DNA from: Alphaproteobacteria bacterium
Lineage (GTDB): Bacteria > Pseudomonadota > Alphaproteobacteria > Micropepsales > Micropepsaceae
DNA length: 64,000 nucleotides
Assembly: GCA_015654635.1 (NCBI GenBank)
Contig: JAATGP010000069.1
Span: 106,627 to 170,626, forward strand
Reading direction: 5' to 3'
A model generated the notes under the pieces. The model had not been told where the DNA came from. It was given only the letters and a program-made list of their open reading frames with translations, and did no database searches. Below, one piece after another: positions 1 to 64,000 of this stretch. The stretch's first letter is position 1, and each line of letters starts with the position of its first letter. The translations under genes were made by a program, and so were the position numbers.

Positions 1-4
1 CGGT

Positions 5-685
5 GTGCAGCTACCCAATCTTGTTCAGGTTTGGAATGCAGCAGCCAGCCAAGGCGGCAGCAAGCTGCTCCAGCTTGCTCCTTCCACGGTGACGAATTTC
101 GAGGCGCTGTGGAATCACCACTTCGCCTGGATGGATACGCATCTGCAGCTGGCCGTCTATCATCAGGATACGTACGATGTGATTTCCACCGGCAGCGGCA
201 CCATCGAGCCGACCGGCATGCCGGGCCTGGCGCCCATCAATGTCGGCTCCTCGCGCGCCGACGGGGGAGAGGTCAGCATCGAAGGCCGGCTCAACGAATC
301 CTGGCGCTGGTCGGCCAGCTACCGCCTGGAAGTCATCAACGACAAATATACCCATGGCGGCAGCCGCACCGATCTCATCAATTACCAGGACACGACACCG
401 CAGCATGTGGTGAAGACCAATCTCGGCTGGGATATGGAGGCATGGTCGGCGGATGTGTTTCTACAGTTCCAATCCGATACCCAAGGCCTGCGGCGTATCG
501 GGCCGTTCCCCGTTCCGGTGCCGATTGGGGCTTATTCCACCGTCGATGCGCGGCTGGCTTACAGGCTGACAGACGGTATCACCGTCGCGTTGTCGGGACA
601 GAACCTTCTGGTCGGCACGCAGCAACAGACTTCGGGGCCAGAGGTGGAACGCCAGTTTTTCGTAACGATCTCATACGGAGGCTGA
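5..685 (+). CDS. TonB-dependent receptor, C-terminal part (5' end outside window)
   Basis: Beta-barrel-like repeats, [23 protein letters not shown], terminal aromatic strand [10 protein letters not shown]. Confidence 0.75.
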
Positions 686-695
686 GGCAGCGTCG

Positions 696-3326
696 ATGAG
701 CGAGAACGATCTTTTCTGGCAGATCACGCTCGTTGAGGCGCTTCTCAATCTGGCGATTTTTGCCGCCGCGGTGATTGCCTATGGGCCGCTCGCCATTCTG
801 GCCGCCAAGTTGCGCACCAGGACGCCGGTGGCCGCAGGCGCCGCCACCGGCGTTCTCTTCGGCATCGCCACCTCCATCGCACTGCTCCTGCCGGTGCATT
901 TGAGCGGTGGGGCGCCGACCGGCAGTCAGACCGTTCTCGTCGCCTTGGCCGGACTTCTCGCTGGTCCCTTCGGCGCCCTCACCGCAGTGGTGATCGGCGT
1001 GATGGCTGAGTTGTCGCCGTTGCTGCAAGGCCAAGTCCTCGACAGCTTCGGGATTGCAACTTTAATTGCGGCCGCTGGCGCCGGTGTGGCTTTGCGCCTC
1101 ATTCTGGACGGGCTTTTGCACCGGCAGGAGCCGGCCTATTGGCATCTGCCGATTTTGGGCGCGCTCTCTGCTGGCCTGGAACTCCTGGTGCAGCGCTATT
1201 TTCAAGGCGCCGCCGCAACGCTTCTGTCGATCCTTCCCGCCTTGCTCGCCAATGTGCTCGCGATCACGGTCCTCGGCACCTTGCTGCTGCATGAAAAGCG
1301 CCGTTATGAGACCGAGCAGGATTTGCGCGCCAGCGAACTTCGCCTTGCCAATCAGGCGCGCGAGCTGGCGCAGCAGGCCCAGGAGCTGGCAGCAGCCCGC
1401 GACGCGGCAGAGGCCGCCAACCGGGCCAAAAGCGAATTTCTTGCCAATATGAGCCACGAAATCCGCACGCCCATGAACGGCATCGTCGGCATGGCGGGGC
1501 TGCTACTAGGCACTAAGCTCGACGAAGAACAGCGCCGCTACGCCGAGACGGTGTGCGAATCCGGCGATGCCTTGATCGCCATCGTCAATGACATTCTCGA
1601 TATTTCCAAGCTGGAAGCCCATCGTCTCGAACTGGAAGAGATTGAGTTCGATCTTGCCGATCTGGCCGACAAATCCGCCCGCCTCCTGCTTTCCAAGGCG
1701 CGCGAAAAGGGCATCGACATCGGCGTCTTCTTGGCGCCTGAGGCGCAGGGGCTGTTCCGCGGCGATCCCACACGTCTGCGCCAGGTGCTGCTCAATCTCA
1801 TCGGCAATGCCATCAAATTCACCGCGACAGGCGGTGTCGTCTTGCAGATCGGCGCCGGTGATGACGGGACATTGCGCTTCGAGGTCATCGATACCGGCAT
1901 CGGGATTGCCGAAGATCGCCGCCAGCGTCTGTTCCAGAAATTCAGCCAGATCGATAGTTCCGTGACGCGCCGTTATGGCGGCACCGGTCTCGGCCTTGCC
2001 ATCTGCAAGCAACTGGTCGAGCTGATGGGCGGCCAGATCGGCATCGCCACCAATCCCGCGGAAGGTTCGACCTTCTGGTTTGATCTGCCGCTGAGGCGCA
2101 CAGCGGTGACAGCACCGCCCTCCGCCGCCATAGCCCGATTGCGGGCGCTGGTGGTAGACGAGACGCCGCTGCTGGCCGATGTCACACGGCGCCAGCTCGA
2201 GAGCCTGGGCATGGAGGTGACCACCGCGCTCACCGGTCTTGCCGCCTTGGCGGAGATCGAGCGCGCCCGCCGCGGCAAACGTCCTTTTGCCCTGGCCGTC
2301 CTCGATCACATGATGCCCGTTCTCAGCGGCGACAAGCTGGCGGGGCGCATTCGTGCACTGCCGTCCACCATCAAGCTTGTGCTTCTGACCTCGGCAGGAC
2401 ACGACGCGGTAGAGATGCCGGATGCGCTCGATGTGATATTGGAAAAGCCCGTGCGGCTTGACGATTTCGCTGCTTGCCTGGCGCACCTCTTTGCAGGATC
2501 AGTGGCGCCGCGGCAGCCGCAAAGGCAGCCTGAGCCACCGCCACCGGCCGAGCTTGGGCTCTATATCCTGTTGGCCGAAGACAATCGCGTCAACCAGGAT
2601 GTGGCTCAGGCGATTCTGGCCAAGGCCGGTCACAGGGTCGATATCGCTGAGAATGGCAGGCGTGCAGTCGAAGCCGTGCGCCGCAACGCCTACGACGTGA
2701 TTTTGATGGATGTGCAGATGCCCGAACTCGATGGTATCGAGGCCGTCCGGCGTATTCGCGCTCTGCCGCCGCCGCTTTGCGCCGTCCATATCATCGCTAT
2801 GACCGCCAATGCGATGGCAGGCGCTCGCGACGAATATCTGTCGGCTGGCATGGACGATTACATCTGCAAACCCATTCAGCCGCAACAATTGCTGAGCAAA
2901 CTGGCCGGTCTTGCGCCGCTCGATGGCGCGCAAGCCTTGGGTGCGCTGCCAGCAAGCGGCCTGCTTCTCGACGAGGCCAATCTTGATGATTTGAAGGCGG
3001 CCGTCGAGGCGAACAAGACCATCGAATTCATCGAAGTCTTCCTCAGCGACGCCGACGAACGCCTCGGCCAGATCGGTGTGGCAATAACGGGCGGCGATTT
3101 GGAAAGCGCGCGGCGCTACGCCCATTCTCTCGTCAGCATGGCGGGGACGTTTGGCGCCATCGAGATGAGCGGGCTGGCGCGGCGTGTCGAGCGCGCTTCC
3201 AAGAGCGCCGCGGTGGATGAGGTTGCCGCGCTTGCCGCGCAACTGGTCGAATGCGGCGCCAACACCGCCGTGGCGCTGCGCGATTGGATCGCCCGTAATC
3301 GCGTTACCGCCCGGAGCACGAAATAA
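696..3326 (+). CDS. Hybrid sensor histidine kinase/response regulator (5TM-LYT-like membrane sensor, HisKA, HATPase, two receiver domains, HPt)
   Basis: [22 protein letters not shown]-box; [18 protein letters not shown]; receiver [14 protein letters not shown]-terminal HPt-like segment [15 protein letters not shown]-terminal multi-TM. Confidence 0.9.
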
Positions 3327-3393
3327 GCTCGCCACCCCTGGTATTTGTTGCAGCGGCTCGTATTTTTGCGCCAACAGCTTCTGGGGGGCCGAA

Positions 3394-4911
3394 ATGCGCA
3401 TTGATACCAAATTGTTTCGCCAGCCGTGGTTCGTTCTTGGCGCGCTTACCTTTCTTCTTCATCTCTGGGCCAATGGCGGCTACGGCATTTTTCGTGACGA
3501 GTTGTACTTCATCGTCTGTGGCCGCCACCCGGCCTGGGGCTATGTCGATCAGCCACCGCTGGTGCCTCTCCTTGCCGCTTGGTCTTATGCGCTGTCGGGC
3601 GATTGGCTGACGGGCTTTCGGCTGGTTGCCGCTTTGGTTCTGGCTGCCACGGTGGCGCTTACCGCGGCTTTCACAGCCCGGCTGGGCGGCGGCAAATTCG
3701 CCCAATGGCTGGCTGGTTTATGCGCGGTGGCCTCGCCCCAATTGTTGGCCCAAGGCGTTTTCGTCACCACCGACCTGTTTCAAGCGATCACGTGGCTGGG
3801 TGTGGCTTGGTGTCTGGTCCGTCTGGTCGAAAGCAGGGACGAACGCTGGTGGATCGCTATTGGTCTTGTGGTGGCGTTCAGCCTGTGGAGCAAATACGGC
3901 ATTATCTTCTTCGTAGCGGCGTTGGCGGTTGCGGCGCCGTTCACGCCGCTGCGCAATGCGTTTGCACGACCCTGGCTTTATGCTGGCGCGGTGCTCGCGG
4001 CCTTGCTAATTCTGCCCAACATTCTCTGGCAGCAAAGCCATGGCTGGCCTTTCCTCGAACTCGGCTCCACCGGTGTACACGGCAAAAACCGCGTGCTCTC
4101 GCCGCTGGATTTCTTCGGCCAGCAGTTTCTCGTCGTCGGGCCGACTCTGGCGCTGATCTGGGGTGGAGGGCTTTGGGCCTTCTCGTTTAAGCCTCGGCAA
4201 GCGGCCTATCGCGTCTTTCCCATTGCTTATGGTCTGCTCGCCGTCTTCTTCATCGTCGAACATGGCAAGGCCAATTATCTGATGGGAATCTATCCCATCC
4301 TGTTTGCGGGCGGCGCCCTATTCTGGGAGGAAACGCTGAAAGCGGTGTGGGCGCGCGGCATTGCCGTAGCGCTGGTGGTCAGCATGGGCCTTATGCTGGC
4401 GCCTCTGGCCTTGCCGATCCTGCCCGAGGAGCGCTACGTCGCTTATGCCGAGGCGATGGGCTTGTCGCCAAAGGCTACGTCAGGCGAGAATCTCAAACTG
4501 TCGCGTCTGCCGCAGCATTTTGCCGATATGCACGGCTGGCCGGCGATGGCGCAAAAGGTGGCCACAGCCTTTGCCAAGCTCTCGCCAGAGGAGCGGGCCC
4601 AAGCCGTGTTCTATGGCACCAATTACGGCGAAGCCGCCGCGATCGATGTCTATGGCGCCGGGCTGCCACCAGCCATCAGTGGCCACAACAATTATTTTCT
4701 CTGGGGGCCGCGCGGTCATGATGGCAGCGTGGTGATCGAAATCGGCGGCAGCCGCGAAGACCATCTGAAGGATTTCCGCTCCGTGGAACAAGCAGGCGAA
4801 ACCGATGATCCTTACGCCATGCCCTATGAGACTCATCAGCCCATCTGGATCGAGCGCGGGTTGAAGCATCCCCTCGACAGGCTCTGGCCGACGCTCAAAC
4901 ATTACGGCTGA
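3394..4911 (+). CDS. Glycosyltransferase family 39 / ArnT-like membrane protein
   Basis: FRDELYFIVCGRHPAWGYVDQPPLVPLLA motif and many TM segments; ATG at 3394 chosen inside ORF 3184..4911. Confidence 0.85.
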   Translation: MRIDTKLFRQPWFVLGALTFLLHLWANGGYGIFRDELYFIVCGRHPAWGYVDQPPLVPLLAAWSYALSGDWLTGFRLVAALVLAATVALTAAFTARLGGGKFAQWLAGLCAVASPQLLAQGVFVTTDLFQAITWLGVAWCLVRLVESRDERWWIAIGLVVAFSLWSKYGIIFFVAALAVAAPFTPLRNAFARPWLYAGAVLAALLILPNILWQQSHGWPFLELGSTGVHGKNRVLSPLDFFGQQFLVVGPTLALIWGGGLWAFSFKPRQAAYRVFPIAYGLLAVFFIVEHGKANYLMGIYPILFAGGALFWEETLKAVWARGIAVALVVSMGLMLAPLALPILPEERYVAYAEAMGLSPKATSGENLKLSRLPQHFADMHGWPAMAQKVATAFAKLSPEERAQAVFYGTNYGEAAAIDVYGAGLPPAISGHNNYFLWGPRGHDGSVVIEIGGSREDHLKDFRSVEQAGETDDPYAMPYETHQPIWIERGLKHPLDRLWPTLKHYG

Positions 4912-4918
4912 CGCCAAG

Positions 4919-4957
4919 GAAAAAGCCCCGCGGAGATTCTCCACGGGGCTCTTCTTA
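4919..4957. terminator. Bidirectional rho-independent terminator between convergent genes
   Basis: gaaaaagccccgcggagattctccacggggctcttctt; strong stem with A/T tracts. Confidence 0.75.
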
Positions 4958-4981
4958 TGACCGCTGTTGGAACCGTGCGGC

Positions 4982-5749
4982 TTACTTAAAGATGTCCGCG
5001 ATGTTGAAGGTCAGATTGGCCTTGAAGGTATCGTCTGTGCCATTGGGGGTGCCTATCCAGAAGCCGGCATCCGACTTCTTGATGTCGTTGCCGACATAGC
5101 GCAGGTCCAAACTCCAGCTACGCCAGGTAAATGTGCCGCCGACATCGTAATGCGTGTAGTCGGTCGGGGCCGCGTTCACCCACTGATGGCCAACAGTGCC
5201 GCTGATGGAGAAAAAGTCCGTGATGGCATAAGCCGCCGTGCCAGAGGTATACCAGCCGTCGCCCCCCCCGAGGCTCCATTCCGGCGAATAAGCGCCTTCG
5301 GCGGTCAGCGTCAGCTTGCCGAAGGTGTGGCTGAGATAGCCCTGCATTTCGAAATAGGAGGCTTTCGGGCCGCCAAAGGTATTGTAGTCCGGGTAGCTGT
5401 AATAATAGGCCTCGACGTTGAGGTCGGTGCCCCCCAGATCAAAATGCTTGCCCCCATAGATGTCCAATTCCAAGGACGGGTTGTTGTTCGGCACGCCCCA
5501 ATTGGTCTTGGCGACCCAGGTGCCGGCATAAAAACCATAAGGGGCCGTCCAGTTGATGGAGGCTTCCGGCGTGAACTCGCGATCATTCTGGCTGATGCCG
5601 CGGAAGCGATAATCGCTTTCCACCGCCACATACGCCGAAACAGTGCCGTAATCGGCCGGTGCCGGGTCGTCGGCCAATGCCGGCGCAGCAGCGGCAGCCA
5701 GGGCCACAGCCGCAAAGGTAACTTTCAGGCCAAGAGATTTCATAGTCAT
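4982..5749 (-). CDS. TorF-family putative porin
   Basis: Signal peptide then VSAYVAVESDYRFRGISQNDREFTPEASINW. Confidence 0.85.
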   Translation of the reverse strand: MTMKSLGLKVTFAAVALAAAAAPALADDPAPADYGTVSAYVAVESDYRFRGISQNDREFTPEASINWTAPYGFYAGTWVAKTNWGVPNNNPSLELDIYGGKHFDLGGTDLNVEAYYYSYPDYNTFGGPKASYFEMQGYLSHTFGKLTLTAEGAYSPEWSLGGGDGWYTSGTAAYAITDFFSISGTVGHQWVNAAPTDYTHYDVGGTFTWRSWSLDLRYVGNDIKKSDAGFWIGTPNGTDDTFKANLTFNIADIFK

Positions 5750-5893
5750 CGCCCTCGAATTATTGTTCTCACGCGGACGCGTTCGCGTTCGTGCCTGCTA
5801 AGATGTCGTGGAGAGGCGCCTTCAACGCAATATAAAAACCATAGCAAAGGACTTTCCAGGCGGTTTGCGACGCTGGATTTGAGTCGACGTTGT

Positions 5894-5910
5894 TGCACTG
5901 CAACAGTGCA
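5894..5910. promoter_or_regulatory. Perfect palindrome TGCACTG-CAA-CAGTGCA upstream of the porin gene
   Basis: 7-bp arms, 3-nt spacer, about 145 bp upstream of the 5749 start. Confidence 0.4.
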
Positions 5911-6139
5911 TGTTCAGAATACAGGCAGAATGCCGCCCAAATAAGCAGCAATAATGGACCAAAAGTGCGGTCCCCGGCAGGCTCTGGCGTCGTGCCATAA
6001 GGCGCGCAAAACCTGCCAGGCCGGGCCAAAGAGCGCCATGGACCAGCGGGGGGATGTGTCGGGAGAAGTGTCAGCAAACTGTGACAAGGACTAGCTTGCC
6101 TTTGCTGCCGCCCGCGTCCATCAGAGGCAGGATTAGCGC

Positions 6140-6862
6140 TTGCCGCTCGTGCCACACGAAGGCAGGTTACGCCCGAAGACGCCGCGAGGAGCGCCCATTA
6201 ACGCCGTACCGTCCGTTTTTGCTCGCGCTCGCATGCGCCTCGCCCGTCGCAGCCATCGGCGCGCGCTTAGCGAAGGCCGTGCCGCAGCCACGGCTGTGGC
6301 GCTGCGGATAGTGTTGGTGCGCCATGGCAAGCCGGCCATTTCGACCAAGCACAAGACCAGTCATCACGGCTTTGCCGATTATATCGATGCCTATGAGGCT
6401 GCCGGGCTCGATCCCGATAGCGCCCCGCCAGTGGAATTGCGCGATCTCGCCCGCGGCATCAAGGCGGTTTATACCAGCCATCGTCCGCGCTCGCGGGAAA
6501 GTGCCAAAGCCATCGCGCCGCATGCCGAACTGATTGCCGACATCTTGTTCGAAGAAGCGCCGCTCGCCAGTCCCCGCATTCCACTGATCAAGCTCGGTGT
6601 ACCGGCTTGGGCGGTGATGAGCCGCATCCTCTGGCATGCCGGCTATCACCCCGAGATCGAGAACTACCGCCGCTCCAAGCTGCGCGCCAAAAAGGCCGCC
6701 GATATTCTCATCGCCAAGGCCAAGAATGACGGCACCGCCGTGCTGGTCGCGCACGGCTATTTCAACGCCATCCTGGGCCGCGAACTCGCCCGCCGCGGCT
6801 TTCGCAGCATTGGCCATCACCGCGTCCGCTTCTGGAACGCCGTGGTCTACGAGTTGCCGTAA
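6140..6862 (+). CDS. Histidine phosphatase family protein
   Basis: RIVLVRHGKPA catalytic motif; AVLVAHGYFNAILGREL. Confidence 0.8.
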   Translation: MPLVPHEGRLRPKTPRGAPINAVPSVFARARMRLARRSHRRALSEGRAAATAVALRIVLVRHGKPAISTKHKTSHHGFADYIDAYEAAGLDPDSAPPVELRDLARGIKAVYTSHRPRSRESAKAIAPHAELIADILFEEAPLASPRIPLIKLGVPAWAVMSRILWHAGYHPEIENYRRSKLRAKKAADILIAKAKNDGTAVLVAHGYFNAILGRELARRGFRSIGHHRVRFWNAVVYELP

Positions 6863-6924
6863 ACGACTCGAATCTGAAACAAACCCAGCCTACATTCCGC
6901 AAGCGTTGCGGGAGGGGGAGAATT

Positions 6925-7626
6925 ATGCGCGCAGGCGTTTTCCTGTTTTTGTGTCTGGCGAGTCCGGCGCTGGCGCAAACGGCTCCGGCAGGCGATCACG
7001 CGCCGGTCCCCAAACCGCCCCTGCACATCTGTTCCGACTCGGTGCTCAAGACGATCGATTCACCCGTGACGCTGGGATTCCGCATCACGCCTGAGGGGAC
7101 GGTTGGTGACGTGGCCGTCCTGCAGTCGAGTGGCTCCGATTCCGCCGATCAGGCCGCCCAATCCTGCGTCAAAACCTGGACCTACGAGCCTGCGCAGCGC
7201 GACGGCGCTGCGATCGAATGGCAAGCCCATGTTACGCTGCATTCGGAGAAGGTGGCGCGCACCGGCGATGGACGGCAAGATGCGGCGATGACGAACGTGA
7301 CTCCTGAAATTGCCAAGGCGCTGGATCATTTCATCCACGATATGCAAGGCCGCTGTCAGGTTCTGTACAAGACGGATGCGCGATACGGCGATCGCCAGCG
7401 GGCCCGCAATCGCGTGGTGGTGAAACGCCTGGCCGACGGGCACACCGATATTGCCATATCGCAGTCGAGCCCGGTGCACGGCGCCGATGACGGCGCACGC
7501 GCCTGTGCCGCCTATCTGATCGGCAAGCATGACGATCTGCCGCTGGTATTCACGGTCGAAATCGAGATTGATTGGGCCCGCTATTACGACACCGGCGAAC
7601 GGGGCGAGCATAGCAGGAGACGATGA
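6925..7626 (+). CDS. Secreted protein with TonB C-terminal-like domain
   Basis: Signal peptide; GFRITPEGTVGDVAVLQSSGSDSADQAAQSCVKTWTYEPA. Confidence 0.65.
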   Translation: MRAGVFLFLCLASPALAQTAPAGDHAPVPKPPLHICSDSVLKTIDSPVTLGFRITPEGTVGDVAVLQSSGSDSADQAAQSCVKTWTYEPAQRDGAAIEWQAHVTLHSEKVARTGDGRQDAAMTNVTPEIAKALDHFIHDMQGRCQVLYKTDARYGDRQRARNRVVVKRLADGHTDIAISQSSPVHGADDGARACAAYLIGKHDDLPLVFTVEIEIDWARYYDTGERGEHSRRR

Positions 7627-7742
7627 GGGCCGCATTTGCCGGGTTGCGGCGCCAGACCGCCTTTGGCCAATCGGTATCTGCAAGTCCCGTTGGCAGCTCC
7701 CGCCCGCAATGAATCGCGTGCGGGAGCTTCCAGCATCTGTTG

Positions 7743-10238
7743 TTATAGCGCCGCACCGATAGTCACGAAGCCCATACGGGGAGCAATCGGATAGCCTTGG
7801 TAGCCGCCCGAAGCACCGGTGACGACCGCTGTCGAAATGCCCTTGATATTGCCGAGATTAGTGACGTTGCCGCTCAGCTTGAGGCTGTGCAGCATGTCGC
7901 CATCCGGCATCTCGAAGGTGTAGCTCGCCTCCAGACCCATCTGGAAGGTGCTGTCGACCGACATGTCATTGGTATAGGTGACATAACGCTTGCCCACAAA
8001 GTCGCCGCTGAACTGTGCTTCGAAGGCACCGAAATTGGCGCTGACGACGAATTTGTTGAGCCAGCTCGGCGTCAGCGGCACTTGCTTGCCGGAGATCGGC
8101 ACATTCGTGGACACGCCGCCCGACACGGTCGCGTAGTCCGAGTCATAGGTCGATTTGTTATAGGACACCGCATCGTAAACATGGAAGTGATCGCCGAAGC
8201 CAAGTGTGGCCGCAAGGTCCACGCCATCGGTTGTGACGCCGCCGACATTCACCAGAACCGCCGGATTGGGATTGATGAAATTGTAGGTGGCGACGTTGAA
8301 GAGGCGGTTGGAGAAGGCAACGTGATAATAGCTGACTTGTCCTTCGATCGAGGTCAGGGGCCCCAGATCGACCGAGCGCTGGGTGCGCGCGCCGCCTTCA
8401 TAGGTCCAGGAGGTTTCCGGATGGCCGGTCTGCTTAAAGGTGTCGAACGCCAGCTGGCTGCCGAGACTCCAAGGTGATGTGCCGTAGAAATTGCTGCCCG
8501 CGCCATAAGGAATGTACTGGCGCATATTTTTCTGGATGTTGAAGAAGAGCTGTTCCTGCTCCGTCACATCCCACACCGCACCCACTTGCGGCAGGAACCA
8601 ATTGTTCGAGGTCAGCTCGCCGGTCGGATAATTCACCTGCGGACTGGTGCTCGGCAGGTTGAGCTGCTGCACCGGCACGGTATCGCTGGCGGTTTGCAGG
8701 CTTGCCTTTACACCGGCTTGCAGGAGCAGATTGGGTAGGATGCGCCACTGGTCTTGCACATGCAGTTGGATGTCGTCGGTGCGGAATTCAAAATAGTACT
8801 GCGTGAAGTTCGGATTCTGCGGAATGCTGTAGGGCGTCAGATCGTTGCTGGCCTTGGAGAAGGGGTACCAGCGGCGATGCTGCGAGGAGGCATTGAATTC
8901 GTACCACAGCCCGGCTTCGATCTGATGATCACCGAGTTGCAGGTCGAGCGTGGAACGAACGCCGGTGCGATTGTCGCGATATTCCGTCGTGCGCACTTCA
9001 TAACCGGTGCCGCCGAATACGTTGCTCATATTCTGAAGCGTCTGGGCGCTGGTGGCCGAGCCGACCACCAGATTGGGATAATAGATGGCGAACAGCGCCG
9101 GCAGGCCGGCATTGTTGATCGGGCCAGCCACAATGCCGCGGCCGGCGTTGTTGTGGTAATAGGCTTGGTTCGACCAAGTGATCGTGTCACTCAAATTCTA
9201 GTCGTACTGCACATAGGTCAGCACGTCTTGGCGCTGTGCGGCGCTATCATAATTCGAAAAATTGTTGCCCAACGCGACGGGCGGCGTGCCGGGCAAGGTC
9301 CCGGTGGTCAGATAGGCCAGCGCGCCGTTGTAATCCGGATAGAGGAACGGGCGCGTATAGGGAAAATAGGTCGACGTCGCGGTCTGCTGGTTGCCGTAAG
9401 AGTTGGCGTCTTCATTGGGCTCGATCTTCTTCTGCCAATCGGCAAAGACCGTCAGCTTGCCGTGATCGCCATCATGAACGAATTTCACGTTGACCTGATT
9501 GCCGCGCTGATGGCCATCGAAATCCCAGGCCCGCGCATCATGGTGCACCGCCGAGATATAGGCGCTATTGCCATCGCCCATATCACCCGTGTCGAAGCGC
9601 AAAAAGCTGCGCGAGGTGAAATAGCTGCCATAAGTCTCGCGCAAATCGAAGTCCATCTCTTTGGCCGGATCGCGTGAAAAGGTTTCGATGGCGCCGCCCA
9701 AATTGCTGGTGGAAGCCACACCCAGCGAACCGGCGCCGGAGGACAGAGTGACGCGCTCCACGTTTTCGCTTGCAAGCGCGCGCGATGGGCTGAGGCCATT
9801 GTAATTGCCATACTGCTGGTCGCCGAGCGGCACGCCATCCATGGTGTAACCCAGCTGCTGGGTGGTGAAGCCGTGGATAACAAGGGATTCGTTCTGCTCG
9901 TTATTGCCCCAGGGGTCGGAGGTTTCAAACAACACACCCGGCAAAGTCTCGATGGCCTTGAGCGGGGCAAGGCCGGGGAGGATCTTCTGGGCCTGTGTAC
10001 CGGAAATCACCACCGAAGAGCGGGTGGTTTTTTCCGCGGTTACCACCACGGTCTCGCTAAGATCAACATCATTGCTTTTACTGCTCGCGGCATACGCCCC
10101 AGCCGTGCCGAGCCCAGCCACCGCAGCCGTAAGACAAAGCGCGCTCTTCAGCGCGCCACGCATCGCTACCATTTTAAGATACCCCCAAAGCGAGCAAGGC
10201 GCCTCAGACGCCAGCTCTTTTTCCATAGCAGCGGCCAT
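7743..10238 (-). pseudogene. TonB-dependent receptor interrupted by one in-frame TAG (ORFs 9198..10445 and 7743..9194 are the same frame)
   Basis: N-terminal plug region (ETVVVTAEK, VLFETSDPWGNNEQNESLVIHGF) and barrel continue across QDVLTYVQYD-stop-NLSDTITWSNQAYYHN; TAG at 9198-9200. Confidence 0.85.
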
Positions 10239-10337
10239 TGGTTCCTTAGCTTGGGAACGCCGGTGTGATGGTTGCGTCAAACTTTGATGAATTGTCTTGG
10301 TAGCCCATATCGGCCGCACGTAGCCGATGGTATTGCG

Positions 10338-10370
10338 CAAAAAAAAGACCCACCACTTGCGTGATGGGCC
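10338..10370 (-). terminator. Rho-independent terminator downstream of SPFH gene
   Basis: Minus strand: ggcccatcacgcaagtggtgggtctttttttt. Confidence 0.7.
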
Positions 10371-10392
10371 TCCACAAACGCGACAAAGAACC

Positions 10393-12456
10393 TCAGTGCG
10401 TTTCGCTGATCGTGGCCGAATAGCTGGCCACCACGGTGCCGCCATTTTCCACCGGGCTGTGCACCGACACGGGCGCCTCCGGCGTTGGCGTCTTTGCGCC
10501 AGTGTCCAGCTTCTTCATGATCAGCGGCACCAGGGCGCCGAGATTGGCTCCGAGATCGCCGCCGCCCATGGTCAGCGCCAGATTCTCCGGCATGAAGCGC
10601 TGTGTGCCGCCCGCCAGGGCTTTGGCCACCGCCACCATCGCGGTCTGATCCTTGCCGATGGCAAGCTGTTGCGCTTCCAGGCCCTTGGCGACGGCGAGGC
10701 CCTCCGCTTCGGTCTTCACCGCACTGGCGCGGCCGACTTTTTCCAGGCGATAGGATTCGCCATCGGCCTCGGCTTGCACGCCTTGGGCTTTGTTTTTGGC
10801 GATGTCGATACCGACCGAGGAGCGGGCCAGTTCCGATTGCATATCAGCCTTGCCGCGCGATTGTTCCAACTCCAACCGTTGGCCTTGGGCTTTTTCTTCG
10901 GCCTTATAGGTCTCCTGCTGCTGATTGGCGATTTCGCGCGTTGTCAGCACATCGACCAATTGCTGCGGGAAGACCACATCCTGAATATACACGCCGCGGG
11001 TTTCGATGCGGTATTGCTTCAGCTTTTCGGTGATGTGCTCTTGCGCCTGCTCCTGCACCGCTTGGCGCTTTTCGATGAAGTCGATGGCCGGCATCGATTG
11101 CAGCTTGTCGCGGAAGTGATTGCCGACGGCGGCCTGCAGCACTTCGGTGACAAGGTTCAGCATGGTGCCGACGATGGAGATCACCTTCGGCGCTTCGGTA
11201 TCGGGAACGTGAATCTGCACTTGCAGGTCGATGTCGAAGACAAAGCCTTCTTTCGACTTGGCGGTGATCTGCTTTAGGCTTTTGTCGAGATCATGGGCTT
11301 GTGACGAGGCTTCGGCCCAATTCAGTGTCAAGATGAAGGTCGGCACAATCTCCGCCGAATAGCAGCGCGGATTGATGGCATATTTGCCGGTGCGCAAAGG
11401 CTCTTGCCAAATGCCGCGATGGCCGGGGCGCACCAGGCTGCCGAATTTGAAATCGGCGCCGGAAGTGTCTTCGGTGGCGAGCCCGACATAGGCTTTCAGC
11501 ACCGCCACTTCGCCTTGATTGACCACCAGCATCGGCACCAGCTCGACCGAGACCAGGAACGGGTTCAAATTGTATGCGCCATACATTAGCGGATCGTGCT
11601 GCAACCCGATGCGTCCGCCTCGATCGATGAAGGCTTGGAAGTCCTGATAATTGTTATGGACCTCGTTCTTTACCGCCAGGATCGATTCCACCAGCTCGGA
11701 ATCGGCGACACCGGGCTTTGCTTCCAGCTCGGAAATCTCCGAGAAATCGCCCAGGCGATTGGCGATGGCGCCTTTGGGCAGCGGCGGGCCTTCGTAAGTC
11801 GTGACGATACCAATCATGTCGACCACGCGGCCGTTGCCGAAATTTTTCGGCTCGATGCGCACGACATTCAGCACTTCCGGGTCAAGCCCAAAGGTTTCTG
11901 GCTTCAGGCCGTCGCGCCGTTCCAGCGCCGCATAGCGTTCATCAATCGGTACGCCGAAGACAGTATCTTTGGTAATAACGAGAAAACCCACCGGATGGAT
12001 CGGCACCACGGTACCGGGCGGCAGCACCGGGCGCTGCACGCCTTTCTGCCCGCCGCCCGTCACGAATGCGGCGACGTCGTGAAAATTGTCGAAGTCGGGT
12101 TTGTAGACGCCCGATTTGGCGCCCACCGGCAAGGGTTCGCCCACCTGGGCGATGACCAGACCGATTTGGCCTGCCGGAATCTGCACCATGGGATGGCGCG
12201 TGACATCATAGAGCGGCCAGAATTTGAACTGGATGCCGGGCATCAGCAATCGCGCCTGATAGCCCGCCTCACCATCGAAGGCGATGGCGCAGTTAGCCGT
12301 CAGCTTGCGAAAGCTGAAGCGCTTGCGCACCAGCCCGACTTCGGTTGGTCCCACGATGCGGATGGATTTGACGATATGGATTAAGATGACAAATGCGATA
12401 ATGGCGATCAGCCAGCCATTGACCGACAGATCGACCTTCGGCAGAAAATCGAACAT
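10393..12456 (-). CDS. SPFH/Band 7 (flotillin-like) membrane-associated protein
   Basis: N-terminal TM; VGPTEVGLVRKRF; long helical C-terminal region with REIANQQQETYKAEEKAQGQRLELEQSRGKADMQ. Confidence 0.85.
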   Translation of the reverse strand: MFDFLPKVDLSVNGWLIAIIAFVILIHIVKSIRIVGPTEVGLVRKRFSFRKLTANCAIAFDGEAGYQARLLMPGIQFKFWPLYDVTRHPMVQIPAGQIGLVIAQVGEPLPVGAKSGVYKPDFDNFHDVAAFVTGGGQKGVQRPVLPPGTVVPIHPVGFLVITKDTVFGVPIDERYAALERRDGLKPETFGLDPEVLNVVRIEPKNFGNGRVVDMIGIVTTYEGPPLPKGAIANRLGDFSEISELEAKPGVADSELVESILAVKNEVHNNYQDFQAFIDRGGRIGLQHDPLMYGAYNLNPFLVSVELVPMLVVNQGEVAVLKAYVGLATEDTSGADFKFGSLVRPGHRGIWQEPLRTGKYAINPRCYSAEIVPTFILTLNWAEASSQAHDLDKSLKQITAKSKEGFVFDIDLQVQIHVPDTEAPKVISIVGTMLNLVTEVLQAAVGNHFRDKLQSMPAIDFIEKRQAVQEQAQEHITEKLKQYRIETRGVYIQDVVFPQQLVDVLTTREIANQQQETYKAEEKAQGQRLELEQSRGKADMQSELARSSVGIDIAKNKAQGVQAEADGESYRLEKVGRASAVKTEAEGLAVAKGLEAQQLAIGKDQTAMVAVAKALAGGTQRFMPENLALTMGGGDLGANLGALVPLIMKKLDTGAKTPTPEAPVSVHSPVENGGTVVASYSATISETH

Positions 12457-12777
12457 TCAAGCCCCCTTTTTGCGCGCACGCTCCTGTACGGTGCAAAGGC
12501 ACCGCAGAGCGGACGGCAGTGGTTTGGTGTTATGCCGGGTGAGCGCGGATTGCGCGCCTCCAAGAAAGTGGCAGACAACCATGTGGGTATGCCCCCGCAG
12601 CAATACAAGCAGAGCAAATCCCAAGCCCCATGCGAAAACCAGAGGGCCAGATACCTCATCCCCGCATTGCGATTTCGCTTGACGCTAAATGTGACAATTG
12701 GCGAGTCGGGCAAACATCGGCGCCGCGGACAAGCCGTGCTATGAAGGCGTTTCATTGTGCAAGGCATGAGGGTCGAA

Positions 12778-13752
12778 ATGAGTGAACACTGGAAATCGCG
12801 GAAAGTCGTCATCGTTGGGGCCGGTGCGGTCGGCTCGACCTATGCCTACACCCTGGCCATTCGCGGCATGGCGGAGGAGATCGTTCTCATCGATGCCAAT
12901 CGCGATTTCGCCAAGGGTCAGGCGCTTGACATGATGCATGGCCAAGCTTTCTTTCCCTCGATCCAGATCCGTGAGGGCGGGCCTGCCGATTATGCCGACG
13001 CCACCCTCATCGTCATCACCGCGGGCGCCAAGCAGATGCCGGGCGAGACGCGGCTCGATCTCGTCAAGCGCAACACCGTCATCATGCACAGTTGTATCGA
13101 TGAGATCGTGGCGCAGAATTCGCCCGCTGTGGTGCTGGTGGTCTCCAACCCGGTCGACATCTTGACCTTCGTTGCCCACAAGCGTTCCGGCTGGGCGCGC
13201 GGCCGCGTCCTGGGTTCCGGGACGGTGCTGGATAGCGCCCGTTTCCGCCATCTCTTATCCCAGCGCTGCGGCGTCGACGTCCACAACGTCCACGCCCATA
13301 TCATGGGTGAGCATGGCGACAGCGAATTCGCCGCTTGGTCGATCACCAATATGGCCGGCATGCCGATCGAACAGTTCTGCAAAAACAATTGCGGCAAATG
13401 CCCGGATGCCGGTCTGGGGCGCGAGAAGATCATCCACGACGTGCGCCATTCGGCCTATCATGTCATCGATTACAAAGGCGCCACCTGGTTTGCCATTGCT
13501 TTGGCGCTGACGCAGATCACCTCGGCGATCTTGCACAATCACAACACCGTCCTCACCGTATCCGCCGTGCTCGATGGCGAATATGGCGAGCACGATGTGG
13601 CGCTGGGTGTGCCCAGCATCATGTCCTGGCAAGGTGTCGAGCGTATTTTACAAGTTGAGCTGCCGCTGCTGGAAAAAACCGCCCTGGCCAAATCCGCCGC
13701 CACCTTGCGGGAAATCATCGCCAGCCTCGATCTGCCGGGCCCGAAGAAATAG
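12778..13752 (+). CDS. ldh: L-lactate dehydrogenase
   Basis: KVVIVGAGAVGSTYAYTL Rossmann; VVSNPVDILTFVAHK; GSGTVLDSARFR; IMGEHGDSEFAAWS. Confidence 0.9.
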   Translation: MSEHWKSRKVVIVGAGAVGSTYAYTLAIRGMAEEIVLIDANRDFAKGQALDMMHGQAFFPSIQIREGGPADYADATLIVITAGAKQMPGETRLDLVKRNTVIMHSCIDEIVAQNSPAVVLVVSNPVDILTFVAHKRSGWARGRVLGSGTVLDSARFRHLLSQRCGVDVHNVHAHIMGEHGDSEFAAWSITNMAGMPIEQFCKNNCGKCPDAGLGREKIIHDVRHSAYHVIDYKGATWFAIALALTQITSAILHNHNTVLTVSAVLDGEYGEHDVALGVPSIMSWQGVERILQVELPLLEKTALAKSAATLREIIASLDLPGPKK

Positions 13753-13850
13753 CGGGTGGCCCATCCCACTATCGTTATGGCGGGGCTCGACTCGGTCATC
13801 CAGTGGTAGGCAACCCCAATCCGCATCCGTTTTCGGATCGCTGCCAAGCG

Positions 13851-15068
13851 TCACGAGCCGTTGTTACCTGCCTGGCCGCCTTCAATAGTTCGTAACACAG
13901 CGGTGGATTGAAATGCGATGCCAGCCTCTGTCACACGCAGTGTGAAAGCTCGAAGCAGAAGGTCGTCCATCTCTGGTGTTCCCGGCGCATATCCCATTTC
14001 GTTGTCAAGCGCAGGAAACTGGACAATAGCCTTTCCGTCTTTGCGTTCGCGATAATCAAAAAGCGACCCGTTATTTGGCTTGGCATAAAAGACGCGGAAC
14101 GATCCCTTTGTCTTCTTGAATGCGATCTTTGCAACTTCACCGAATAACGTTTCGTTTCGACAAAGGAAGATTAAGCGGTTAACGGCATAGTGAAGTGTTC
14201 CCAACTCGGCAGGCGAGGGTGTTATCGCTTCATCCGCTTGTTCGGAGACAGCAATTAATGGCGTACCGGCTTGCTCTTGTCTCTCCGGCGGAGTCTTTAC
14301 GACGTCTTTGGGTGTGTAGCCCAAGCGTGCTAGAGCTTCGCGGGCGATGAACTGCTCCATGGCAGACTTGATGATATCCCGATTGGTATCAACAACCTTC
14401 TGCGTGAGTTTTGAGAATTTATTTCCCACTTCGGACTGTTCCAGCAGAAACCGAATGAAATCGTCCGATGGCTCATCCTTGAAACGCTTCAGCGTCTCGA
14501 CAACGGATTCAAGCAAGAGCTTCTTTTTGGCCTCCGCACCAACGTCTTCCGGATTGAAGGATCCGCTTCTGATCGACGCCACTCCGCCGAGTGTGTTTTC
14601 GTCAATCGTGCCATTCTTCGCGATAGTCGCTAAATCTACCTTCAAGAAAGATGTGTCATCCATCATATTTGGCTTGTCGGAGTCAGCGTAAAATTCGAAT
14701 TTTATGCCATCGGTAAGGATGCCAAGTTTTACCGTTGGACAGGCGTTGAAATAAGCGCGGAGTTGTCCGCGGTCGTCCTTGAGTGCTGCGCCAACCTTTT
14801 TGGATTCAATAGCGATGACAGGCGCACCGTTATTTAAAATTGCATAATCGACTTTGTTTTGGTATTTGTCGGCGAAATCGGCGTGGTGCTCGGGGCGTAC
14901 TTCATCCGGGTTTGTCACGTCGTATCCGAGGGTCATCAAGAATGGCTGTACCAGCGATGCGTTGGTTGCGGCTTCGGATTCGACTTTCGCTGATCTGCTA
15001 ATGGCAAGTTTGGCGTGCGCGACGATGCGTTGACGAAACTCTTCAAGTTCAGGTGACATCGTTTCCAT
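13851..15068 (-). CDS. Solitary type I restriction enzyme R N-terminal (HsdR_N)-like nuclease-fold protein
   Basis: LVQPFLMTLGYDVTNPDEVRPE...KVDYAILNNGAPVIAIESKKVG PD-(D/E)XK pattern; no hsdM/hsdS or helicase nearby; visibly lower GC. Confidence 0.75.
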   Translation of the reverse strand: METMSPELEEFRQRIVAHAKLAISRSAKVESEAATNASLVQPFLMTLGYDVTNPDEVRPEHHADFADKYQNKVDYAILNNGAPVIAIESKKVGAALKDDRGQLRAYFNACPTVKLGILTDGIKFEFYADSDKPNMMDDTSFLKVDLATIAKNGTIDENTLGGVASIRSGSFNPEDVGAEAKKKLLLESVVETLKRFKDEPSDDFIRFLLEQSEVGNKFSKLTQKVVDTNRDIIKSAMEQFIAREALARLGYTPKDVVKTPPERQEQAGTPLIAVSEQADEAITPSPAELGTLHYAVNRLIFLCRNETLFGEVAKIAFKKTKGSFRVFYAKPNNGSLFDYRERKDGKAIVQFPALDNEMGYAPGTPEMDDLLLRAFTLRVTEAGIAFQSTAVLRTIEGGQAGNNGS

Positions 15069-15514
15069 CCCCCAATGGCTATAGCCGCTCGTGAAGAGCG
15101 CTTGGAATATCCGATTGTGGTTTGACCTTTACCACTATGGCGCGAGTGTTGCACGCTGCGCACGTCGGTGCAAGTTGCTGAAACAATTAGGGAGCTCTAC
15201 TGGCAGGCGCATGCGAGTGGTTCCCACGGGGGACACTTTGCCGTCTCATTCTGCCACAGAGCCTTGTTGTCAACGCCTCCAGTGCTTATGTGGAAGCTAG
15301 GCCGCGTTGTCTTAGCTCTCGTGGGTTATTCGCAAATAAAACTTAGGGGGAAGGGGGCAAAAGCGGCGCGAACCTAAAATCCAAAATCAAGATTTTGCGC
15401 ATCCTCCTAAATTGCTGACCAGCGCTAGGCATCCCCGCCCCGCAAAGGACGCATGCGGATAGCGCTCCTGTGCATGCTATACCGGCCACCAACACTCTTC
15501 ACATGGCGTAGCGC

Positions 15515-16465
15515 ATGGCCAACAAACCAGATCCCAAAAAAGTCCCCCCAGTCGCCACCGCGCGGCGCGAGCCTTTGCCAAGCCAGATTCCCAAGCACCC
15601 GGCGGAGGACTCGCAGGCGCCCCAGCGCATCAAGGCGATCCTCGACAATGCCTCGGCGCGGCGTTCCGATCTCGATCTGGATTTTATCGGTTCGGATTCT
15701 TTGCGCGGTGTGCGTTTGCAGCTCGATTACGAAAAAGCCGAATTGCAGCTCGCTCAAGCCGGTATCCGCAACACCATCGTGGTGTTCGGCTCGACGCGCA
15801 TTGGCGAACCCGCTGCGGCGCAGCGCACGGTGGCAACCTTGCAGGCGGCGCTGAAGGACGAGCCGGGCGATCGCGATCTTGCCCGCCGCCTCAGCGTCGC
15901 CGAACGCATTCTGGAAAAATCGCGTTATTACGATGTGGCACGCGAATTCGCCCGTCTGGTGGGTGAGGCCAACAAAACCGATGTGGGCCCGCATTGCACC
16001 ATCATCACCGGCGGCGGCCCGGGCATTATGGAAGCGGCCAACCGCGGTGCCTTCGATGCGGGCGAGCAGACCGTCGGCCTCAATATCTCGCTGCCGCACG
16101 AGCAATTTCCCAACCCCTACATCACGCCCGGCCTCTGTTTCAATTTTCACTACTTCGCCATGCGCAAGCTGCACTTCTTGAAACGTGCCCGCGCTTTGGT
16201 GGCCTGTCCCGGCGGCTTCGGCACCTTCGATGAGTTGTTCGAGGCCCTGACTTTGGTGCAGACGCGCAAGATCAAACCCATACCGGTAGTGCTGGTGGGC
16301 GAGAGCTATTGGAAGGCTGCGGTGAATATCGAGCATCTCGCTGCCGAAGGCGTCATCACCGAAGAGGATAAAGAACTTTTCTGGTACGCCGAAACCGCTG
16401 CCGAAGCCTGGAGCGGCATTCTGCATTGGTACGATAAGAGCGGCCAACCCCTCAGTGCGTTTTAG
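15515..16465 (+). CDS. LOG family protein (TIGR00730-like; lysine-decarboxylase-fold phosphoribohydrolase family)
   Basis: GGGPGIMEAANRGAFDAG and CPGGFGTFDELFEALTLVQTRK (PGGxGTxxE). Confidence 0.9.
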   Translation: MANKPDPKKVPPVATARREPLPSQIPKHPAEDSQAPQRIKAILDNASARRSDLDLDFIGSDSLRGVRLQLDYEKAELQLAQAGIRNTIVVFGSTRIGEPAAAQRTVATLQAALKDEPGDRDLARRLSVAERILEKSRYYDVAREFARLVGEANKTDVGPHCTIITGGGPGIMEAANRGAFDAGEQTVGLNISLPHEQFPNPYITPGLCFNFHYFAMRKLHFLKRARALVACPGGFGTFDELFEALTLVQTRKIKPIPVVLVGESYWKAAVNIEHLAAEGVITEEDKELFWYAETAAEAWSGILHWYDKSGQPLSAF

Positions 16466-16474
16466 GCAGACACC

Positions 16475-17848
16475 ATGAAACTCTCATTCCATGGCGCCGA
16501 TCGCGGCGTCACCGGGTCTTGTCACCTGATTGAAGCGGCGGGCAAGCGCATCCTGATCGATTGCGGCCTCTACCAAGGCAGCCGCGAACTCGATGAAGAA
16601 AACGCCCATCCCTTCGGCTTCGATCCCGCCAGCATCGATATCGTGCTGCTCACCCACGCGCATCTGGATCATTGCGGGCGTCTGCCGCTCTTGGTCAAAC
16701 GCGGCTTTGAAGGTGAGATCGTCACCACCGCCGCCACCGCTGAGCTGGCGCGCATCGTCATGGTGGATTCGGCGCATTTGCAGGAAGAAGACGCGCGCTT
16801 CAAAGCCAAGAAGTTTAAGAACCATCCCGAGCGCGTCTCGCCGCCGCTTTATTCCATCATCGATGCGCTGAACGCCGCCAGCCATTTTCGCCGCGTCGCA
16901 GTGTATGGCCAGCCCATCACTTTGGCACCCGGCCTCGATGCGACGTTCAGCGATGCGGGCCACATTTTGGGGTCTGCAAGTATCCTGCTGCAGCCCGCCT
17001 CCGGCGCTTCGGTGCTCTTCTCCGGCGATCTCGGCAAGGCCGAAAATCCCTTGCTCGCGGGCCCCACGCCGCCGCCACAGGCCGATATCGCGGTGATGGA
17101 AACAACCTACGGCAATCGCGATCACAAGCCGCTGGGACCTTCCATTCAGGAATTTTACACCGCGGTGACCGAAGCCTTTCAGCGTGGCGGCAATGTGGTG
17201 ATCCCAACCTTCGCGCTCGAACGGGCCCAGGAAATTCTCTATCTCATCGCCAAGGGTTTGGCGGGCAATCTGCTGCCGCCGCAGACTGCGGCTTATCTCG
17301 ATTCCCCCATGGCGGTTTCCGTCACCGAAATTATGGCGCGCAATCCCTCTCTGCTGCAGGCGGAAATCGCTGCCGCCATAGCCCAGGGCCGCGACCCGTT
17401 CCATTTCGACGCTCTGCATCTGACGCGCGACAAAGAAAAATCGCAGGCCATCAACGATATTAAGAGCCACGCGATTATCCTCGCCGGGTCGGGCATGTGC
17501 ACCGGCGGGCGCGTGCGCCATCATCTGCTGGTCAATCTGCCCCGCCCGGAATCGGCGATTGTATTTGTCGGCTATGCCGCGGGCGGAACGCTGGCGCGGC
17601 GCATCATTGACGGCGCCAAAGAGGTGCGCATCTTCGGCGAAGCGATCGCTGTGAAGGCGAGCGTACACACCATTAACGGCTTCTCCGCTCATGCCGGCCG
17701 CAGCGAATTGCTGGCCTGGCAAAAGAAAACCAGCGCCGCGCGCACCTTCCTGGTGCATGGCGAAGAAGAGGTGATGCAAGAATTCGCCGGCACACTCACC
17801 GGCACCAAAGTGGAAATGCCGCGCGTGGGCGATGCGGTGGCGTTGTAA
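16475..17848 (+). CDS. Metallo-beta-lactamase/beta-CASP RNA-processing exonuclease-like protein
   Basis: LLTHAHLDHCGRLPLL; FSDAGHILGSASILL; GSGMCTGGRVRHHL; FSAHAGR. Confidence 0.9.
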   Translation: MKLSFHGADRGVTGSCHLIEAAGKRILIDCGLYQGSRELDEENAHPFGFDPASIDIVLLTHAHLDHCGRLPLLVKRGFEGEIVTTAATAELARIVMVDSAHLQEEDARFKAKKFKNHPERVSPPLYSIIDALNAASHFRRVAVYGQPITLAPGLDATFSDAGHILGSASILLQPASGASVLFSGDLGKAENPLLAGPTPPPQADIAVMETTYGNRDHKPLGPSIQEFYTAVTEAFQRGGNVVIPTFALERAQEILYLIAKGLAGNLLPPQTAAYLDSPMAVSVTEIMARNPSLLQAEIAAAIAQGRDPFHFDALHLTRDKEKSQAINDIKSHAIILAGSGMCTGGRVRHHLLVNLPRPESAIVFVGYAAGGTLARRIIDGAKEVRIFGEAIAVKASVHTINGFSAHAGRSELLAWQKKTSAARTFLVHGEEEVMQEFAGTLTGTKVEMPRVGDAVAL

Positions 17849-17849
17849 C

Positions 17850-19106
17850 TCAGCCGAACCGCTCTATTCCCAGCCCCGTCATATCGATCTCGGGTTCGCG
17901 GCCGGAAATCACGTCGGCGAGCGCCTTGCCGGAGCCGCAGGCCATGGTCCAGCCCAGCGTCCCGTGGCCGGTATCGAGGAAAAGGTTTTTCAGCCGCGTC
18001 TTGCCAATTACCGGCACCGAATCCGGCGTCGTCGGCCGCAGCCCCGCCCACAGCTCTGCGCCGGTATAGTCCCCGGCGCGCGGAAACAGGCTGCGGGCTT
18101 GTTTGACGATGGCATTGGCCCGTACCGGATCCATGGCGTCGCTCCAGCCCGAAAGCTCCGCCGTACCGGCGCAACGCAAACGCCCGCCCAAACGGCTGAA
18201 GACGATCTTGTGCTCATCGTCGGTGATACTGACTTGCGGCGCCTGCGCCGTATCCGTCACTGCCAGCGTTGCGGAGTAGCCTTTGGCGGGATAGACGGGC
18301 AAGCGAAGGCCGAGCTGCCGGGCCCACACATGGCTCCAGCTTCCCAATGTCATCACAAAGGCATCGGCCGTAATGGGGCCCTTATCCGTCATCACCTGGG
18401 CAATGCGGTCTCCGTCGCGGAGAAAGCCGGTCACGGTAGTGCCATAGCAAAACAGCGCGCCTTGAGCCGCCGCTTGCGCCGCCAAGCCTTGGGTGAATTT
18501 GTGCGCATCGCCGGATTCATCGTCGGGGGTGAAGATGGCGCCGGTCAGTTCCGGCGCCGCATCGCCCAATGCGGGCTCGATGGCAAGGGCCTCTGCCACT
18601 GTCTTGGCTTCCCGTTTCAGACCCAGCTTTGCCATCAGCTCCGCGGCTTTGATGGCATGGGCAAAAGCGCTGGGATCGCGATAGACATGCAAGATGCCCA
18701 GCGTCTTGGCGTCATAGTCGATATCGACTTCGCGCCGCAATTCTTGCAGGCACTGGCGCGAGTAAAGTGCCACGCGCAAAGTGCGGTCGGTGTTGATCCG
18801 CGTGCGTCCCGGCGTGCAATTGGCGAGAAAGCGCAGCAGCCAGACCCACAATTCGGGATCGTAGCGCCACCATTTGAAGATCAGCGGGGCATCGGGCTTG
18901 CCCAGCCATTTCAGCGCCTGGAACGGCGTCGCGGGATTGGCCCAAGGCTCGGCATGGCAGGGCGAGACTTGTCCGCCATTGGCGAAGCTGGTCTCCAGCC
19001 CGGCGCCGGGCTGGCGCTCGATGACGCTGACCTCATGCCCGCTTTGGCGCAAATACCAGACAGCCGCGGTCCCCACCACGCCCGCACCCAAGACAACCAC
19101 TTTCAC
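17850..19106 (-). CDS. dadA: D-amino acid dehydrogenase
   Basis: MKVVVLGAGVVGTAAVWYLRQSGHEVSVIERQPGAGLETSFANGGQVSPCHAEPWANP. Confidence 0.92.
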   Translation of the reverse strand: MKVVVLGAGVVGTAAVWYLRQSGHEVSVIERQPGAGLETSFANGGQVSPCHAEPWANPATPFQALKWLGKPDAPLIFKWWRYDPELWVWLLRFLANCTPGRTRINTDRTLRVALYSRQCLQELRREVDIDYDAKTLGILHVYRDPSAFAHAIKAAELMAKLGLKREAKTVAEALAIEPALGDAAPELTGAIFTPDDESGDAHKFTQGLAAQAAAQGALFCYGTTVTGFLRDGDRIAQVMTDKGPITADAFVMTLGSWSHVWARQLGLRLPVYPAKGYSATLAVTDTAQAPQVSITDDEHKIVFSRLGGRLRCAGTAELSGWSDAMDPVRANAIVKQARSLFPRAGDYTGAELWAGLRPTTPDSVPVIGKTRLKNLFLDTGHGTLGWTMACGSGKALADVISGREPEIDMTGLGIERFG

Positions 19107-19184
19107 AGCACGGATTGCTCCCTTGGTGACGCCGGACAGTACGCCGTGCGAGCGGCGAAAAAAGGTCCGAAACGCCGCGGCCGA

Positions 19185-20168
19185 CTAAAGCATCGACGGC
19201 ACAACCAGATCCGGCGCGACATGGCCGTCGGCGAAGCATTTGATGTTGAGGATGACACGCTCGCCCATCTCGATCCGCCCTTCGATGGTGGCCGAGGCCA
19301 TATGCGGCAGCAGCACCACATTGGGCGCCTTCAGCAGCAGCGGGTTAACCGCCGGTTCGCGTTCATAGACATCCAGTCCAGCGCCCGCCAATTGGCCCGC
19401 CGCCAGCATTTCGGCCAACGCATCTTCGTCGATGATTTCGCCGCGTGCGGTGTTGACGAGATAGGCGCTGGGTTTGAGCAGTTTCAGCCGCCGCGGCCCA
19501 AGCAGGTGATAGGTCGCGGGTGTGCGCGGGCAATTGACCGAGATCACGTCCATGCGCATCAGCATCTGGTCGAGGTTTTCCCAATAGGTCGCCTCGAGCG
19601 CGGCTTCCACATGGGCATGCACGGGTTTGCGGTTGTGATAATGGATTTGCATGCCGAAGGCTTTGGCGCGCGCCGCCACCGCTTCGCCGATGCGGCCCAT
19701 GCCGACGATGCCGAGCCTTTTGCCGGTCAAGCGATGGCCCAGCATCCAGGTTGGCGACCAGCCGGTGAAGCCGCCGCGCTCCAATTCGATGGCGCCCTCG
19801 ATAAAGCGCCGCGGTACCGCCAGGATCAGCGCCATGGTGGCGTCTGCCGTATCGTTGGTCAAAACGCCGGGGGTGTTGGTGATGGCCAGCCCGCGCGTCA
19901 GCGCCACATGGACATCGATATTGTCGAAACCATTGGCGTAATTGGCGATCATTTTCAGTTGCGGTCCGGCTTCGGCCAGAACCGAGGCATCCAGCCGGTC
20001 GGTGATGGTCGGCACGATGATCTCGGCGGTCCTCAATGCTTCGACCAATTCATTGCGTGACAGCGCCCGGTCGCTTTCGTTCAGCCGCGTATCGAACAAT
20101 TCGCGCAAGCGCGTTTCGATCACATCCGGCAGCTTACGGGTGACGATGACGACGGGTTTTTTCTGCAT
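19185..20168 (-). CDS. D-isomer-specific 2-hydroxyacid dehydrogenase
   Basis: LGIVGMGRIGEAVAARAKAFGM; VNTARGEIIDEDALAEML; start MQKKPVVIVTRKLP. Confidence 0.88.
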   Translation of the reverse strand: MQKKPVVIVTRKLPDVIETRLRELFDTRLNESDRALSRNELVEALRTAEIIVPTITDRLDASVLAEAGPQLKMIANYANGFDNIDVHVALTRGLAITNTPGVLTNDTADATMALILAVPRRFIEGAIELERGGFTGWSPTWMLGHRLTGKRLGIVGMGRIGEAVAARAKAFGMQIHYHNRKPVHAHVEAALEATYWENLDQMLMRMDVISVNCPRTPATYHLLGPRRLKLLKPSAYLVNTARGEIIDEDALAEMLAAGQLAGAGLDVYEREPAVNPLLLKAPNVVLLPHMASATIEGRIEMGERVILNIKCFADGHVAPDLVVPSML

Positions 20169-20188
20169 AAATATCTCGCAGCGGCAGA

Positions 20189-21763
20189 TCAGTGCCGGAA
20201 GTGGCGCATTCCGGTGAAGGCCATGGCAAGGCCAGCCGCATCGGCGGCGGCAATCACCTCGGCATCGCGGATCGATCCGCCCGGCTGGATCACGCTGGTT
20301 GCGCCCGCTTCGGCGATCTCGATCAGCCCATCGGCAAAGGGAAAAAACGCATCGGAGGCGGCGGCAGAGCCATGCGTCAAAGGTGTTGGCCAACCCGCGG
20401 TCTTGGCGGCTTGCGTGGCTTTCTCGGCAGCAATACGCGCCGAATCCACGCGGCTCATCTGCCCGGCGCCGATGCCCGCTGTGGTCAGGCCCTTGGCAAA
20501 GACGATGGTATTGGACTTCACATGCTTGCCGACCGTAAAGGCGAACAGCATGTCGGCGATTTCGGCCTCGGAAGGCTGGCGCTTGGTCACGATCTTCAAC
20601 TCTTCGCGGCGGATGCGGCCATTGTCGCGGCTCTGCACCAGAAGCCCGCCGGACACGGATTTGAAGGTCAGGCCCGGCGCCGCCGGATCGGGCAACCCGC
20701 CCACCACCAGCAGGCGCAAGCCCTTCTTCGCCGCCAGAATCTTGCGCGCATCGGCGTCGGCGTCAGGCGCAATGATCACTTCGGTGAAAATATGCGAGAT
20801 CAACTCGGCGGTGGCGCCGTCCAGCGTGCGATTGAACGCAATGATGCCGCCAAAGGCCGACACCGGATCGCAAGACAGCGCCCGCTGGTAAGCCTCGGTC
20901 AAATTGGCGCCCAGCGCCACGCCGCACGGATTGGCATGTTTGATGATGGCGCAGGCCGCATGGGTGGCGGCATCGAACTCGGCCACCAGCTCATAGGCGG
21001 CATCGGTATCGTTGATATTGTTGTAGGAGAGTTCCTTGCCTTGCAGCTGCTCGGCATTGGCCACACCGGGCCGCTTTTCGCCGGTGGTGTAAAAGGCAGC
21101 GTCCTGATGCGGGTTTTCGCCATAACGCAGCGCTTGGCGTAGCGTGCCGGCAAAAGCGCGCCGCCGCGGCGGCTCATCGTTCTGCAGCTGGGTGGCGAAC
21201 CAATTCGAGACGGCGGTGTCGTAAGCGGCGGTGCGGGCGTAAGCGGTCTGGGCCAGGCGGCGGCGCAGCGCCAGCGTGGTGTCGCCTTTGTTGGCGTCCA
21301 TCTCGGCCAGCACCGTGTCGTAATCTTCCACATCGACCACCACGGTGACGAAGGCGTGATTCTTGGCCGCCGAGCGCGTCATGGCCGGGCCGCCGATATC
21401 GATATTCTCGATCACCTCGTCGAAGGGCGCGCCTTTGGCGACGGTGGCTTCAAAGGGATAAAGATTGCAGACGAGCAGATCGATACCTTCGATGCCGTGT
21501 TCCTTCATCGCCGCGGCATGTTTGTCGCGCAACCCCAACAGCCCGCCATGCACGACCGGGTGCAGAGTCTTGACCCGCCCATCCATCATTTCCGGAAAGC
21601 CGGTGATGTCCGCGACGTCGCTGACTGTCAGCCCCGCTTCGCGCAAGGCCTTGGCGGTGCCGCCGGTCGAAATCAGGGCCACGCCGTGTTTGGCAAGGCC
21701 TTGGGCAAATTCGATCAAGCCGGTTTTGTCGGAAACGGAGAGGAGCGCGCGGGCGATGGTCAT
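20189..21763 (-). CDS. purH: Bifunctional AICAR formyltransferase/IMP cyclohydrolase
   Basis: [62 protein letters not shown]. Confidence 0.97.
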
Positions 21764-21840
21764 GGCAACTCGCGAAAAAGGGGTGGCTCTCCGGCCGTGA
21801 TACTGCGCTGAGCCCTGAAACGAAAGCAAAAAGGAGAGGC

Positions 21841-23109
21841 TCAGACCGTCCCGGATTCGAGCACTTTTCGAACCGCACCCGTCAGGGCCGCCAATTCACC
21901 CTCAGAAATCGTCAGGGCAGGGGTCAGATAAACCACATTGCGCAGGGGCCGGACCCACACGCCTTCGGCAACGAAACGCTGGCACAGCGCCTCGCGATTG
22001 GGGGTTCCAGCCAATTCCACCACCCCAATACCACCGCGCACGCGCACGTCGCTGACGCCGGGCAGGCTCAGGCAAGGCCCCAGCGCGGTCGCCATCGCTT
22101 TGCCGATATCGTTGGCCGCCAAGAGCCGGTTTTGGCTTTCAAACAGATCCAGACTGGCATTGGCCGCCGCGCAAACCAGCGCATTGCCCATATAAGTCGG
22201 TCCATGCATTAGCGCGTGCAGCGGCTCATCCGAAAAGAACGCATCGAAGACCTTACCGCTCGCCACCGTCGCTGCCAGGGGCAGCGTACCGCCCGTCAGC
22301 GCTTTGCCAATGGTCATGATGTCGGGCACCACCTTTGCTGCTTCGCTCGCAAACATGGCGCCGGTGCGGCCAAAGCCAGTGAAGATTTCGTCAAAGATCA
22401 GCAGCAAATCGTATTTGTCGGCCAGCGCCCGCAAGCGCTGCAAGGTTTGCTCATCATGGAAGACCATGCCGCCCGCGCCTTGCACCAAGGGCTCGACAAT
22501 GATGGCCGCCGCCTCGTCGGCGTGATTGGCAAGAAAGCGGTCCAGCGCTTCGGCGCTTTCCTCATCGCGTGGCAGCTCGCAGATAAAGTTCTGCGCCAGC
22601 ACACCCGCAAACAGCGTATGCATGCCTTCTTCGGGATCGCAGATGGCCATGGTGGCAAAGGTGTCGCCGTGATAACCGCCCTTGAAGGCAACGAATTTCG
22701 TCCGTGTACGCACGCCCCGGTTCAGCCAGAACTGCACCGCCATTTTCAAAGCGACTTCCACCGCCACCGAACCCGATTCGGAAAAGAAGACGCGGGAAAG
22801 ATCGCCGGGCAAAAGCGCCGCCAATCGTGTTGCCAAACGCGCGGCCTGATCGTGCAGCAAGCCGCCCAGCATGACGTGAGGCATGCGCGCGGCTTGTTCA
22901 GCAATGGCATTGGTGATGTGGGGCGGATTATAGCCGTGCACCGCTGTCCACCACGACGCTATGCCGTCGATCAGTTCGCGCCCATCCTCCAGCACAATGC
23001 GGCTGCCATGGGTCTTCGTCACCGCCAAAGGCGGCGCCGCCGTCTTCATCTGGCGATAGGGCAGCCAGATATGGCGCATACCGTTATCATACCAAGCGGG
23101 TGCGCTCAT
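21841..23109 (-). CDS. bioA: Adenosylmethionine-8-amino-7-oxononanoate transaminase
   Basis: [38 protein letters not shown]-lysine region [20 protein letters not shown]. Confidence 0.95.
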
Positions 23110-23117
23110 AAAGGCCT

Positions 23118-24086
23118 CTAAAGTGGATTCGAGCCCATAGGCGTAATGCCGAGCTTGGCAAAAAGTTGCCTATCCTTATGCGCTTCGGGGTTGGGTGTGG
23201 TCAGCAGCTTCTCGCCATAGAAAATCGAGTTGGCCCCGGCCAGGAAGCACAAGGCTTGGGCTTCTTCATGCATATATTCGCGCCCCGCCGACAGCCGCAC
23301 CATGGATTTGGGCATGGTGATGCGCGCCACCGCAATGGTGCGCACGAAATCGAAAATATCGAGCGGCGCCGTCTGCGCCAGCTTGGTGCCGCCCACCCGC
23401 ACCAGCAGATTGATCGGCACGCTTTCGGGATGCACATCCATGGTGGCGAGCGTCAGCAGCATGCCGATGCGGTCGCTTTCCTCTTCCCCCATGCCGACAA
23501 TGCCGCCGCAGCAAACATTGATGCCCGCCTCGCGCACCGCGCACAGCGTGTCGAGCCGGTCCTGAAAATTCCGTGTGGTGATGATCTCTTGGTAATATTC
23601 CGGCGAGGTATCGATATTGTGGTTGTAGTAATCGAGCCCCGCCTGTTTCAGCTTGCCCGCTTGGCCCCCCGTCAGCATGCCCAGGGTGACGCAGGTTTCC
23701 AGCCCCAGGGCTTTGACCTCGGCCACCATCTCGCACACCGCCTCCAGATCGCGTTCCTTGGGCGCGCGCCATGCTGCCCCCATGCAAAAGCGCGTCGCAC
23801 CCGCCGCCTTGGCCTTTTTGGCCTCAGCCAGCACGGCGCAGACATCCATCAGCTTTTCGGCCTTGAGGCCCGATTTGTGATAAGCGCTTTGCGAGCAATA
23901 GCCGCAATCTTCCGGACAGCCGCCGGTCTTGATCGACAGCAGAGTCGAAATTTGCACCTCGTTGGCGGGAAAATGCTGGCGATGCACGCTTTGCGCTTCA
24001 AAGATCAGATCGGAAAAGGGCAGTGCGTAGAGCCGCGCCAGCTCTGCGCGGGTCCAATCGTGGCGAATGTCCATTAAAGCAATCAT
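23118..24086 (-). CDS. bioB: Biotin synthase
   Basis: [21 protein letters not shown] radical SAM CxxxCxx[13 protein letters not shown]; start uncertain (24086 or 24074). Confidence 0.97.
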
Positions 24087-24169
24087 CCGTGAGCCGCACT
24101 GCCCCCTTATCCCGCTGGGCCAGCACACGCAACCTCGACAGCGCGCCCCGCTTCCTGCAAAGGGAAGGC

Positions 24170-24826
24170 ATGAGCGCTTTCTTCGTCACCGGCACCGGCA
24201 CCGGCATCGGCAAGACCTTTATCACCGCAGGGCTATTGCGCGCGCTGCGCACAGCCGGCATCCCGGCCTCAGCCATCAAACCCGTTCTCAGCGGTTACGA
24301 CAGCGCGCCGGGCAGTGACCCTGCGCTGCTCTTAGAGGCCATGGGCAAAACCGTCACCGAGGCGGCTATTGCGGAAATCGCCCCTTTCCGTTTTGCCGCG
24401 CCGCTGTCGCCCGATATGGCGGCCCGGCGCGAGGGCCGCAGCATCGATGTCGCCGCCGTTCTGTCTTTCTGCCGCGAGGCGGCCGCCCGCCCCGGCACCG
24501 TGCTGATCGAAGGCGTCGGCGGCGTGATGGTGCCTCTCGACGACCGCCACACCACGCTCGACCTTATGCAAGCGCTGGCATTGCCGGTGGTGCTGGTGGC
24601 GGGTTCTTATCTCGGCAGCATCAGCCACAGCCTGACGGCGATGGCGGCGCTGGCCCAAGCAGGGATCACGCCCGCTGTGCTGGTGGTCAACGATTCGGGC
24701 ACGGGCGAGGTCCCTCTGGACGAGACCGCGGACACGCTGGCCCGTTTCCTGCCCGGCCAGGCCATCGTGATAGTGCCGCGCCCAAGCGGCGATTTTGCCC
24801 CTCTTATGGCCGCGATCCAGCGTTGA
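24170..24826 (+). CDS. bioD: Dethiobiotin synthase
   Basis: [39 protein letters not shown]; divergent from bioB. Confidence 0.93.
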
Positions 24827-24881
24827 CCGCAGCCGCGCCATGGGTATAGTCCCCGGCCTCCATTCGCTTGTTACGAACAGT

Positions 24882-24967
24882 GCCCCTGTGGCGGAATGGT
24901 AGACGCAGCAGACTCAAAATCTGTCGCCTTTACGGGCGTGCTGGTTCAAGTCCGGCCAGGGGCACCA
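24882..24967 (+). tRNA. tRNA-Leu (anticodon CAA)
   Basis: Acceptor GCCCCTG/CAGGGGC, anticodon arm CAGA-CTCAAAA-TCTG, long variable arm, T-loop GGTTCAAGTCC, encoded CCA. Confidence 0.93.
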
Positions 24968-25193
24968 TTCCCGTACAAAACCGCGAACCTCGCCCAGACG
25001 TTCCGGGGCGGTGGCGGGCGGCGGGCGGCCCGGAGATGACGGCCCTTTCGGCGCCCACCACAATGGATGAGACCAGCCCGCGTAGGTAGCGCTTTTTGAG
25101 AGCCGACGGCGCGCTCAAGAGCCTGCGCTTCGGGACGGCGGCAATGCTGGCGGCTTGCCGCTTGGAAAGGACCTGCCGGAACGCAGGGGCGTT
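24940..25193 (-). pseudogene. C-terminal relic of a serine site-specific recombinase abutting the tRNA-Leu 3' end
   Basis: Minus strand NAPAFRQVLSKRQAASIAAVPKRRLLSAPSALKKRYLRGLVSSIVVGAERAVISGPPAA, then frame shift to ERLGEVRGFVREWCPWPD; resembles large serine recombinase C-termini (RYLRxLV..I.V....V.xSGx.AAL ... VRSFVREW). Confidence 0.6.
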
Positions 25194-25340
25194 GTGATGT
25201 CTATGCCTCGGCTGTCGTCCGGTTGATGCGCGTCAGAGGGCGGGTCCTTTCTGCCGCACGCGGCCTCTAGGCAACGCGCCATTAATCAGACATTTTATCC
25301 GCCAAGACTGTCAGCCGAGTGGCACCGCGCCCTGGGGCAA

Positions 25341-26951
25341 ATGATGTGCCGCCGTCACGGAGGGAGTGTTCTGATGCGCATGATTGGTGCGGTTGTAATG
25401 ACCGCTGCACTGTTTTTTCTGCCCGCCTCGGCTGCTCAACATCGCGTGATTACAGCCGACCTGACGCGGGTGACCGGGCCGCATTCCGGCGTACCCTTGG
25501 AGGTGGTCGGCGCCGGACGAGCGGCAGAAGGCTTGCGTGCCGACTGGCAGGAACAACTCGCAACGGTGCAGTCCGACATCGGCTTCCACTATCTGCGCAT
25601 GCACGGCCTGCTCACCGATGAGATGGGAGTCTACAGCGAAGACAAGGACGGCCATCCGCAATTCAATTTCCAGTACATCGACTCGCTTTACGACGCACTG
25701 CTCAAGCTGAAGATCCGCCCCTTTGTGGAATTGACCTTCATGCCCTCGAAGCTGGCCAGCGGCACGACGACGGTATTTTGGTGGAAGGGAAACACCTCGC
25801 TGCCCAAGGACCCCGCCAAATGGGCGATGCTGATGCGGGCGCTTGTGGCCCATTTCAAGGAGCGCTACGGCGAAGACGAGATCAACAAATGGTATTTCGA
25901 GGTTTGGAACGAGCCCGATATTCGCGGCTTCTGGCCCCACCCGCTGGAAGACTATTTCTCGCTTTACAAGACCACCGCCGAAGCGATCCGCGCCGAATGT
26001 GCCCATTGCCGGATCGGCGGTCCGGCCTCGGCGGTGCCTTATGCGGCGGAAGAGGCGTTCGAGAAATGGCTGCTTGCCAATCCGGCGATCCCCAACGATT
26101 TCATCGCGCTGCATGCCTATGGCGTCAATCAAGGCTATCTCGACGAGACCGGTCGCGCTGGCACCGTCATCGATCCCGATCCCAACCGGGTCAGCGGGCG
26201 CATGCGCCACTCGCGCGAGCTGATCGATGCCACGGCGCTGAAAGGGCGTGAACTGCACTTCACCGAATGGAGCTCCGCCTATACGCCGACCGATTACATG
26301 CACGATCAGTATCATCAGGCGAGCTTCATCCTGAATGTCGTCAAGCGCGCCACGCCCTATGTGGATTCGCTGTCCTATTGGACATTCACGGATATCTTCG
26401 AGGAGCTGGGGCCGCGCTTCACGCCGTTCCACGGCGGCTTCGGGTTGATGAATCTCGAAGGGATCAAGAAGCCGTCCTATCACGCATTTTCGTTTCTCAG
26501 TCGGCTGCATGGTGAGGATGTTGCGGTAAAGGACCAGCAATCCTGGATCACCAAGGATAGAGACGGCACCATCACCGCGCTGGCCTGGGACTATGCACCT
26601 GTCGTGCCGCCCAAGGGCAGCAATGATCAAATCTTCTACCGCCAGGATCTGCCGGCCGCGGCCAAAGGCAATCTGACCTTCGATCTTTCGCATGTGCCCG
26701 ACGGCCGTTACGCGGTTTCGCTTTATCAGATCGGTTATCAGCAGAATGATGCGTTTACCGCCTATATGAAGATGGGCGCGCCAAACCAGCTGAGCAAAGC
26801 GCAGGTGGAGAGCCTGAAGCAGATCAGCACCGGTGCGCCGTTGAGCCGCGAGGAGGTGACGGTTAGCGGCGGGCACTTCAGTAAGACGCTGCCGCTGCGC
26901 GCCAACGATTGCTACGAGCTTGTGCTGATACCGACGGGAGGCGCGAAATGA
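25341..26951 (+). CDS. GH39-family glycoside hydrolase (beta-xylosidase-like)
   Basis: Signal peptide; IGFHYLRMHGLL; KWYFEVWNEPDIRGFWP acid/base region; LHFTEWSSAYTP nucleophile region. Confidence 0.85.
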   Translation: MMCRRHGGSVLMRMIGAVVMTAALFFLPASAAQHRVITADLTRVTGPHSGVPLEVVGAGRAAEGLRADWQEQLATVQSDIGFHYLRMHGLLTDEMGVYSEDKDGHPQFNFQYIDSLYDALLKLKIRPFVELTFMPSKLASGTTTVFWWKGNTSLPKDPAKWAMLMRALVAHFKERYGEDEINKWYFEVWNEPDIRGFWPHPLEDYFSLYKTTAEAIRAECAHCRIGGPASAVPYAAEEAFEKWLLANPAIPNDFIALHAYGVNQGYLDETGRAGTVIDPDPNRVSGRMRHSRELIDATALKGRELHFTEWSSAYTPTDYMHDQYHQASFILNVVKRATPYVDSLSYWTFTDIFEELGPRFTPFHGGFGLMNLEGIKKPSYHAFSFLSRLHGEDVAVKDQQSWITKDRDGTITALAWDYAPVVPPKGSNDQIFYRQDLPAAAKGNLTFDLSHVPDGRYAVSLYQIGYQQNDAFTAYMKMGAPNQLSKAQVESLKQISTGAPLSREEVTVSGGHFSKTLPLRANDCYELVLIPTGGAK

Positions 26952-27293
26952 GGACTATCGCTCGCAGCCGGTGGGGCCGACGAATATCTCGATTGGGCGG
27001 TGCCATCTTATGCCAAGCTCTACAAGTACACGGGCGACTCTCATTATCTCGAGGTCGCGCGCGTGCTGCTGCATGATACCAAATCGATGGTTGCGCTGCC
27101 GGGACGCCTTTACGATATGAAAGGCCCCGGCTGGCAACAGGAGCATTGGCATATGGGGCCGGGCGGAAGGGGCGTGGGCAGCCACCGCTTCTGGCTGCCC
27201 TGGATTACGGCCAATCACCTTGCCGGCATTTCTGGATTGGAAGAACTTGATCCGGACCTCTTCAAGGCGCTGAGCCACCCGCCCGCGCATTAA
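26948..27293 (+). pseudogene. Internally deleted secreted glycosidase (signal-peptide start plus C-terminal (alpha/alpha)-barrel-like segment)
   Basis: ATGA overlap with the GH39 stop gives MRTIARS..., but the conserved-looking segment (ADEYLDWAVPSYAKLYKYTGDSHYLEVARVLLHDTKSMVALPGRLYDMKGPGWQQEHWHMG) is in another frame. Confidence 0.6.
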
Positions 27294-27325
27294 CGGGCGC
27301 GGCAAAGCCGTCCCATTGCAGTGAT

Positions 27326-27352
27326 CGCCCCGGCATCTTATGGCCGGGGCGC
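27326..27352. terminator. Possible terminator hairpin
   Basis: CGCCCCGGC-atcttatg-GCCGGGGCG between convergent units; weak U tract. Confidence 0.45.
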
Positions 27353-29284
27353 GTTTCCAATCGCCAGTTCAAACGGAACGGCCGGAAGCCGGGTGGCATC
27401 GTAGAGCGTGCAAACCGGACCGTCGCCCCAGCAATAGCGCACCCGTGTCGGCTTCAGTCCCTTGGGCACCGCAAGCTGCACGCCATCGCCTTTGATCGAC
27501 GCGGCCACAAAGCGGCAGCTTGTTTGCGCGGCGGCGCAGAGTTCGAAGCCGATCGGCTGGGCGCCGTTCACGGCAGCAAGCGTGCCATTGTTCCCAGCAA
27601 AACTGACGGTCACGGTGTTGTTCTGAAGACCGGCCCGAACCGGTTGCGGTCCGGGTTTCACCGATTGATCGTGGTAGATGACACGGCGCGCGGCCAGCGC
27701 AAGCCTGCGGCCGGCTTCCTGCTTATTGGCGGGATGCAACCCCATATGGTCGCCAATATCGATGGTGACGGCGAGGGCCGCGTTGGCATCGCCCGCCACC
27801 GCAAGGCGTTGGGCTTCTCGCAGCCGTGCCCAGCCGGTGTCTTCGGGCGCAAATGGCGGCAGACCGTAATCGGGAAGTTGTACGATCAGGAAGGGCAGTT
27901 GAGGCGCTTGAAACAAGCCGCGCCAATCGGCCATCCAGGCTTTCAACAGGCCTTGATAGGTCTCTGCCGTGTCGGTGTTGGACTCGCCCTGATACCAGAG
28001 CACGCCGCGCAATCCATACGGCGCCAGCGGGGCGATCATCGCGTTGTAAGCGACGGTGATGCCTGCCGTCGCACCCCAAGGCAAACGTGGCGCTGCTCCC
28101 GCGACGGGCTGATAGCGCCACGGGCCGGGTAAGGAAACCGACGAGCCGTCGGCAAACTTGATGGCACGTGCTTCCGCCGGTCCGAACAGCCCACAGCCGC
28201 GCCAGCCGCAAAAATCGTTGATCAGAATGTCGTTCTGCCCGGCGTGCAAAACGCCGGACGGCAGTTTGTAGCTGCGCTTTTCCGCGTAGCCGAAGGTGGA
28301 CGCAATGAAGCGTCCGTTGACCCAGGTTTCGTCTTCTTCGGTGATCGTCCCGAGATCGATGTCGCTGGCTTGTGCAGCTTGCGCGGCCGTCAGCGTAACG
28401 GAAGTGCGGAACCAGATATGGCCAGTGTAGTGCTCAAGGGCGGGAACGCCCCATGTGCTCCAGACGCCGAGACCTTCTGGCGCCAGCGGCCAATGCGCGC
28501 TCGCCGCGGGATCGGTCCACGGCGTGGTGCCGAGCTTCTGGCGCCAATAGGCTTCGATGACGTCGCCCCAATGCGTCATCCCTGCGGCGGAATCTTTGGC
28601 CCATACCTTCAGGGCCTCCAGCCGAAGATCGTTGCCACCCGCCTGGTGAAGACCATCTGCGCTCATGAAGGCGGTGATATTTGCCCCTGGCCAGGACGAA
28701 TGGATGAGCCCGAGCGGAACATGCACGCTTTGTTGCAGATCGCGGGCAAAGAAGTAGCATGCCGCAGAGAACCGCGCGACGTTTGCGGGGGTCGCGGCCT
28801 CCCACTTCACCGCAGAGGGAAGAGCGGCAAGCGGCGTTGCACTCGTCTGGTTCGCCACGGTCATCAATCGCAGTGTATCGTTGGCCGACACCTGGACATC
28901 TGGCCCGGCATCGATGGCGCCCATAACGGAATAGGCCATGTTGGACTGGCCCGAGCAGAGATAGACATCGCCAATCAGAATGTCGTTCACGGTCTGCGCG
29001 GCATCGGCGCCGCTATGCACGGTAAGCGCATATGGTCCCCCGGCAGGCAGAGCCGGAAGCTCGGCGCGCCAGTGCCCGCCTTCATCCGCCTTTGCCGTGA
29101 TGGAGGCAGTTCCGATCGCGGCCGTGACGGCGGCATTCGGCGCCGCCGTCCCCCACAGGCGGATCGGCTGGTCGCGCTGAAGCACGGCGTGATCCTGAAA
29201 GATGGGGTTGAGAAGCGCCTCGGCATTCGCGGCACTCGTCAACAAGGCCGCAATGAAGGCGGCGCGGAAAATCGATGCGGACAT
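27338..29284 (-). CDS. Sialate O-acetylesterase-like SGNH esterase (possibly polysaccharide deacetylating)
   Basis: NPIFQDHAVLQRDQPIRLWGTAAP; LCSGQSNMAYSV block; LWYQGESNT. Confidence 0.85.
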   Translation of the reverse strand: MSASIFRAAFIAALLTSAANAEALLNPIFQDHAVLQRDQPIRLWGTAAPNAAVTAAIGTASITAKADEGGHWRAELPALPAGGPYALTVHSGADAAQTVNDILIGDVYLCSGQSNMAYSVMGAIDAGPDVQVSANDTLRLMTVANQTSATPLAALPSAVKWEAATPANVARFSAACYFFARDLQQSVHVPLGLIHSSWPGANITAFMSADGLHQAGGNDLRLEALKVWAKDSAAGMTHWGDVIEAYWRQKLGTTPWTDPAASAHWPLAPEGLGVWSTWGVPALEHYTGHIWFRTSVTLTAAQAAQASDIDLGTITEEDETWVNGRFIASTFGYAEKRSYKLPSGVLHAGQNDILINDFCGWRGCGLFGPAEARAIKFADGSSVSLPGPWRYQPVAGAAPRLPWGATAGITVAYNAMIAPLAPYGLRGVLWYQGESNTDTAETYQGLLKAWMADWRGLFQAPQLPFLIVQLPDYGLPPFAPEDTGWARLREAQRLAVAGDANAALAVTIDIGDHMGLHPANKQEAGRRLALAARRVIYHDQSVKPGPQPVRAGLQNNTVTVSFAGNNGTLAAVNGAQPIGFELCAAAQTSCRFVAASIKGDGVQLAVPKGLKPTRVRYCWGDGPVCTLYDATRLPAVPFELAIGNAPRP

Positions 29285-29337
29285 CTTCTCCACTCTATTT
29301 TTGGGCTGAGCATTCATTGAGCGTTCAGCCGTTGGGT

Positions 29338-31236
29338 TTACTTGGTCAGTGCGGCGTTACCCCAGGTCACGACAGTCGGTTGCATGATGGGTGTCGCATC
29401 GTTTCTGGCGACAAGCTCGATGATTTTCACGCCCTTGACGTTCACCGCCAGCGTTTCGGCCTTCTCGCGAAAACGGGTGGGCTTGCTTTGGGCGAGTAAT
29501 TTGCCGTCGCCGTAAACGGCGAAGGAAACCGGGTGGGTTTTGTCCGGAGAGGAATCGTCGATGCCCACCTCGGTCGTGAAGGTTTTCGCGCCGTTGTTGC
29601 GTACTTCCAGGCGTGAATTGGCCAAGACGCCGATGCCGCTGTCGAAACTCTCGCCGGCAACACGCAGGCTCTGACCGAAGGGCGTGTAGTCGGCTTGCGC
29701 CCCGCCCCAACCGGCGTATTGGGGATGGGCGCCGTTGCCATGCGTGCCGCCCCATGGCTGGGAGCGGAACAGTGTCGGGTCCGGTTGCGGAATTTGCACG
29801 CCGTCCACCGCCGGATTGACGCTTCCCGGCATCTCCGACAGGTATAAGCCGTTTTGCAACTGGCGCGTTCCTTCCGCTTCGAAGATCAGCGTCTGCCGTG
29901 GCGCTAAGGCAAGCTTGGTTTCCTTTTTGAAGGTGATTTTCTTTTTGGTCCAAAGGTCGGTCAGAACGATGTCCTTGTCGGCGGCATATTTGAGGTGCTG
30001 CGCCGTCAGATCGGCATCGACTGCGGCCAAGCCGCGATTGAACACGGCAACGGCTTTCTTGCCGGATGCAAGGGTCTTGACCAGGATCTGAATGTCCTGG
30101 GCGTCATAGGCGAGCACGGCCTGATTGCCCGCCGGATCTTGATTGATCGCGATGATGGCGGGGTTGCTGACGATATCGAGAAGCGCTTTGGGCATTGTGC
30201 GGACGTCGTTGCCGAGAATAAGCGGCGCGTTGATGATCGCCCAGAGTGCGAAATGCGAGCGCGCTTCGGTCAGATGGTCCCCGTCAAAATCGCCGGCCCC
30301 GACATAGAGCATGTCGGGATCGTTCCACGACTTGGGGTGGGCATAGAGCGGCCGGGTCACGGCGGTATCGAAGTTGTAGAGCATCCGCACCCAATGGGGC
30401 GACAGGTCATCGCTGGTCCGCGAGATACTGCCCACGTCTTTGGCCCAGGAGCGCACATCGGCGGAGCCCCATGCGCAAAGCGAAAAGATGAAATCGCCGT
30501 TCGGCTTGTAACGGGCGAGGGCGGTACCGACCTCAGTGTAGAGGTTGCGCACCGCGGTGACGTCAGTTGTGTTGATGTTCCATCCGTCGATCAGCGGCGT
30601 CAATTCGCGGAACTGCCCGGATTTGACGATCGGATTGTCCGCAGTAAACGCGCGCAGCCCGCAGCCGTCGACCTTTATATAGTCAAAGCCCCAATCCTTC
30701 ATGTAAAGCGCGATATCCTGGTCCACGTGACCGTAGAGGCCGATTTCGCGCTCAGCGACACTGCCTTCGGCAAGGTTCGGGACGCCCGGGGAATAGGCTT
30801 GCGAGCAGGAATTGCGCCCCATATCCGAATAAATGCCGGCTTTGAGGCCCATGGCGTGGAGCTTCTCGGTCAAGGGTTTGAAGCTTGTCTCTTCAGCGCT
30901 GCCGACGGCCGCCGAGGGAAACTGCGCGATGCGGATTTGTATGCGGCCGTCGGGCTGACGCCGCTTCTGCCACCAGCCGTCATCCATATTCACATAGCGG
31001 TATCCGCTGGCGGCCAAGCCGGTTTTCACCAGCGCGTCGGCAACGCCCATGATCTTCGCTTCGGTGATGTCCGTGGCAAAGGAATTCCACGAGCTCCAGC
31101 CCATAGGCGGCGTCGTCGCGGAGCCGCCCTGGTAAGCGCTCCATTTGCCGGTTGGTGCCAGGGGATCGGCCTGTGCAATCGAAACGAAGCTCAGCAGGCC
31201 AATGGCCGCCGTGGTTAAGCCTAGGGCCCGCAACAT
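29338..31236 (-). CDS. GH27-family alpha-galactosidase / beta-L-arabinopyranosidase-like enzyme with C-terminal NPCBM-like domain
   Basis: PMGWSSWNSFATDITEAKIMGVADALVKTGLAASGYRYVNMDDGWW; FDYIKVDGCG nucleophile; C-terminal SFDSGIGVLANSRLEVRNNGAKTFTTEVGIDD. Confidence 0.9.
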   Translation of the reverse strand: MLRALGLTTAAIGLLSFVSIAQADPLAPTGKWSAYQGGSATTPPMGWSSWNSFATDITEAKIMGVADALVKTGLAASGYRYVNMDDGWWQKRRQPDGRIQIRIAQFPSAAVGSAEETSFKPLTEKLHAMGLKAGIYSDMGRNSCSQAYSPGVPNLAEGSVAEREIGLYGHVDQDIALYMKDWGFDYIKVDGCGLRAFTADNPIVKSGQFRELTPLIDGWNINTTDVTAVRNLYTEVGTALARYKPNGDFIFSLCAWGSADVRSWAKDVGSISRTSDDLSPHWVRMLYNFDTAVTRPLYAHPKSWNDPDMLYVGAGDFDGDHLTEARSHFALWAIINAPLILGNDVRTMPKALLDIVSNPAIIAINQDPAGNQAVLAYDAQDIQILVKTLASGKKAVAVFNRGLAAVDADLTAQHLKYAADKDIVLTDLWTKKKITFKKETKLALAPRQTLIFEAEGTRQLQNGLYLSEMPGSVNPAVDGVQIPQPDPTLFRSQPWGGTHGNGAHPQYAGWGGAQADYTPFGQSLRVAGESFDSGIGVLANSRLEVRNNGAKTFTTEVGIDDSSPDKTHPVSFAVYGDGKLLAQSKPTRFREKAETLAVNVKGVKIIELVARNDATPIMQPTVVTWGNAALTK

Positions 31237-31264
31237 TTTATTCCTCCCCTGCTGGGCATTTATT

Positions 31265-31274
31265 TATCAGACAA
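31265..31274 (-). promoter_or_regulatory. Operator-like site (minus strand TTGTCTGATAA) upstream of GH27/esterase unit
   Basis: Match to shared motif TTGTC-N-GACAA. Confidence 0.5.
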
Positions 31275-31628
31275 CTGAAAGAGCGTTTTGCCGTTTCGTC
31301 AACCAGGATAACCGGCACCAAGGCGCGATTTTGGGTCTTGCGAGCGAAAATGACACGGCGAGCGCCGCCCGCCCATGGTTGGTTTTGGCGAGCCTTAGCA
31401 AAGCCACCGAAGGCTTCCGGCTTCTGTCTTCGTCCGCTATCATTATCATTATAAGGTTGTGGACTTACTCGCGTTTGTAGAATTCTGAGATAGTGTCGTC
31501 GTCTCAATCGCTTAACGACGGTCAATGCGCGTTCGAGAGGCAGCCGCCACGGCGCAGTAATCCTCGCAGCCGCAACATTACGGTCTGCCGGCCGGACAAA
31601 AAAATGTCCCGTGCCGCTCTTTTCTTAA

Positions 31629-31639
31629 TTGTCCGACAA
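31629..31639 (+). promoter_or_regulatory. Operator-like site TTGTCCGACAA upstream of esterase/GH95 unit
   Basis: Perfect arms of shared motif. Confidence 0.6.
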
Positions 31640-31696
31640 GTTATTGTAGGCAGCGAACAGTCCCGCGCAAAGCGGGCGTAGGGGAGGAGAGAATTC

Positions 31697-32773
31697 ATGT
31701 TGCTTCGCCGTTTCGCGCAGCTTGGAAGTGTTCTCGTAGCTTTGTCGGCGTTGGCCCATGCGCAGCCAGCGGAGGCTACCAAGCCGCCATTGATCGTGCC
31801 CCCGCCGGTTACCGGTGCAGCCCCCGTCATCGTCGAACGCATTAAGGTCCATGGCGTTTCGCTGGAAGGCAATCTTGAAGGCGACTCGCCGGATCGCGAT
31901 GTGATCGTCTATCTGCCGCCCAACTATAACAAAGATGTAAAGCGCCGTTATCCGGTGCTCTATGCGCTGCACGGCTATTCGATCAGCAATGAGAAGTGGA
32001 CCACGGAAATCCACACGCCGCAGACGATCGAAGGCGCCTTCGCCACCGGTTCGCGCGAGATGATCGTCGTGCTGGCCAATGCCCAAACCCTGCACAACGG
32101 TTCGATGTATTCGAACTCACCGACGACAGGCAATTGGGAAGACTTCATCTCCCGCGATTTGGTCAGCTATATCGACAGCCACTATCGCACGCTTGCAAAG
32201 CGGGAGAGCCGCGGCATCGCCGGTCATTCGATGGGCGGCTACGGGACCACGCGCATCGCCATGCGCCACCCCGATGTTTTTTCGGTGTTCTATGCCATGA
32301 GCCCGTGCTGCATGTCTGCCCGCGGCGCACCAGCGCCGGAAATGGCCAAGAAGATGGAAGAGGCCAAGGCCACCGGCAATTCGGCGGGGCTGGATTTCTT
32401 CACACGCGCCACCTTTGCCAGTGCCGCTGCTTGGTCGCCGAATCCGAAGGAGCCGCCGCTTTACATCGATCTGCCGACCAAGGACGGTGTGCCCCAGCCG
32501 GCGATTATGGCCAAATGGGCGGCGAACGCGCCGCTCGCCATGGTCGATCAGTACATTGCCAACCTGCGCCAATACAAAGCGATTGCGCTCGACGTTGGCG
32601 ACCTCGACGGCTTGAAGACGGACACTGCCGAACTGCATCGCATCCTGGATACCTACGGCATCGCCAACACGTTTGAGCTCTATAGCGGTGATCACGTCAG
32701 CAATGTCGCCGACCGCTGGCAAAATCACGTGATGCCGTTCTTCAGCAAGTATCTGGTTGGCGAAACCAAATAG
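31697..32773 (+). CDS. Secreted alpha/beta-hydrolase esterase (esterase D/feruloyl-esterase-like)
   Basis: Signal peptide; RRYPVLYALHGYSISNEKW; GIAGHSMGGYGTTRIAM. Confidence 0.85.
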   Translation: MLLRRFAQLGSVLVALSALAHAQPAEATKPPLIVPPPVTGAAPVIVERIKVHGVSLEGNLEGDSPDRDVIVYLPPNYNKDVKRRYPVLYALHGYSISNEKWTTEIHTPQTIEGAFATGSREMIVVLANAQTLHNGSMYSNSPTTGNWEDFISRDLVSYIDSHYRTLAKRESRGIAGHSMGGYGTTRIAMRHPDVFSVFYAMSPCCMSARGAPAPEMAKKMEEAKATGNSAGLDFFTRATFASAAAWSPNPKEPPLYIDLPTKDGVPQPAIMAKWAANAPLAMVDQYIANLRQYKAIALDVGDLDGLKTDTAELHRILDTYGIANTFELYSGDHVSNVADRWQNHVMPFFSKYLVGETK

Positions 32774-32794
32774 GCTAGCCCCCACGCGAGGGGA

Positions 32795-35227
32795 GTGATC
32801 ATGACGAACGCCTCGCGACGCATAAGGCGGCGCACGTTCTTGGCAGGTACAAGCGCGTGCGTCGCCGTTCGACCGGCATCTTCGGCTATATGGCAGGAGC
32901 GGATCAGCGATTCTGGTCTCGCGCTCTGCTACGACTGGCCTGCGGATCGCTGGGTGGAGGCGCTGCCGGTCGGCAACGGTCGTATCGCAGCGATGGTGTA
33001 TGGCCGGGTCCGGCAGGAGCGCCTTCAACTTAACGAAGGCACGCTCTGGGCTGGCTCTCCCTACGACCCCGCCAATCCGGATGCGCTAGAGGCTTTGCCC
33101 GAGGTCCGTCGCTTGGTGGCGGAGGAGCGTTTCAAGGAGGCGATGGATCTCGCCTCCCGGACGATGATGGCCAAGCCTCTCAGTCAGCAGCCTTATGGCT
33201 CGGCCGGCGATGTTTTCCTCGATTTTTCTGATCAGAACTATACCGGCGGCTATCACCGGTCGCTCGATCTCACCACGGCGATTGCGCAGACGCGCTTACA
33301 GGTCCCCGGCGGTGTCATTTCGCGTGAAGTTTTTGTCAGCGAGCCGGATCAAGTCATCGTCGTGCGTCTGATCGCCAGTGGCAGCGCCAAGCTCAGCTGT
33401 GACATTCGATATCGGCATCCGAAGGACGCCGTTGCCGAGTGGCGACCGAAAGACGGTATCGTCACCCGGGAGCATGCCGGACTGGTTGATTGGGACCAGC
33501 GGGAAGATATCGCCCGTGACAACCGCCCATCCGGTCTGGCGGTGGCCGCGGATGGGCCCAAGGCACTTCTGGTGACGGGGCGCAACGTCGAAACCGCTGG
33601 TATTCCGGCCGGGTTACACTATGCGGTGCGCATTGCCGCCGGCGGAGATGGCCAAATTTTGGCGCATGATGATGTGCTTTCTGTCCGCGATGCGCATGTG
33701 GTGACGCTGGTCATTGCTCTGGCGACGAGCTTCGTGTCTCCGGCGCGGGTTGACGCCGACCCCGTTGCCGCCGTGCGTCAAACCTGCGATGCGGCGATCG
33801 TCAAGCGATATACGGCGTTGCGCCAAGACCACGTGGCTGCTCACCGCCGTCTTTTCGATCGCTTCTCGATTAAGCTCGGCCGATCCGCGGCGGACGAACG
33901 CGGCACGATTGACCGCCGCATCGTTCGCGGGGCAGAGAGCCTCCCGGCGCTTTACGTTCAATATGCCCGGTATCTGATGATTTCATCATCGCGTGGCACC
34001 GGTCAGCCCGCCAATTTGCAAGGCATCTGGAATGAGGGCGTCAATCCGCCCTGGGGCTCCAAATACACGATCAACATCAACACGCAGATGAATTACTGGC
34101 CGGTTGCGTCCCTCAATCTCGGCGAATGCTATGAGCCATTGATCCGGATGGTAGAGGAACTGGCGCTCACCGGCGCGCATACCGCCAAGGTCATGTATGG
34201 CGCGCGCGGCTGGGTGGCGCATCACAATACCGATCTGTGGCGCGCCTCGGCGCCGGTCGATGGTCCGTTCTGGGGTCTGTGGCCTATGGGCGGCGCCTGG
34301 CTCTGCAATGCGTTATGGGACTATTACGACCACAGCCGCGATCGCGTGGTGTTGAACCGCCTCTATCCGTTGCTGAAAGGCGCCAGCCAATTCTTCCTCG
34401 ACACGCTCATTGAGGACCCGAAGGGGCGCGGGTTGGTAACCTCCCCTTCGCTATCGCCGGAGAACGCGCATCACGCCGATGTATCGATCTGTGCCGGTCC
34501 GGCAATGGATCGCCAGATCCTGCGCGACCTCTTCGCCCGCACGCTTGAAGCCCACACCATGGTGAAAGATCCGGATGGGGAATTTTATGCGGCCGTGGCC
34601 GCTGCTCGCGCGCGCTTGCCTGAGGATCGTATCGGGGGGCAAGGCCAGTTGCAGGAATGGCTGGAGGATTGGGATGCGGGTGCGCCCGAGCAAAACCACC
34701 GCCATGTCTCTCATCTCTATGGCGTCTACCCCAGCGGTCAGATCAACGTGCGCGACACGCCAGCTCTGATCGCGGCAGCCAAGGTGAGTCTCAACACGCG
34801 CGGCGATCTTTCGACCGGTTGGGCCACCGCATGGCGGCTATGCCTTTGGGCGCGGATGGGCGAGGGCGAACGCGCCTATCGCATCCTGCAGGGTCTGCTT
34901 GGTCCCCAACGAACCTATCCCAATCTGTTCGACGCTCATCCGCCGTTTCAGATCGACGGTAATTTCGGCGGCAGTGCCGGCATTCTGGAGATGATCGTGC
35001 AGTCTTGGGGCGGCGAAGTTCGCATTCTGCCCGCATTGCCCAAGGCTTGGAGCGAGGGCCATGTCGCCGGGCTTAAGCTGCGCGGCGGCGGCGAGCTGTC
35101 GTTGCGCTGGAAAAACGGCGCGCTGACATCGCTGCGTCTCAGCGGCCCGGCGGGTTCCGACATCCGCGTCCGCTATCGCGATACGCTGAAGGTTCTTCAT
35201 TTCGACGCCCATGGACGGACGTCTTAG
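32795..35227 (+). CDS. GH95-family glycoside hydrolase (alpha-L-fucosidase / alpha-L-galactosidase type)
   Basis: Tat-like RRRTFLAG; WVEALPVGNGRIAAMVYGRVRQERLQLNEGTLWAGSPYDPANPDAL; NLQGIWNEGVNPPWGSKYTININTQMNYWP. Confidence 0.93.
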   Translation: MIMTNASRRIRRRTFLAGTSACVAVRPASSAIWQERISDSGLALCYDWPADRWVEALPVGNGRIAAMVYGRVRQERLQLNEGTLWAGSPYDPANPDALEALPEVRRLVAEERFKEAMDLASRTMMAKPLSQQPYGSAGDVFLDFSDQNYTGGYHRSLDLTTAIAQTRLQVPGGVISREVFVSEPDQVIVVRLIASGSAKLSCDIRYRHPKDAVAEWRPKDGIVTREHAGLVDWDQREDIARDNRPSGLAVAADGPKALLVTGRNVETAGIPAGLHYAVRIAAGGDGQILAHDDVLSVRDAHVVTLVIALATSFVSPARVDADPVAAVRQTCDAAIVKRYTALRQDHVAAHRRLFDRFSIKLGRSAADERGTIDRRIVRGAESLPALYVQYARYLMISSSRGTGQPANLQGIWNEGVNPPWGSKYTININTQMNYWPVASLNLGECYEPLIRMVEELALTGAHTAKVMYGARGWVAHHNTDLWRASAPVDGPFWGLWPMGGAWLCNALWDYYDHSRDRVVLNRLYPLLKGASQFFLDTLIEDPKGRGLVTSPSLSPENAHHADVSICAGPAMDRQILRDLFARTLEAHTMVKDPDGEFYAAVAAARARLPEDRIGGQGQLQEWLEDWDAGAPEQNHRHVSHLYGVYPSGQINVRDTPALIAAAKVSLNTRGDLSTGWATAWRLCLWARMGEGERAYRILQGLLGPQRTYPNLFDAHPPFQIDGNFGGSAGILEMIVQSWGGEVRILPALPKAWSEGHVAGLKLRGGGELSLRWKNGALTSLRLSGPAGSDIRVRYRDTLKVLHFDAHGRTS

Positions 35228-35229
35228 GC

Positions 35230-36846
35230 TTGATGCCTGGGACAACTATAGGGGAGGGGATTATGAAATTCGGACATCTGACATGGCTGGTGCTGGCGGC
35301 AAGCTTGACGGCACCGGCGCTGGCTGCGCCGCTGGCCCATACCCAAGTGGAGCAGGGCAAAATCACAGGCCGCGTCAGCGGCACTGTTTCTGCCTATCTT
35401 GGCATTCCCTACGCCGCGCCGCCGGTTGGCGCGTTGCGCTGGCGCGCGCCGGAACCGGCAGCGAAATGGCAGGGTCAACGTCAAGCCACCGCTTATGGCG
35501 CCGACTGCATGCAGGTCATTACGCCGAACGGTCATGGGCCGTGGACCTGGGAGTACAGCGCGCAAGGGCCGGTCAGCGAAAATTGCCTGTTCGTCAATGT
35601 CTGGACACCGGCTGCAAGCGCCACGGAAAAACTGCCGGTCCTGTTCTGGATACATGGTGGCGGTTATATCGAGGGCTCGAGTTCGATTGCGATCTACGAC
35701 GGCGCCAAGCTCGCGGCCAAGGGCGTCATCGTCGTAAGCATCAATTACCGTCTCGGTTCCCTGGGATTTCTGGCACATCCGGCACTGTCGGCCGAATCTG
35801 CCGATCACGTCTCGGGCAACTACGGCGTGCTGGACACGATCGCCGCACTGAATTGGGTGAAGCGAAACATTGCCGCGTTCGGCGGTGATCCCGCGCGCGT
35901 AACGATTTGGGGCCAGTCCGCGGGTGCGGGCATGGTCACCAATCTCATGTTTGCGCCGAAGGCCAAAGGTTTGTTCGCTGGCGCCATCGCAGAGAGCGGT
36001 GTCGGCGGTGGTCTGGCGCTGAACGGTTTGAAAGACGCGGAAGCGGCTGGCGCGGAATTCGCTGCAGCGATGGGTGCCAAGACCGCGGCTGAGCTGCGCG
36101 CTCTTCCGGCGGATCGGTTGTTGAACCAGGCCGTCCCGCAAGCAAACGCACCGCGCCGCGTACGCTGGTTCGCCCCCTTCGTGGATGGGGCTGTGATACC
36201 GGATCAGCACGAAAATCTGACCGCGGCGGGGCGGTTCAACGCCACGCCGGTCCTCACCGGCCTTACCGCCGATGAGAATAGCCCGATGTTTCCGAAATTC
36301 GGAGCGATGACTGCGGAGGAGTGCAGCGCGGCGTTCGCGCGGCTGACCAGACCGATGGAGGCGGAGTTTCGCGCGGAATATCTGAAGCCGGACACCGATT
36401 GCAACGCCGCCGTGAAGGTGTTGTTGCGTGACCGCGGCCTCGCCGGAACATATCTTTGGACCTCGAAGCGGCTGCAAGCGTCGTCTCAGCCGGTCTTTGT
36501 CTATCTTTACCGGCATGCGGAACCCGGCACGGATGCGGCACGCTATGGCTCGTTCCATTCTGCCGATATCACTTATGTCTTCCAAAGCTTGGACAAGACG
36601 CCTGAGCGTCCCTTCACCGGCAAGGATCGCGAGATTTCATCGCAAGTGTCCGATTACTGGATCAACTTCGTGAAGACCGGCAATCCGAACGGGAGTGCGT
36701 TGCCGCAATGGCCAGCAGCGGACCTGACGGCGCAAATGCTTATGGAAACGGGTGACGATCTGCACGCCCGGCCCGCCTTGCCGCCGGAAAAGCGCAAGCT
36801 GATGGAAGAATTTATCCGCCGCGGCGGAATGGTCGGCATGTTCTGA
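35230..36846 (+). CDS. Type B carboxylesterase
   Basis: YLGIPYAAPPVGALRWRAPEPAAKW; SENCLFVNVWTP; GDPARVTIWGQSAGAGMV. Confidence 0.92.
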   Translation: MMPGTTIGEGIMKFGHLTWLVLAASLTAPALAAPLAHTQVEQGKITGRVSGTVSAYLGIPYAAPPVGALRWRAPEPAAKWQGQRQATAYGADCMQVITPNGHGPWTWEYSAQGPVSENCLFVNVWTPAASATEKLPVLFWIHGGGYIEGSSSIAIYDGAKLAAKGVIVVSINYRLGSLGFLAHPALSAESADHVSGNYGVLDTIAALNWVKRNIAAFGGDPARVTIWGQSAGAGMVTNLMFAPKAKGLFAGAIAESGVGGGLALNGLKDAEAAGAEFAAAMGAKTAAELRALPADRLLNQAVPQANAPRRVRWFAPFVDGAVIPDQHENLTAAGRFNATPVLTGLTADENSPMFPKFGAMTAEECSAAFARLTRPMEAEFRAEYLKPDTDCNAAVKVLLRDRGLAGTYLWTSKRLQASSQPVFVYLYRHAEPGTDAARYGSFHSADITYVFQSLDKTPERPFTGKDREISSQVSDYWINFVKTGNPNGSALPQWPAADLTAQMLMETGDDLHARPALPPEKRKLMEEFIRRGGMVGMF

Positions 36847-36898
36847 GCGGGGAATCCACAATGCGCCAGCAGCTCCGGCCATCAATCAGGGAGAAGGC

Positions 36899-38512
36899 AT
36901 GAAAATGAATATTGTTTCTTGGACCAAAGGTGCTGTGACGGCGGTCGTGTTGACTGCGCTCGCCGCGCCCGCAAACGCTGCGCCCGCAAACGCTGCGCCC
37001 CCCGCGGCGACGATGCTGACCATTCGCGCCGATCATGCGGGGGCGGTCATCAACAAGTATGTCTATGGCCAGTTTTCCGAGCATCTTGGAACCGGGATCT
37101 ATGGCGGCATCTATGTCGGTGAAAACTCGCCCATTCCCAACACGCGTGGTTTTCGCAACGATGTGATCGCGGCGCTCAAGGACCTTTCGGTTCCTCTGGT
37201 GCGTTGGCCGGGAGGATGTTTTGCCGACGAGTATCATTGGCGTGACGGCATCGGTCCGAAGAACAAGCGGACGACCCGCATCAACACCAATTGGGGCGGG
37301 GTTCCCGATCCCAATACGTTCGGCACTCACGAGTTCTTCGATTTCGTCGAGATGATCGGCGCCGATGCCTATGTCAACGCCAATATGGGAACCGGAACGG
37401 CGGCGGAAGCGGCCCAGTGGCTCGAATATATGACCGGCGATCAAGACACCTCGCTGGTCAAGGAACGCAAAGCCAATGGCCGTGACAAGCCCTTCAAGGT
37501 TTCGGTTTATGCCTTGGGCAACGAGACCTGGGGCTGCGGCGGCAATATGCGGGGCGAGTATTACGCCGACCAATACAATCAGTGGGCCACCTTCGCCAAG
37601 ACGGCGCAGAAGCCCGCTCCGCTCATGCTGGCGAGTGGAGACCGCGATGGCGCCGCGACTGACTTCACCGAAGTCTTGATGAAGAACCGGCGCGCCAAAA
37701 TGGATGCCATCTCGATGCACTACTACACGGTGCTGGGGTCCAATTGGATCAACAAGGACGATGCGACCGGCTTCAACGAAGAGGGCTGGATCAGAATTCT
37801 CGCCAATACCGTCAAGATGGACGGCTATATCAAGAAGCACGACGAGATCATGACGGCGGCGGAAAAGGCAGTCGCGGCAGACGGGCCCAAGAACAAAGTC
37901 GCACTGTACGTCGATGAATGGGGCACCTGGTACAAGCCCGAGCCGGGCTCCAATCCAGGATTCCTCGTCCAGCAGAACACCATTCGCGATGCCATCGTTG
38001 CGGCGGCGAATTTCAACATCTTCCACAAATATGCCGATCGCGTGCAGACGACCTCGATCGCCCAGACGGTCAATGTGCTGCAGGCGATGATCCTGACCGA
38101 TGGCCCCAAGATGCTGAAGACGCCGACTTATCACGTCTTCCGCATGTATAAGCCGTTCCAGGATGCGACGTCCCTGCCGGTGGAGATCAAGACCGGCAGC
38201 TATAGTTACGGCAGTTGGACTGTCCCGCAGGTGAGTGCGTCCGCAGCCAAGACCAAGACTGGTATGATTGTCGTTGGTCTGGCCAATCTCGATCCGCACA
38301 ACACGGCCAGCATCTTGGCAACACTGACGGGCCCGGTAGCAGGGCAGGTGAAAGGCGAGATTCTCACGGCCGAAGCCATGGATGCTCACAACACCTTCGA
38401 CAATCCCAATCTCGTCCACCCCGTCGCGTTTGACGGCGCCAAGCTAGAGGGCGGCAAGCTGACACTGAGTTTGCCGGCCAAGTCGGTCGTGGTCCTGACG
38501 ATCGCGCCGTAG
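36899..38512 (+). CDS. GH51 alpha-L-arabinofuranosidase
   Basis: KYVYGQFSEHLGTGIYGGIYVG; LVRWPGGCFADEYHWRDGIGP; VYALGNETWGCGG; VALYVDEWGTWY. Confidence 0.94.
   Translation: MKMNIVSWTKGAVTAVVLTALAAPANAAPANAAPPAATMLTIRADHAGAVINKYVYGQFSEHLGTGIYGGIYVGENSPIPNTRGFRNDVIAALKDLSVPLVRWPGGCFADEYHWRDGIGPKNKRTTRINTNWGGVPDPNTFGTHEFFDFVEMIGADAYVNANMGTGTAAEAAQWLEYMTGDQDTSLVKERKANGRDKPFKVSVYALGNETWGCGGNMRGEYYADQYNQWATFAKTAQKPAPLMLASGDRDGAATDFTEVLMKNRRAKMDAISMHYYTVLGSNWINKDDATGFNEEGWIRILANTVKMDGYIKKHDEIMTAAEKAVAADGPKNKVALYVDEWGTWYKPEPGSNPGFLVQQNTIRDAIVAAANFNIFHKYADRVQTTSIAQTVNVLQAMILTDGPKMLKTPTYHVFRMYKPFQDATSLPVEIKTGSYSYGSWTVPQVSASAAKTKTGMIVVGLANLDPHNTASILATLTGPVAGQVKGEILTAEAMDAHNTFDNPNLVHPVAFDGAKLEGGKLTLSLPAKSVVVLTIAP
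36965..37000 (+). repeat. 15-bp tandem repeat (GCGCCCGCAAACGCT x2 plus partial) in the GH51 signal-peptide region
   Basis: Encodes APANAAPANAAP. Confidence 0.9.
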
Positions 38513-38544
38513 CCGGAAAAACGTTTCGCTTAACGTTTCCCTCT

Positions 38545-38588
38545 GGGAGCGGAGCTCGTTGCAGGCGGCTCCGCTCCTTTTGTTTTTT
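38545..38588 (+). terminator. Rho-independent terminator after GH51
   Basis: GGAGCGGAGC...GCTCCGCTCC followed by TTTTGTTTTTT. Confidence 0.85.
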
Positions 38589-38849
38589 GCACTAATAGTA
38601 CGAGAATATAATCGAGACTGTGATTTAGAGATCGTGCACCACTCAGACTCTGTATGAGAAGACGATTTACGCGACGCGGATCATCGTGTGGCTAAAGACA
38701 CGAGAAAAATCCAGTATTTTAGATATTATTTTCGATCATAACCGTATGCACAAAGCGCATAACTGCCATCCGATGGTTCCGGTAACAATGTGGCTTTTCT
38801 ACTACATGACTGACACAACGTACAAAACGTAAAGACAAACGTTTTTCAT

Positions 38850-38860
38850 TTGTCTGTCAA
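38850..38860 (+). promoter_or_regulatory. Operator-like site TTGTCTGTCAA upstream of the TonB receptor remnant
   Basis: 9/10 arm match to shared motif. Confidence 0.5.
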
Positions 38861-38930
38861 ATGATCGGAATCGGAGTAACGTCCCCAATGTGATGCTCGT
38901 TGCAAAACGAGTTCACGGGAGGGGGCGGGC

Positions 38931-40853
38931 GTGTTTGAAAGCACAAATTTTCAACGCAAGGAAAGCGGCTTCAGCATTCGAGGATTGGCGAAAGCCTCTC
39001 TAAAAGCCGAGTTTTGCTTGGAAAAAGTGAAGGTCGGTACGCCGGCTTTCGGATGCACGTTTGTTTCGCTTGCGGCAACACAAATGCTGGAAACGCAAAG
39101 AAACGGCTTCGCCCCAGGAAATCATTTTCGCAGTCAATAACAAATTTCTGCACGGGCAGTCATGCCTGGCACCAACAGCTCGGTATTCGAAGTTATTCAG
39201 CCGGGCGGGCGGGCGCTGCCCTATTACAAGGGCTATGGGCCAGACGGCGATGCCTCGCGCTTTGCCGACCTTTCGATCATGGGCTCGCACGTGACGACCG
39301 CATCGGCCACGCGCAACCGCAATGCGGCCAATCAGTTCCGGGCCGAGGTTGATTGGACAGAGGATAACCTGACCGTCAAGTTTGGCGGCAACTATGTCGC
39401 TGACCACTATCACATGAGCTATTACGGCCCGTGGTCCAACGGCCGTTGGCAGGCGTGGTCGGGCTATGGTCCGGATTCGGACAACGCGACCGGTGTTCAC
39501 CTTCCATCGAGTCTCTTTCACGGCATGGTCAATCTGCCGTCGATGCCGGGCTGGGATTCGTCGCACAATATTCCGGGGTTACTCAGGGTTTCGCAGAAGG
39601 ATGTGTGGTCCTATCTCAACAGCCTCGGAATTCCGTCGTCGGGTACGCCGGGCTATATCCCTGGCTTCAACTGGGGTTGCTGCCTTGTCAACGGCAAGAC
39701 GACCTATGCCGGCATGACGCTGGATGCGATCAACTCCTTCGATCCGGGTTCTTTCCAGCAGGTCTTTGAAGACACCTATTCGCTTTACACCACCATGGCG
39801 ACGGAGACGAAATTCATCGGTATGCCTTTGAAGGTCAATGCGGGCATCCGTTACGAGTACACCAGCGTACGGTCAACCGGTATGGACCAGCCGCTGACGG
39901 GCTTGACCGTCGCACCGGGCGACCCGACCGCGTATCTCTATACGTTCGGCGACATCACCAATACCTCGCAGGTCAATTCCTATCAGTACCTTCTGCCGAA
40001 TTTGGACTTCAATTTGGCCGTCACCGATGACCTCCATCTTCGGTTGGATGCGTCGCGCACGCTGACCCGTCCGAACCTCAGCGATTTGAAGCCGAACAAG
40101 AGCGGGTGGGGCGGTCGTAAGGGTTCGCTGGGCGTTTCTGGCGGCAACCCGGGCGAACTGCCGTTCCTGTCCGACAACCTCGACGTTTCGGCCGAATGGT
40201 ACTATGCGCCGAACTCGTATTTGGCGGCCGACGTCTTTGCCAAGAGCATCAGCAACTTCGTGGTCGGCGGTACCTCGACTTTGGTTCTCGACGGTACCAA
40301 CGGAACGCAACGTGTGATTGACCCGAACACGCAGGCGCCTGCCGTGTTCACGCTGTCGCAAAACGTCAACGGCCCGGCTGCCAATGTGTATGGCTTGGAA
40401 TTGATGTGGCAGCATATGTTCGGTGACAGCGGCTTCGGCTACCAGTTGAACGGCACCATCGTGCAGACCAACAGGCCGTACAATCCGCTCAATCTGAATA
40501 CCAATGCGTTTGCGGTAACTGGTCTGGCCGACTCGGCGAACTTTGTCGGCTTCTACGACAAGGATGGTTTCGAAATCCGCTTTGCCGCCAACTGGCGCGA
40601 CACTTATCTCGACAAGTTCGGCCAGGGCCAGAGCTCTGGTACGCAGTTCGGGTCCGAACCGGTGTTCGTGAATGGCGTGTGGACGCTCGATGCCAGCACC
40701 AGCTACGACATCACGGAAAACCTCAATGCGTATTTTGAGGCGACCAACTTGATGGACGTGGCATATAGCACGCGTGGCCGCTTTAGCGATCAAGTGCTGG
40801 ATGTCGTGTCGATGGGCCGGCGCTTCACGCTTGGCCTGCACTACAAACTCTAA
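38931..40853 (+). pseudogene. TonB-dependent receptor lacking plug and early barrel (start region plus C-terminal barrel in the same frame, separated by TAA)
   Basis: ORF 38931..39140 and ORF 39162..40853 share a frame, TAA at 39138-39140; typical C-terminal barrel ending RRFTLGLHYKL; no plug/TonB-box sequence between. Confidence 0.75.
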
Positions 40854-40871
40854 TCTGACATAACGTAAACG

Positions 40872-40906
40872 ACGGACCGGTGGGAGGCCATCGGTCCGTT
40901 TTTTTT
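40872..40906 (+). terminator. Rho-independent terminator after TonB receptor
   Basis: ACGGACCG-gtgggaggccat-CGGTCCGT followed by poly-T. Confidence 0.88.
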
Positions 40907-40954
40907 AAGCTCACCAAATTTTGCAGCGCAAGTCGCGCGGAAACGGTGCATAAT

Positions 40955-40965
40955 AGGTCTGACAA
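40955..40965 (+). promoter_or_regulatory. Operator-like site AGGTCTGACAA upstream of GH3
   Basis: 8/10 arm match to shared motif. Confidence 0.5.
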
Positions 40966-41006
40966 ATAACCCTGGGCCAAAACTGGGAAATTGTGGGGAA
41001 ATTCTG

Positions 41007-43694
41007 ATGCCGCGACTCGCATTGACGGCAGTTCTGCTGGTTACGACCTGTGTGCTTGCTGTCGCCGGAATAGCCGGACCAGCCGTGTCTGTGCGCGATC
41101 AAGCCGAACAAAAGGCATCCACTATTGTTGCCAAACTGACGCCGGAGGAAAAATTCCAGCAGCTCGTCAATGTCGCGCCCGCAATTCCGCGTCTGAGCAT
41201 TCCGGCCTACAACTGGTGGACGGAATCGCTGCACGGCGCCATGGGGACCGTGCCCACCACGAACTTTCCCGAACCTGTCGGTTTGGCGGCAACTTTCGAC
41301 GATGCGCTGGTCCACGACATTGCCGGCGTGATCTCTGCCGAAAACCGCGGGCTCCACGCACTTGCGCGCCAGACCGGTCATCTCGGGCGTATCGGCACGG
41401 GGCTCGACACTTGGTCGCCCAACATCAATCTCTTCCGGGACCCGCGTTGGGGCCGTGGGCAGGAGACCTATGGTGAGGACCCGTTCCTCACGGCCCGCAT
41501 GGGGGTAGCCTATGTGACGGGCATGCAGGGATCCAACCCGGATTTGCCGGAGGTTATCTCGACGCCCAAGCACTATGCCGTGCACTCGGGTCCAGAATCG
41601 ACCCGTCATACCGCCAATGTCCCGGTTTCAGCGCACGATCTTGAAGATACCTATCTGCCAGCCTTCCGCGCCGCTATCGTTGAGGGCAAAGCCGGCTCGA
41701 TCATGTGCGCCTACAACAGCGTCGATGGTCAGCCGGCCTGTGCCAGCGAACTTCTGCTCAAAGAGCGTCTGCGCGGCGCCTGGGGATTCAAAGGCTATGT
41801 CGTATCCGATTGCGATGCGGTGAAGGATATCGCCGACAATCACAAATACGTCCCCGATCGGGCGGCGGCGGTGGCCGCGGCCCTGAAGATGGGTGTCGAC
41901 AACGAATGTAATGGCGATACGCTTGGCGACAACGGCATGGTGGCAAGTGATCGTTACAAGGAAGCCTTGCAGCGCGGCCTCATCTCTATAGAGGATATCG
42001 ATCGCGCGCTGGTCCGCTTGTTCGCTGCCCGCTTTCAGAATGGCGATCTGGCGGGATTAAAAACCGTCAGCGCGCCGGGCCTGCCGCTGACAACGCCGGC
42101 GCACAGCGCTTTGGCGCTCGCGGCGGCGGAAGAAAGCATCGTGCTGCTCAAGAATGATGGGCTGCTGCCGCTTGATAAACCGGGCGTGAAAATCGCGCTC
42201 GTCGGCCCGCTCGCCGACTCGACCCATGTCTTGCGCGGCAACTATTCGTCGATGCAGTCGGCGCCACCGGTCTCGGTGTTGGCCGGGCTTCACAGGGCCA
42301 TGCCCGGCGCAACGATCACGCGGGTGCCGTTTGGCCCTTCACTGACCGATGGCGATTCCATTCCCGCTTCTGCCTTGCGCACCCCGGAAGGCAAGCCAGG
42401 GCTCAAGGCCGAATACTTCAACGCCACCGTGGTGCCGCCGCCGCTGGCCAGTGTTGCCGGCTCTTTCGCGGACCGCATCAGGGCGGAAAAAGATCGTCAG
42501 GCCCAATTCAAGTTCGCGGCCAGGCCGGTGGTAACGCGCATCGAACAGGGCATTGCGGCGCGCGGCAACGAGCTTACGGCCGTTTCCGATAGCCATCGTG
42601 TGGTCTGGACCGGATTTCTGGTTCCACCCGAGACGGGTACCTATCGCATGGGGCTGACCGGTTTCATGGGATCGTTCGCCATCGATGACAAAGAGATCGC
42701 TGCGCTGGATCACCCGCAATGGGGTGGCATGCCGAAGTTAACCGACATCAAGCTGGTCAAAGGCAAGCGCTACAAGATCCGCGTTGTCACCGAGGCGCAC
42801 GGGCTATCCAGCATCGACCTCAAATGGCAACTCGTGTCCGCGGATCCGATCGAGAACCTCAAAGCCGCCGCGGCGAAATCTGACGTGATCGTGGCGGTGG
42901 TTGGTCTTACCTCCGACCTCGAAGGCGAGGAGATGCCGGTGCATGTCGAAGGCTTCTCGGGCGGTGACAAGACTTCACTCGATATTCCCGCCGAACAGAA
43001 GACGCTGCTGGAAGCGGCCAAAGCGACCGGAAAACCGTTGATCGTCGTCGTGATGAACGGCAGTCCGGTGGCGCTGCAATGGGCCAAGGCCAATGCGTCG
43101 GCCATCGTCGAAGCGTGGTATTCTGGACAGGCAGGCGGGCTTGCTATCGCCAATGTGATTTTCGGCAGGACCAATCCGGGCGGACGACTGCCGCTTACCT
43201 TTTATGCCACCGTGGCCGATCTGCCCCCCTTCGATGATTATTCGATGAAGGGCCGCACCTATCGCTATTTCACCGGTACGCCGGTGTATCCGTTCGGCTA
43301 TGGCCTTAGCTATACAAGCTTCAGCTATGCCCCGCTCAAAGTCGAAACCGCCGGCGGTGCGGCGCAGAATGGCGTGCGTGTGACGACTGAGATCCGCAAC
43401 ACAGGTGCGCGCAATGGCAGCGAGGTTGCCGAACTCTACCTGACGCCACCGGCTTTTGAGGGTGCGCCGCGTCTTGCCTTGCGTGGCTTTAAGCGCGTGG
43501 CGCTGAAGCCGGGCGAAGCCCGCGAGGTGGCGTTCGAACTTTCCCCGCGCGATCTCAGTTTCGTAACGGCTGAAGGTGTCCGTCAAATCATGGCGGGCCG
43601 GTATACGATCAGCATCGGCTCCGGTCAGCCGGATGCGGGCGTCGCGCATCAGACGTCGAGCTTCGATGCGGCGGCGGTTCGGCTTCCAGAGTGA
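41007..43694 (+). CDS. GH3 glycoside hydrolase with PA14 insert (beta-xylosidase-like)
   Basis: FSPNI-like TWSPNINLFRDPRWGRGQETYGEDPFLTARMGVAYVTGMQG; GYVVSDCDAVKDI nucleophile; PA14-like ETGTYRMGLTGFMGSFAIDDKEI; C-terminal FnIII-like domain. Confidence 0.94.
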   Translation: MPRLALTAVLLVTTCVLAVAGIAGPAVSVRDQAEQKASTIVAKLTPEEKFQQLVNVAPAIPRLSIPAYNWWTESLHGAMGTVPTTNFPEPVGLAATFDDALVHDIAGVISAENRGLHALARQTGHLGRIGTGLDTWSPNINLFRDPRWGRGQETYGEDPFLTARMGVAYVTGMQGSNPDLPEVISTPKHYAVHSGPESTRHTANVPVSAHDLEDTYLPAFRAAIVEGKAGSIMCAYNSVDGQPACASELLLKERLRGAWGFKGYVVSDCDAVKDIADNHKYVPDRAAAVAAALKMGVDNECNGDTLGDNGMVASDRYKEALQRGLISIEDIDRALVRLFAARFQNGDLAGLKTVSAPGLPLTTPAHSALALAAAEESIVLLKNDGLLPLDKPGVKIALVGPLADSTHVLRGNYSSMQSAPPVSVLAGLHRAMPGATITRVPFGPSLTDGDSIPASALRTPEGKPGLKAEYFNATVVPPPLASVAGSFADRIRAEKDRQAQFKFAARPVVTRIEQGIAARGNELTAVSDSHRVVWTGFLVPPETGTYRMGLTGFMGSFAIDDKEIAALDHPQWGGMPKLTDIKLVKGKRYKIRVVTEAHGLSSIDLKWQLVSADPIENLKAAAAKSDVIVAVVGLTSDLEGEEMPVHVEGFSGGDKTSLDIPAEQKTLLEAAKATGKPLIVVVMNGSPVALQWAKANASAIVEAWYSGQAGGLAIANVIFGRTNPGGRLPLTFYATVADLPPFDDYSMKGRTYRYFTGTPVYPFGYGLSYTSFSYAPLKVETAGGAAQNGVRVTTEIRNTGARNGSEVAELYLTPPAFEGAPRLALRGFKRVALKPGEAREVAFELSPRDLSFVTAEGVRQIMAGRYTISIGSGQPDAGVAHQTSSFDAAAVRLPE

Positions 43695-43847
43695 CCTGCG
43701 GATTGGCGCCTTGGGCGAGGGTACCCATTTCGATGTCAAAGATAGCATCACCAGTGCGTGCGGTTTGCAGCAGCGCGCACCGGGACAGGCCGGGCCCTCG
43801 GCCTGATGGCACCGACGGCACAAGGTTTATATGGGAGGACGAAAAAC

Positions 43848-45950
43848 ATGGCCGAAAATAACAAGTTACTGATGTCTCGCCGTGGCGCGATCAGCGGTTC
43901 AATCGCGCTCAGTCTGGCAGGTGCCTTGCCGTTGCGTGCAGCCGCAGCGGCAACCGTCTTGGCGGCGGGCATCGACGCTGGCAAAGCCGGTCATCCGATC
44001 GCCGATTACATCTTTGGCGGCTTCATCGAGCACATTGGCAATCTGATCAATTACAGTTTTTGGAGCGAAGTGCTGGACGACCGCAAGTTCTTCTATCCGG
44101 TTGATTCCACGCCGCTGCCGCAGCCGGAGCGGGCCAGCCGCCGGATGATGCCCCCGCCCAACAAATGGATACCGGTCGGTCCCGATGCCGATGTCACGAT
44201 GGACAAGGTGGCGCCCTATGTCGGCGAGCAGAGCCCGGTCGTGCATCTGGCGGGAACCAAGCCGCGCGGTATTGCGCAGAGCAACCTTGCGCTTTCCAGA
44301 AAGGATTATGTCGGCCGCGTCGTGATCGTAGCTGATCCGGGTGCGGAAATTACCGCCACGTTGAGCTGGGGCAAGGGCGCGCACGAGCGCCAGACGGTCA
44401 AGCTCGCCGCGGGTGGGGCCTGGGCGACGGTTCCGCTCAAATTCTCTTGCCTGGCCGATACCACTACCGGGCGTCTGGAAATCGCCGGTAAAGGCAACGG
44501 CACGTTCAAGATCGGCGCCGTTTCGCTCATGCCGGCCGATAACGTCCGTGGTTTTCGGGCCGATACCATGGCGCTGATGAAAGAGCTGGATTGCAAGATC
44601 CTGCGCATGCCCGGCGGCAACTTCATCTCCGGCTACGATTGGAAGGACACCGTCGGCGATCCCGACAAGCGTCCGCCGAAGGCCGATCCGAACTGGCATC
44701 AGCTACAGCCCAACGATGTTGGCGTCGATGAACTTTTGCAGATGTGTCAGGACATTCTCGGCGTCGAGCCGTATTGGTGCATCAACACCGGCTTCGGCGA
44801 GCCGCGTTCGGGTGGGGAACTGGTCGAATACGTCAATGGCGCCGCAACGACGGAGTGGGGCGCCAAGCGCGCCGCCAACGGTCATGTCGTGCCCTACAAG
44901 GTGCATTATTGGAACGTCGGCAACGAGATGTATGGCCATTGGCAGCTCGGCCACATGTCGCTTGAGCAATATACCGCCAAGCACACCCTGTTCGCCGATG
45001 CGATCCGCAAGGTGGATCCCTCCGTTTACATCATCGTACCGGGCGGGTTCGTCGATGAGATGACGACCGGCCAAGGCATCATGATCGATTCCGGCAGCCG
45101 TCTCGTCGCTTATGGTTCGGAGCGGGATTGGGCGGGCGGCATGCTGAAGAATGCGTGGGGTTCGTTCGATGCGCTGGCGACTCACGCCTATCAGGCCGAG
45201 AACAAGCACTTCAATCTCGAAACCGGCAAGAACGAAGACATCACGCAGCCGCTGGTGGAATGGGCCCGTGCCCCGGCCAATCGCGTCGCCACCATGGCCG
45301 ATTGCTGGGAGGAATATAAGAAACGCGTCCCGGCGCTGAACGAAGGCAAGGTCAGGGTCTTCTTCGACGAGTGGGCCTATCATTTCCAGCAGGACTTCAA
45401 GGGCTGCCTTGCCATCGCGCGCACGTTGCAGGAGTTCTTCCGCCATACCGATTTCATCGACATGGCCGCTTACACCATGGGCATGTCGTGGCTGTCCTAT
45501 GACCGGACTCATGCGGTGGTCAGTGCGTCGGGCCGCGTGTTCCAGCTCTACAACAAGCATTTCGGGCGTATTCCGGTGGCCGTGACGGGCAACTCGCCCA
45601 CGCCGGCGCCGCAATATGCGGCCGGTGGTGATCAGCCGAAGGTGAACACCGGCAGCCCGACGCATCCGCTCGATGTTTCTGCCGCGCTTTCGTCGGATAA
45701 GACGAAGCTTGTGATTGCTGTGGTCAACGCCACCGAAGAAGCCCATTCGCTGGCGCTCTCGCTGGAGGGCGTCAAGATCGTGGCCGAGGGGCGGACCTTC
45801 ACGTTGAACTCGGCGCATGGGCTCGATGCGCAGAACGCCGTCGGCAAGGCGCCGGAGGTGAACATTGTCGAAGGCACCTTCGATGCAACGGCCAAGACCA
45901 TCGCCGCGGCTCCGGCCAGCATCGTCCTCTACGAGTATGCGTTAGCCTAA
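43848..45950 (+). CDS. GH51-like alpha-L-arabinofuranosidase (divergent), Tat-type signal
   Basis: SRRGAISGSIALSL; DYIFGGFIEHIGNLINYSFWSEVL; LRMPGGNFISGYDWKDTVG; VHYWNVGNEMYGHW; VFFDEWAYHF. Confidence 0.8.
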   Translation: MAENNKLLMSRRGAISGSIALSLAGALPLRAAAAATVLAAGIDAGKAGHPIADYIFGGFIEHIGNLINYSFWSEVLDDRKFFYPVDSTPLPQPERASRRMMPPPNKWIPVGPDADVTMDKVAPYVGEQSPVVHLAGTKPRGIAQSNLALSRKDYVGRVVIVADPGAEITATLSWGKGAHERQTVKLAAGGAWATVPLKFSCLADTTTGRLEIAGKGNGTFKIGAVSLMPADNVRGFRADTMALMKELDCKILRMPGGNFISGYDWKDTVGDPDKRPPKADPNWHQLQPNDVGVDELLQMCQDILGVEPYWCINTGFGEPRSGGELVEYVNGAATTEWGAKRAANGHVVPYKVHYWNVGNEMYGHWQLGHMSLEQYTAKHTLFADAIRKVDPSVYIIVPGGFVDEMTTGQGIMIDSGSRLVAYGSERDWAGGMLKNAWGSFDALATHAYQAENKHFNLETGKNEDITQPLVEWARAPANRVATMADCWEEYKKRVPALNEGKVRVFFDEWAYHFQQDFKGCLAIARTLQEFFRHTDFIDMAAYTMGMSWLSYDRTHAVVSASGRVFQLYNKHFGRIPVAVTGNSPTPAPQYAAGGDQPKVNTGSPTHPLDVSAALSSDKTKLVIAVVNATEEAHSLALSLEGVKIVAEGRTFTLNSAHGLDAQNAVGKAPEVNIVEGTFDATAKTIAAAPASIVLYEYALA

Positions 45951-46056
45951 ATCGCCGGAGATGGTGGGCCGCTGCTTGATCGGCGGCCCACCGCTCTGCG
46001 AAAGCGCAGTCTCGTCCGTTCACCGAGCTGATACGGGATCTCTTGGAGGCCAACCC

Positions 46057-47103
46057 ATGACGAACCGGCGGGGATTTCTGAAATTGGGCGGCGCGGCGCT
46101 TGTGTCCGGCTATGCCTTGAACACCGATGTCTTCGCGGCCGAGATCGATCCCTTGACCTTGGTCGATCCGGAGCTGCGCTCCTGGGCCATTCAGATGCGG
46201 GCCACGTCGGGGCCGCCGGCTCCCTTGACCAACGAAGCGCTTCCGGCGATCCGCGCCAAGATATCGTCTTCGGCGATGCCGCCGCTCGAAGGCGTTGCCG
46301 TGGCAGAAAAACGAATTGCGGGCGTTGCCGGTCAACCGGACGTCAGGGTCTATATCGCCAATGCCAAGCCGGGGGCATCCCGGCCCGGCATCGTCTTCAT
46401 GCATGGCGGCGGGTTTATTTTCGGCGATGCCAAGGCGACGATTCGCGAGATTCAGGGTCTTGCCCTGGCACTCGATTGCTGCGTCATTTCGGTCGATTAC
46501 CGTCTGGCGCCGGAGACGATCTATATCGGCTCCAAAGAGGACAACTACGTGGCGCTGCTGTGGACATACCGCAACGCGGCCGAACTCGGCATCGATCTCA
46601 AGCGCATCGCAGTGATGGGCGAGAGTGCGGGCGGCGGCCATGCCGCTCTGCTGGCGATCACGGCACGGGATCGCGGCGAGGTGCCGGTTTGCTTCCAGGT
46701 GTTGGTCTATCCCATGCTGGACGACCGCACCGCCTCTTCGCGACAAGTTCCGAAATTCTTCGGCACCTTCGTTTGGAGCGCTGATGCCAACCAATTCGGT
46801 TGGAAGTCCTTCTTGGGGCGCTCACCCGGCGGGCGTGATGTTCCCGTGGCGGCCGTCCCGGCGCGCACTTTGGACCTAAGCGGGCTACCCCCAGCCTTTA
46901 TCGGTGTCGGAACGCTGGACCTCTTTTTCGATGAAGACCTGGATTATGCCCGGCGGCTGGCCGATGCGGCTGTCCCGGTCGAGTTACTGGTGGTGCCGGG
47001 GGTGTACCACGGGTTCGATCACGATCCGTCAGCTTCGGTCTCGTTGCGGTTTAATCTTGCCAAGCGCGATGCCCTGCGGCGGGCCTTCTCGCGGCAAGGC
47101 TAG
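46057..47103 (+). CDS. Secreted alpha/beta hydrolase of the HSL/BD-FAE-like family (esterase)
   Basis: Tat-like NRRGFLKLGGAALVSGY; MHGGGFIFGDA; AVMGESAGGGHAAL. Confidence 0.85.
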   Translation: MTNRRGFLKLGGAALVSGYALNTDVFAAEIDPLTLVDPELRSWAIQMRATSGPPAPLTNEALPAIRAKISSSAMPPLEGVAVAEKRIAGVAGQPDVRVYIANAKPGASRPGIVFMHGGGFIFGDAKATIREIQGLALALDCCVISVDYRLAPETIYIGSKEDNYVALLWTYRNAAELGIDLKRIAVMGESAGGGHAALLAITARDRGEVPVCFQVLVYPMLDDRTASSRQVPKFFGTFVWSADANQFGWKSFLGRSPGGRDVPVAAVPARTLDLSGLPPAFIGVGTLDLFFDEDLDYARRLADAAVPVELLVVPGVYHGFDHDPSASVSLRFNLAKRDALRRAFSRQG

Positions 47104-47168
47104 CGTTTGGTCGCCCCGCCGGCAATTCGGGCCGTCGTGCGCCAAAGTTTGCCTTTTACCCCGCATAA

Positions 47169-47179
47169 TTGTCTGATTT
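47169..47179 (+). promoter_or_regulatory. Operator-like site TTGTCTGATTT upstream of galM
   Basis: 8/10 arm match to shared motif. Confidence 0.5.
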
Positions 47180-47231
47180 ATTGGGGCTTCTGTAAAAGGG
47201 AATAACTCCCAGGCAATAGGGGAAGGGCAAG

Positions 47232-48350
47232 ATGATCAAAATGATTATGACGGGCGCATCGGTGCTGGCGCTCATGGCCGCGGCCAATGCAACAGTCACC
47301 GCGACGTCATTTGGCAAGACCGCCGCCAATGAACCGGTAACGCTTTACACGCTGACCAACAAGAACGGCGTCGAAGCGAAAATCTCGACCTACGGAGCCA
47401 CACTGGTCTCGCTCAAGGAACCGGACCGCAGTGGCAAGCTTGCCAGCGTGGTGCTCGGTTTCAGCAGCGTTGATCCTTATGTGAAGGGCGTGCCGTTTTT
47501 TGGCGCCACCATCGGGCGCTACGGCAACCGCATTGCCAAGGGCCGGTTTGTGCTCGATGGCAAGACGTATCAGCTTCCCACCAATGACGGTCCGAACAGC
47601 CTGCATGGCGGCGCCAAAGGGTTCGACAAGCGATTGTGGACGGCCACGCCCGTCTCCGCCAAAAATGGCGAAGCCTTGAAGCTCACTTATGTGAGTGCCG
47701 ATGGCGAGGAGGGCTATCCCGGCAAGCTCTCGGTGCAGGTGACATACACGCTGCGCGCCGACAATTCGCTCGACATCGCCTATGAGGCAACGACCACCAA
47801 GCCGACGGTCGTCAATCTCACCAATCACACCTATTACAATCTCAGCGGCGATCCGCAGAAGCCGATCACCGGCGATCTTCTGACGATCAAGGCCGACACG
47901 TTCACGCCCATCGATGCCACGCTGATCCCGACCGGCGACTTGAAGCCCGTCAAAGGCACGCCCTTCGATTTCACCAAGGCAACGGCGATTGGTGCGCGCA
48001 TTAGCGCCGATGACCAGCAGCTCAAATTCGCCGGCGGCTATGACCATAACTGGGTGCTGAACAAATCCGCTGCGGGCACCATGACCACGGCTGCCATTCT
48101 CAGCGACCCTGCCAGCGGTCGCATCTTGGAGGTCAAGACCACCGAACCGGGCCTGCAGTTCTATTCGGGCAACTTCTTGGACGGCAAACCGGCGGGTGCG
48201 GGCACGGTCTATCAGCATCGCACGGGGCTATGCCTGGAGACCCAGCACTTCCCCGATTCTCCCAACAAGACCGGATTTCCGTCCACGGTTCTTCACCCTG
48301 GTCAGACCTATCATAGCGAAACCGTATTGGTGTTCTCGGTACAGAAATAG
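47232..48350 (+). CDS. galM: Aldose 1-epimerase
   Basis: ISTYGATLVSLKEPDRSGKLASVVLGF; TIGRYGNRIAKGRFVLDGKTYQL; NLTNHTYYNLSG. Confidence 0.93.
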   Translation: MIKMIMTGASVLALMAAANATVTATSFGKTAANEPVTLYTLTNKNGVEAKISTYGATLVSLKEPDRSGKLASVVLGFSSVDPYVKGVPFFGATIGRYGNRIAKGRFVLDGKTYQLPTNDGPNSLHGGAKGFDKRLWTATPVSAKNGEALKLTYVSADGEEGYPGKLSVQVTYTLRADNSLDIAYEATTTKPTVVNLTNHTYYNLSGDPQKPITGDLLTIKADTFTPIDATLIPTGDLKPVKGTPFDFTKATAIGARISADDQQLKFAGGYDHNWVLNKSAAGTMTTAAILSDPASGRILEVKTTEPGLQFYSGNFLDGKPAGAGTVYQHRTGLCLETQHFPDSPNKTGFPSTVLHPGQTYHSETVLVFSVQK

Positions 48351-48367
48351 CGCGGAACGCCAGGCGT

Positions 48368-48403
48368 AAAAAAGAGGGCGGGGCCTCTCGGCGCCGCCCT
48401 TTT
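48368..48403. terminator. Bidirectional rho-independent terminator between galM and symporter gene
   Basis: aaaaaagaGGGCGGggcctctcggcgCCGCCCtttta. Confidence 0.75.
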
Positions 48404-48446
48404 AGTTTGGCTGCCGAGGAGGTCGAACAGCCAGGTACCAAATCGG

Positions 48447-50204
48447 TTAGAAGAACGTGATGTAGAATGCCACGATGATGGCGATGACGATCAGGCTGAG
48501 CACCACATCCATTGCGTTCCAGCTGGCGCGCGTAACCGCCTTTTCCTCCGGCGTCGCTCCATACCAGGAATATTTGAGCTTGGCCGGATCGGGCGCTTTG
48601 GTCAGATAGCTGATGACGACCATCAAAATCGCGGAGGTCAGCAGCAGCGTTTGGCACCAGTACAGCCAGTTGATGTTCCAGATGTCGAAGACGAGGCCAT
48701 ATTGCGCTTTGAGCGGCGCCAGCGCGGCACTGTATTGATCGGGAGTGATCGTGTGGTGGAAGAGCTGCTGTTTCAGCGTGGCGACGTCTGCCTTGTGCCC
48801 CTTCATCACGATATCGGCCGCCAAACGGGCGAAGCCGCCGATAATGCCGATGAGGAATGACCAGAACGCGGCCGGCGCGGTGGCGCGCTTCCAGAAGACA
48901 CCGGCGATGAACAGCACCACGATGGCCGGCGACAGGTAGCTCTGCACGTTCTGGAGATATTCGTACAGGTTCGACGACAGCATCTTGATCACCAGCACCC
49001 AGCAGATGCCTAGGACCACGATCACGCCGGTGGCGATGCGTCCGGTCAGCACTTCTTCGCGGCCAGAGGCGTTGGGCCGCCATTCGCGATAGAAGTCCAT
49101 TGTGAACAGCGTCGCCGAGGCGTTGAACTTGGAGGCCAGGGACGCCATCAGCGCCACGATCATGCCGCAAGCGACAAAACCGCGGACGCCGTGGGGCAGG
49201 ATCTGCGCCACCAACGAGGTATAGGCGGCATCGCCATTGGGCGTGTGAAAGCTGGAACCGGGCATCGACACCAACGCGAAAGCGATCATGCCGGGCACCA
49301 GGAAGATAAACACCGGTGTGAGTTTGAGGAACCCGGCGAGGATCGTGCCGCGGCGGGCTTCTTTCTGGTTTTTGCCGGCCAGAACGCGTTGAACGATATA
49401 TTGGTCGGTACACCAGTACCAGAAGCCGATGATGGCTGCGCCCGGCAGCACCGCGGCCCACGACCATTCCGGATCGTTATAGGAGCGGATCAGGTGGATC
49501 TTGTCGCCCGCGGTAAGCGTCATGGCGTGCCAGCCCGCGAAAACGTCGCCGTGACCGAGTTCTTGCAAACCGATGAAGAGAATGGCTACCGAACCGAAGA
49601 TCAGGACCGGCGTCTGGAGCACGGCGGTGTACATGATCACGCGCAAGCCGCCGAGCACCGTATAAAGACCGGTGGTGAAAGCGAGCCCCAGCGCAATAGC
49701 CCAAAACACATCCAACTGGTATCCGAACAGGTTGACGCTGTTGATGCCAAGCAGGGTGCGCACGACGACGTCACCGGCGTAAATGGTCGCCGCGATCTTC
49801 GTCAACACCAGCGAAGCCATCGTCAAGAGGCTGAGCAGGTTGCGCGAACCGCGGGAGAAGCGCAGTTCGAGAAACTCCGGCATGGTGAAGACCTTCATGC
49901 GGTCATAGAGCGGCACGAACACCCAGCCGAGGATTAGGATGATCCAGCCTTGCATTTCCCAGTGCGCCATCGCCATGCCGGTCGCGAAGCCGGCACCGGC
50001 GAGCCCAACAAGATGCTCGGAGCCGATATTGGACGAGAAAATGGAGGTACCGATCTGCAGCCAATTCGAGTCACGGCCGGATAGGAAGTAGTCCTTGCCG
50101 GATTCGTTTTTCTTTCTCATCGACAGGATGACGACAAATGTCATGGCCGCGACGAAAGCCAATACGATCCACCAGTCCAGTGCATTGAACACTGAATTGC
50201 CCAT
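48447..50204 (-). CDS. Sodium:solute symporter (SSS/SGLT-like), probable arabinose/galactose transporter
   Basis: DYFLSGRDSNWLQIGTSIFSSNIGSEHLVGLAGAGFATG; 12+ TM; GFWYWCTDQYIVQRVLAGKNQKEARRG. Confidence 0.92.
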   Translation of the reverse strand: MGNSVFNALDWWIVLAFVAAMTFVVILSMRKKNESGKDYFLSGRDSNWLQIGTSIFSSNIGSEHLVGLAGAGFATGMAMAHWEMQGWIILILGWVFVPLYDRMKVFTMPEFLELRFSRGSRNLLSLLTMASLVLTKIAATIYAGDVVVRTLLGINSVNLFGYQLDVFWAIALGLAFTTGLYTVLGGLRVIMYTAVLQTPVLIFGSVAILFIGLQELGHGDVFAGWHAMTLTAGDKIHLIRSYNDPEWSWAAVLPGAAIIGFWYWCTDQYIVQRVLAGKNQKEARRGTILAGFLKLTPVFIFLVPGMIAFALVSMPGSSFHTPNGDAAYTSLVAQILPHGVRGFVACGMIVALMASLASKFNASATLFTMDFYREWRPNASGREEVLTGRIATGVIVVLGICWVLVIKMLSSNLYEYLQNVQSYLSPAIVVLFIAGVFWKRATAPAAFWSFLIGIIGGFARLAADIVMKGHKADVATLKQQLFHHTITPDQYSAALAPLKAQYGLVFDIWNINWLYWCQTLLLTSAILMVVISYLTKAPDPAKLKYSWYGATPEEKAVTRASWNAMDVVLSLIVIAIIVAFYITFF

Positions 50205-50230
50205 GAATGCTCACTCCCCCTGAATTTTTG

Positions 50231-50923
50231 TTATTTTTGCCCGTAATAGGCCTTGGGCCCATGCTTGCGTAGGAAATGCTTGTCGAGCAGCACAGTCTGC
50301 ATGTCGTCCGTGGCCGGATTGATCCGCAACGTCTCGCTTGCCAGCCGCGCCAAATATTCGAGAATCGCCGCATTGTGTACGGCCTCGTGCGCGTCCTTGC
50401 CCCAAGCAAATGGACCATGGCTTGCCACGAGCACCGCCGGTTTGTGCAGCGGATCGATACCCGCGAAAGCCTCGACGATCACCTCGCCTGTGTTCGCTTC
50501 ATAGTCTGAGGCAATTTCGTCCGAGGTCATCAATCGGGTGCAGGGAACGTCGCCGTGCCAGTAATCGGCATGCGTGGTGCCCATGGCGGGAATGGCACGC
50601 TTGGCCTGCGCCCAGGCGGTGGCATAGAGGCTATGAGTGTGGACGATGCCAACGACATCGGCGAAGGCGCGATAGAGCACCAGATGGGTGGGTGTGTCGG
50701 AGGAGGGGCGCAAGTCGCCCTCCACCGTTTCACCGGTCGTGAGCGACACCACCACCATGTGTTCGGCCTTCATGACGTCATAAGGCACGCCCGAGGGTTT
50801 GATCACCACCAGGCCGCTGGCGCGGTCGATGCCGCTGACATTGCCGAAGGTCTGGATGACAAGTCCTTCTTTGACCAAATCGAGATTGGCCTTGAGGACG
50901 GCTTCTTTCAACGTATCGAGCAT
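50231..50923 (-). CDS. araD: L-ribulose-5-phosphate 4-epimerase
   Basis: TFGNVSGIDRASGLVVIKPSGVPYD; SSDTPTHLVLYRAFADVVGIVHTHSLYATAWAQA. Confidence 0.96.
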   Translation of the reverse strand: MLDTLKEAVLKANLDLVKEGLVIQTFGNVSGIDRASGLVVIKPSGVPYDVMKAEHMVVVSLTTGETVEGDLRPSSDTPTHLVLYRAFADVVGIVHTHSLYATAWAQAKRAIPAMGTTHADYWHGDVPCTRLMTSDEIASDYEANTGEVIVEAFAGIDPLHKPAVLVASHGPFAWGKDAHEAVHNAAILEYLARLASETLRINPATDDMQTVLLDKHFLRKHGPKAYYGQK

Positions 50924-50927
50924 GGCG

Positions 50928-52595
50928 TCAGCTCCGTGCCTTGCTGCGGATATCGATCAGTTGCTTCATGATGCTGGCGAGATTGCCTCGTCCGGTTTCG
51001 GTGCCAAAGGCATCATGCAGGGTGCGGTAGATCGCATAGAGGTCCTTGTAGACCGCGTGCGCAGCCGGATCGGGCTGGTAGACCTTCTCTTTCAGGCCGG
51101 TCATGGCTTTGATCGCTGTCGCGAAATCGGGATGGGCTTTGGCCACCACGGCGGCGGCAATGGCGGAGCCGAGCGCCGGAGTTTGTGCAGAACGCGAAAC
51201 CTTCATCGGGCGGCCCGTGACGTCGGCATAGAGTTGCATCACGAAGGCATTCTTTTCGGCGATGCCGCCGCAATTGACAACAGTGTCGATGGCGACGCCG
51301 TATTCCTCGAAGCGGTTGATGATGGTGAGGGCGCCGAACGCGGTCGCTTCGACCAGCGCGCGATAGATTTCGGCCGGTGTGGTGTAGAGGGTCTGCCCCA
51401 ACAGCAGGCCCGTCAGCCGCTGATCGACCAGGATGGTGCGGTTGCCGTTGTTCCAGTCGAGCGCGACAAGCCCGCTTTCGCCCGGCTTCAGCTTGGCGGC
51501 TTGCTCTGTCAGTTCGACATGACCAAGCCCCGCTGGTTTTACGTATTCGACGAACCAGTTGAAGATGTCACCGACCGCCGATTGGCCCGCTTCGAGGCCG
51601 AAATAGCCGGGCAGCACACTGCCATCGACGATGCCGCAAACGCCGGGAACGTCGGCGAGTTTGTCGCTATTGACCTTGACGGTGATATCGCAGGTCGACG
51701 TGCCGATGATCTTGACCAGCACGCCCGGCGCGACGCCAGCGCCGATCGCGCCCAAATGGCAATCGAACGCGCCCACCGCCACGGGGATGCCCGCCTTAAG
51801 GCCGGTCTTTTGCGACCACTCGGGCGAAAGTCCGCCGACGGCGGAATCCACGGCTTTGACGCGCGGTGTCAGCCGGTCGCGCAAGGACGCAAGCTTGGGA
51901 TCGAGCTTGGCGAGAAACTCGGCGTCGGGATAGCCGCCCCATTCCTTGCAATACATCGCCTTGTGTCCGGCGGCGCAAATGCCGGCGATGAAAGTGTCTG
52001 GATGCAGCGTACCGGTCATCGCCGCGGGCACGAAATCCGCGAGTTCGATCCAACTATGAGCCGCATCGAAGACGTCAGGGGCGGTGTGCAGGCAATGCAG
52101 GATTTTGGAATAGAACCACTCGCTCGAATAAACCCCGCCGATCTTGGCAAGGTATTGCGGGCGCATCTCGGCCGCGCGCTTGGTGATCTCGGCCGCTTCC
52201 GCCCAGCCGGTATGATCCTTCCACAGCCAAGCCATGGCAGCAGGGTTTTCCGCCCATCTTTTCTGCAAGGCGAGGGGGATGCCGTTCGCATCGACGGGCA
52301 TCGGCGTGGAGCCAGTGGTATCGACTCCGATGCCGGCCACTTGTGACGGGGCAAAGCCCGGCACCGTATCGGCGGCTGCGGCCAGCGCTTCGACAATCGT
52401 CAGCTCGGCTCCCTTCAGATAATCGGCTGGATGCTGGCGGGCAACATTCGGGTCCTTGTCCAGGACGACGCCTTGGTGGCCATGCGCGTAAGTCCATATT
52501 GCGGAACCAACTTCGCGGCCGTCCGCTACGTCGACCACCAGCGCGCGAACGGAATTGGTCCCGTAGTCGAGACCGATCGCATAACGACTGTCCAT
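50928..52595 (-). CDS. araB: Ribulokinase
   Basis: YAIGLDYGTNSVRALVVDVADG; LAMAWLWKDHT-type region; GAFDCHLGAIGAGV. Confidence 0.96.
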   Translation of the reverse strand: MDSRYAIGLDYGTNSVRALVVDVADGREVGSAIWTYAHGHQGVVLDKDPNVARQHPADYLKGAELTIVEALAAAADTVPGFAPSQVAGIGVDTTGSTPMPVDANGIPLALQKRWAENPAAMAWLWKDHTGWAEAAEITKRAAEMRPQYLAKIGGVYSSEWFYSKILHCLHTAPDVFDAAHSWIELADFVPAAMTGTLHPDTFIAGICAAGHKAMYCKEWGGYPDAEFLAKLDPKLASLRDRLTPRVKAVDSAVGGLSPEWSQKTGLKAGIPVAVGAFDCHLGAIGAGVAPGVLVKIIGTSTCDITVKVNSDKLADVPGVCGIVDGSVLPGYFGLEAGQSAVGDIFNWFVEYVKPAGLGHVELTEQAAKLKPGESGLVALDWNNGNRTILVDQRLTGLLLGQTLYTTPAEIYRALVEATAFGALTIINRFEEYGVAIDTVVNCGGIAEKNAFVMQLYADVTGRPMKVSRSAQTPALGSAIAAAVVAKAHPDFATAIKAMTGLKEKVYQPDPAAHAVYKDLYAIYRTLHDAFGTETGRGNLASIMKQLIDIRSKARS

Positions 52596-52620
52596 GCTTC
52601 TTCCCAGAATCCGTTGGAGG

Positions 52621-54147
52621 TTAAATTGCCCAACCCTGATTGAGGGCGTAGTAGACTTCGTTGGTACGCAACGTCTGTTTGAAGTCGCGGATCTTGGTGT
52701 CGGCATCGATCACCAGGAATTCGATGCCGGCGATCGTCGCGAAGTCCTCAAGCATTTCGGTGGTCGCTGCCAGGCTGAACGCCGAATGGTGCGCACCGCC
52801 CGCCAGGATCCAGGCCATCGCCGCGGATTCGAAATCAGGGCGTGCCTTCCACACCGCGCGGGCCACCGGCAGCTTGGGCATGTCGTGCGGCGCCTTGATC
52901 ACGTCGACTTCGTTGACGATGAGGCGGAAGCGGTTGCCGAGATCGATCAGCGAGGTGGCCGTGGCCGGCCCCTCGGCGGACTCGAACACCAGACGCGCCG
53001 GGTCTTCCTTGCCGCCGATGCCAAGCTTGTGGACTTCGAGCTTGGGCCTGTCCGCGGCGATGGATGGGCAGATTTCCAGCATATGAGCGGCGAGATTGCA
53101 CATGTTCGCCGGATCGAGGTGGTAGGTGTAGTCTTCCATGAACGAGGTGCCGCCTTTGAGGCCGGTCGTCATGGTCTTGACCGCGCGCACCAGGGCGGCG
53201 GTCTTCCAGTCGCCTTCGGCACCGAAACCGTAGCCGTCGGCCATCAGGCGCTGCGAGCCGATGCCCGGCAACTGCGCCATCCCGTAAAGGTCTTCGAAGG
53301 TGTTGGTGTAGCCCTTGGCGCCGACCTCTTTCAGGAAGACGCGCATGCCCGCTTCGATCTTCGCGGCGCCCCGCACGGATGCGTAATGGGCGCCGCCTTT
53401 CTTCACGTCGGGCGACAGGACATAGGCATCGGCATATTCGGCGATCAGATCGTCAACCTGCTTGTCGCTGACCGCATCGATCCGTTTCACCAGATCGCCG
53501 ACGGCGTAATAGTTGACCGAGAAACCGAATTTGAACTGTGCCGATACCTTGTCGCCGTCGGTAACCGCCACTTCGCGCATATTGTCGCCGAAACGGACGA
53601 ACTTGGCACCTTGCCAATCGGCCCAGGCGAGCGCCGCGCGCGTGAAGGCGCCGATTTTCTCTTGTACCTTAGGATCCTGCCAATAGCCGACGACGACCTT
53701 GCGGTCCTTTCTGAGGCGCGTCCAGATGAACCCGTGCTCGCGGTCGCCATGGGCCGCTTGGTTCAGATTCATGAAGTCCATATCGATGGAGGCCCAAGGA
53801 ATGTCGCGGTTGTATTGCGTGTGCAGATGAACGGCGGGCTTCTGCAGGTGCTTAAGACCGTTGATCCACATTTTCGAGGGCGAGAAGGTGTGGCACCAGG
53901 TGATGAGACCGATGCAGGCCGGCGAATTGTTAGCGGCAGCAACAAGTTCATCAACCGACTCAGGCGATACAAGGACCGGTTTGAAGACGACTCTGACTGG
54001 AATGGCGGGCGAGGCGTCGAGTGCCTTGGCGATTTCGCTGGAATCGGCGGCGACTTGTTTCAGCGTCTCAGGGCCATAGAGATGCTGGCTTCCGGTTACA
54101 AACCACACTTCGCGATCGCGCACTTTGAGCATCGGCCATCTCTGCAT
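52621..54147 (-). CDS. araA: L-arabinose isomerase
   Basis: [51 protein letters not shown]. Confidence 0.97.
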
Positions 54148-54193
54148 CTATTTCGTCTGAGTTATTAGCATGGCTGCTTTTGAGTTGCATCAA

Positions 54194-54204
54194 AAATCAG
54201 ACAA
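54194..54204 (-). promoter_or_regulatory. Operator-like site (minus strand TTGTCTGATTT) between araA and the divergent lactonase/dehydrogenase unit
   Basis: Same 11-mer as upstream of galM, read on the minus strand. Confidence 0.5.
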
Positions 54205-54290
54205 ATATGCGATGGGGCGGCCTGCCGCACGAGGCACGGAAGCAGCGGGCGCCGCGATGTCACGGGCTTGTGGTTGAGGCTTTGTCTAGG

Positions 54291-54781
54291 GTGCCGCAGG
54301 CCACGCTCCTCAATGACTGGGAGAGGGTCATGCCGCTCATCCGGTAGTGGACCGACATCAAGGCCCGGGGGCTCTATTCTTGCGGGTGGCCGTCCAAAAC
54401 CGTACGGCGGTACAGCTTGCCGCTTTCCCGATGGCGTTGCCGTTGATTGCAGTGGCTGCGTCCGGATTGCGCAATGGGGGAGGTGCCGTAGTACGCCACA
54501 CTCCAGGCGGGAAGGCCGATCGCGTCCTGCAATTGCCGATTCGGCTGTCGACATGCGTCTGCTTTGGTGGCAGCGCTCTCGACCTTCTTTTCGTATCCAC
54601 AGCACGTGCCGGTCTGGACGATTCGACGCTTGCCTCACAATCTGGTGCGGGTAACGTGTTTGTGTACACTGTGGGCGCGCAAGGTCTGCCGGAGCATCGT
54701 TTTGATATGCACGGATGGCCTTCCGGCAATCGGAACGACGAGATTGAAGAAATAGAACCACGTCCGTTGGATAGCAGTTGA
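54291..54781 (+). pseudogene. SMP-30/gluconolactonase (arabinolactonase-type) pseudogene with in-frame stop, internal deletion and frameshift
   Basis: Pieces in order but different frames: WTDIKARGLYSCGWPSKTVRRYSLP / FPDGVAVDCSGCVRIAQWG / GGAVVRHTPGGKADRVLQLPIRLSTCVCFGGSALDLLFVSTARAGLDDSTLASQSGAGNVFVYTVGAQGLPEHRFDM. Confidence 0.72.
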
Positions 54782-55764
54782 CAGAAAAGCAGCCTCACCT
54801 GAACCAAATTCAACATGTTCACCGGCAGGAAGAGAACTTGCAGCCTATTCGGATCGGCGTTATCGGCCTCGGCAAGATTGCCCTTGAAGAACACGTCCCG
54901 GCGATAAGGGCCGACGGCGCGTATGAAATCGTCGCCGGTGCTGGACGGGATGCAACACTGGAAGGCATTCCTTGTTTTGCGTCTCTCGATGAGATGTTTG
55001 ATGCTGGCCCTCCGCTCGACGCCGTCGCGATTTGCACGCCGCCGCAATTGCATTACGCCATGGCCAAGGCCGCCCTGGAACGGCATTGCCATGTGCTGCT
55101 GGAAAAGCCGCCATGCCTGACCGTCGCCGAATTCGACGATCTCGTTACCACCGCTGCGGCTAAGGGGGCGAGCTTTTTCCAGGCTTGGCACGCGCGCGAG
55201 ACCCCAGTGATCGAGGTCGCGCAGCGCTGGCTTGCCGGCCGGCGCATCCTGGGTGGAGGCGTTGTCTGGACGGAGGACGTCCGCCTTTCTCACCCCCACC
55301 AGGACTGGATTTGGCAAGCGGATGGTTTCGGCGTTCTCGACGCGGGTATCAATGCCATCTCGATTCTGACGCGGATTTTGTCGGACCCAATTACGGTGGA
55401 CCACGCAACGTTGCTCGTCCCGTCGGATTGCCAAAGCCCGATCGCGGCGAGGGTCGGTTTCCGAATGCAAGGTGCGGCCATCGATGCCGATTTCGATTTT
55501 CGCGTTCCGGTGATTTATGAGCGCCAGATAACGCTCGAAACCGAGGACGGCACGCTCACGCTTTTGGGGCACGGCAGCGAGCTTTTGATCGATGGCCGCG
55601 CCACCGCCGCGGCTGGGCAGACGAGCGAATACGCCGAGTTGTACCGGCGGTTTAGAGAGCTTATCGCGCGTGGTGCATCCGACAACGACAAGCGGCCCCT
55701 CGAACTCGTGGTCGACATTTTTCGGGTGGCGGAGCGTATAGCCATCGCACCGCTCTCAAGCTGA
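54778..55764 (+). CDS. Gfo/Idh/MocA family oxidoreductase (D-galactose/L-arabinose 1-dehydrogenase-like)
   Basis: RIGVIGLGKIALEEHVPAIRADGAYEIVAGAGR; VLLEKPPCLTVAEFDDL; start overlaps pseudogene stop (TTGA). Confidence 0.85.
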   Translation: MTEKQPHLNQIQHVHRQEENLQPIRIGVIGLGKIALEEHVPAIRADGAYEIVAGAGRDATLEGIPCFASLDEMFDAGPPLDAVAICTPPQLHYAMAKAALERHCHVLLEKPPCLTVAEFDDLVTTAAAKGASFFQAWHARETPVIEVAQRWLAGRRILGGGVVWTEDVRLSHPHQDWIWQADGFGVLDAGINAISILTRILSDPITVDHATLLVPSDCQSPIAARVGFRMQGAAIDADFDFRVPVIYERQITLETEDGTLTLLGHGSELLIDGRATAAAGQTSEYAELYRRFRELIARGASDNDKRPLELVVDIFRVAERIAIAPLSS

Positions 55765-55784
55765 TGGTGGCAGAGGTGCGCCGT

Positions 55785-56561
55785 TCAGGTGCGCGGTGGA
55801 CGCGTCAAGAGTCGCGATCCCGAGTCCCGAGCTTTTTGCGACAAGGGAATATCCTGGAGTGCCAGTCTGACCAACGTGCTCATCTCACGCTGCGCCCGTT
55901 CGGGGTTGCGGTCGGCGATCGCCTGGAAAACCCGCAAGTGATCGGGAACGGGGTCACGGGGCAGCGGCTTTTCCCGTTGTTTGAACATTGTGGTCGTCTT
56001 GACCGCCGCATTCACGCCAGTGGTGAGCGAGATGAAATAGGGATTGTCGGTGGCCTGAAGCAGGCTCTCATGAAAGGCGGTATCGCCATCTTGGCCCTCT
56101 TCGGAGGCTAAGGTGCGAGCGGCCATTCGCTCGATGCCGTCGCGCATGGCGTCCAAATCCTTGGTGGTGCGCCGGACGGCTGCGAGGGCGGCCGCGGCGG
56201 ATTCGACGACATCGCGCAACTCAAAGAGGCTCTCGAGCAGCGCCAGATCGGGCTCGTTTTCGAAGGTCCACGCCAGCACGTCCGGATCGAGCATGTGCCA
56301 CTTGCTTAATGGACTGACCTTCGTGCCGACCTTCGGCTTGGACTCGACCAGTCCTTTGGCGGCCAGGATGCGGACGGCTTCGCGATAGGCGGTGCGCGAA
56401 ACGGCCAGTTTGGCGCTGGATGCCACTTCACCGAACAACAAATCGCCGGGCTTATATTGGCCGCTGGTGATCGCCACGCCGAGATCGCGCGCAATCGTTC
56501 CGTGTAAACGCAAGCTTTTGCTGATCGGGTGTAGGCGACCAACGGGTACAAGTTTAACCAT
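55785..56561 (-). CDS. FadR-subfamily GntR transcriptional regulator (FCD domain)
   Basis: wHTH ...GDLLFGEVASSAKLAVSRTAYREAVRILAAKGLVESKPKVGTKV; FCD LFELRDVVESAAAALAA, DTAFHESLLQATDNPYF. Confidence 0.92.
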   Translation of the reverse strand: MVKLVPVGRLHPISKSLRLHGTIARDLGVAITSGQYKPGDLLFGEVASSAKLAVSRTAYREAVRILAAKGLVESKPKVGTKVSPLSKWHMLDPDVLAWTFENEPDLALLESLFELRDVVESAAAALAAVRRTTKDLDAMRDGIERMAARTLASEEGQDGDTAFHESLLQATDNPYFISLTTGVNAAVKTTTMFKQREKPLPRDPVPDHLRVFQAIADRNPERAQREMSTLVRLALQDIPLSQKARDSGSRLLTRPPRT

Positions 56562-56592
56562 CGTATCCGGCCAATAAATCCCGCCTCGTCAA

Positions 56593-56608
56593 TATATATC
56601 CATATATA
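56593..56608. promoter_or_regulatory. AT-only palindrome TATATAT-CC-ATATATA immediately upstream of gntR
   Basis: Perfect 7-bp arms, 2-nt spacer in a GC-rich background. Confidence 0.4.
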
Positions 56609-56671
56609 CTCCAACATTACCGCTGACAAATACAACGAAAATTGCGCCACCCCGGTCCTGCAATATCGTAC

Positions 56672-56682
56672 TTGTCGGGCAA
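56672..56682 (-). promoter_or_regulatory. Operator-like site TTGTCGGGCAA upstream of gntR
   Basis: 9/10 arm match to shared motif (listed as read on the + strand). Confidence 0.45.
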
Positions 56683-57012
56683 ATGAGGCCATTCACAGCA
56701 TCCAGGCTCTGCGGTCGATAGGCAAACGAATGCCAATTTTGCACGCCACCAGGCGCGCTCCTTGATGTTTTGCGAGGAACAATGGTCAGCGGACGGATTT
56801 CAAACATCCTCGGTCGCCACAGCGCCGGAGGGGGGCTGACGATTCGTGTGTGCAAAACCGGGGATTGCGAGAAGAGGACTTCCCAGCCGTCGCCCCACGT
56901 CATGGGCGGCGGGCACGTGTGGCGGATAGCGCGAACGAACGGAAAATCGGCAATCGGCACAGGAAGGTGCTGCCATCGGGCGTGGCCGTTCCCTCGTTTG
57001 ATCCGGCATAAC

Positions 57013-57023
57013 TTGTCTGGCAT
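57013..57023 (+). promoter_or_regulatory. Operator-like site TTGTCTGGCAT upstream of second GH39
   Basis: 8/10 arm match to shared motif. Confidence 0.45.
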
Positions 57024-57038
57024 ATGCAAAGACGAATT

Positions 57039-58724
57039 ATGGACAGGATCGCGGCCATGGCCAGCTCATTCATCGCATCTTCCGTATTCGCCTTGGCTCT
57101 CGCTGTCCCCGCTGCGGCGCAGAACGCCGCAATACCCGTAACCCTCTCGGTCGACGCCTCGCATGTTGAGGGCGTGGTGAAGCCGATCTGGCGCTTCTTC
57201 GGGGCCGACGAGCCAAATTATGCGACGATGAAAGACGGCCGCACGACGCTGGCCACGCTCGGAAGCCTCAAGCCGGGTGCGGTCTATTTCCGGACGCACA
57301 ATCTTCTCACCTCGGGCGACGGAACGCCGGCGCTGAAGTGGGGTTCGACCAACATCTATACCGAAGATGCTGCGGGCCATCCGGTCTACAACTGGACCAT
57401 CGTCGACCACATCTTCGATACCTATCTGGCGCGCGGCGTGAAGCCTTATGTCGAGATCGGCTTCATGCCGGAAGCGCTTTCGATCAAGCCGCAACCCTAT
57501 CAGCACAATTTCCGGCCCGGCAGCGGCGACATCCGGACCGGTTGGGCTTTCCCGCCCAAGGACTACGGCAAATGGGAAGAACTCGTTTATCAGTGGGTGC
57601 GCCACTGCATCGGCCGCTATGGCCGGGCCGAGGTTGCGAGCTGGTACTTTGAAACCTGGAACGAAGCCAATCTGCCTCAATATTACTGGGGCGGCACGCA
57701 AGACGAGTTTTTCAAGCTGTACGACGCGGCCGTGCACGGCGTCCGCCGGGCGCTGCCTGAGGCACGGGTGGGTGGGCCGGACATCGCCGGAACCAGCGAC
57801 ACTTTCCTCACCGATTTCATGAACCATGTGAAAAAAGCGGGGACGCCGACCGATTTCCTGTCTTTCCACGCCAAAGGCAGTCCCAAATTCATCGGGGAGG
57901 GCGGCCAGGGCCATGTGGAGATGGGCATTGCCACCCACCTTCAGGCCGCTGATCGTGAATTTGCCCAGATCGCCGCCAATCCGGCGTTCCGCACCAAACC
58001 CATCGTCATCGGCGAGTCCGATCCGGAAGGATGCGCAGCCTGCCAGGGCCCAGCCAACGCCTATCGGAACGGGACGATGTATGCGAGCTACACGGCGGCC
58101 GTTTTTCCGCGCCTGCGCGCGCTTGCCGAACGCCGCGGTGTGAATCTCGAAGGTGTGCTCACCTGGGCGTTCGAGTTTGAAGACCAACCCTATTTCGCCG
58201 GCTTCCGGCAGTTGACGTCGGCCGGGATCGATCTGCCGGTCATCAATGTCTTCAAGTTGTTTTCTAAAATGAACGGCCGCTACGTCCGGTCATTCTCGGA
58301 CCGCCAAATACCGCTGGATCAGGTGATGAAGGATGGCGTCCGCAGCGCCCCGGATGTGGGGAGTGTCGCCACGCTGGACGGCAACACACTGACGGTCTTG
58401 GTCTGGCATTATCACGATGACGACGTGGCGGGGCTGGACGCCGAGGTTCGGCTCGCGCTGCGCGGCCTGCCCAAGGCGTTCGGCAAGGCCATCGCCGTCA
58501 CTCAGTATCGCATCGATAGGGATCATGCGAACAGCTACGCGGCATGGTTGGCGATGGGCTCGCCGATCGCGCCAACGGACGAGCAGCGAACGGCGTTGCT
58601 GCAGGCCGCGCAGCTCGTCCCCATGCAAGATGTGAGCACCCTTACGGTTGTTGGGGGCAATGCCGCGCTCGAATTTCGTTTGCCGCGTCAGGGCGTGTCG
58701 CTGATTGTCCTAAGGCCCATATAG
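57039..58724 (+). CDS. GH39-family glycoside hydrolase (beta-xylosidase-like), second copy
   Basis: Signal peptide; VYFRTHNLLTSGDG; SWYFETWNEANLPQYYWGGTQDEFFKLYDAAVHGVRRALPEARVGGPDIAG; IVIGESDPEGCAAC. Confidence 0.85.
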   Translation: MDRIAAMASSFIASSVFALALAVPAAAQNAAIPVTLSVDASHVEGVVKPIWRFFGADEPNYATMKDGRTTLATLGSLKPGAVYFRTHNLLTSGDGTPALKWGSTNIYTEDAAGHPVYNWTIVDHIFDTYLARGVKPYVEIGFMPEALSIKPQPYQHNFRPGSGDIRTGWAFPPKDYGKWEELVYQWVRHCIGRYGRAEVASWYFETWNEANLPQYYWGGTQDEFFKLYDAAVHGVRRALPEARVGGPDIAGTSDTFLTDFMNHVKKAGTPTDFLSFHAKGSPKFIGEGGQGHVEMGIATHLQAADREFAQIAANPAFRTKPIVIGESDPEGCAACQGPANAYRNGTMYASYTAAVFPRLRALAERRGVNLEGVLTWAFEFEDQPYFAGFRQLTSAGIDLPVINVFKLFSKMNGRYVRSFSDRQIPLDQVMKDGVRSAPDVGSVATLDGNTLTVLVWHYHDDDVAGLDAEVRLALRGLPKAFGKAIAVTQYRIDRDHANSYAAWLAMGSPIAPTDEQRTALLQAAQLVPMQDVSTLTVVGGNAALEFRLPRQGVSLIVLRPI

Positions 58725-58801
58725 GCCGCTTCGACGGCCATAGCGGCGGTGGTCTGACGGTCGTGGGGGGCATAGCCTTGTGCATTTTTCGATGCTCCAC
58801 T

Positions 58802-59154
58802 TACATTGCAGGCAAAGAACGCCGCGTCAGCACGAGGTAAGGAACATTCGCGCTTGCTAGGGATGCTGCTGAGGATTGGTATCTGGAGCGGCGTGGCAAG
58901 TTCCGCGCGGGCACCCTCAGGAACGGTAAGACCTTCAGGCGCGCCGCGGAAAGTTCCTGCCCGAGTATAAGGTCATAACGCTCGGGCAGCGCAGCCCGCA
59001 TTACGGGAAGAGGCATGGCGACCGGCTACGCGTTCCCTTGCTGCTCTTCTTCGGCAACAAACCGGCCGGTGAACGCATTCTTGACATCGAGCTACCGGGC
59101 AAGAACCGCGTTGGTCTTTGCAAGAGGATGCGGAGCCTTCAATACAATCAATGA
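58802..59154 (+). pseudogene. Tyrosine recombinase (phage-type integrase) N-terminal relic with in-frame stop, frameshift and truncation
   Basis: YIAGKERRVSTR*GTFALARDAAEDWYLERRGKFRAGTLRNGKTFRRAAE, then shifted frame FLPEYKVITLGQRSPHYGKRHGDRLRVPLLLFFGNKPAGERILDIELPG. Confidence 0.72.
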
Positions 59155-59212
59155 TTGCTGAGAGGCGCGAAACAGTACACAGTCCAACTCCTTATGACGA
59201 GGTGGCCGTTCT

Positions 59213-61036
59213 ATGCAGAAGCCGAAGGAACTTGAGACAGTCACCGACATCTGTCTCGTCATACCTGCGTTCGATACACTGAATCTGACACCGCTCGGCA
59301 CTTCTGTTCTGATTGCCGCCTGCCGGCAGCGGGGCCTGCAGGTCGGCGCGGTTTATGCCAGCGTGCTGATGGCGGCGCGCATCGGCTACGACGTCTACGA
59401 AACGATTTGCAAGACTTTGGTGCGCAAGCAGCCGGGCGAATACATTTTCAAGCCGCACGCTTATCCGCCGGAGGTGCTGGCACGGATTCCCGAGGGCATT
59501 GAGCATCCCAAAATGCGCGATTTGATCGCGGCTGTGGCGCCTGCCACCGGACCGCATCTGGATGAGGTCGTCCAAGCGATTGCCGCCAAGAAGCCGCGTA
59601 TTGTCGGCATCACCAATATGTTTCAGCAGAACATGTCGGCCTTCGCCATTTCGCGGCGGGTGCGCATGGTTCTGCCTGAGGCGTTGATTGTCATGGGCGG
59701 TGCCAATGTCACCGGCGTGATGGCAAGGGGGCTCGCACAGGTTTTCGATTGCGTCGATTATTTTTTCGACGGCGAGGCGGACACTGTGTTTCCCGATTTC
59801 TGCGAGGCTTATCTGCATCGCGGCGTGCGGCCTGCCGATCGCATCGTCGGATGCGCGCCGCTACAGAACATGGACGATTCGCCGGACGCCGATTTCTCCG
59901 ACTTCATCGCCGCGATGCGCGAACAGCAGGACGCGGGGCGGCTGCCGTCGGGTCTTCCGGGATATATAACCTATGAGTCCTCGCGCGGCTGTTGGTGGGG
60001 CGCCAAGCATCATTGCACTTTCTGCGGCCTCAACCAGGCAAGCATGAACTTTCGCGAAAAGAGGCCGGAGCGGGTGGTGCGGGAGCTTGTCGCTCTCGAT
60101 CAGCGATGGGGCGGCAGGCCGATTCGCACAGCCGACAACATCATCCCAAACTCCTACTTTACGACGGTGCTGCCGCATCTGGCGGCCCTGCCGCGCCCGC
60201 CCAAACTCTTCTACGAGGCGAAAGCAAATCTCAAGGAGGAGCAGGTGGCCTTGATGCGCAAGGCCGGCATATACAGTATCCAGCCGGGCGTCGAATCCTT
60301 GTCGACGCCGGTCCTGAAGCTGATGCGCAAGGGCATTTCCGCGCATCAGAACATCATGTTGTTGCGCAGCAGCGCCAAGCTCGGCATGCGCGCGGGCTGG
60401 AACTTGATCTACGGCTTTCCGGGCGAGACGCAGCAGAACTATCGCGACATGCTCGCGCTCTTTCCCGCCATCCTGCATATGCGGCCGCCGGATGGCATCT
60501 CCGAAATCATGATGGATCGGTTCAGCCCGAATTTTAACGATCATGAGCGCATGGGCATTCCCGCGATCAAGCCGTTCGAGATCTATCGTGGTCTCTATCC
60601 GTCCGATGCGCCGCTTGACGAGATCGCTTATCACTTCGACGGCATCTACACGACGGAGTTTCTGGAAGACGCGGCGTTGGTAAGAGAATTTTGCGACAGC
60701 GTGGGCCATTGGAAACGCTTGTGGCAGAGCCCGCGGCGTCGGCCGCTTCTGCACCTGGAGATGAGGGCAAACGGCGCAGCGGTCGTCATCGACACAAGAC
60801 CCATCGCGCGCGCACCGCTCGTCGTTCTTTCTCCGGAAGCGGTCAATGCACTGACTCATTTCGAGCGTCCCCGGGCGCGTGAGGGATTGCCCAAAGCCGC
60901 CGCACAGCATCTCGATTTTCTTCTTCAGCACCGTTATGTCGTTGACCACGAAAACTTGCTTCTGAATGTCGTGGTTCAAGGGGTCGCAACCGAGCCGAAA
61001 CCGGCCCGCGCTTTGGTGGCAGCCGCAGTCTCGTGA
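59213..61036 (+). CDS. B12-binding radical SAM protein of the RiPP maturation type (RiPP maturation radical SAM protein 1-like)
   Basis: B12-binding-like VGITNMFQQNMSAFAISRRVRMVLPEALIVMGGANV; YESSRGCWWGAKHHCTFCGLNQ (CxxxxxxCxxC); GWNLIYGFPGETQQNYRDM. Confidence 0.82.
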   Translation: MQKPKELETVTDICLVIPAFDTLNLTPLGTSVLIAACRQRGLQVGAVYASVLMAARIGYDVYETICKTLVRKQPGEYIFKPHAYPPEVLARIPEGIEHPKMRDLIAAVAPATGPHLDEVVQAIAAKKPRIVGITNMFQQNMSAFAISRRVRMVLPEALIVMGGANVTGVMARGLAQVFDCVDYFFDGEADTVFPDFCEAYLHRGVRPADRIVGCAPLQNMDDSPDADFSDFIAAMREQQDAGRLPSGLPGYITYESSRGCWWGAKHHCTFCGLNQASMNFREKRPERVVRELVALDQRWGGRPIRTADNIIPNSYFTTVLPHLAALPRPPKLFYEAKANLKEEQVALMRKAGIYSIQPGVESLSTPVLKLMRKGISAHQNIMLLRSSAKLGMRAGWNLIYGFPGETQQNYRDMLALFPAILHMRPPDGISEIMMDRFSPNFNDHERMGIPAIKPFEIYRGLYPSDAPLDEIAYHFDGIYTTEFLEDAALVREFCDSVGHWKRLWQSPRRRPLLHLEMRANGAAVVIDTRPIARAPLVVLSPEAVNALTHFERPRAREGLPKAAAQHLDFLLQHRYVVDHENLLLNVVVQGVATEPKPARALVAAAVS

Positions 61037-61076
61037 GCGTCTGTCCTGGGCGCTTCAGCCCTAAGTGCGCCGCCGC

Positions 61077-62090
61077 TTACAGCCGCACAATCAGCTTGCC
61101 GAAATTGGCGCCGCGCAGCAGGCCGATAAAGGCCTTGGGTGCCGTCTCCAGCCCGTCCACGATATCTTCGCGATAGCGCAAGCGTCCCGCGGCGATCCAG
61201 CCCGCCGCCTCGCGATAGAAATCGTCCTGCTGCGCGGCGAATTCGTAGACGATGTAGCCGCGGATCGAGAGGCTTTTGGTCAGCACTTGGCGCATCATGC
61301 CCGCCAAGCGGTCGGGCCCTGCGGGTGCCTCGTCGTTATATTGCGCGATGAGGCCGCAGACCGGCACCCGCGCGAAATCGTTGAGCAGCGGAAACACCGC
61401 ATTCCAAATGGGGCCGCCGACATTCTCGAAATAGACGTCGATCCCTTCGGGGCAGGCCGCTGCAAGCTGGGCCGCAAAATCGGAGCTGCGATGGTCGACC
61501 ACCGCATCGAAACCCAGAACGTCACGGACAAAGGCGCATTTGTCGGCGCCCCCCGCGATGCCCACTGCCCGGGCTCCCTTAATACGGGCGATCTGGCCAA
61601 CCACCGAGCCCACCGCGCCGCTCGCCGCCGCCACCACCACGGTTTCGCCGGGCTTGGGTTTGCCGATCGTCAAAAGACCGGCATAAGCGGTAAATCCCGG
61701 CATGCCGAGCACACCCAGCGCCGTGGTCACGGGCGCCGCCGCCGGATCCAGCTTGCGCAGGCCCGTACCGTCGCAGACGGCAAAGCGCTGCCAGCCGGAA
61801 TAGGACAGCACCACATCGCCGGTGTGATAATCCGGATGACGCGAGGCGATGACCTCGGCCACCGTGCCGCCCACCATCACCGCGTCCACCTCCACCGGCT
61901 TGGCATAGGATTTGGCGGCGTTCATCCGTCCACGCATATAAGGATCGAGCGACAAATACCGGATCTTGAGCAGCACCTCGCCCGCTTTGGGCACCGGCAT
62001 GGGCACCTCTTCGAGGCGGAAATGCTCCGGTCCCGGCCAGCCCACGGGGCGTTTCGCCAGCACAATGCGTTGGTTTGTTTCGGGGGGCAT
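61077..62090 (-). CDS. NADP-dependent oxidoreductase (MDR family, leukotriene B4 12-hydroxydehydrogenase/CurA-like)
   Basis: RIVLAKRPVGWPGPEHFRLEEVPMPVPKAGEVLLKIRYLSLDPYMRGRM; VVVAAASGAVGSVVGQIARIKGARAVGIAGG. Confidence 0.92.
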   Translation of the reverse strand: MPPETNQRIVLAKRPVGWPGPEHFRLEEVPMPVPKAGEVLLKIRYLSLDPYMRGRMNAAKSYAKPVEVDAVMVGGTVAEVIASRHPDYHTGDVVLSYSGWQRFAVCDGTGLRKLDPAAAPVTTALGVLGMPGFTAYAGLLTIGKPKPGETVVVAAASGAVGSVVGQIARIKGARAVGIAGGADKCAFVRDVLGFDAVVDHRSSDFAAQLAAACPEGIDVYFENVGGPIWNAVFPLLNDFARVPVCGLIAQYNDEAPAGPDRLAGMMRQVLTKSLSIRGYIVYEFAAQQDDFYREAAGWIAAGRLRYREDIVDGLETAPKAFIGLLRGANFGKLIVRL

Positions 62091-62186
62091 CGCAGCGTTC
62101 CTATCGGGCCGATGAAGACTACACCCCAAAACCGGCGCGATAAAATGCGGCCTTCTCGCCAGCCCGTGATCCATCCCGTCAAATCA

Positions 62187-62223
62187 AGCAAAAAGGCAAG
62201 ACCGCGGCGACGGTCTTGCCTTT
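62187..62223 (-). terminator. Rho-independent terminator after TonB receptor
   Basis: Minus strand GGCAAGACCG-tcgccg-CGGTCTTGCC-TTTTT. Confidence 0.85.
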
Positions 62224-62246
62224 GCTCTGCCTGTTTGCCGAAGGCG

Positions 62247-63992
62247 TTAGTTGAACGTCTTCTTCAGCGTCACGAACACCGAGCGCGGCGCACCGGGCAG
62301 CAGCGTCTGGCTATCGCCGCGGGCGGTGAAGCCGTTCGAGCCGATGGTCGCGATATAGTCTTTGTCGAACAGATTATCGACATTGACCTGAAGCTCAAGC
62401 CCGTCGGCAAGGCCGTCGCTATGCACGCGATAGCCGGCCGTCAGGCTGACCAGGGCGCGGCCCGGCACCGACTGATCGTCTTCATAGGTGAAGTAGCGCT
62501 TGCTCATATAGGAGACATCGATATTGCCGAAGAACACGCTGTCATCATAGTTCAAGGCCGCGTTCAGGATATGCTTGGGCGCGTCGGTCGTGATCTTGTC
62601 CTTGGTATGCATGATGACAGCGCCGGTACCGTCCAGCGTATCGTCGTCATAGGTGGATTCGTTGAAGGAATAAGACCCCGACAGCCAGGCCTTTTCCCAG
62701 AAATGCCAGGTGGCGGCCGCTTCGATACCCTTCGATGTGACCGAGCCGACATTGGAAAGCACCGAGGGATTGCCGAGAATGCCGACGCCGACCTGAGTCG
62801 CCAGCTGACGATTCTTGAACATCACATAATAGCCGGCGATCAAAGCCTGAAAGGTGTCGGTGTTGAAGCGATAGCCCGCTTCGATGGTCTGCGAGGTTTC
62901 TGGCTTCAGCGTGTTCTTGATGGCGTTGAAGCCCGGCTGGGTGGTCGAGAAGGGGCCACTGGTGGCGGCGCTGACGAAAGCGCGCTGGTTCTTGGAATAA
63001 TCGGCGAAGACTTCGCTGGCATCGCTGATCTGATAATTGGCGCCGGCCTGGGGCAGGAAGCCGTTGTCGGTCTTGATCTTGCCGCCGGTGAACTGGTCGG
63101 AGCTGAGCGGCAGGAAGGGCGCCGTGATCTGGTTGGCGAGCAGATGGGCGCCATTGTTGACCGTCTGGGTCTTGAAACCGAAATTGATTTTCAGGTCCTC
63201 GGTCACCTTCCAGCTGTCCTGCAAATGGGCGACCACGGTGGTGGTGTTGAAGGCATAGGCCCATTGCGTCGCAATCGGATTGGAAGGGAACTGCAGGCTG
63301 GTGACGCCCGAACCATCGGCCGCCAGCGCGTAGTAGCGGCGGGCCTGATGGAAGTTGTTGTTCTCGTACCAGACGCCGCCTTCGATGGTGTGGTCGCCGA
63401 GCGTCCAGCTCAGCGAGGAGACGACGCCATAGCGGCTGATGGCATATTCGGTGGTGCGCACGGAGATCGGGGCGGCACCGGGAATGAGTTCGCTGGTCGG
63501 AACGTAAGGCGTCCACCACAGTCCGCGGCCGGTGTTGTTGTGGCCATAGCCGGTGACTTTGAGGTCCAAGCCCGGTGTGATCGACCAATCCGTCGTCACG
63601 CCGCCAAGCACGTCGTTGCGCAGGCCCGAAGCATTATAATAGGCATCGTCCGCCGTGGCGAAAGGTGCCGGCAGCGGCTTGCCTTGCTGATAATCATTGG
63701 CGACTTCGACGGCGAGCGGCCAGTTGTTGCTGATGTTGTCCCAGTCCTTGCCCAGACGATGCAGCATGTCGAGCGAGAAATCCTGATAGTCGTTCTCGCG
63801 GCGGACGGAGTAGTTGAGAAAGCCCGTGACGGTGGCGGTCTGGCCGATGTCCTGCACGATCTTGCCATTGATCAATTGCTGCTTTTGCAGGCCGTCGCCC
63901 TTCCATTTGTCGGACTGCTGGAAGCTATAGCTGACATAGGCGCGCGTGCCGGTGGGCAACGCGCCGCTATCGAGGCGGACAAATTCATGCAC
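62247..63992 (-). CDS. TonB-dependent receptor, C-terminal part (5' end beyond window)
   Basis: Barrel repeats; FFGNIDVSYMSKRYFTYEDDQSVPGRALVSLTAGYR; VNVDNLFDKDYIATIGSNGF; related to the receptor at 7743..10238. Confidence 0.88.
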   Translation of the reverse strand: MHEFVRLDSGALPTGTRAYVSYSFQQSDKWKGDGLQKQQLINGKIVQDIGQTATVTGFLNYSVRRENDYQDFSLDMLHRLGKDWDNISNNWPLAVEVANDYQQGKPLPAPFATADDAYYNASGLRNDVLGGVTTDWSITPGLDLKVTGYGHNNTGRGLWWTPYVPTSELIPGAAPISVRTTEYAISRYGVVSSLSWTLGDHTIEGGVWYENNNFHQARRYYALAADGSGVTSLQFPSNPIATQWAYAFNTTTVVAHLQDSWKVTEDLKINFGFKTQTVNNGAHLLANQITAPFLPLSSDQFTGGKIKTDNGFLPQAGANYQISDASEVFADYSKNQRAFVSAATSGPFSTTQPGFNAIKNTLKPETSQTIEAGYRFNTDTFQALIAGYYVMFKNRQLATQVGVGILGNPSVLSNVGSVTSKGIEAAATWHFWEKAWLSGSYSFNESTYDDDTLDGTGAVIMHTKDKITTDAPKHILNAALNYDDSVFFGNIDVSYMSKRYFTYEDDQSVPGRALVSLTAGYRVHSDGLADGLELQVNVDNLFDKDYIATIGSNGFTARGDSQTLLPGAPRSVFVTLKKTFN

Positions 63993-64000
63993 GGCATCGA

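Follow-up and report, generated by a model that had tools for sequence, protein, structure and literature searches.

An orphan cobalamin-dependent radical SAM enzyme that probably acts in trans on a lasso-type precursor

RESULTS

The gene studied here (gene A) lies in a window of 64,000 nucleotides, the whole stretch of DNA that was analyzed, and its product is probably a working cobalamin-dependent radical SAM peptide C-methyltransferase, one that serves a dispersed lasso-peptide pathway in trans. An earlier note, made from the letters of the window, had proposed that the enzyme is a relic of a lost RiPP cluster, works in trans on a precursor encoded far away or does something unrelated to RiPPs. 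Of these, the second has the strongest support: the genome also carries, on a different contig, a lasso precursor and a paralogous maturase. The substrate of A is most likely encoded in trans, and the aliphatic core of that substrate would be the site of C-methylation. A function unrelated to RiPPs is disfavored by the tree and by the co-occurrence pattern described below.

Family and fold of the gene A product

The protein matched the RiPP maturation radical SAM C-methyltransferase family TIGR03975 with 521.5 bits (E=2.8e-156; curated cut-off, 281.85), and the alignment of residues 13 to 584 with positions 1 to 602 of the 606-position model makes it a full-length member. The cluster motif and B12-binding-like N terminus claimed in the earlier note are both present, with the Pfam Radical_SAM (PF04055) and B12-binding (PF02310) matches above cut-off, and the family match bears out the reading of A as a RiPP maturase; the outcome that the note had named as counting against it, assignment to a radical SAM family outside the RiPPs, was not obtained. 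The motif GCWWGAKHHCTFCGLN spans residues 259 to 274 and supplies the Cx7Cx2C cluster site, which is conserved in all of the 64 aligned family members. Like the NCBIfam family (rSAM_ocin_1), A combines a full-length match with an N-terminal B12 domain, a Cx7Cx2C core and a small C-terminal domain. However, many of the family members sampled adjoin precursor or other RiPP genes (YcaO/SagB, a PoyD-type epimerase or NHLP-like peptides), an arrangement that is common in TIGR03975 and is not part of the model definition, whereas the clade of A is always unlinked.

The AlphaFold2 model of A had a mean pLDDT of 92.7, and its top Foldseek matches in the PDB were OxsB, TokK, TsrM and CysS (E of about 1e-14 to 1e-13, TM of about 0.5). 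These enzymes have B12 and radical SAM domains of the same fold as A but differ from it in their substrates, which are not RiPP precursors, in their C-terminal parts and in an identity of only 12 to 16%. In the predicted model, the C-terminal domain consists of three strands, helices and a hairpin in a winged-helix-like topology. The fold search gave no significant PDB match for this domain, and hhalign gave a weak match to lasso PqqD proteins (E=9e-5, probability 59%), which suggests a possible RRE-type leader binder. The earlier note had also proposed a check for conserved residues after KPARALVAAAVS; nothing notable was found there, and a conserved C-terminal tail was ruled out because residues 594 to 607 are unconserved in the alignment and of low confidence in the model.

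Table 1. Positions of gene A, its predicted domains and the upstream fragment in the 64-kb window
Feature	Position	Strand	Details
Gene A (orphan), TIGR03975 cobalamin/radical SAM peptide C-methyltransferase	59213..61036	+	607 aa, ATG start, intact ORF
B12-binding domain	59555..59794	+	Residues 115-194 of Pfam match; PF02310 33.4 bits vs cut-off 32.1
Radical SAM core	59978..60460	+	Residues 256-416; PF04055 E=2.8e-13
Cx7Cx2C [4Fe-4S] motif, CWWGAKHHCTFC	59990..60025	+	Residues 260-271
C-terminal winged-helix-like domain, possible RRE-type leader-binding domain	60728..60991	+	Residues 506-593
Degraded integrase-like fragment upstream of A, possible insertion scar	58948..59154	+	tblastn E=3e-4 over 41 aa

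Locus of gene A

No precursor or RiPP gene was found beside A or elsewhere in the 64-kb window; the earlier note had likewise seen no room for a precursor in the two gaps and no leader peptidase, transporter or second maturase. All 884 ORFs of at least 20 aa in the window were scanned for lasso-leader or GPEIL-type cores and none was found, so a precursor inside the window was rejected as the substrate. The reported gaps of 58 nt upstream and 40 nt downstream are correct, the former being the distance between the end of a degraded fragment and the start codon. Upstream, the closest intact gene encodes a GH39 glycoside hydrolase and ends at 58724; downstream lies a convergent zinc-type oxidoreductase gene (61077-62174, minus strand). 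The "integrase relic" beside A is indeed a degraded fragment, and its identity as an integrase is tentative: the matching residues resemble plasmid proteins, one weaker match is annotated as a site-specific integrase, and no Pfam match was obtained. A plasmid origin of A itself was discarded, as plasmid-borne relatives show no more than about 36% identity and come without the precursor. No riboswitch or other Rfam RNA was found near A in the 50- to 64-kb part of the window. The region from 50928 to 58724 contains an apparent arabinose-use group, with an FGGY-type kinase, an arabinose isomerase-like gene, a Gfo/Idh-type oxidoreductase, a GntR-type regulator and the GH39 glycosidase, the last being the one member whose identity was tested.

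A lasso cluster with a paralogous maturase in the same genome

The description of A as an orphan holds for its locus and does not hold for its genome, where contig C76 carries a second TIGR03975 gene (B), 44% identical to A, next to lasso genes. Beside B lies a lasso-type precursor (L004:13801-13986, MMSNQYQEVSAADAVSGGQGEKASWENPSFAVWEDPSFRRIGANEAETGILSGPEILILLS) ending in EDPSFRRIGANEAETGILSGPEILILLS. The cluster further encodes a B2 transglutaminase (NF033537, 62.7 bits; cut-off, 33), a PqqD-type B1 protein (Pfam PqqD, 63 bits), an Asn-synthase-type cyclase, an NTP_transf_5 nucleotidyltransferase and an HprK-like kinase. A lasso precursor together with B1, B2 and C proteins is therefore present in the genome of A, with B2 above its cut-off, B1 recognized by Pfam and C by its Asn-synthase type; the cyclase and the PqqD protein score below the curated NCBIfam lasso "exception" cut-offs. 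The cluster, with its GPEIL precursor and paralogous maturase, looks complete. Three related genomes (G041, G047 and G051) have a similar layout, while in G034 two precursors adjoin B and the lasso enzymes are on another contig. Sphingomonas sp. QA11 has three such enzymes, an orphan A, a B in a lasso cluster and an orphan B', all on one chromosome and separated by about 0.6 to 2.9 Mb.

Two further loci were observed in the genome of A. At C67:61715-62500 (L144:9716-10501), a second precursor core, ETGILFGPEILILLS, occurs with a 92%-identical copy of the PqqD gene and adjoins transposase-like ORFs; the leader of this copy is altered, the usual one being replaced by transposase-overlapping sequence. 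Contig C31 (L165:7562-12595) carries a second lasso-like cluster that has no radical SAM enzyme and consists of a 38%-identical cyclase, a PqqD-like protein, an HprK-like kinase and a precursor-like ORF ending in WVRPEFHAIPLTTAENGTGAVNNPLDGV.

A nearly invariant precursor core

A precursor profile, seeded from genomes with A, was built from seven cluster-linked precursors. It retrieved three more, none with lasso genes alongside: in G049 (ending in AESNIEPGPEILILIS), in G034 (ending in IETGINLGPEIVLILS) and in G041 (ending in AESGLLLGPEIILLLS). G049 holds A and an orphan precursor ending in NIEPGPEILILIS but no B. The core consensus is GxxxGPEI[LVI][IL]L[IL]S, with Gly5, Glu7, Ile8 and Ser13 invariant across 11 cores, and the leader follows the pattern [YW]xxPx[FL]...E[TS]. 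In a class-wide search of 385 genomes, the precursor pattern was matched by none other than the genome of A. The core GILSGPEILILLS, with its invariant Glu7, is compatible with the threaded Gly1-Asp/Glu macrolactam of a predicted lasso product. A Gly1-Glu7 ring is assumed here; seven-residue rings are unusual for lasso peptides, as is the Asn that two of the precursors carry at core position 1.

Phylogeny and co-occurrence of gene A with the precursor

Intact orthologues of A were found in eight genomes, seven of the genus and Sphingomonas sp. QA11, and all are orphans, with no RiPP gene or precursor adjoining any of the eight. The closest relatives are those of Rhizomicrobium MAG_CA125 (91% identity) and of the complete QA11 genome (83%), and five further genus genomes have orthologues at 59 to 62%. 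In a tree of 50 family members, the eight sequences formed a clade (support 100/100) whose sister clade (98/95) comprises B and Sphingomonas lasso enzymes, with a joint branch of 100/99; 10 of the 13 members of the sister clade adjoin lasso genes or a lasso-type precursor. The nearest outgroup genes (L049 and L054) have candidate NHLP-like precursor ORFs directly upstream (L049:3883-4212 and L054:2695-3021), without a family match and with Val/Ile-rich C termini (RIRIRVNVGITL and VTVSVGVKF, respectively), so that peptide substrates with aliphatic tails seem, from these sequences, to be ancestral. G049 also has a TIGR03975 gene (L037:8065-10435) from an otherwise mainly actinobacterial clade, adjoining a divergent, NNN-rich, secreted-like protein of 136 aa that ends near NTIIIVG and may be a different substrate.

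Among the 69 genus genomes, core-containing precursors were found in 6 of the 7 with A and in 0 of the 62 others (Fisher p=6e-8). This value takes no account of relatedness, and it overstates independence, since the genomes with A may all belong to a single clade of the genus. Two other genus genomes had a weak profile match in the leader only. The A genome in which neither a precursor nor B was found is MAG_CA125, an 82%-complete assembly. The same pattern appeared among 201 Sphingomonas genomes, where the precursor pattern and clade A each occurred in QA11 only. Five other Sphingomonas genomes have B-like enzymes and neither A nor the precursor, and in at least three of them the lasso clusters encode another core, GI[SA]YRPTDG[IL][SQ]NLT; A thus tracks the GPEIL core and not lasso clusters generally. 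Between QA11 and the genome of A, the A proteins are 83% identical, whereas B (50%), the cyclase (54%) and PqqD (48%) are far more divergent. Judged by these identities, A seems to have been transferred independently of the lasso cluster, and it occurs where the matching precursor does. The Sphingomonas lasso clusters with the different core and B12 radical SAM enzymes (L207, L209 and L211, in G144, G249 and G207, respectively) also encode a sulfotransferase, a 2OG-Fe(II) oxygenase and an HprK-like kinase, and L209 has an additional radical SAM copy that is apparently broken.

Alternative explanations

A could act in trans on another peptide or protein, with the lasso precursor merely traveling in the same lineages. 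This is the less likely course, although it would account for the lack of physical linkage between A and the precursor in all eight genomes and for the one A genome with no detectable precursor. Nor does the locus give a hint of the substrate: in five Rhizomicrobium relatives A lies near uvrB with no RiPP gene. A functional link to uvrB was itself rejected, as the surrounding genes appear to be housekeeping ones and A is elsewhere in its own genome (where uvrB is split at a contig end), in L045 and in QA11. However, the closest relatives of A are lasso-cluster enzymes, and the co-occurrence repeats in QA11 despite the unequal divergence of A and the cluster.

It is very improbable that A duplicates the in-cluster B, either redundantly or through recent acquisition, and carries out the same methylation. 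In favor of this reading, A and B are sister paralogues that share their domains, and B is found alongside A in most A genomes. However, A forms a separate, old clade with 43 to 48% identity to B, it is retained alongside B in five genus genomes and in QA11, G049 keeps A without B, and Sphingomonas genomes with B-like enzymes and other cores lack A.

The least credible explanation is that A is the unused relic of a lost cluster, an option of the earlier note for which one could cite the lack of an adjoining cluster, the degraded integrase-like fragment upstream and neighborhoods that differ in each close relative (at least four kinds among the eight genomes, including a site flanked by rpsI and a cytochrome oxidase operon in MAG_CA125 and one upstream of a convergent glmS-like gene in QA11), but which is strongly opposed by purifying selection, with a dN/dS of 0.12 to 0.13 (dS of 0.38 to 0.85) among the three closest sequences (its own, MAG_CA125 and QA11), by an intact ORF with cofactor residues invariant in the alignment and by the maintenance of A as an intact orphan in eight genomes.

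DISCUSSION

The cobalamin-dependent radical SAM peptide C-methyltransferases PoyC and PoyB (polytheonamides) and BotRMT1-3 (bottromycin) belong to the enzyme class of A. Such methylases use a 5'-deoxyadenosyl radical and methylcobalamin, and PoyC has a Cx7Cx2C motif and methylates Ile and Val (PMC11285071); the likeness of A to PoyC is drawn from this published description. The genes of these enzymes lie inside their clusters, and the substrates are a proteusin and bottromycin, whereas the predicted substrate of A is a lasso-type precursor encoded elsewhere. With its B1, B2 and C proteins, HprK-like kinase and NTP_transf_5 nucleotidyltransferase, the C76 cluster resembles those of paeninodin and pseudomycoidin, which also have such a kinase and a nucleotidyltransferase, and its precursor ends in Ser, the residue modified by such kinases (PMC9266682). 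It differs from them by the added B12 radical SAM enzymes. In a 2022 review of unusual lasso modifications, C-methylation does not appear and radical SAM enzymes come up only as epimerases acting on other RiPPs (PMC9266682). Our searches of the open-access literature, a scope that mostly excludes subscription papers and preprints, turned up no description of a B12 radical SAM enzyme in a lasso pathway.

We propose that A would bind the leader of the GPEIL precursor, perhaps through its winged-helix-like domain. The 5'-deoxyadenosyl radical would then abstract a hydrogen, and the methyl group of methylcobalamin would pass to an unactivated carbon of the ILIL(L/I) tail. Methylation would precede the removal of the leader and the putative Gly1-Glu7 ring closure by the B1, B2 and C proteins, and the in-cluster B presumably modifies another position, so that A and B may divide the labor.

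On balance, we lean toward the broader reading that the Rhizomicrobium group and one Sphingomonas share a dispersed lasso system whose parts are inherited separately: several unlinked precursors with the nearly invariant 13-residue core GxxxGPEILILLS, the lasso enzymes, and two or three B12 radical SAM C-methyltransferases up to megabases away. If such a system exists, radical C-methylation would be seen in lasso peptides for the first time, and the pathway would be held together by co-inheritance and not by clustering. If A acts as proposed, an "orphan" maturase gains a concrete candidate substrate, and cluster-based genome mining would miss both A and several of the precursors. The scatter and strong conservation of the core point to a conserved biological role over a variable weapon, and B12 radical SAM C-methylation would join the tailoring repertoire of lasso peptides.
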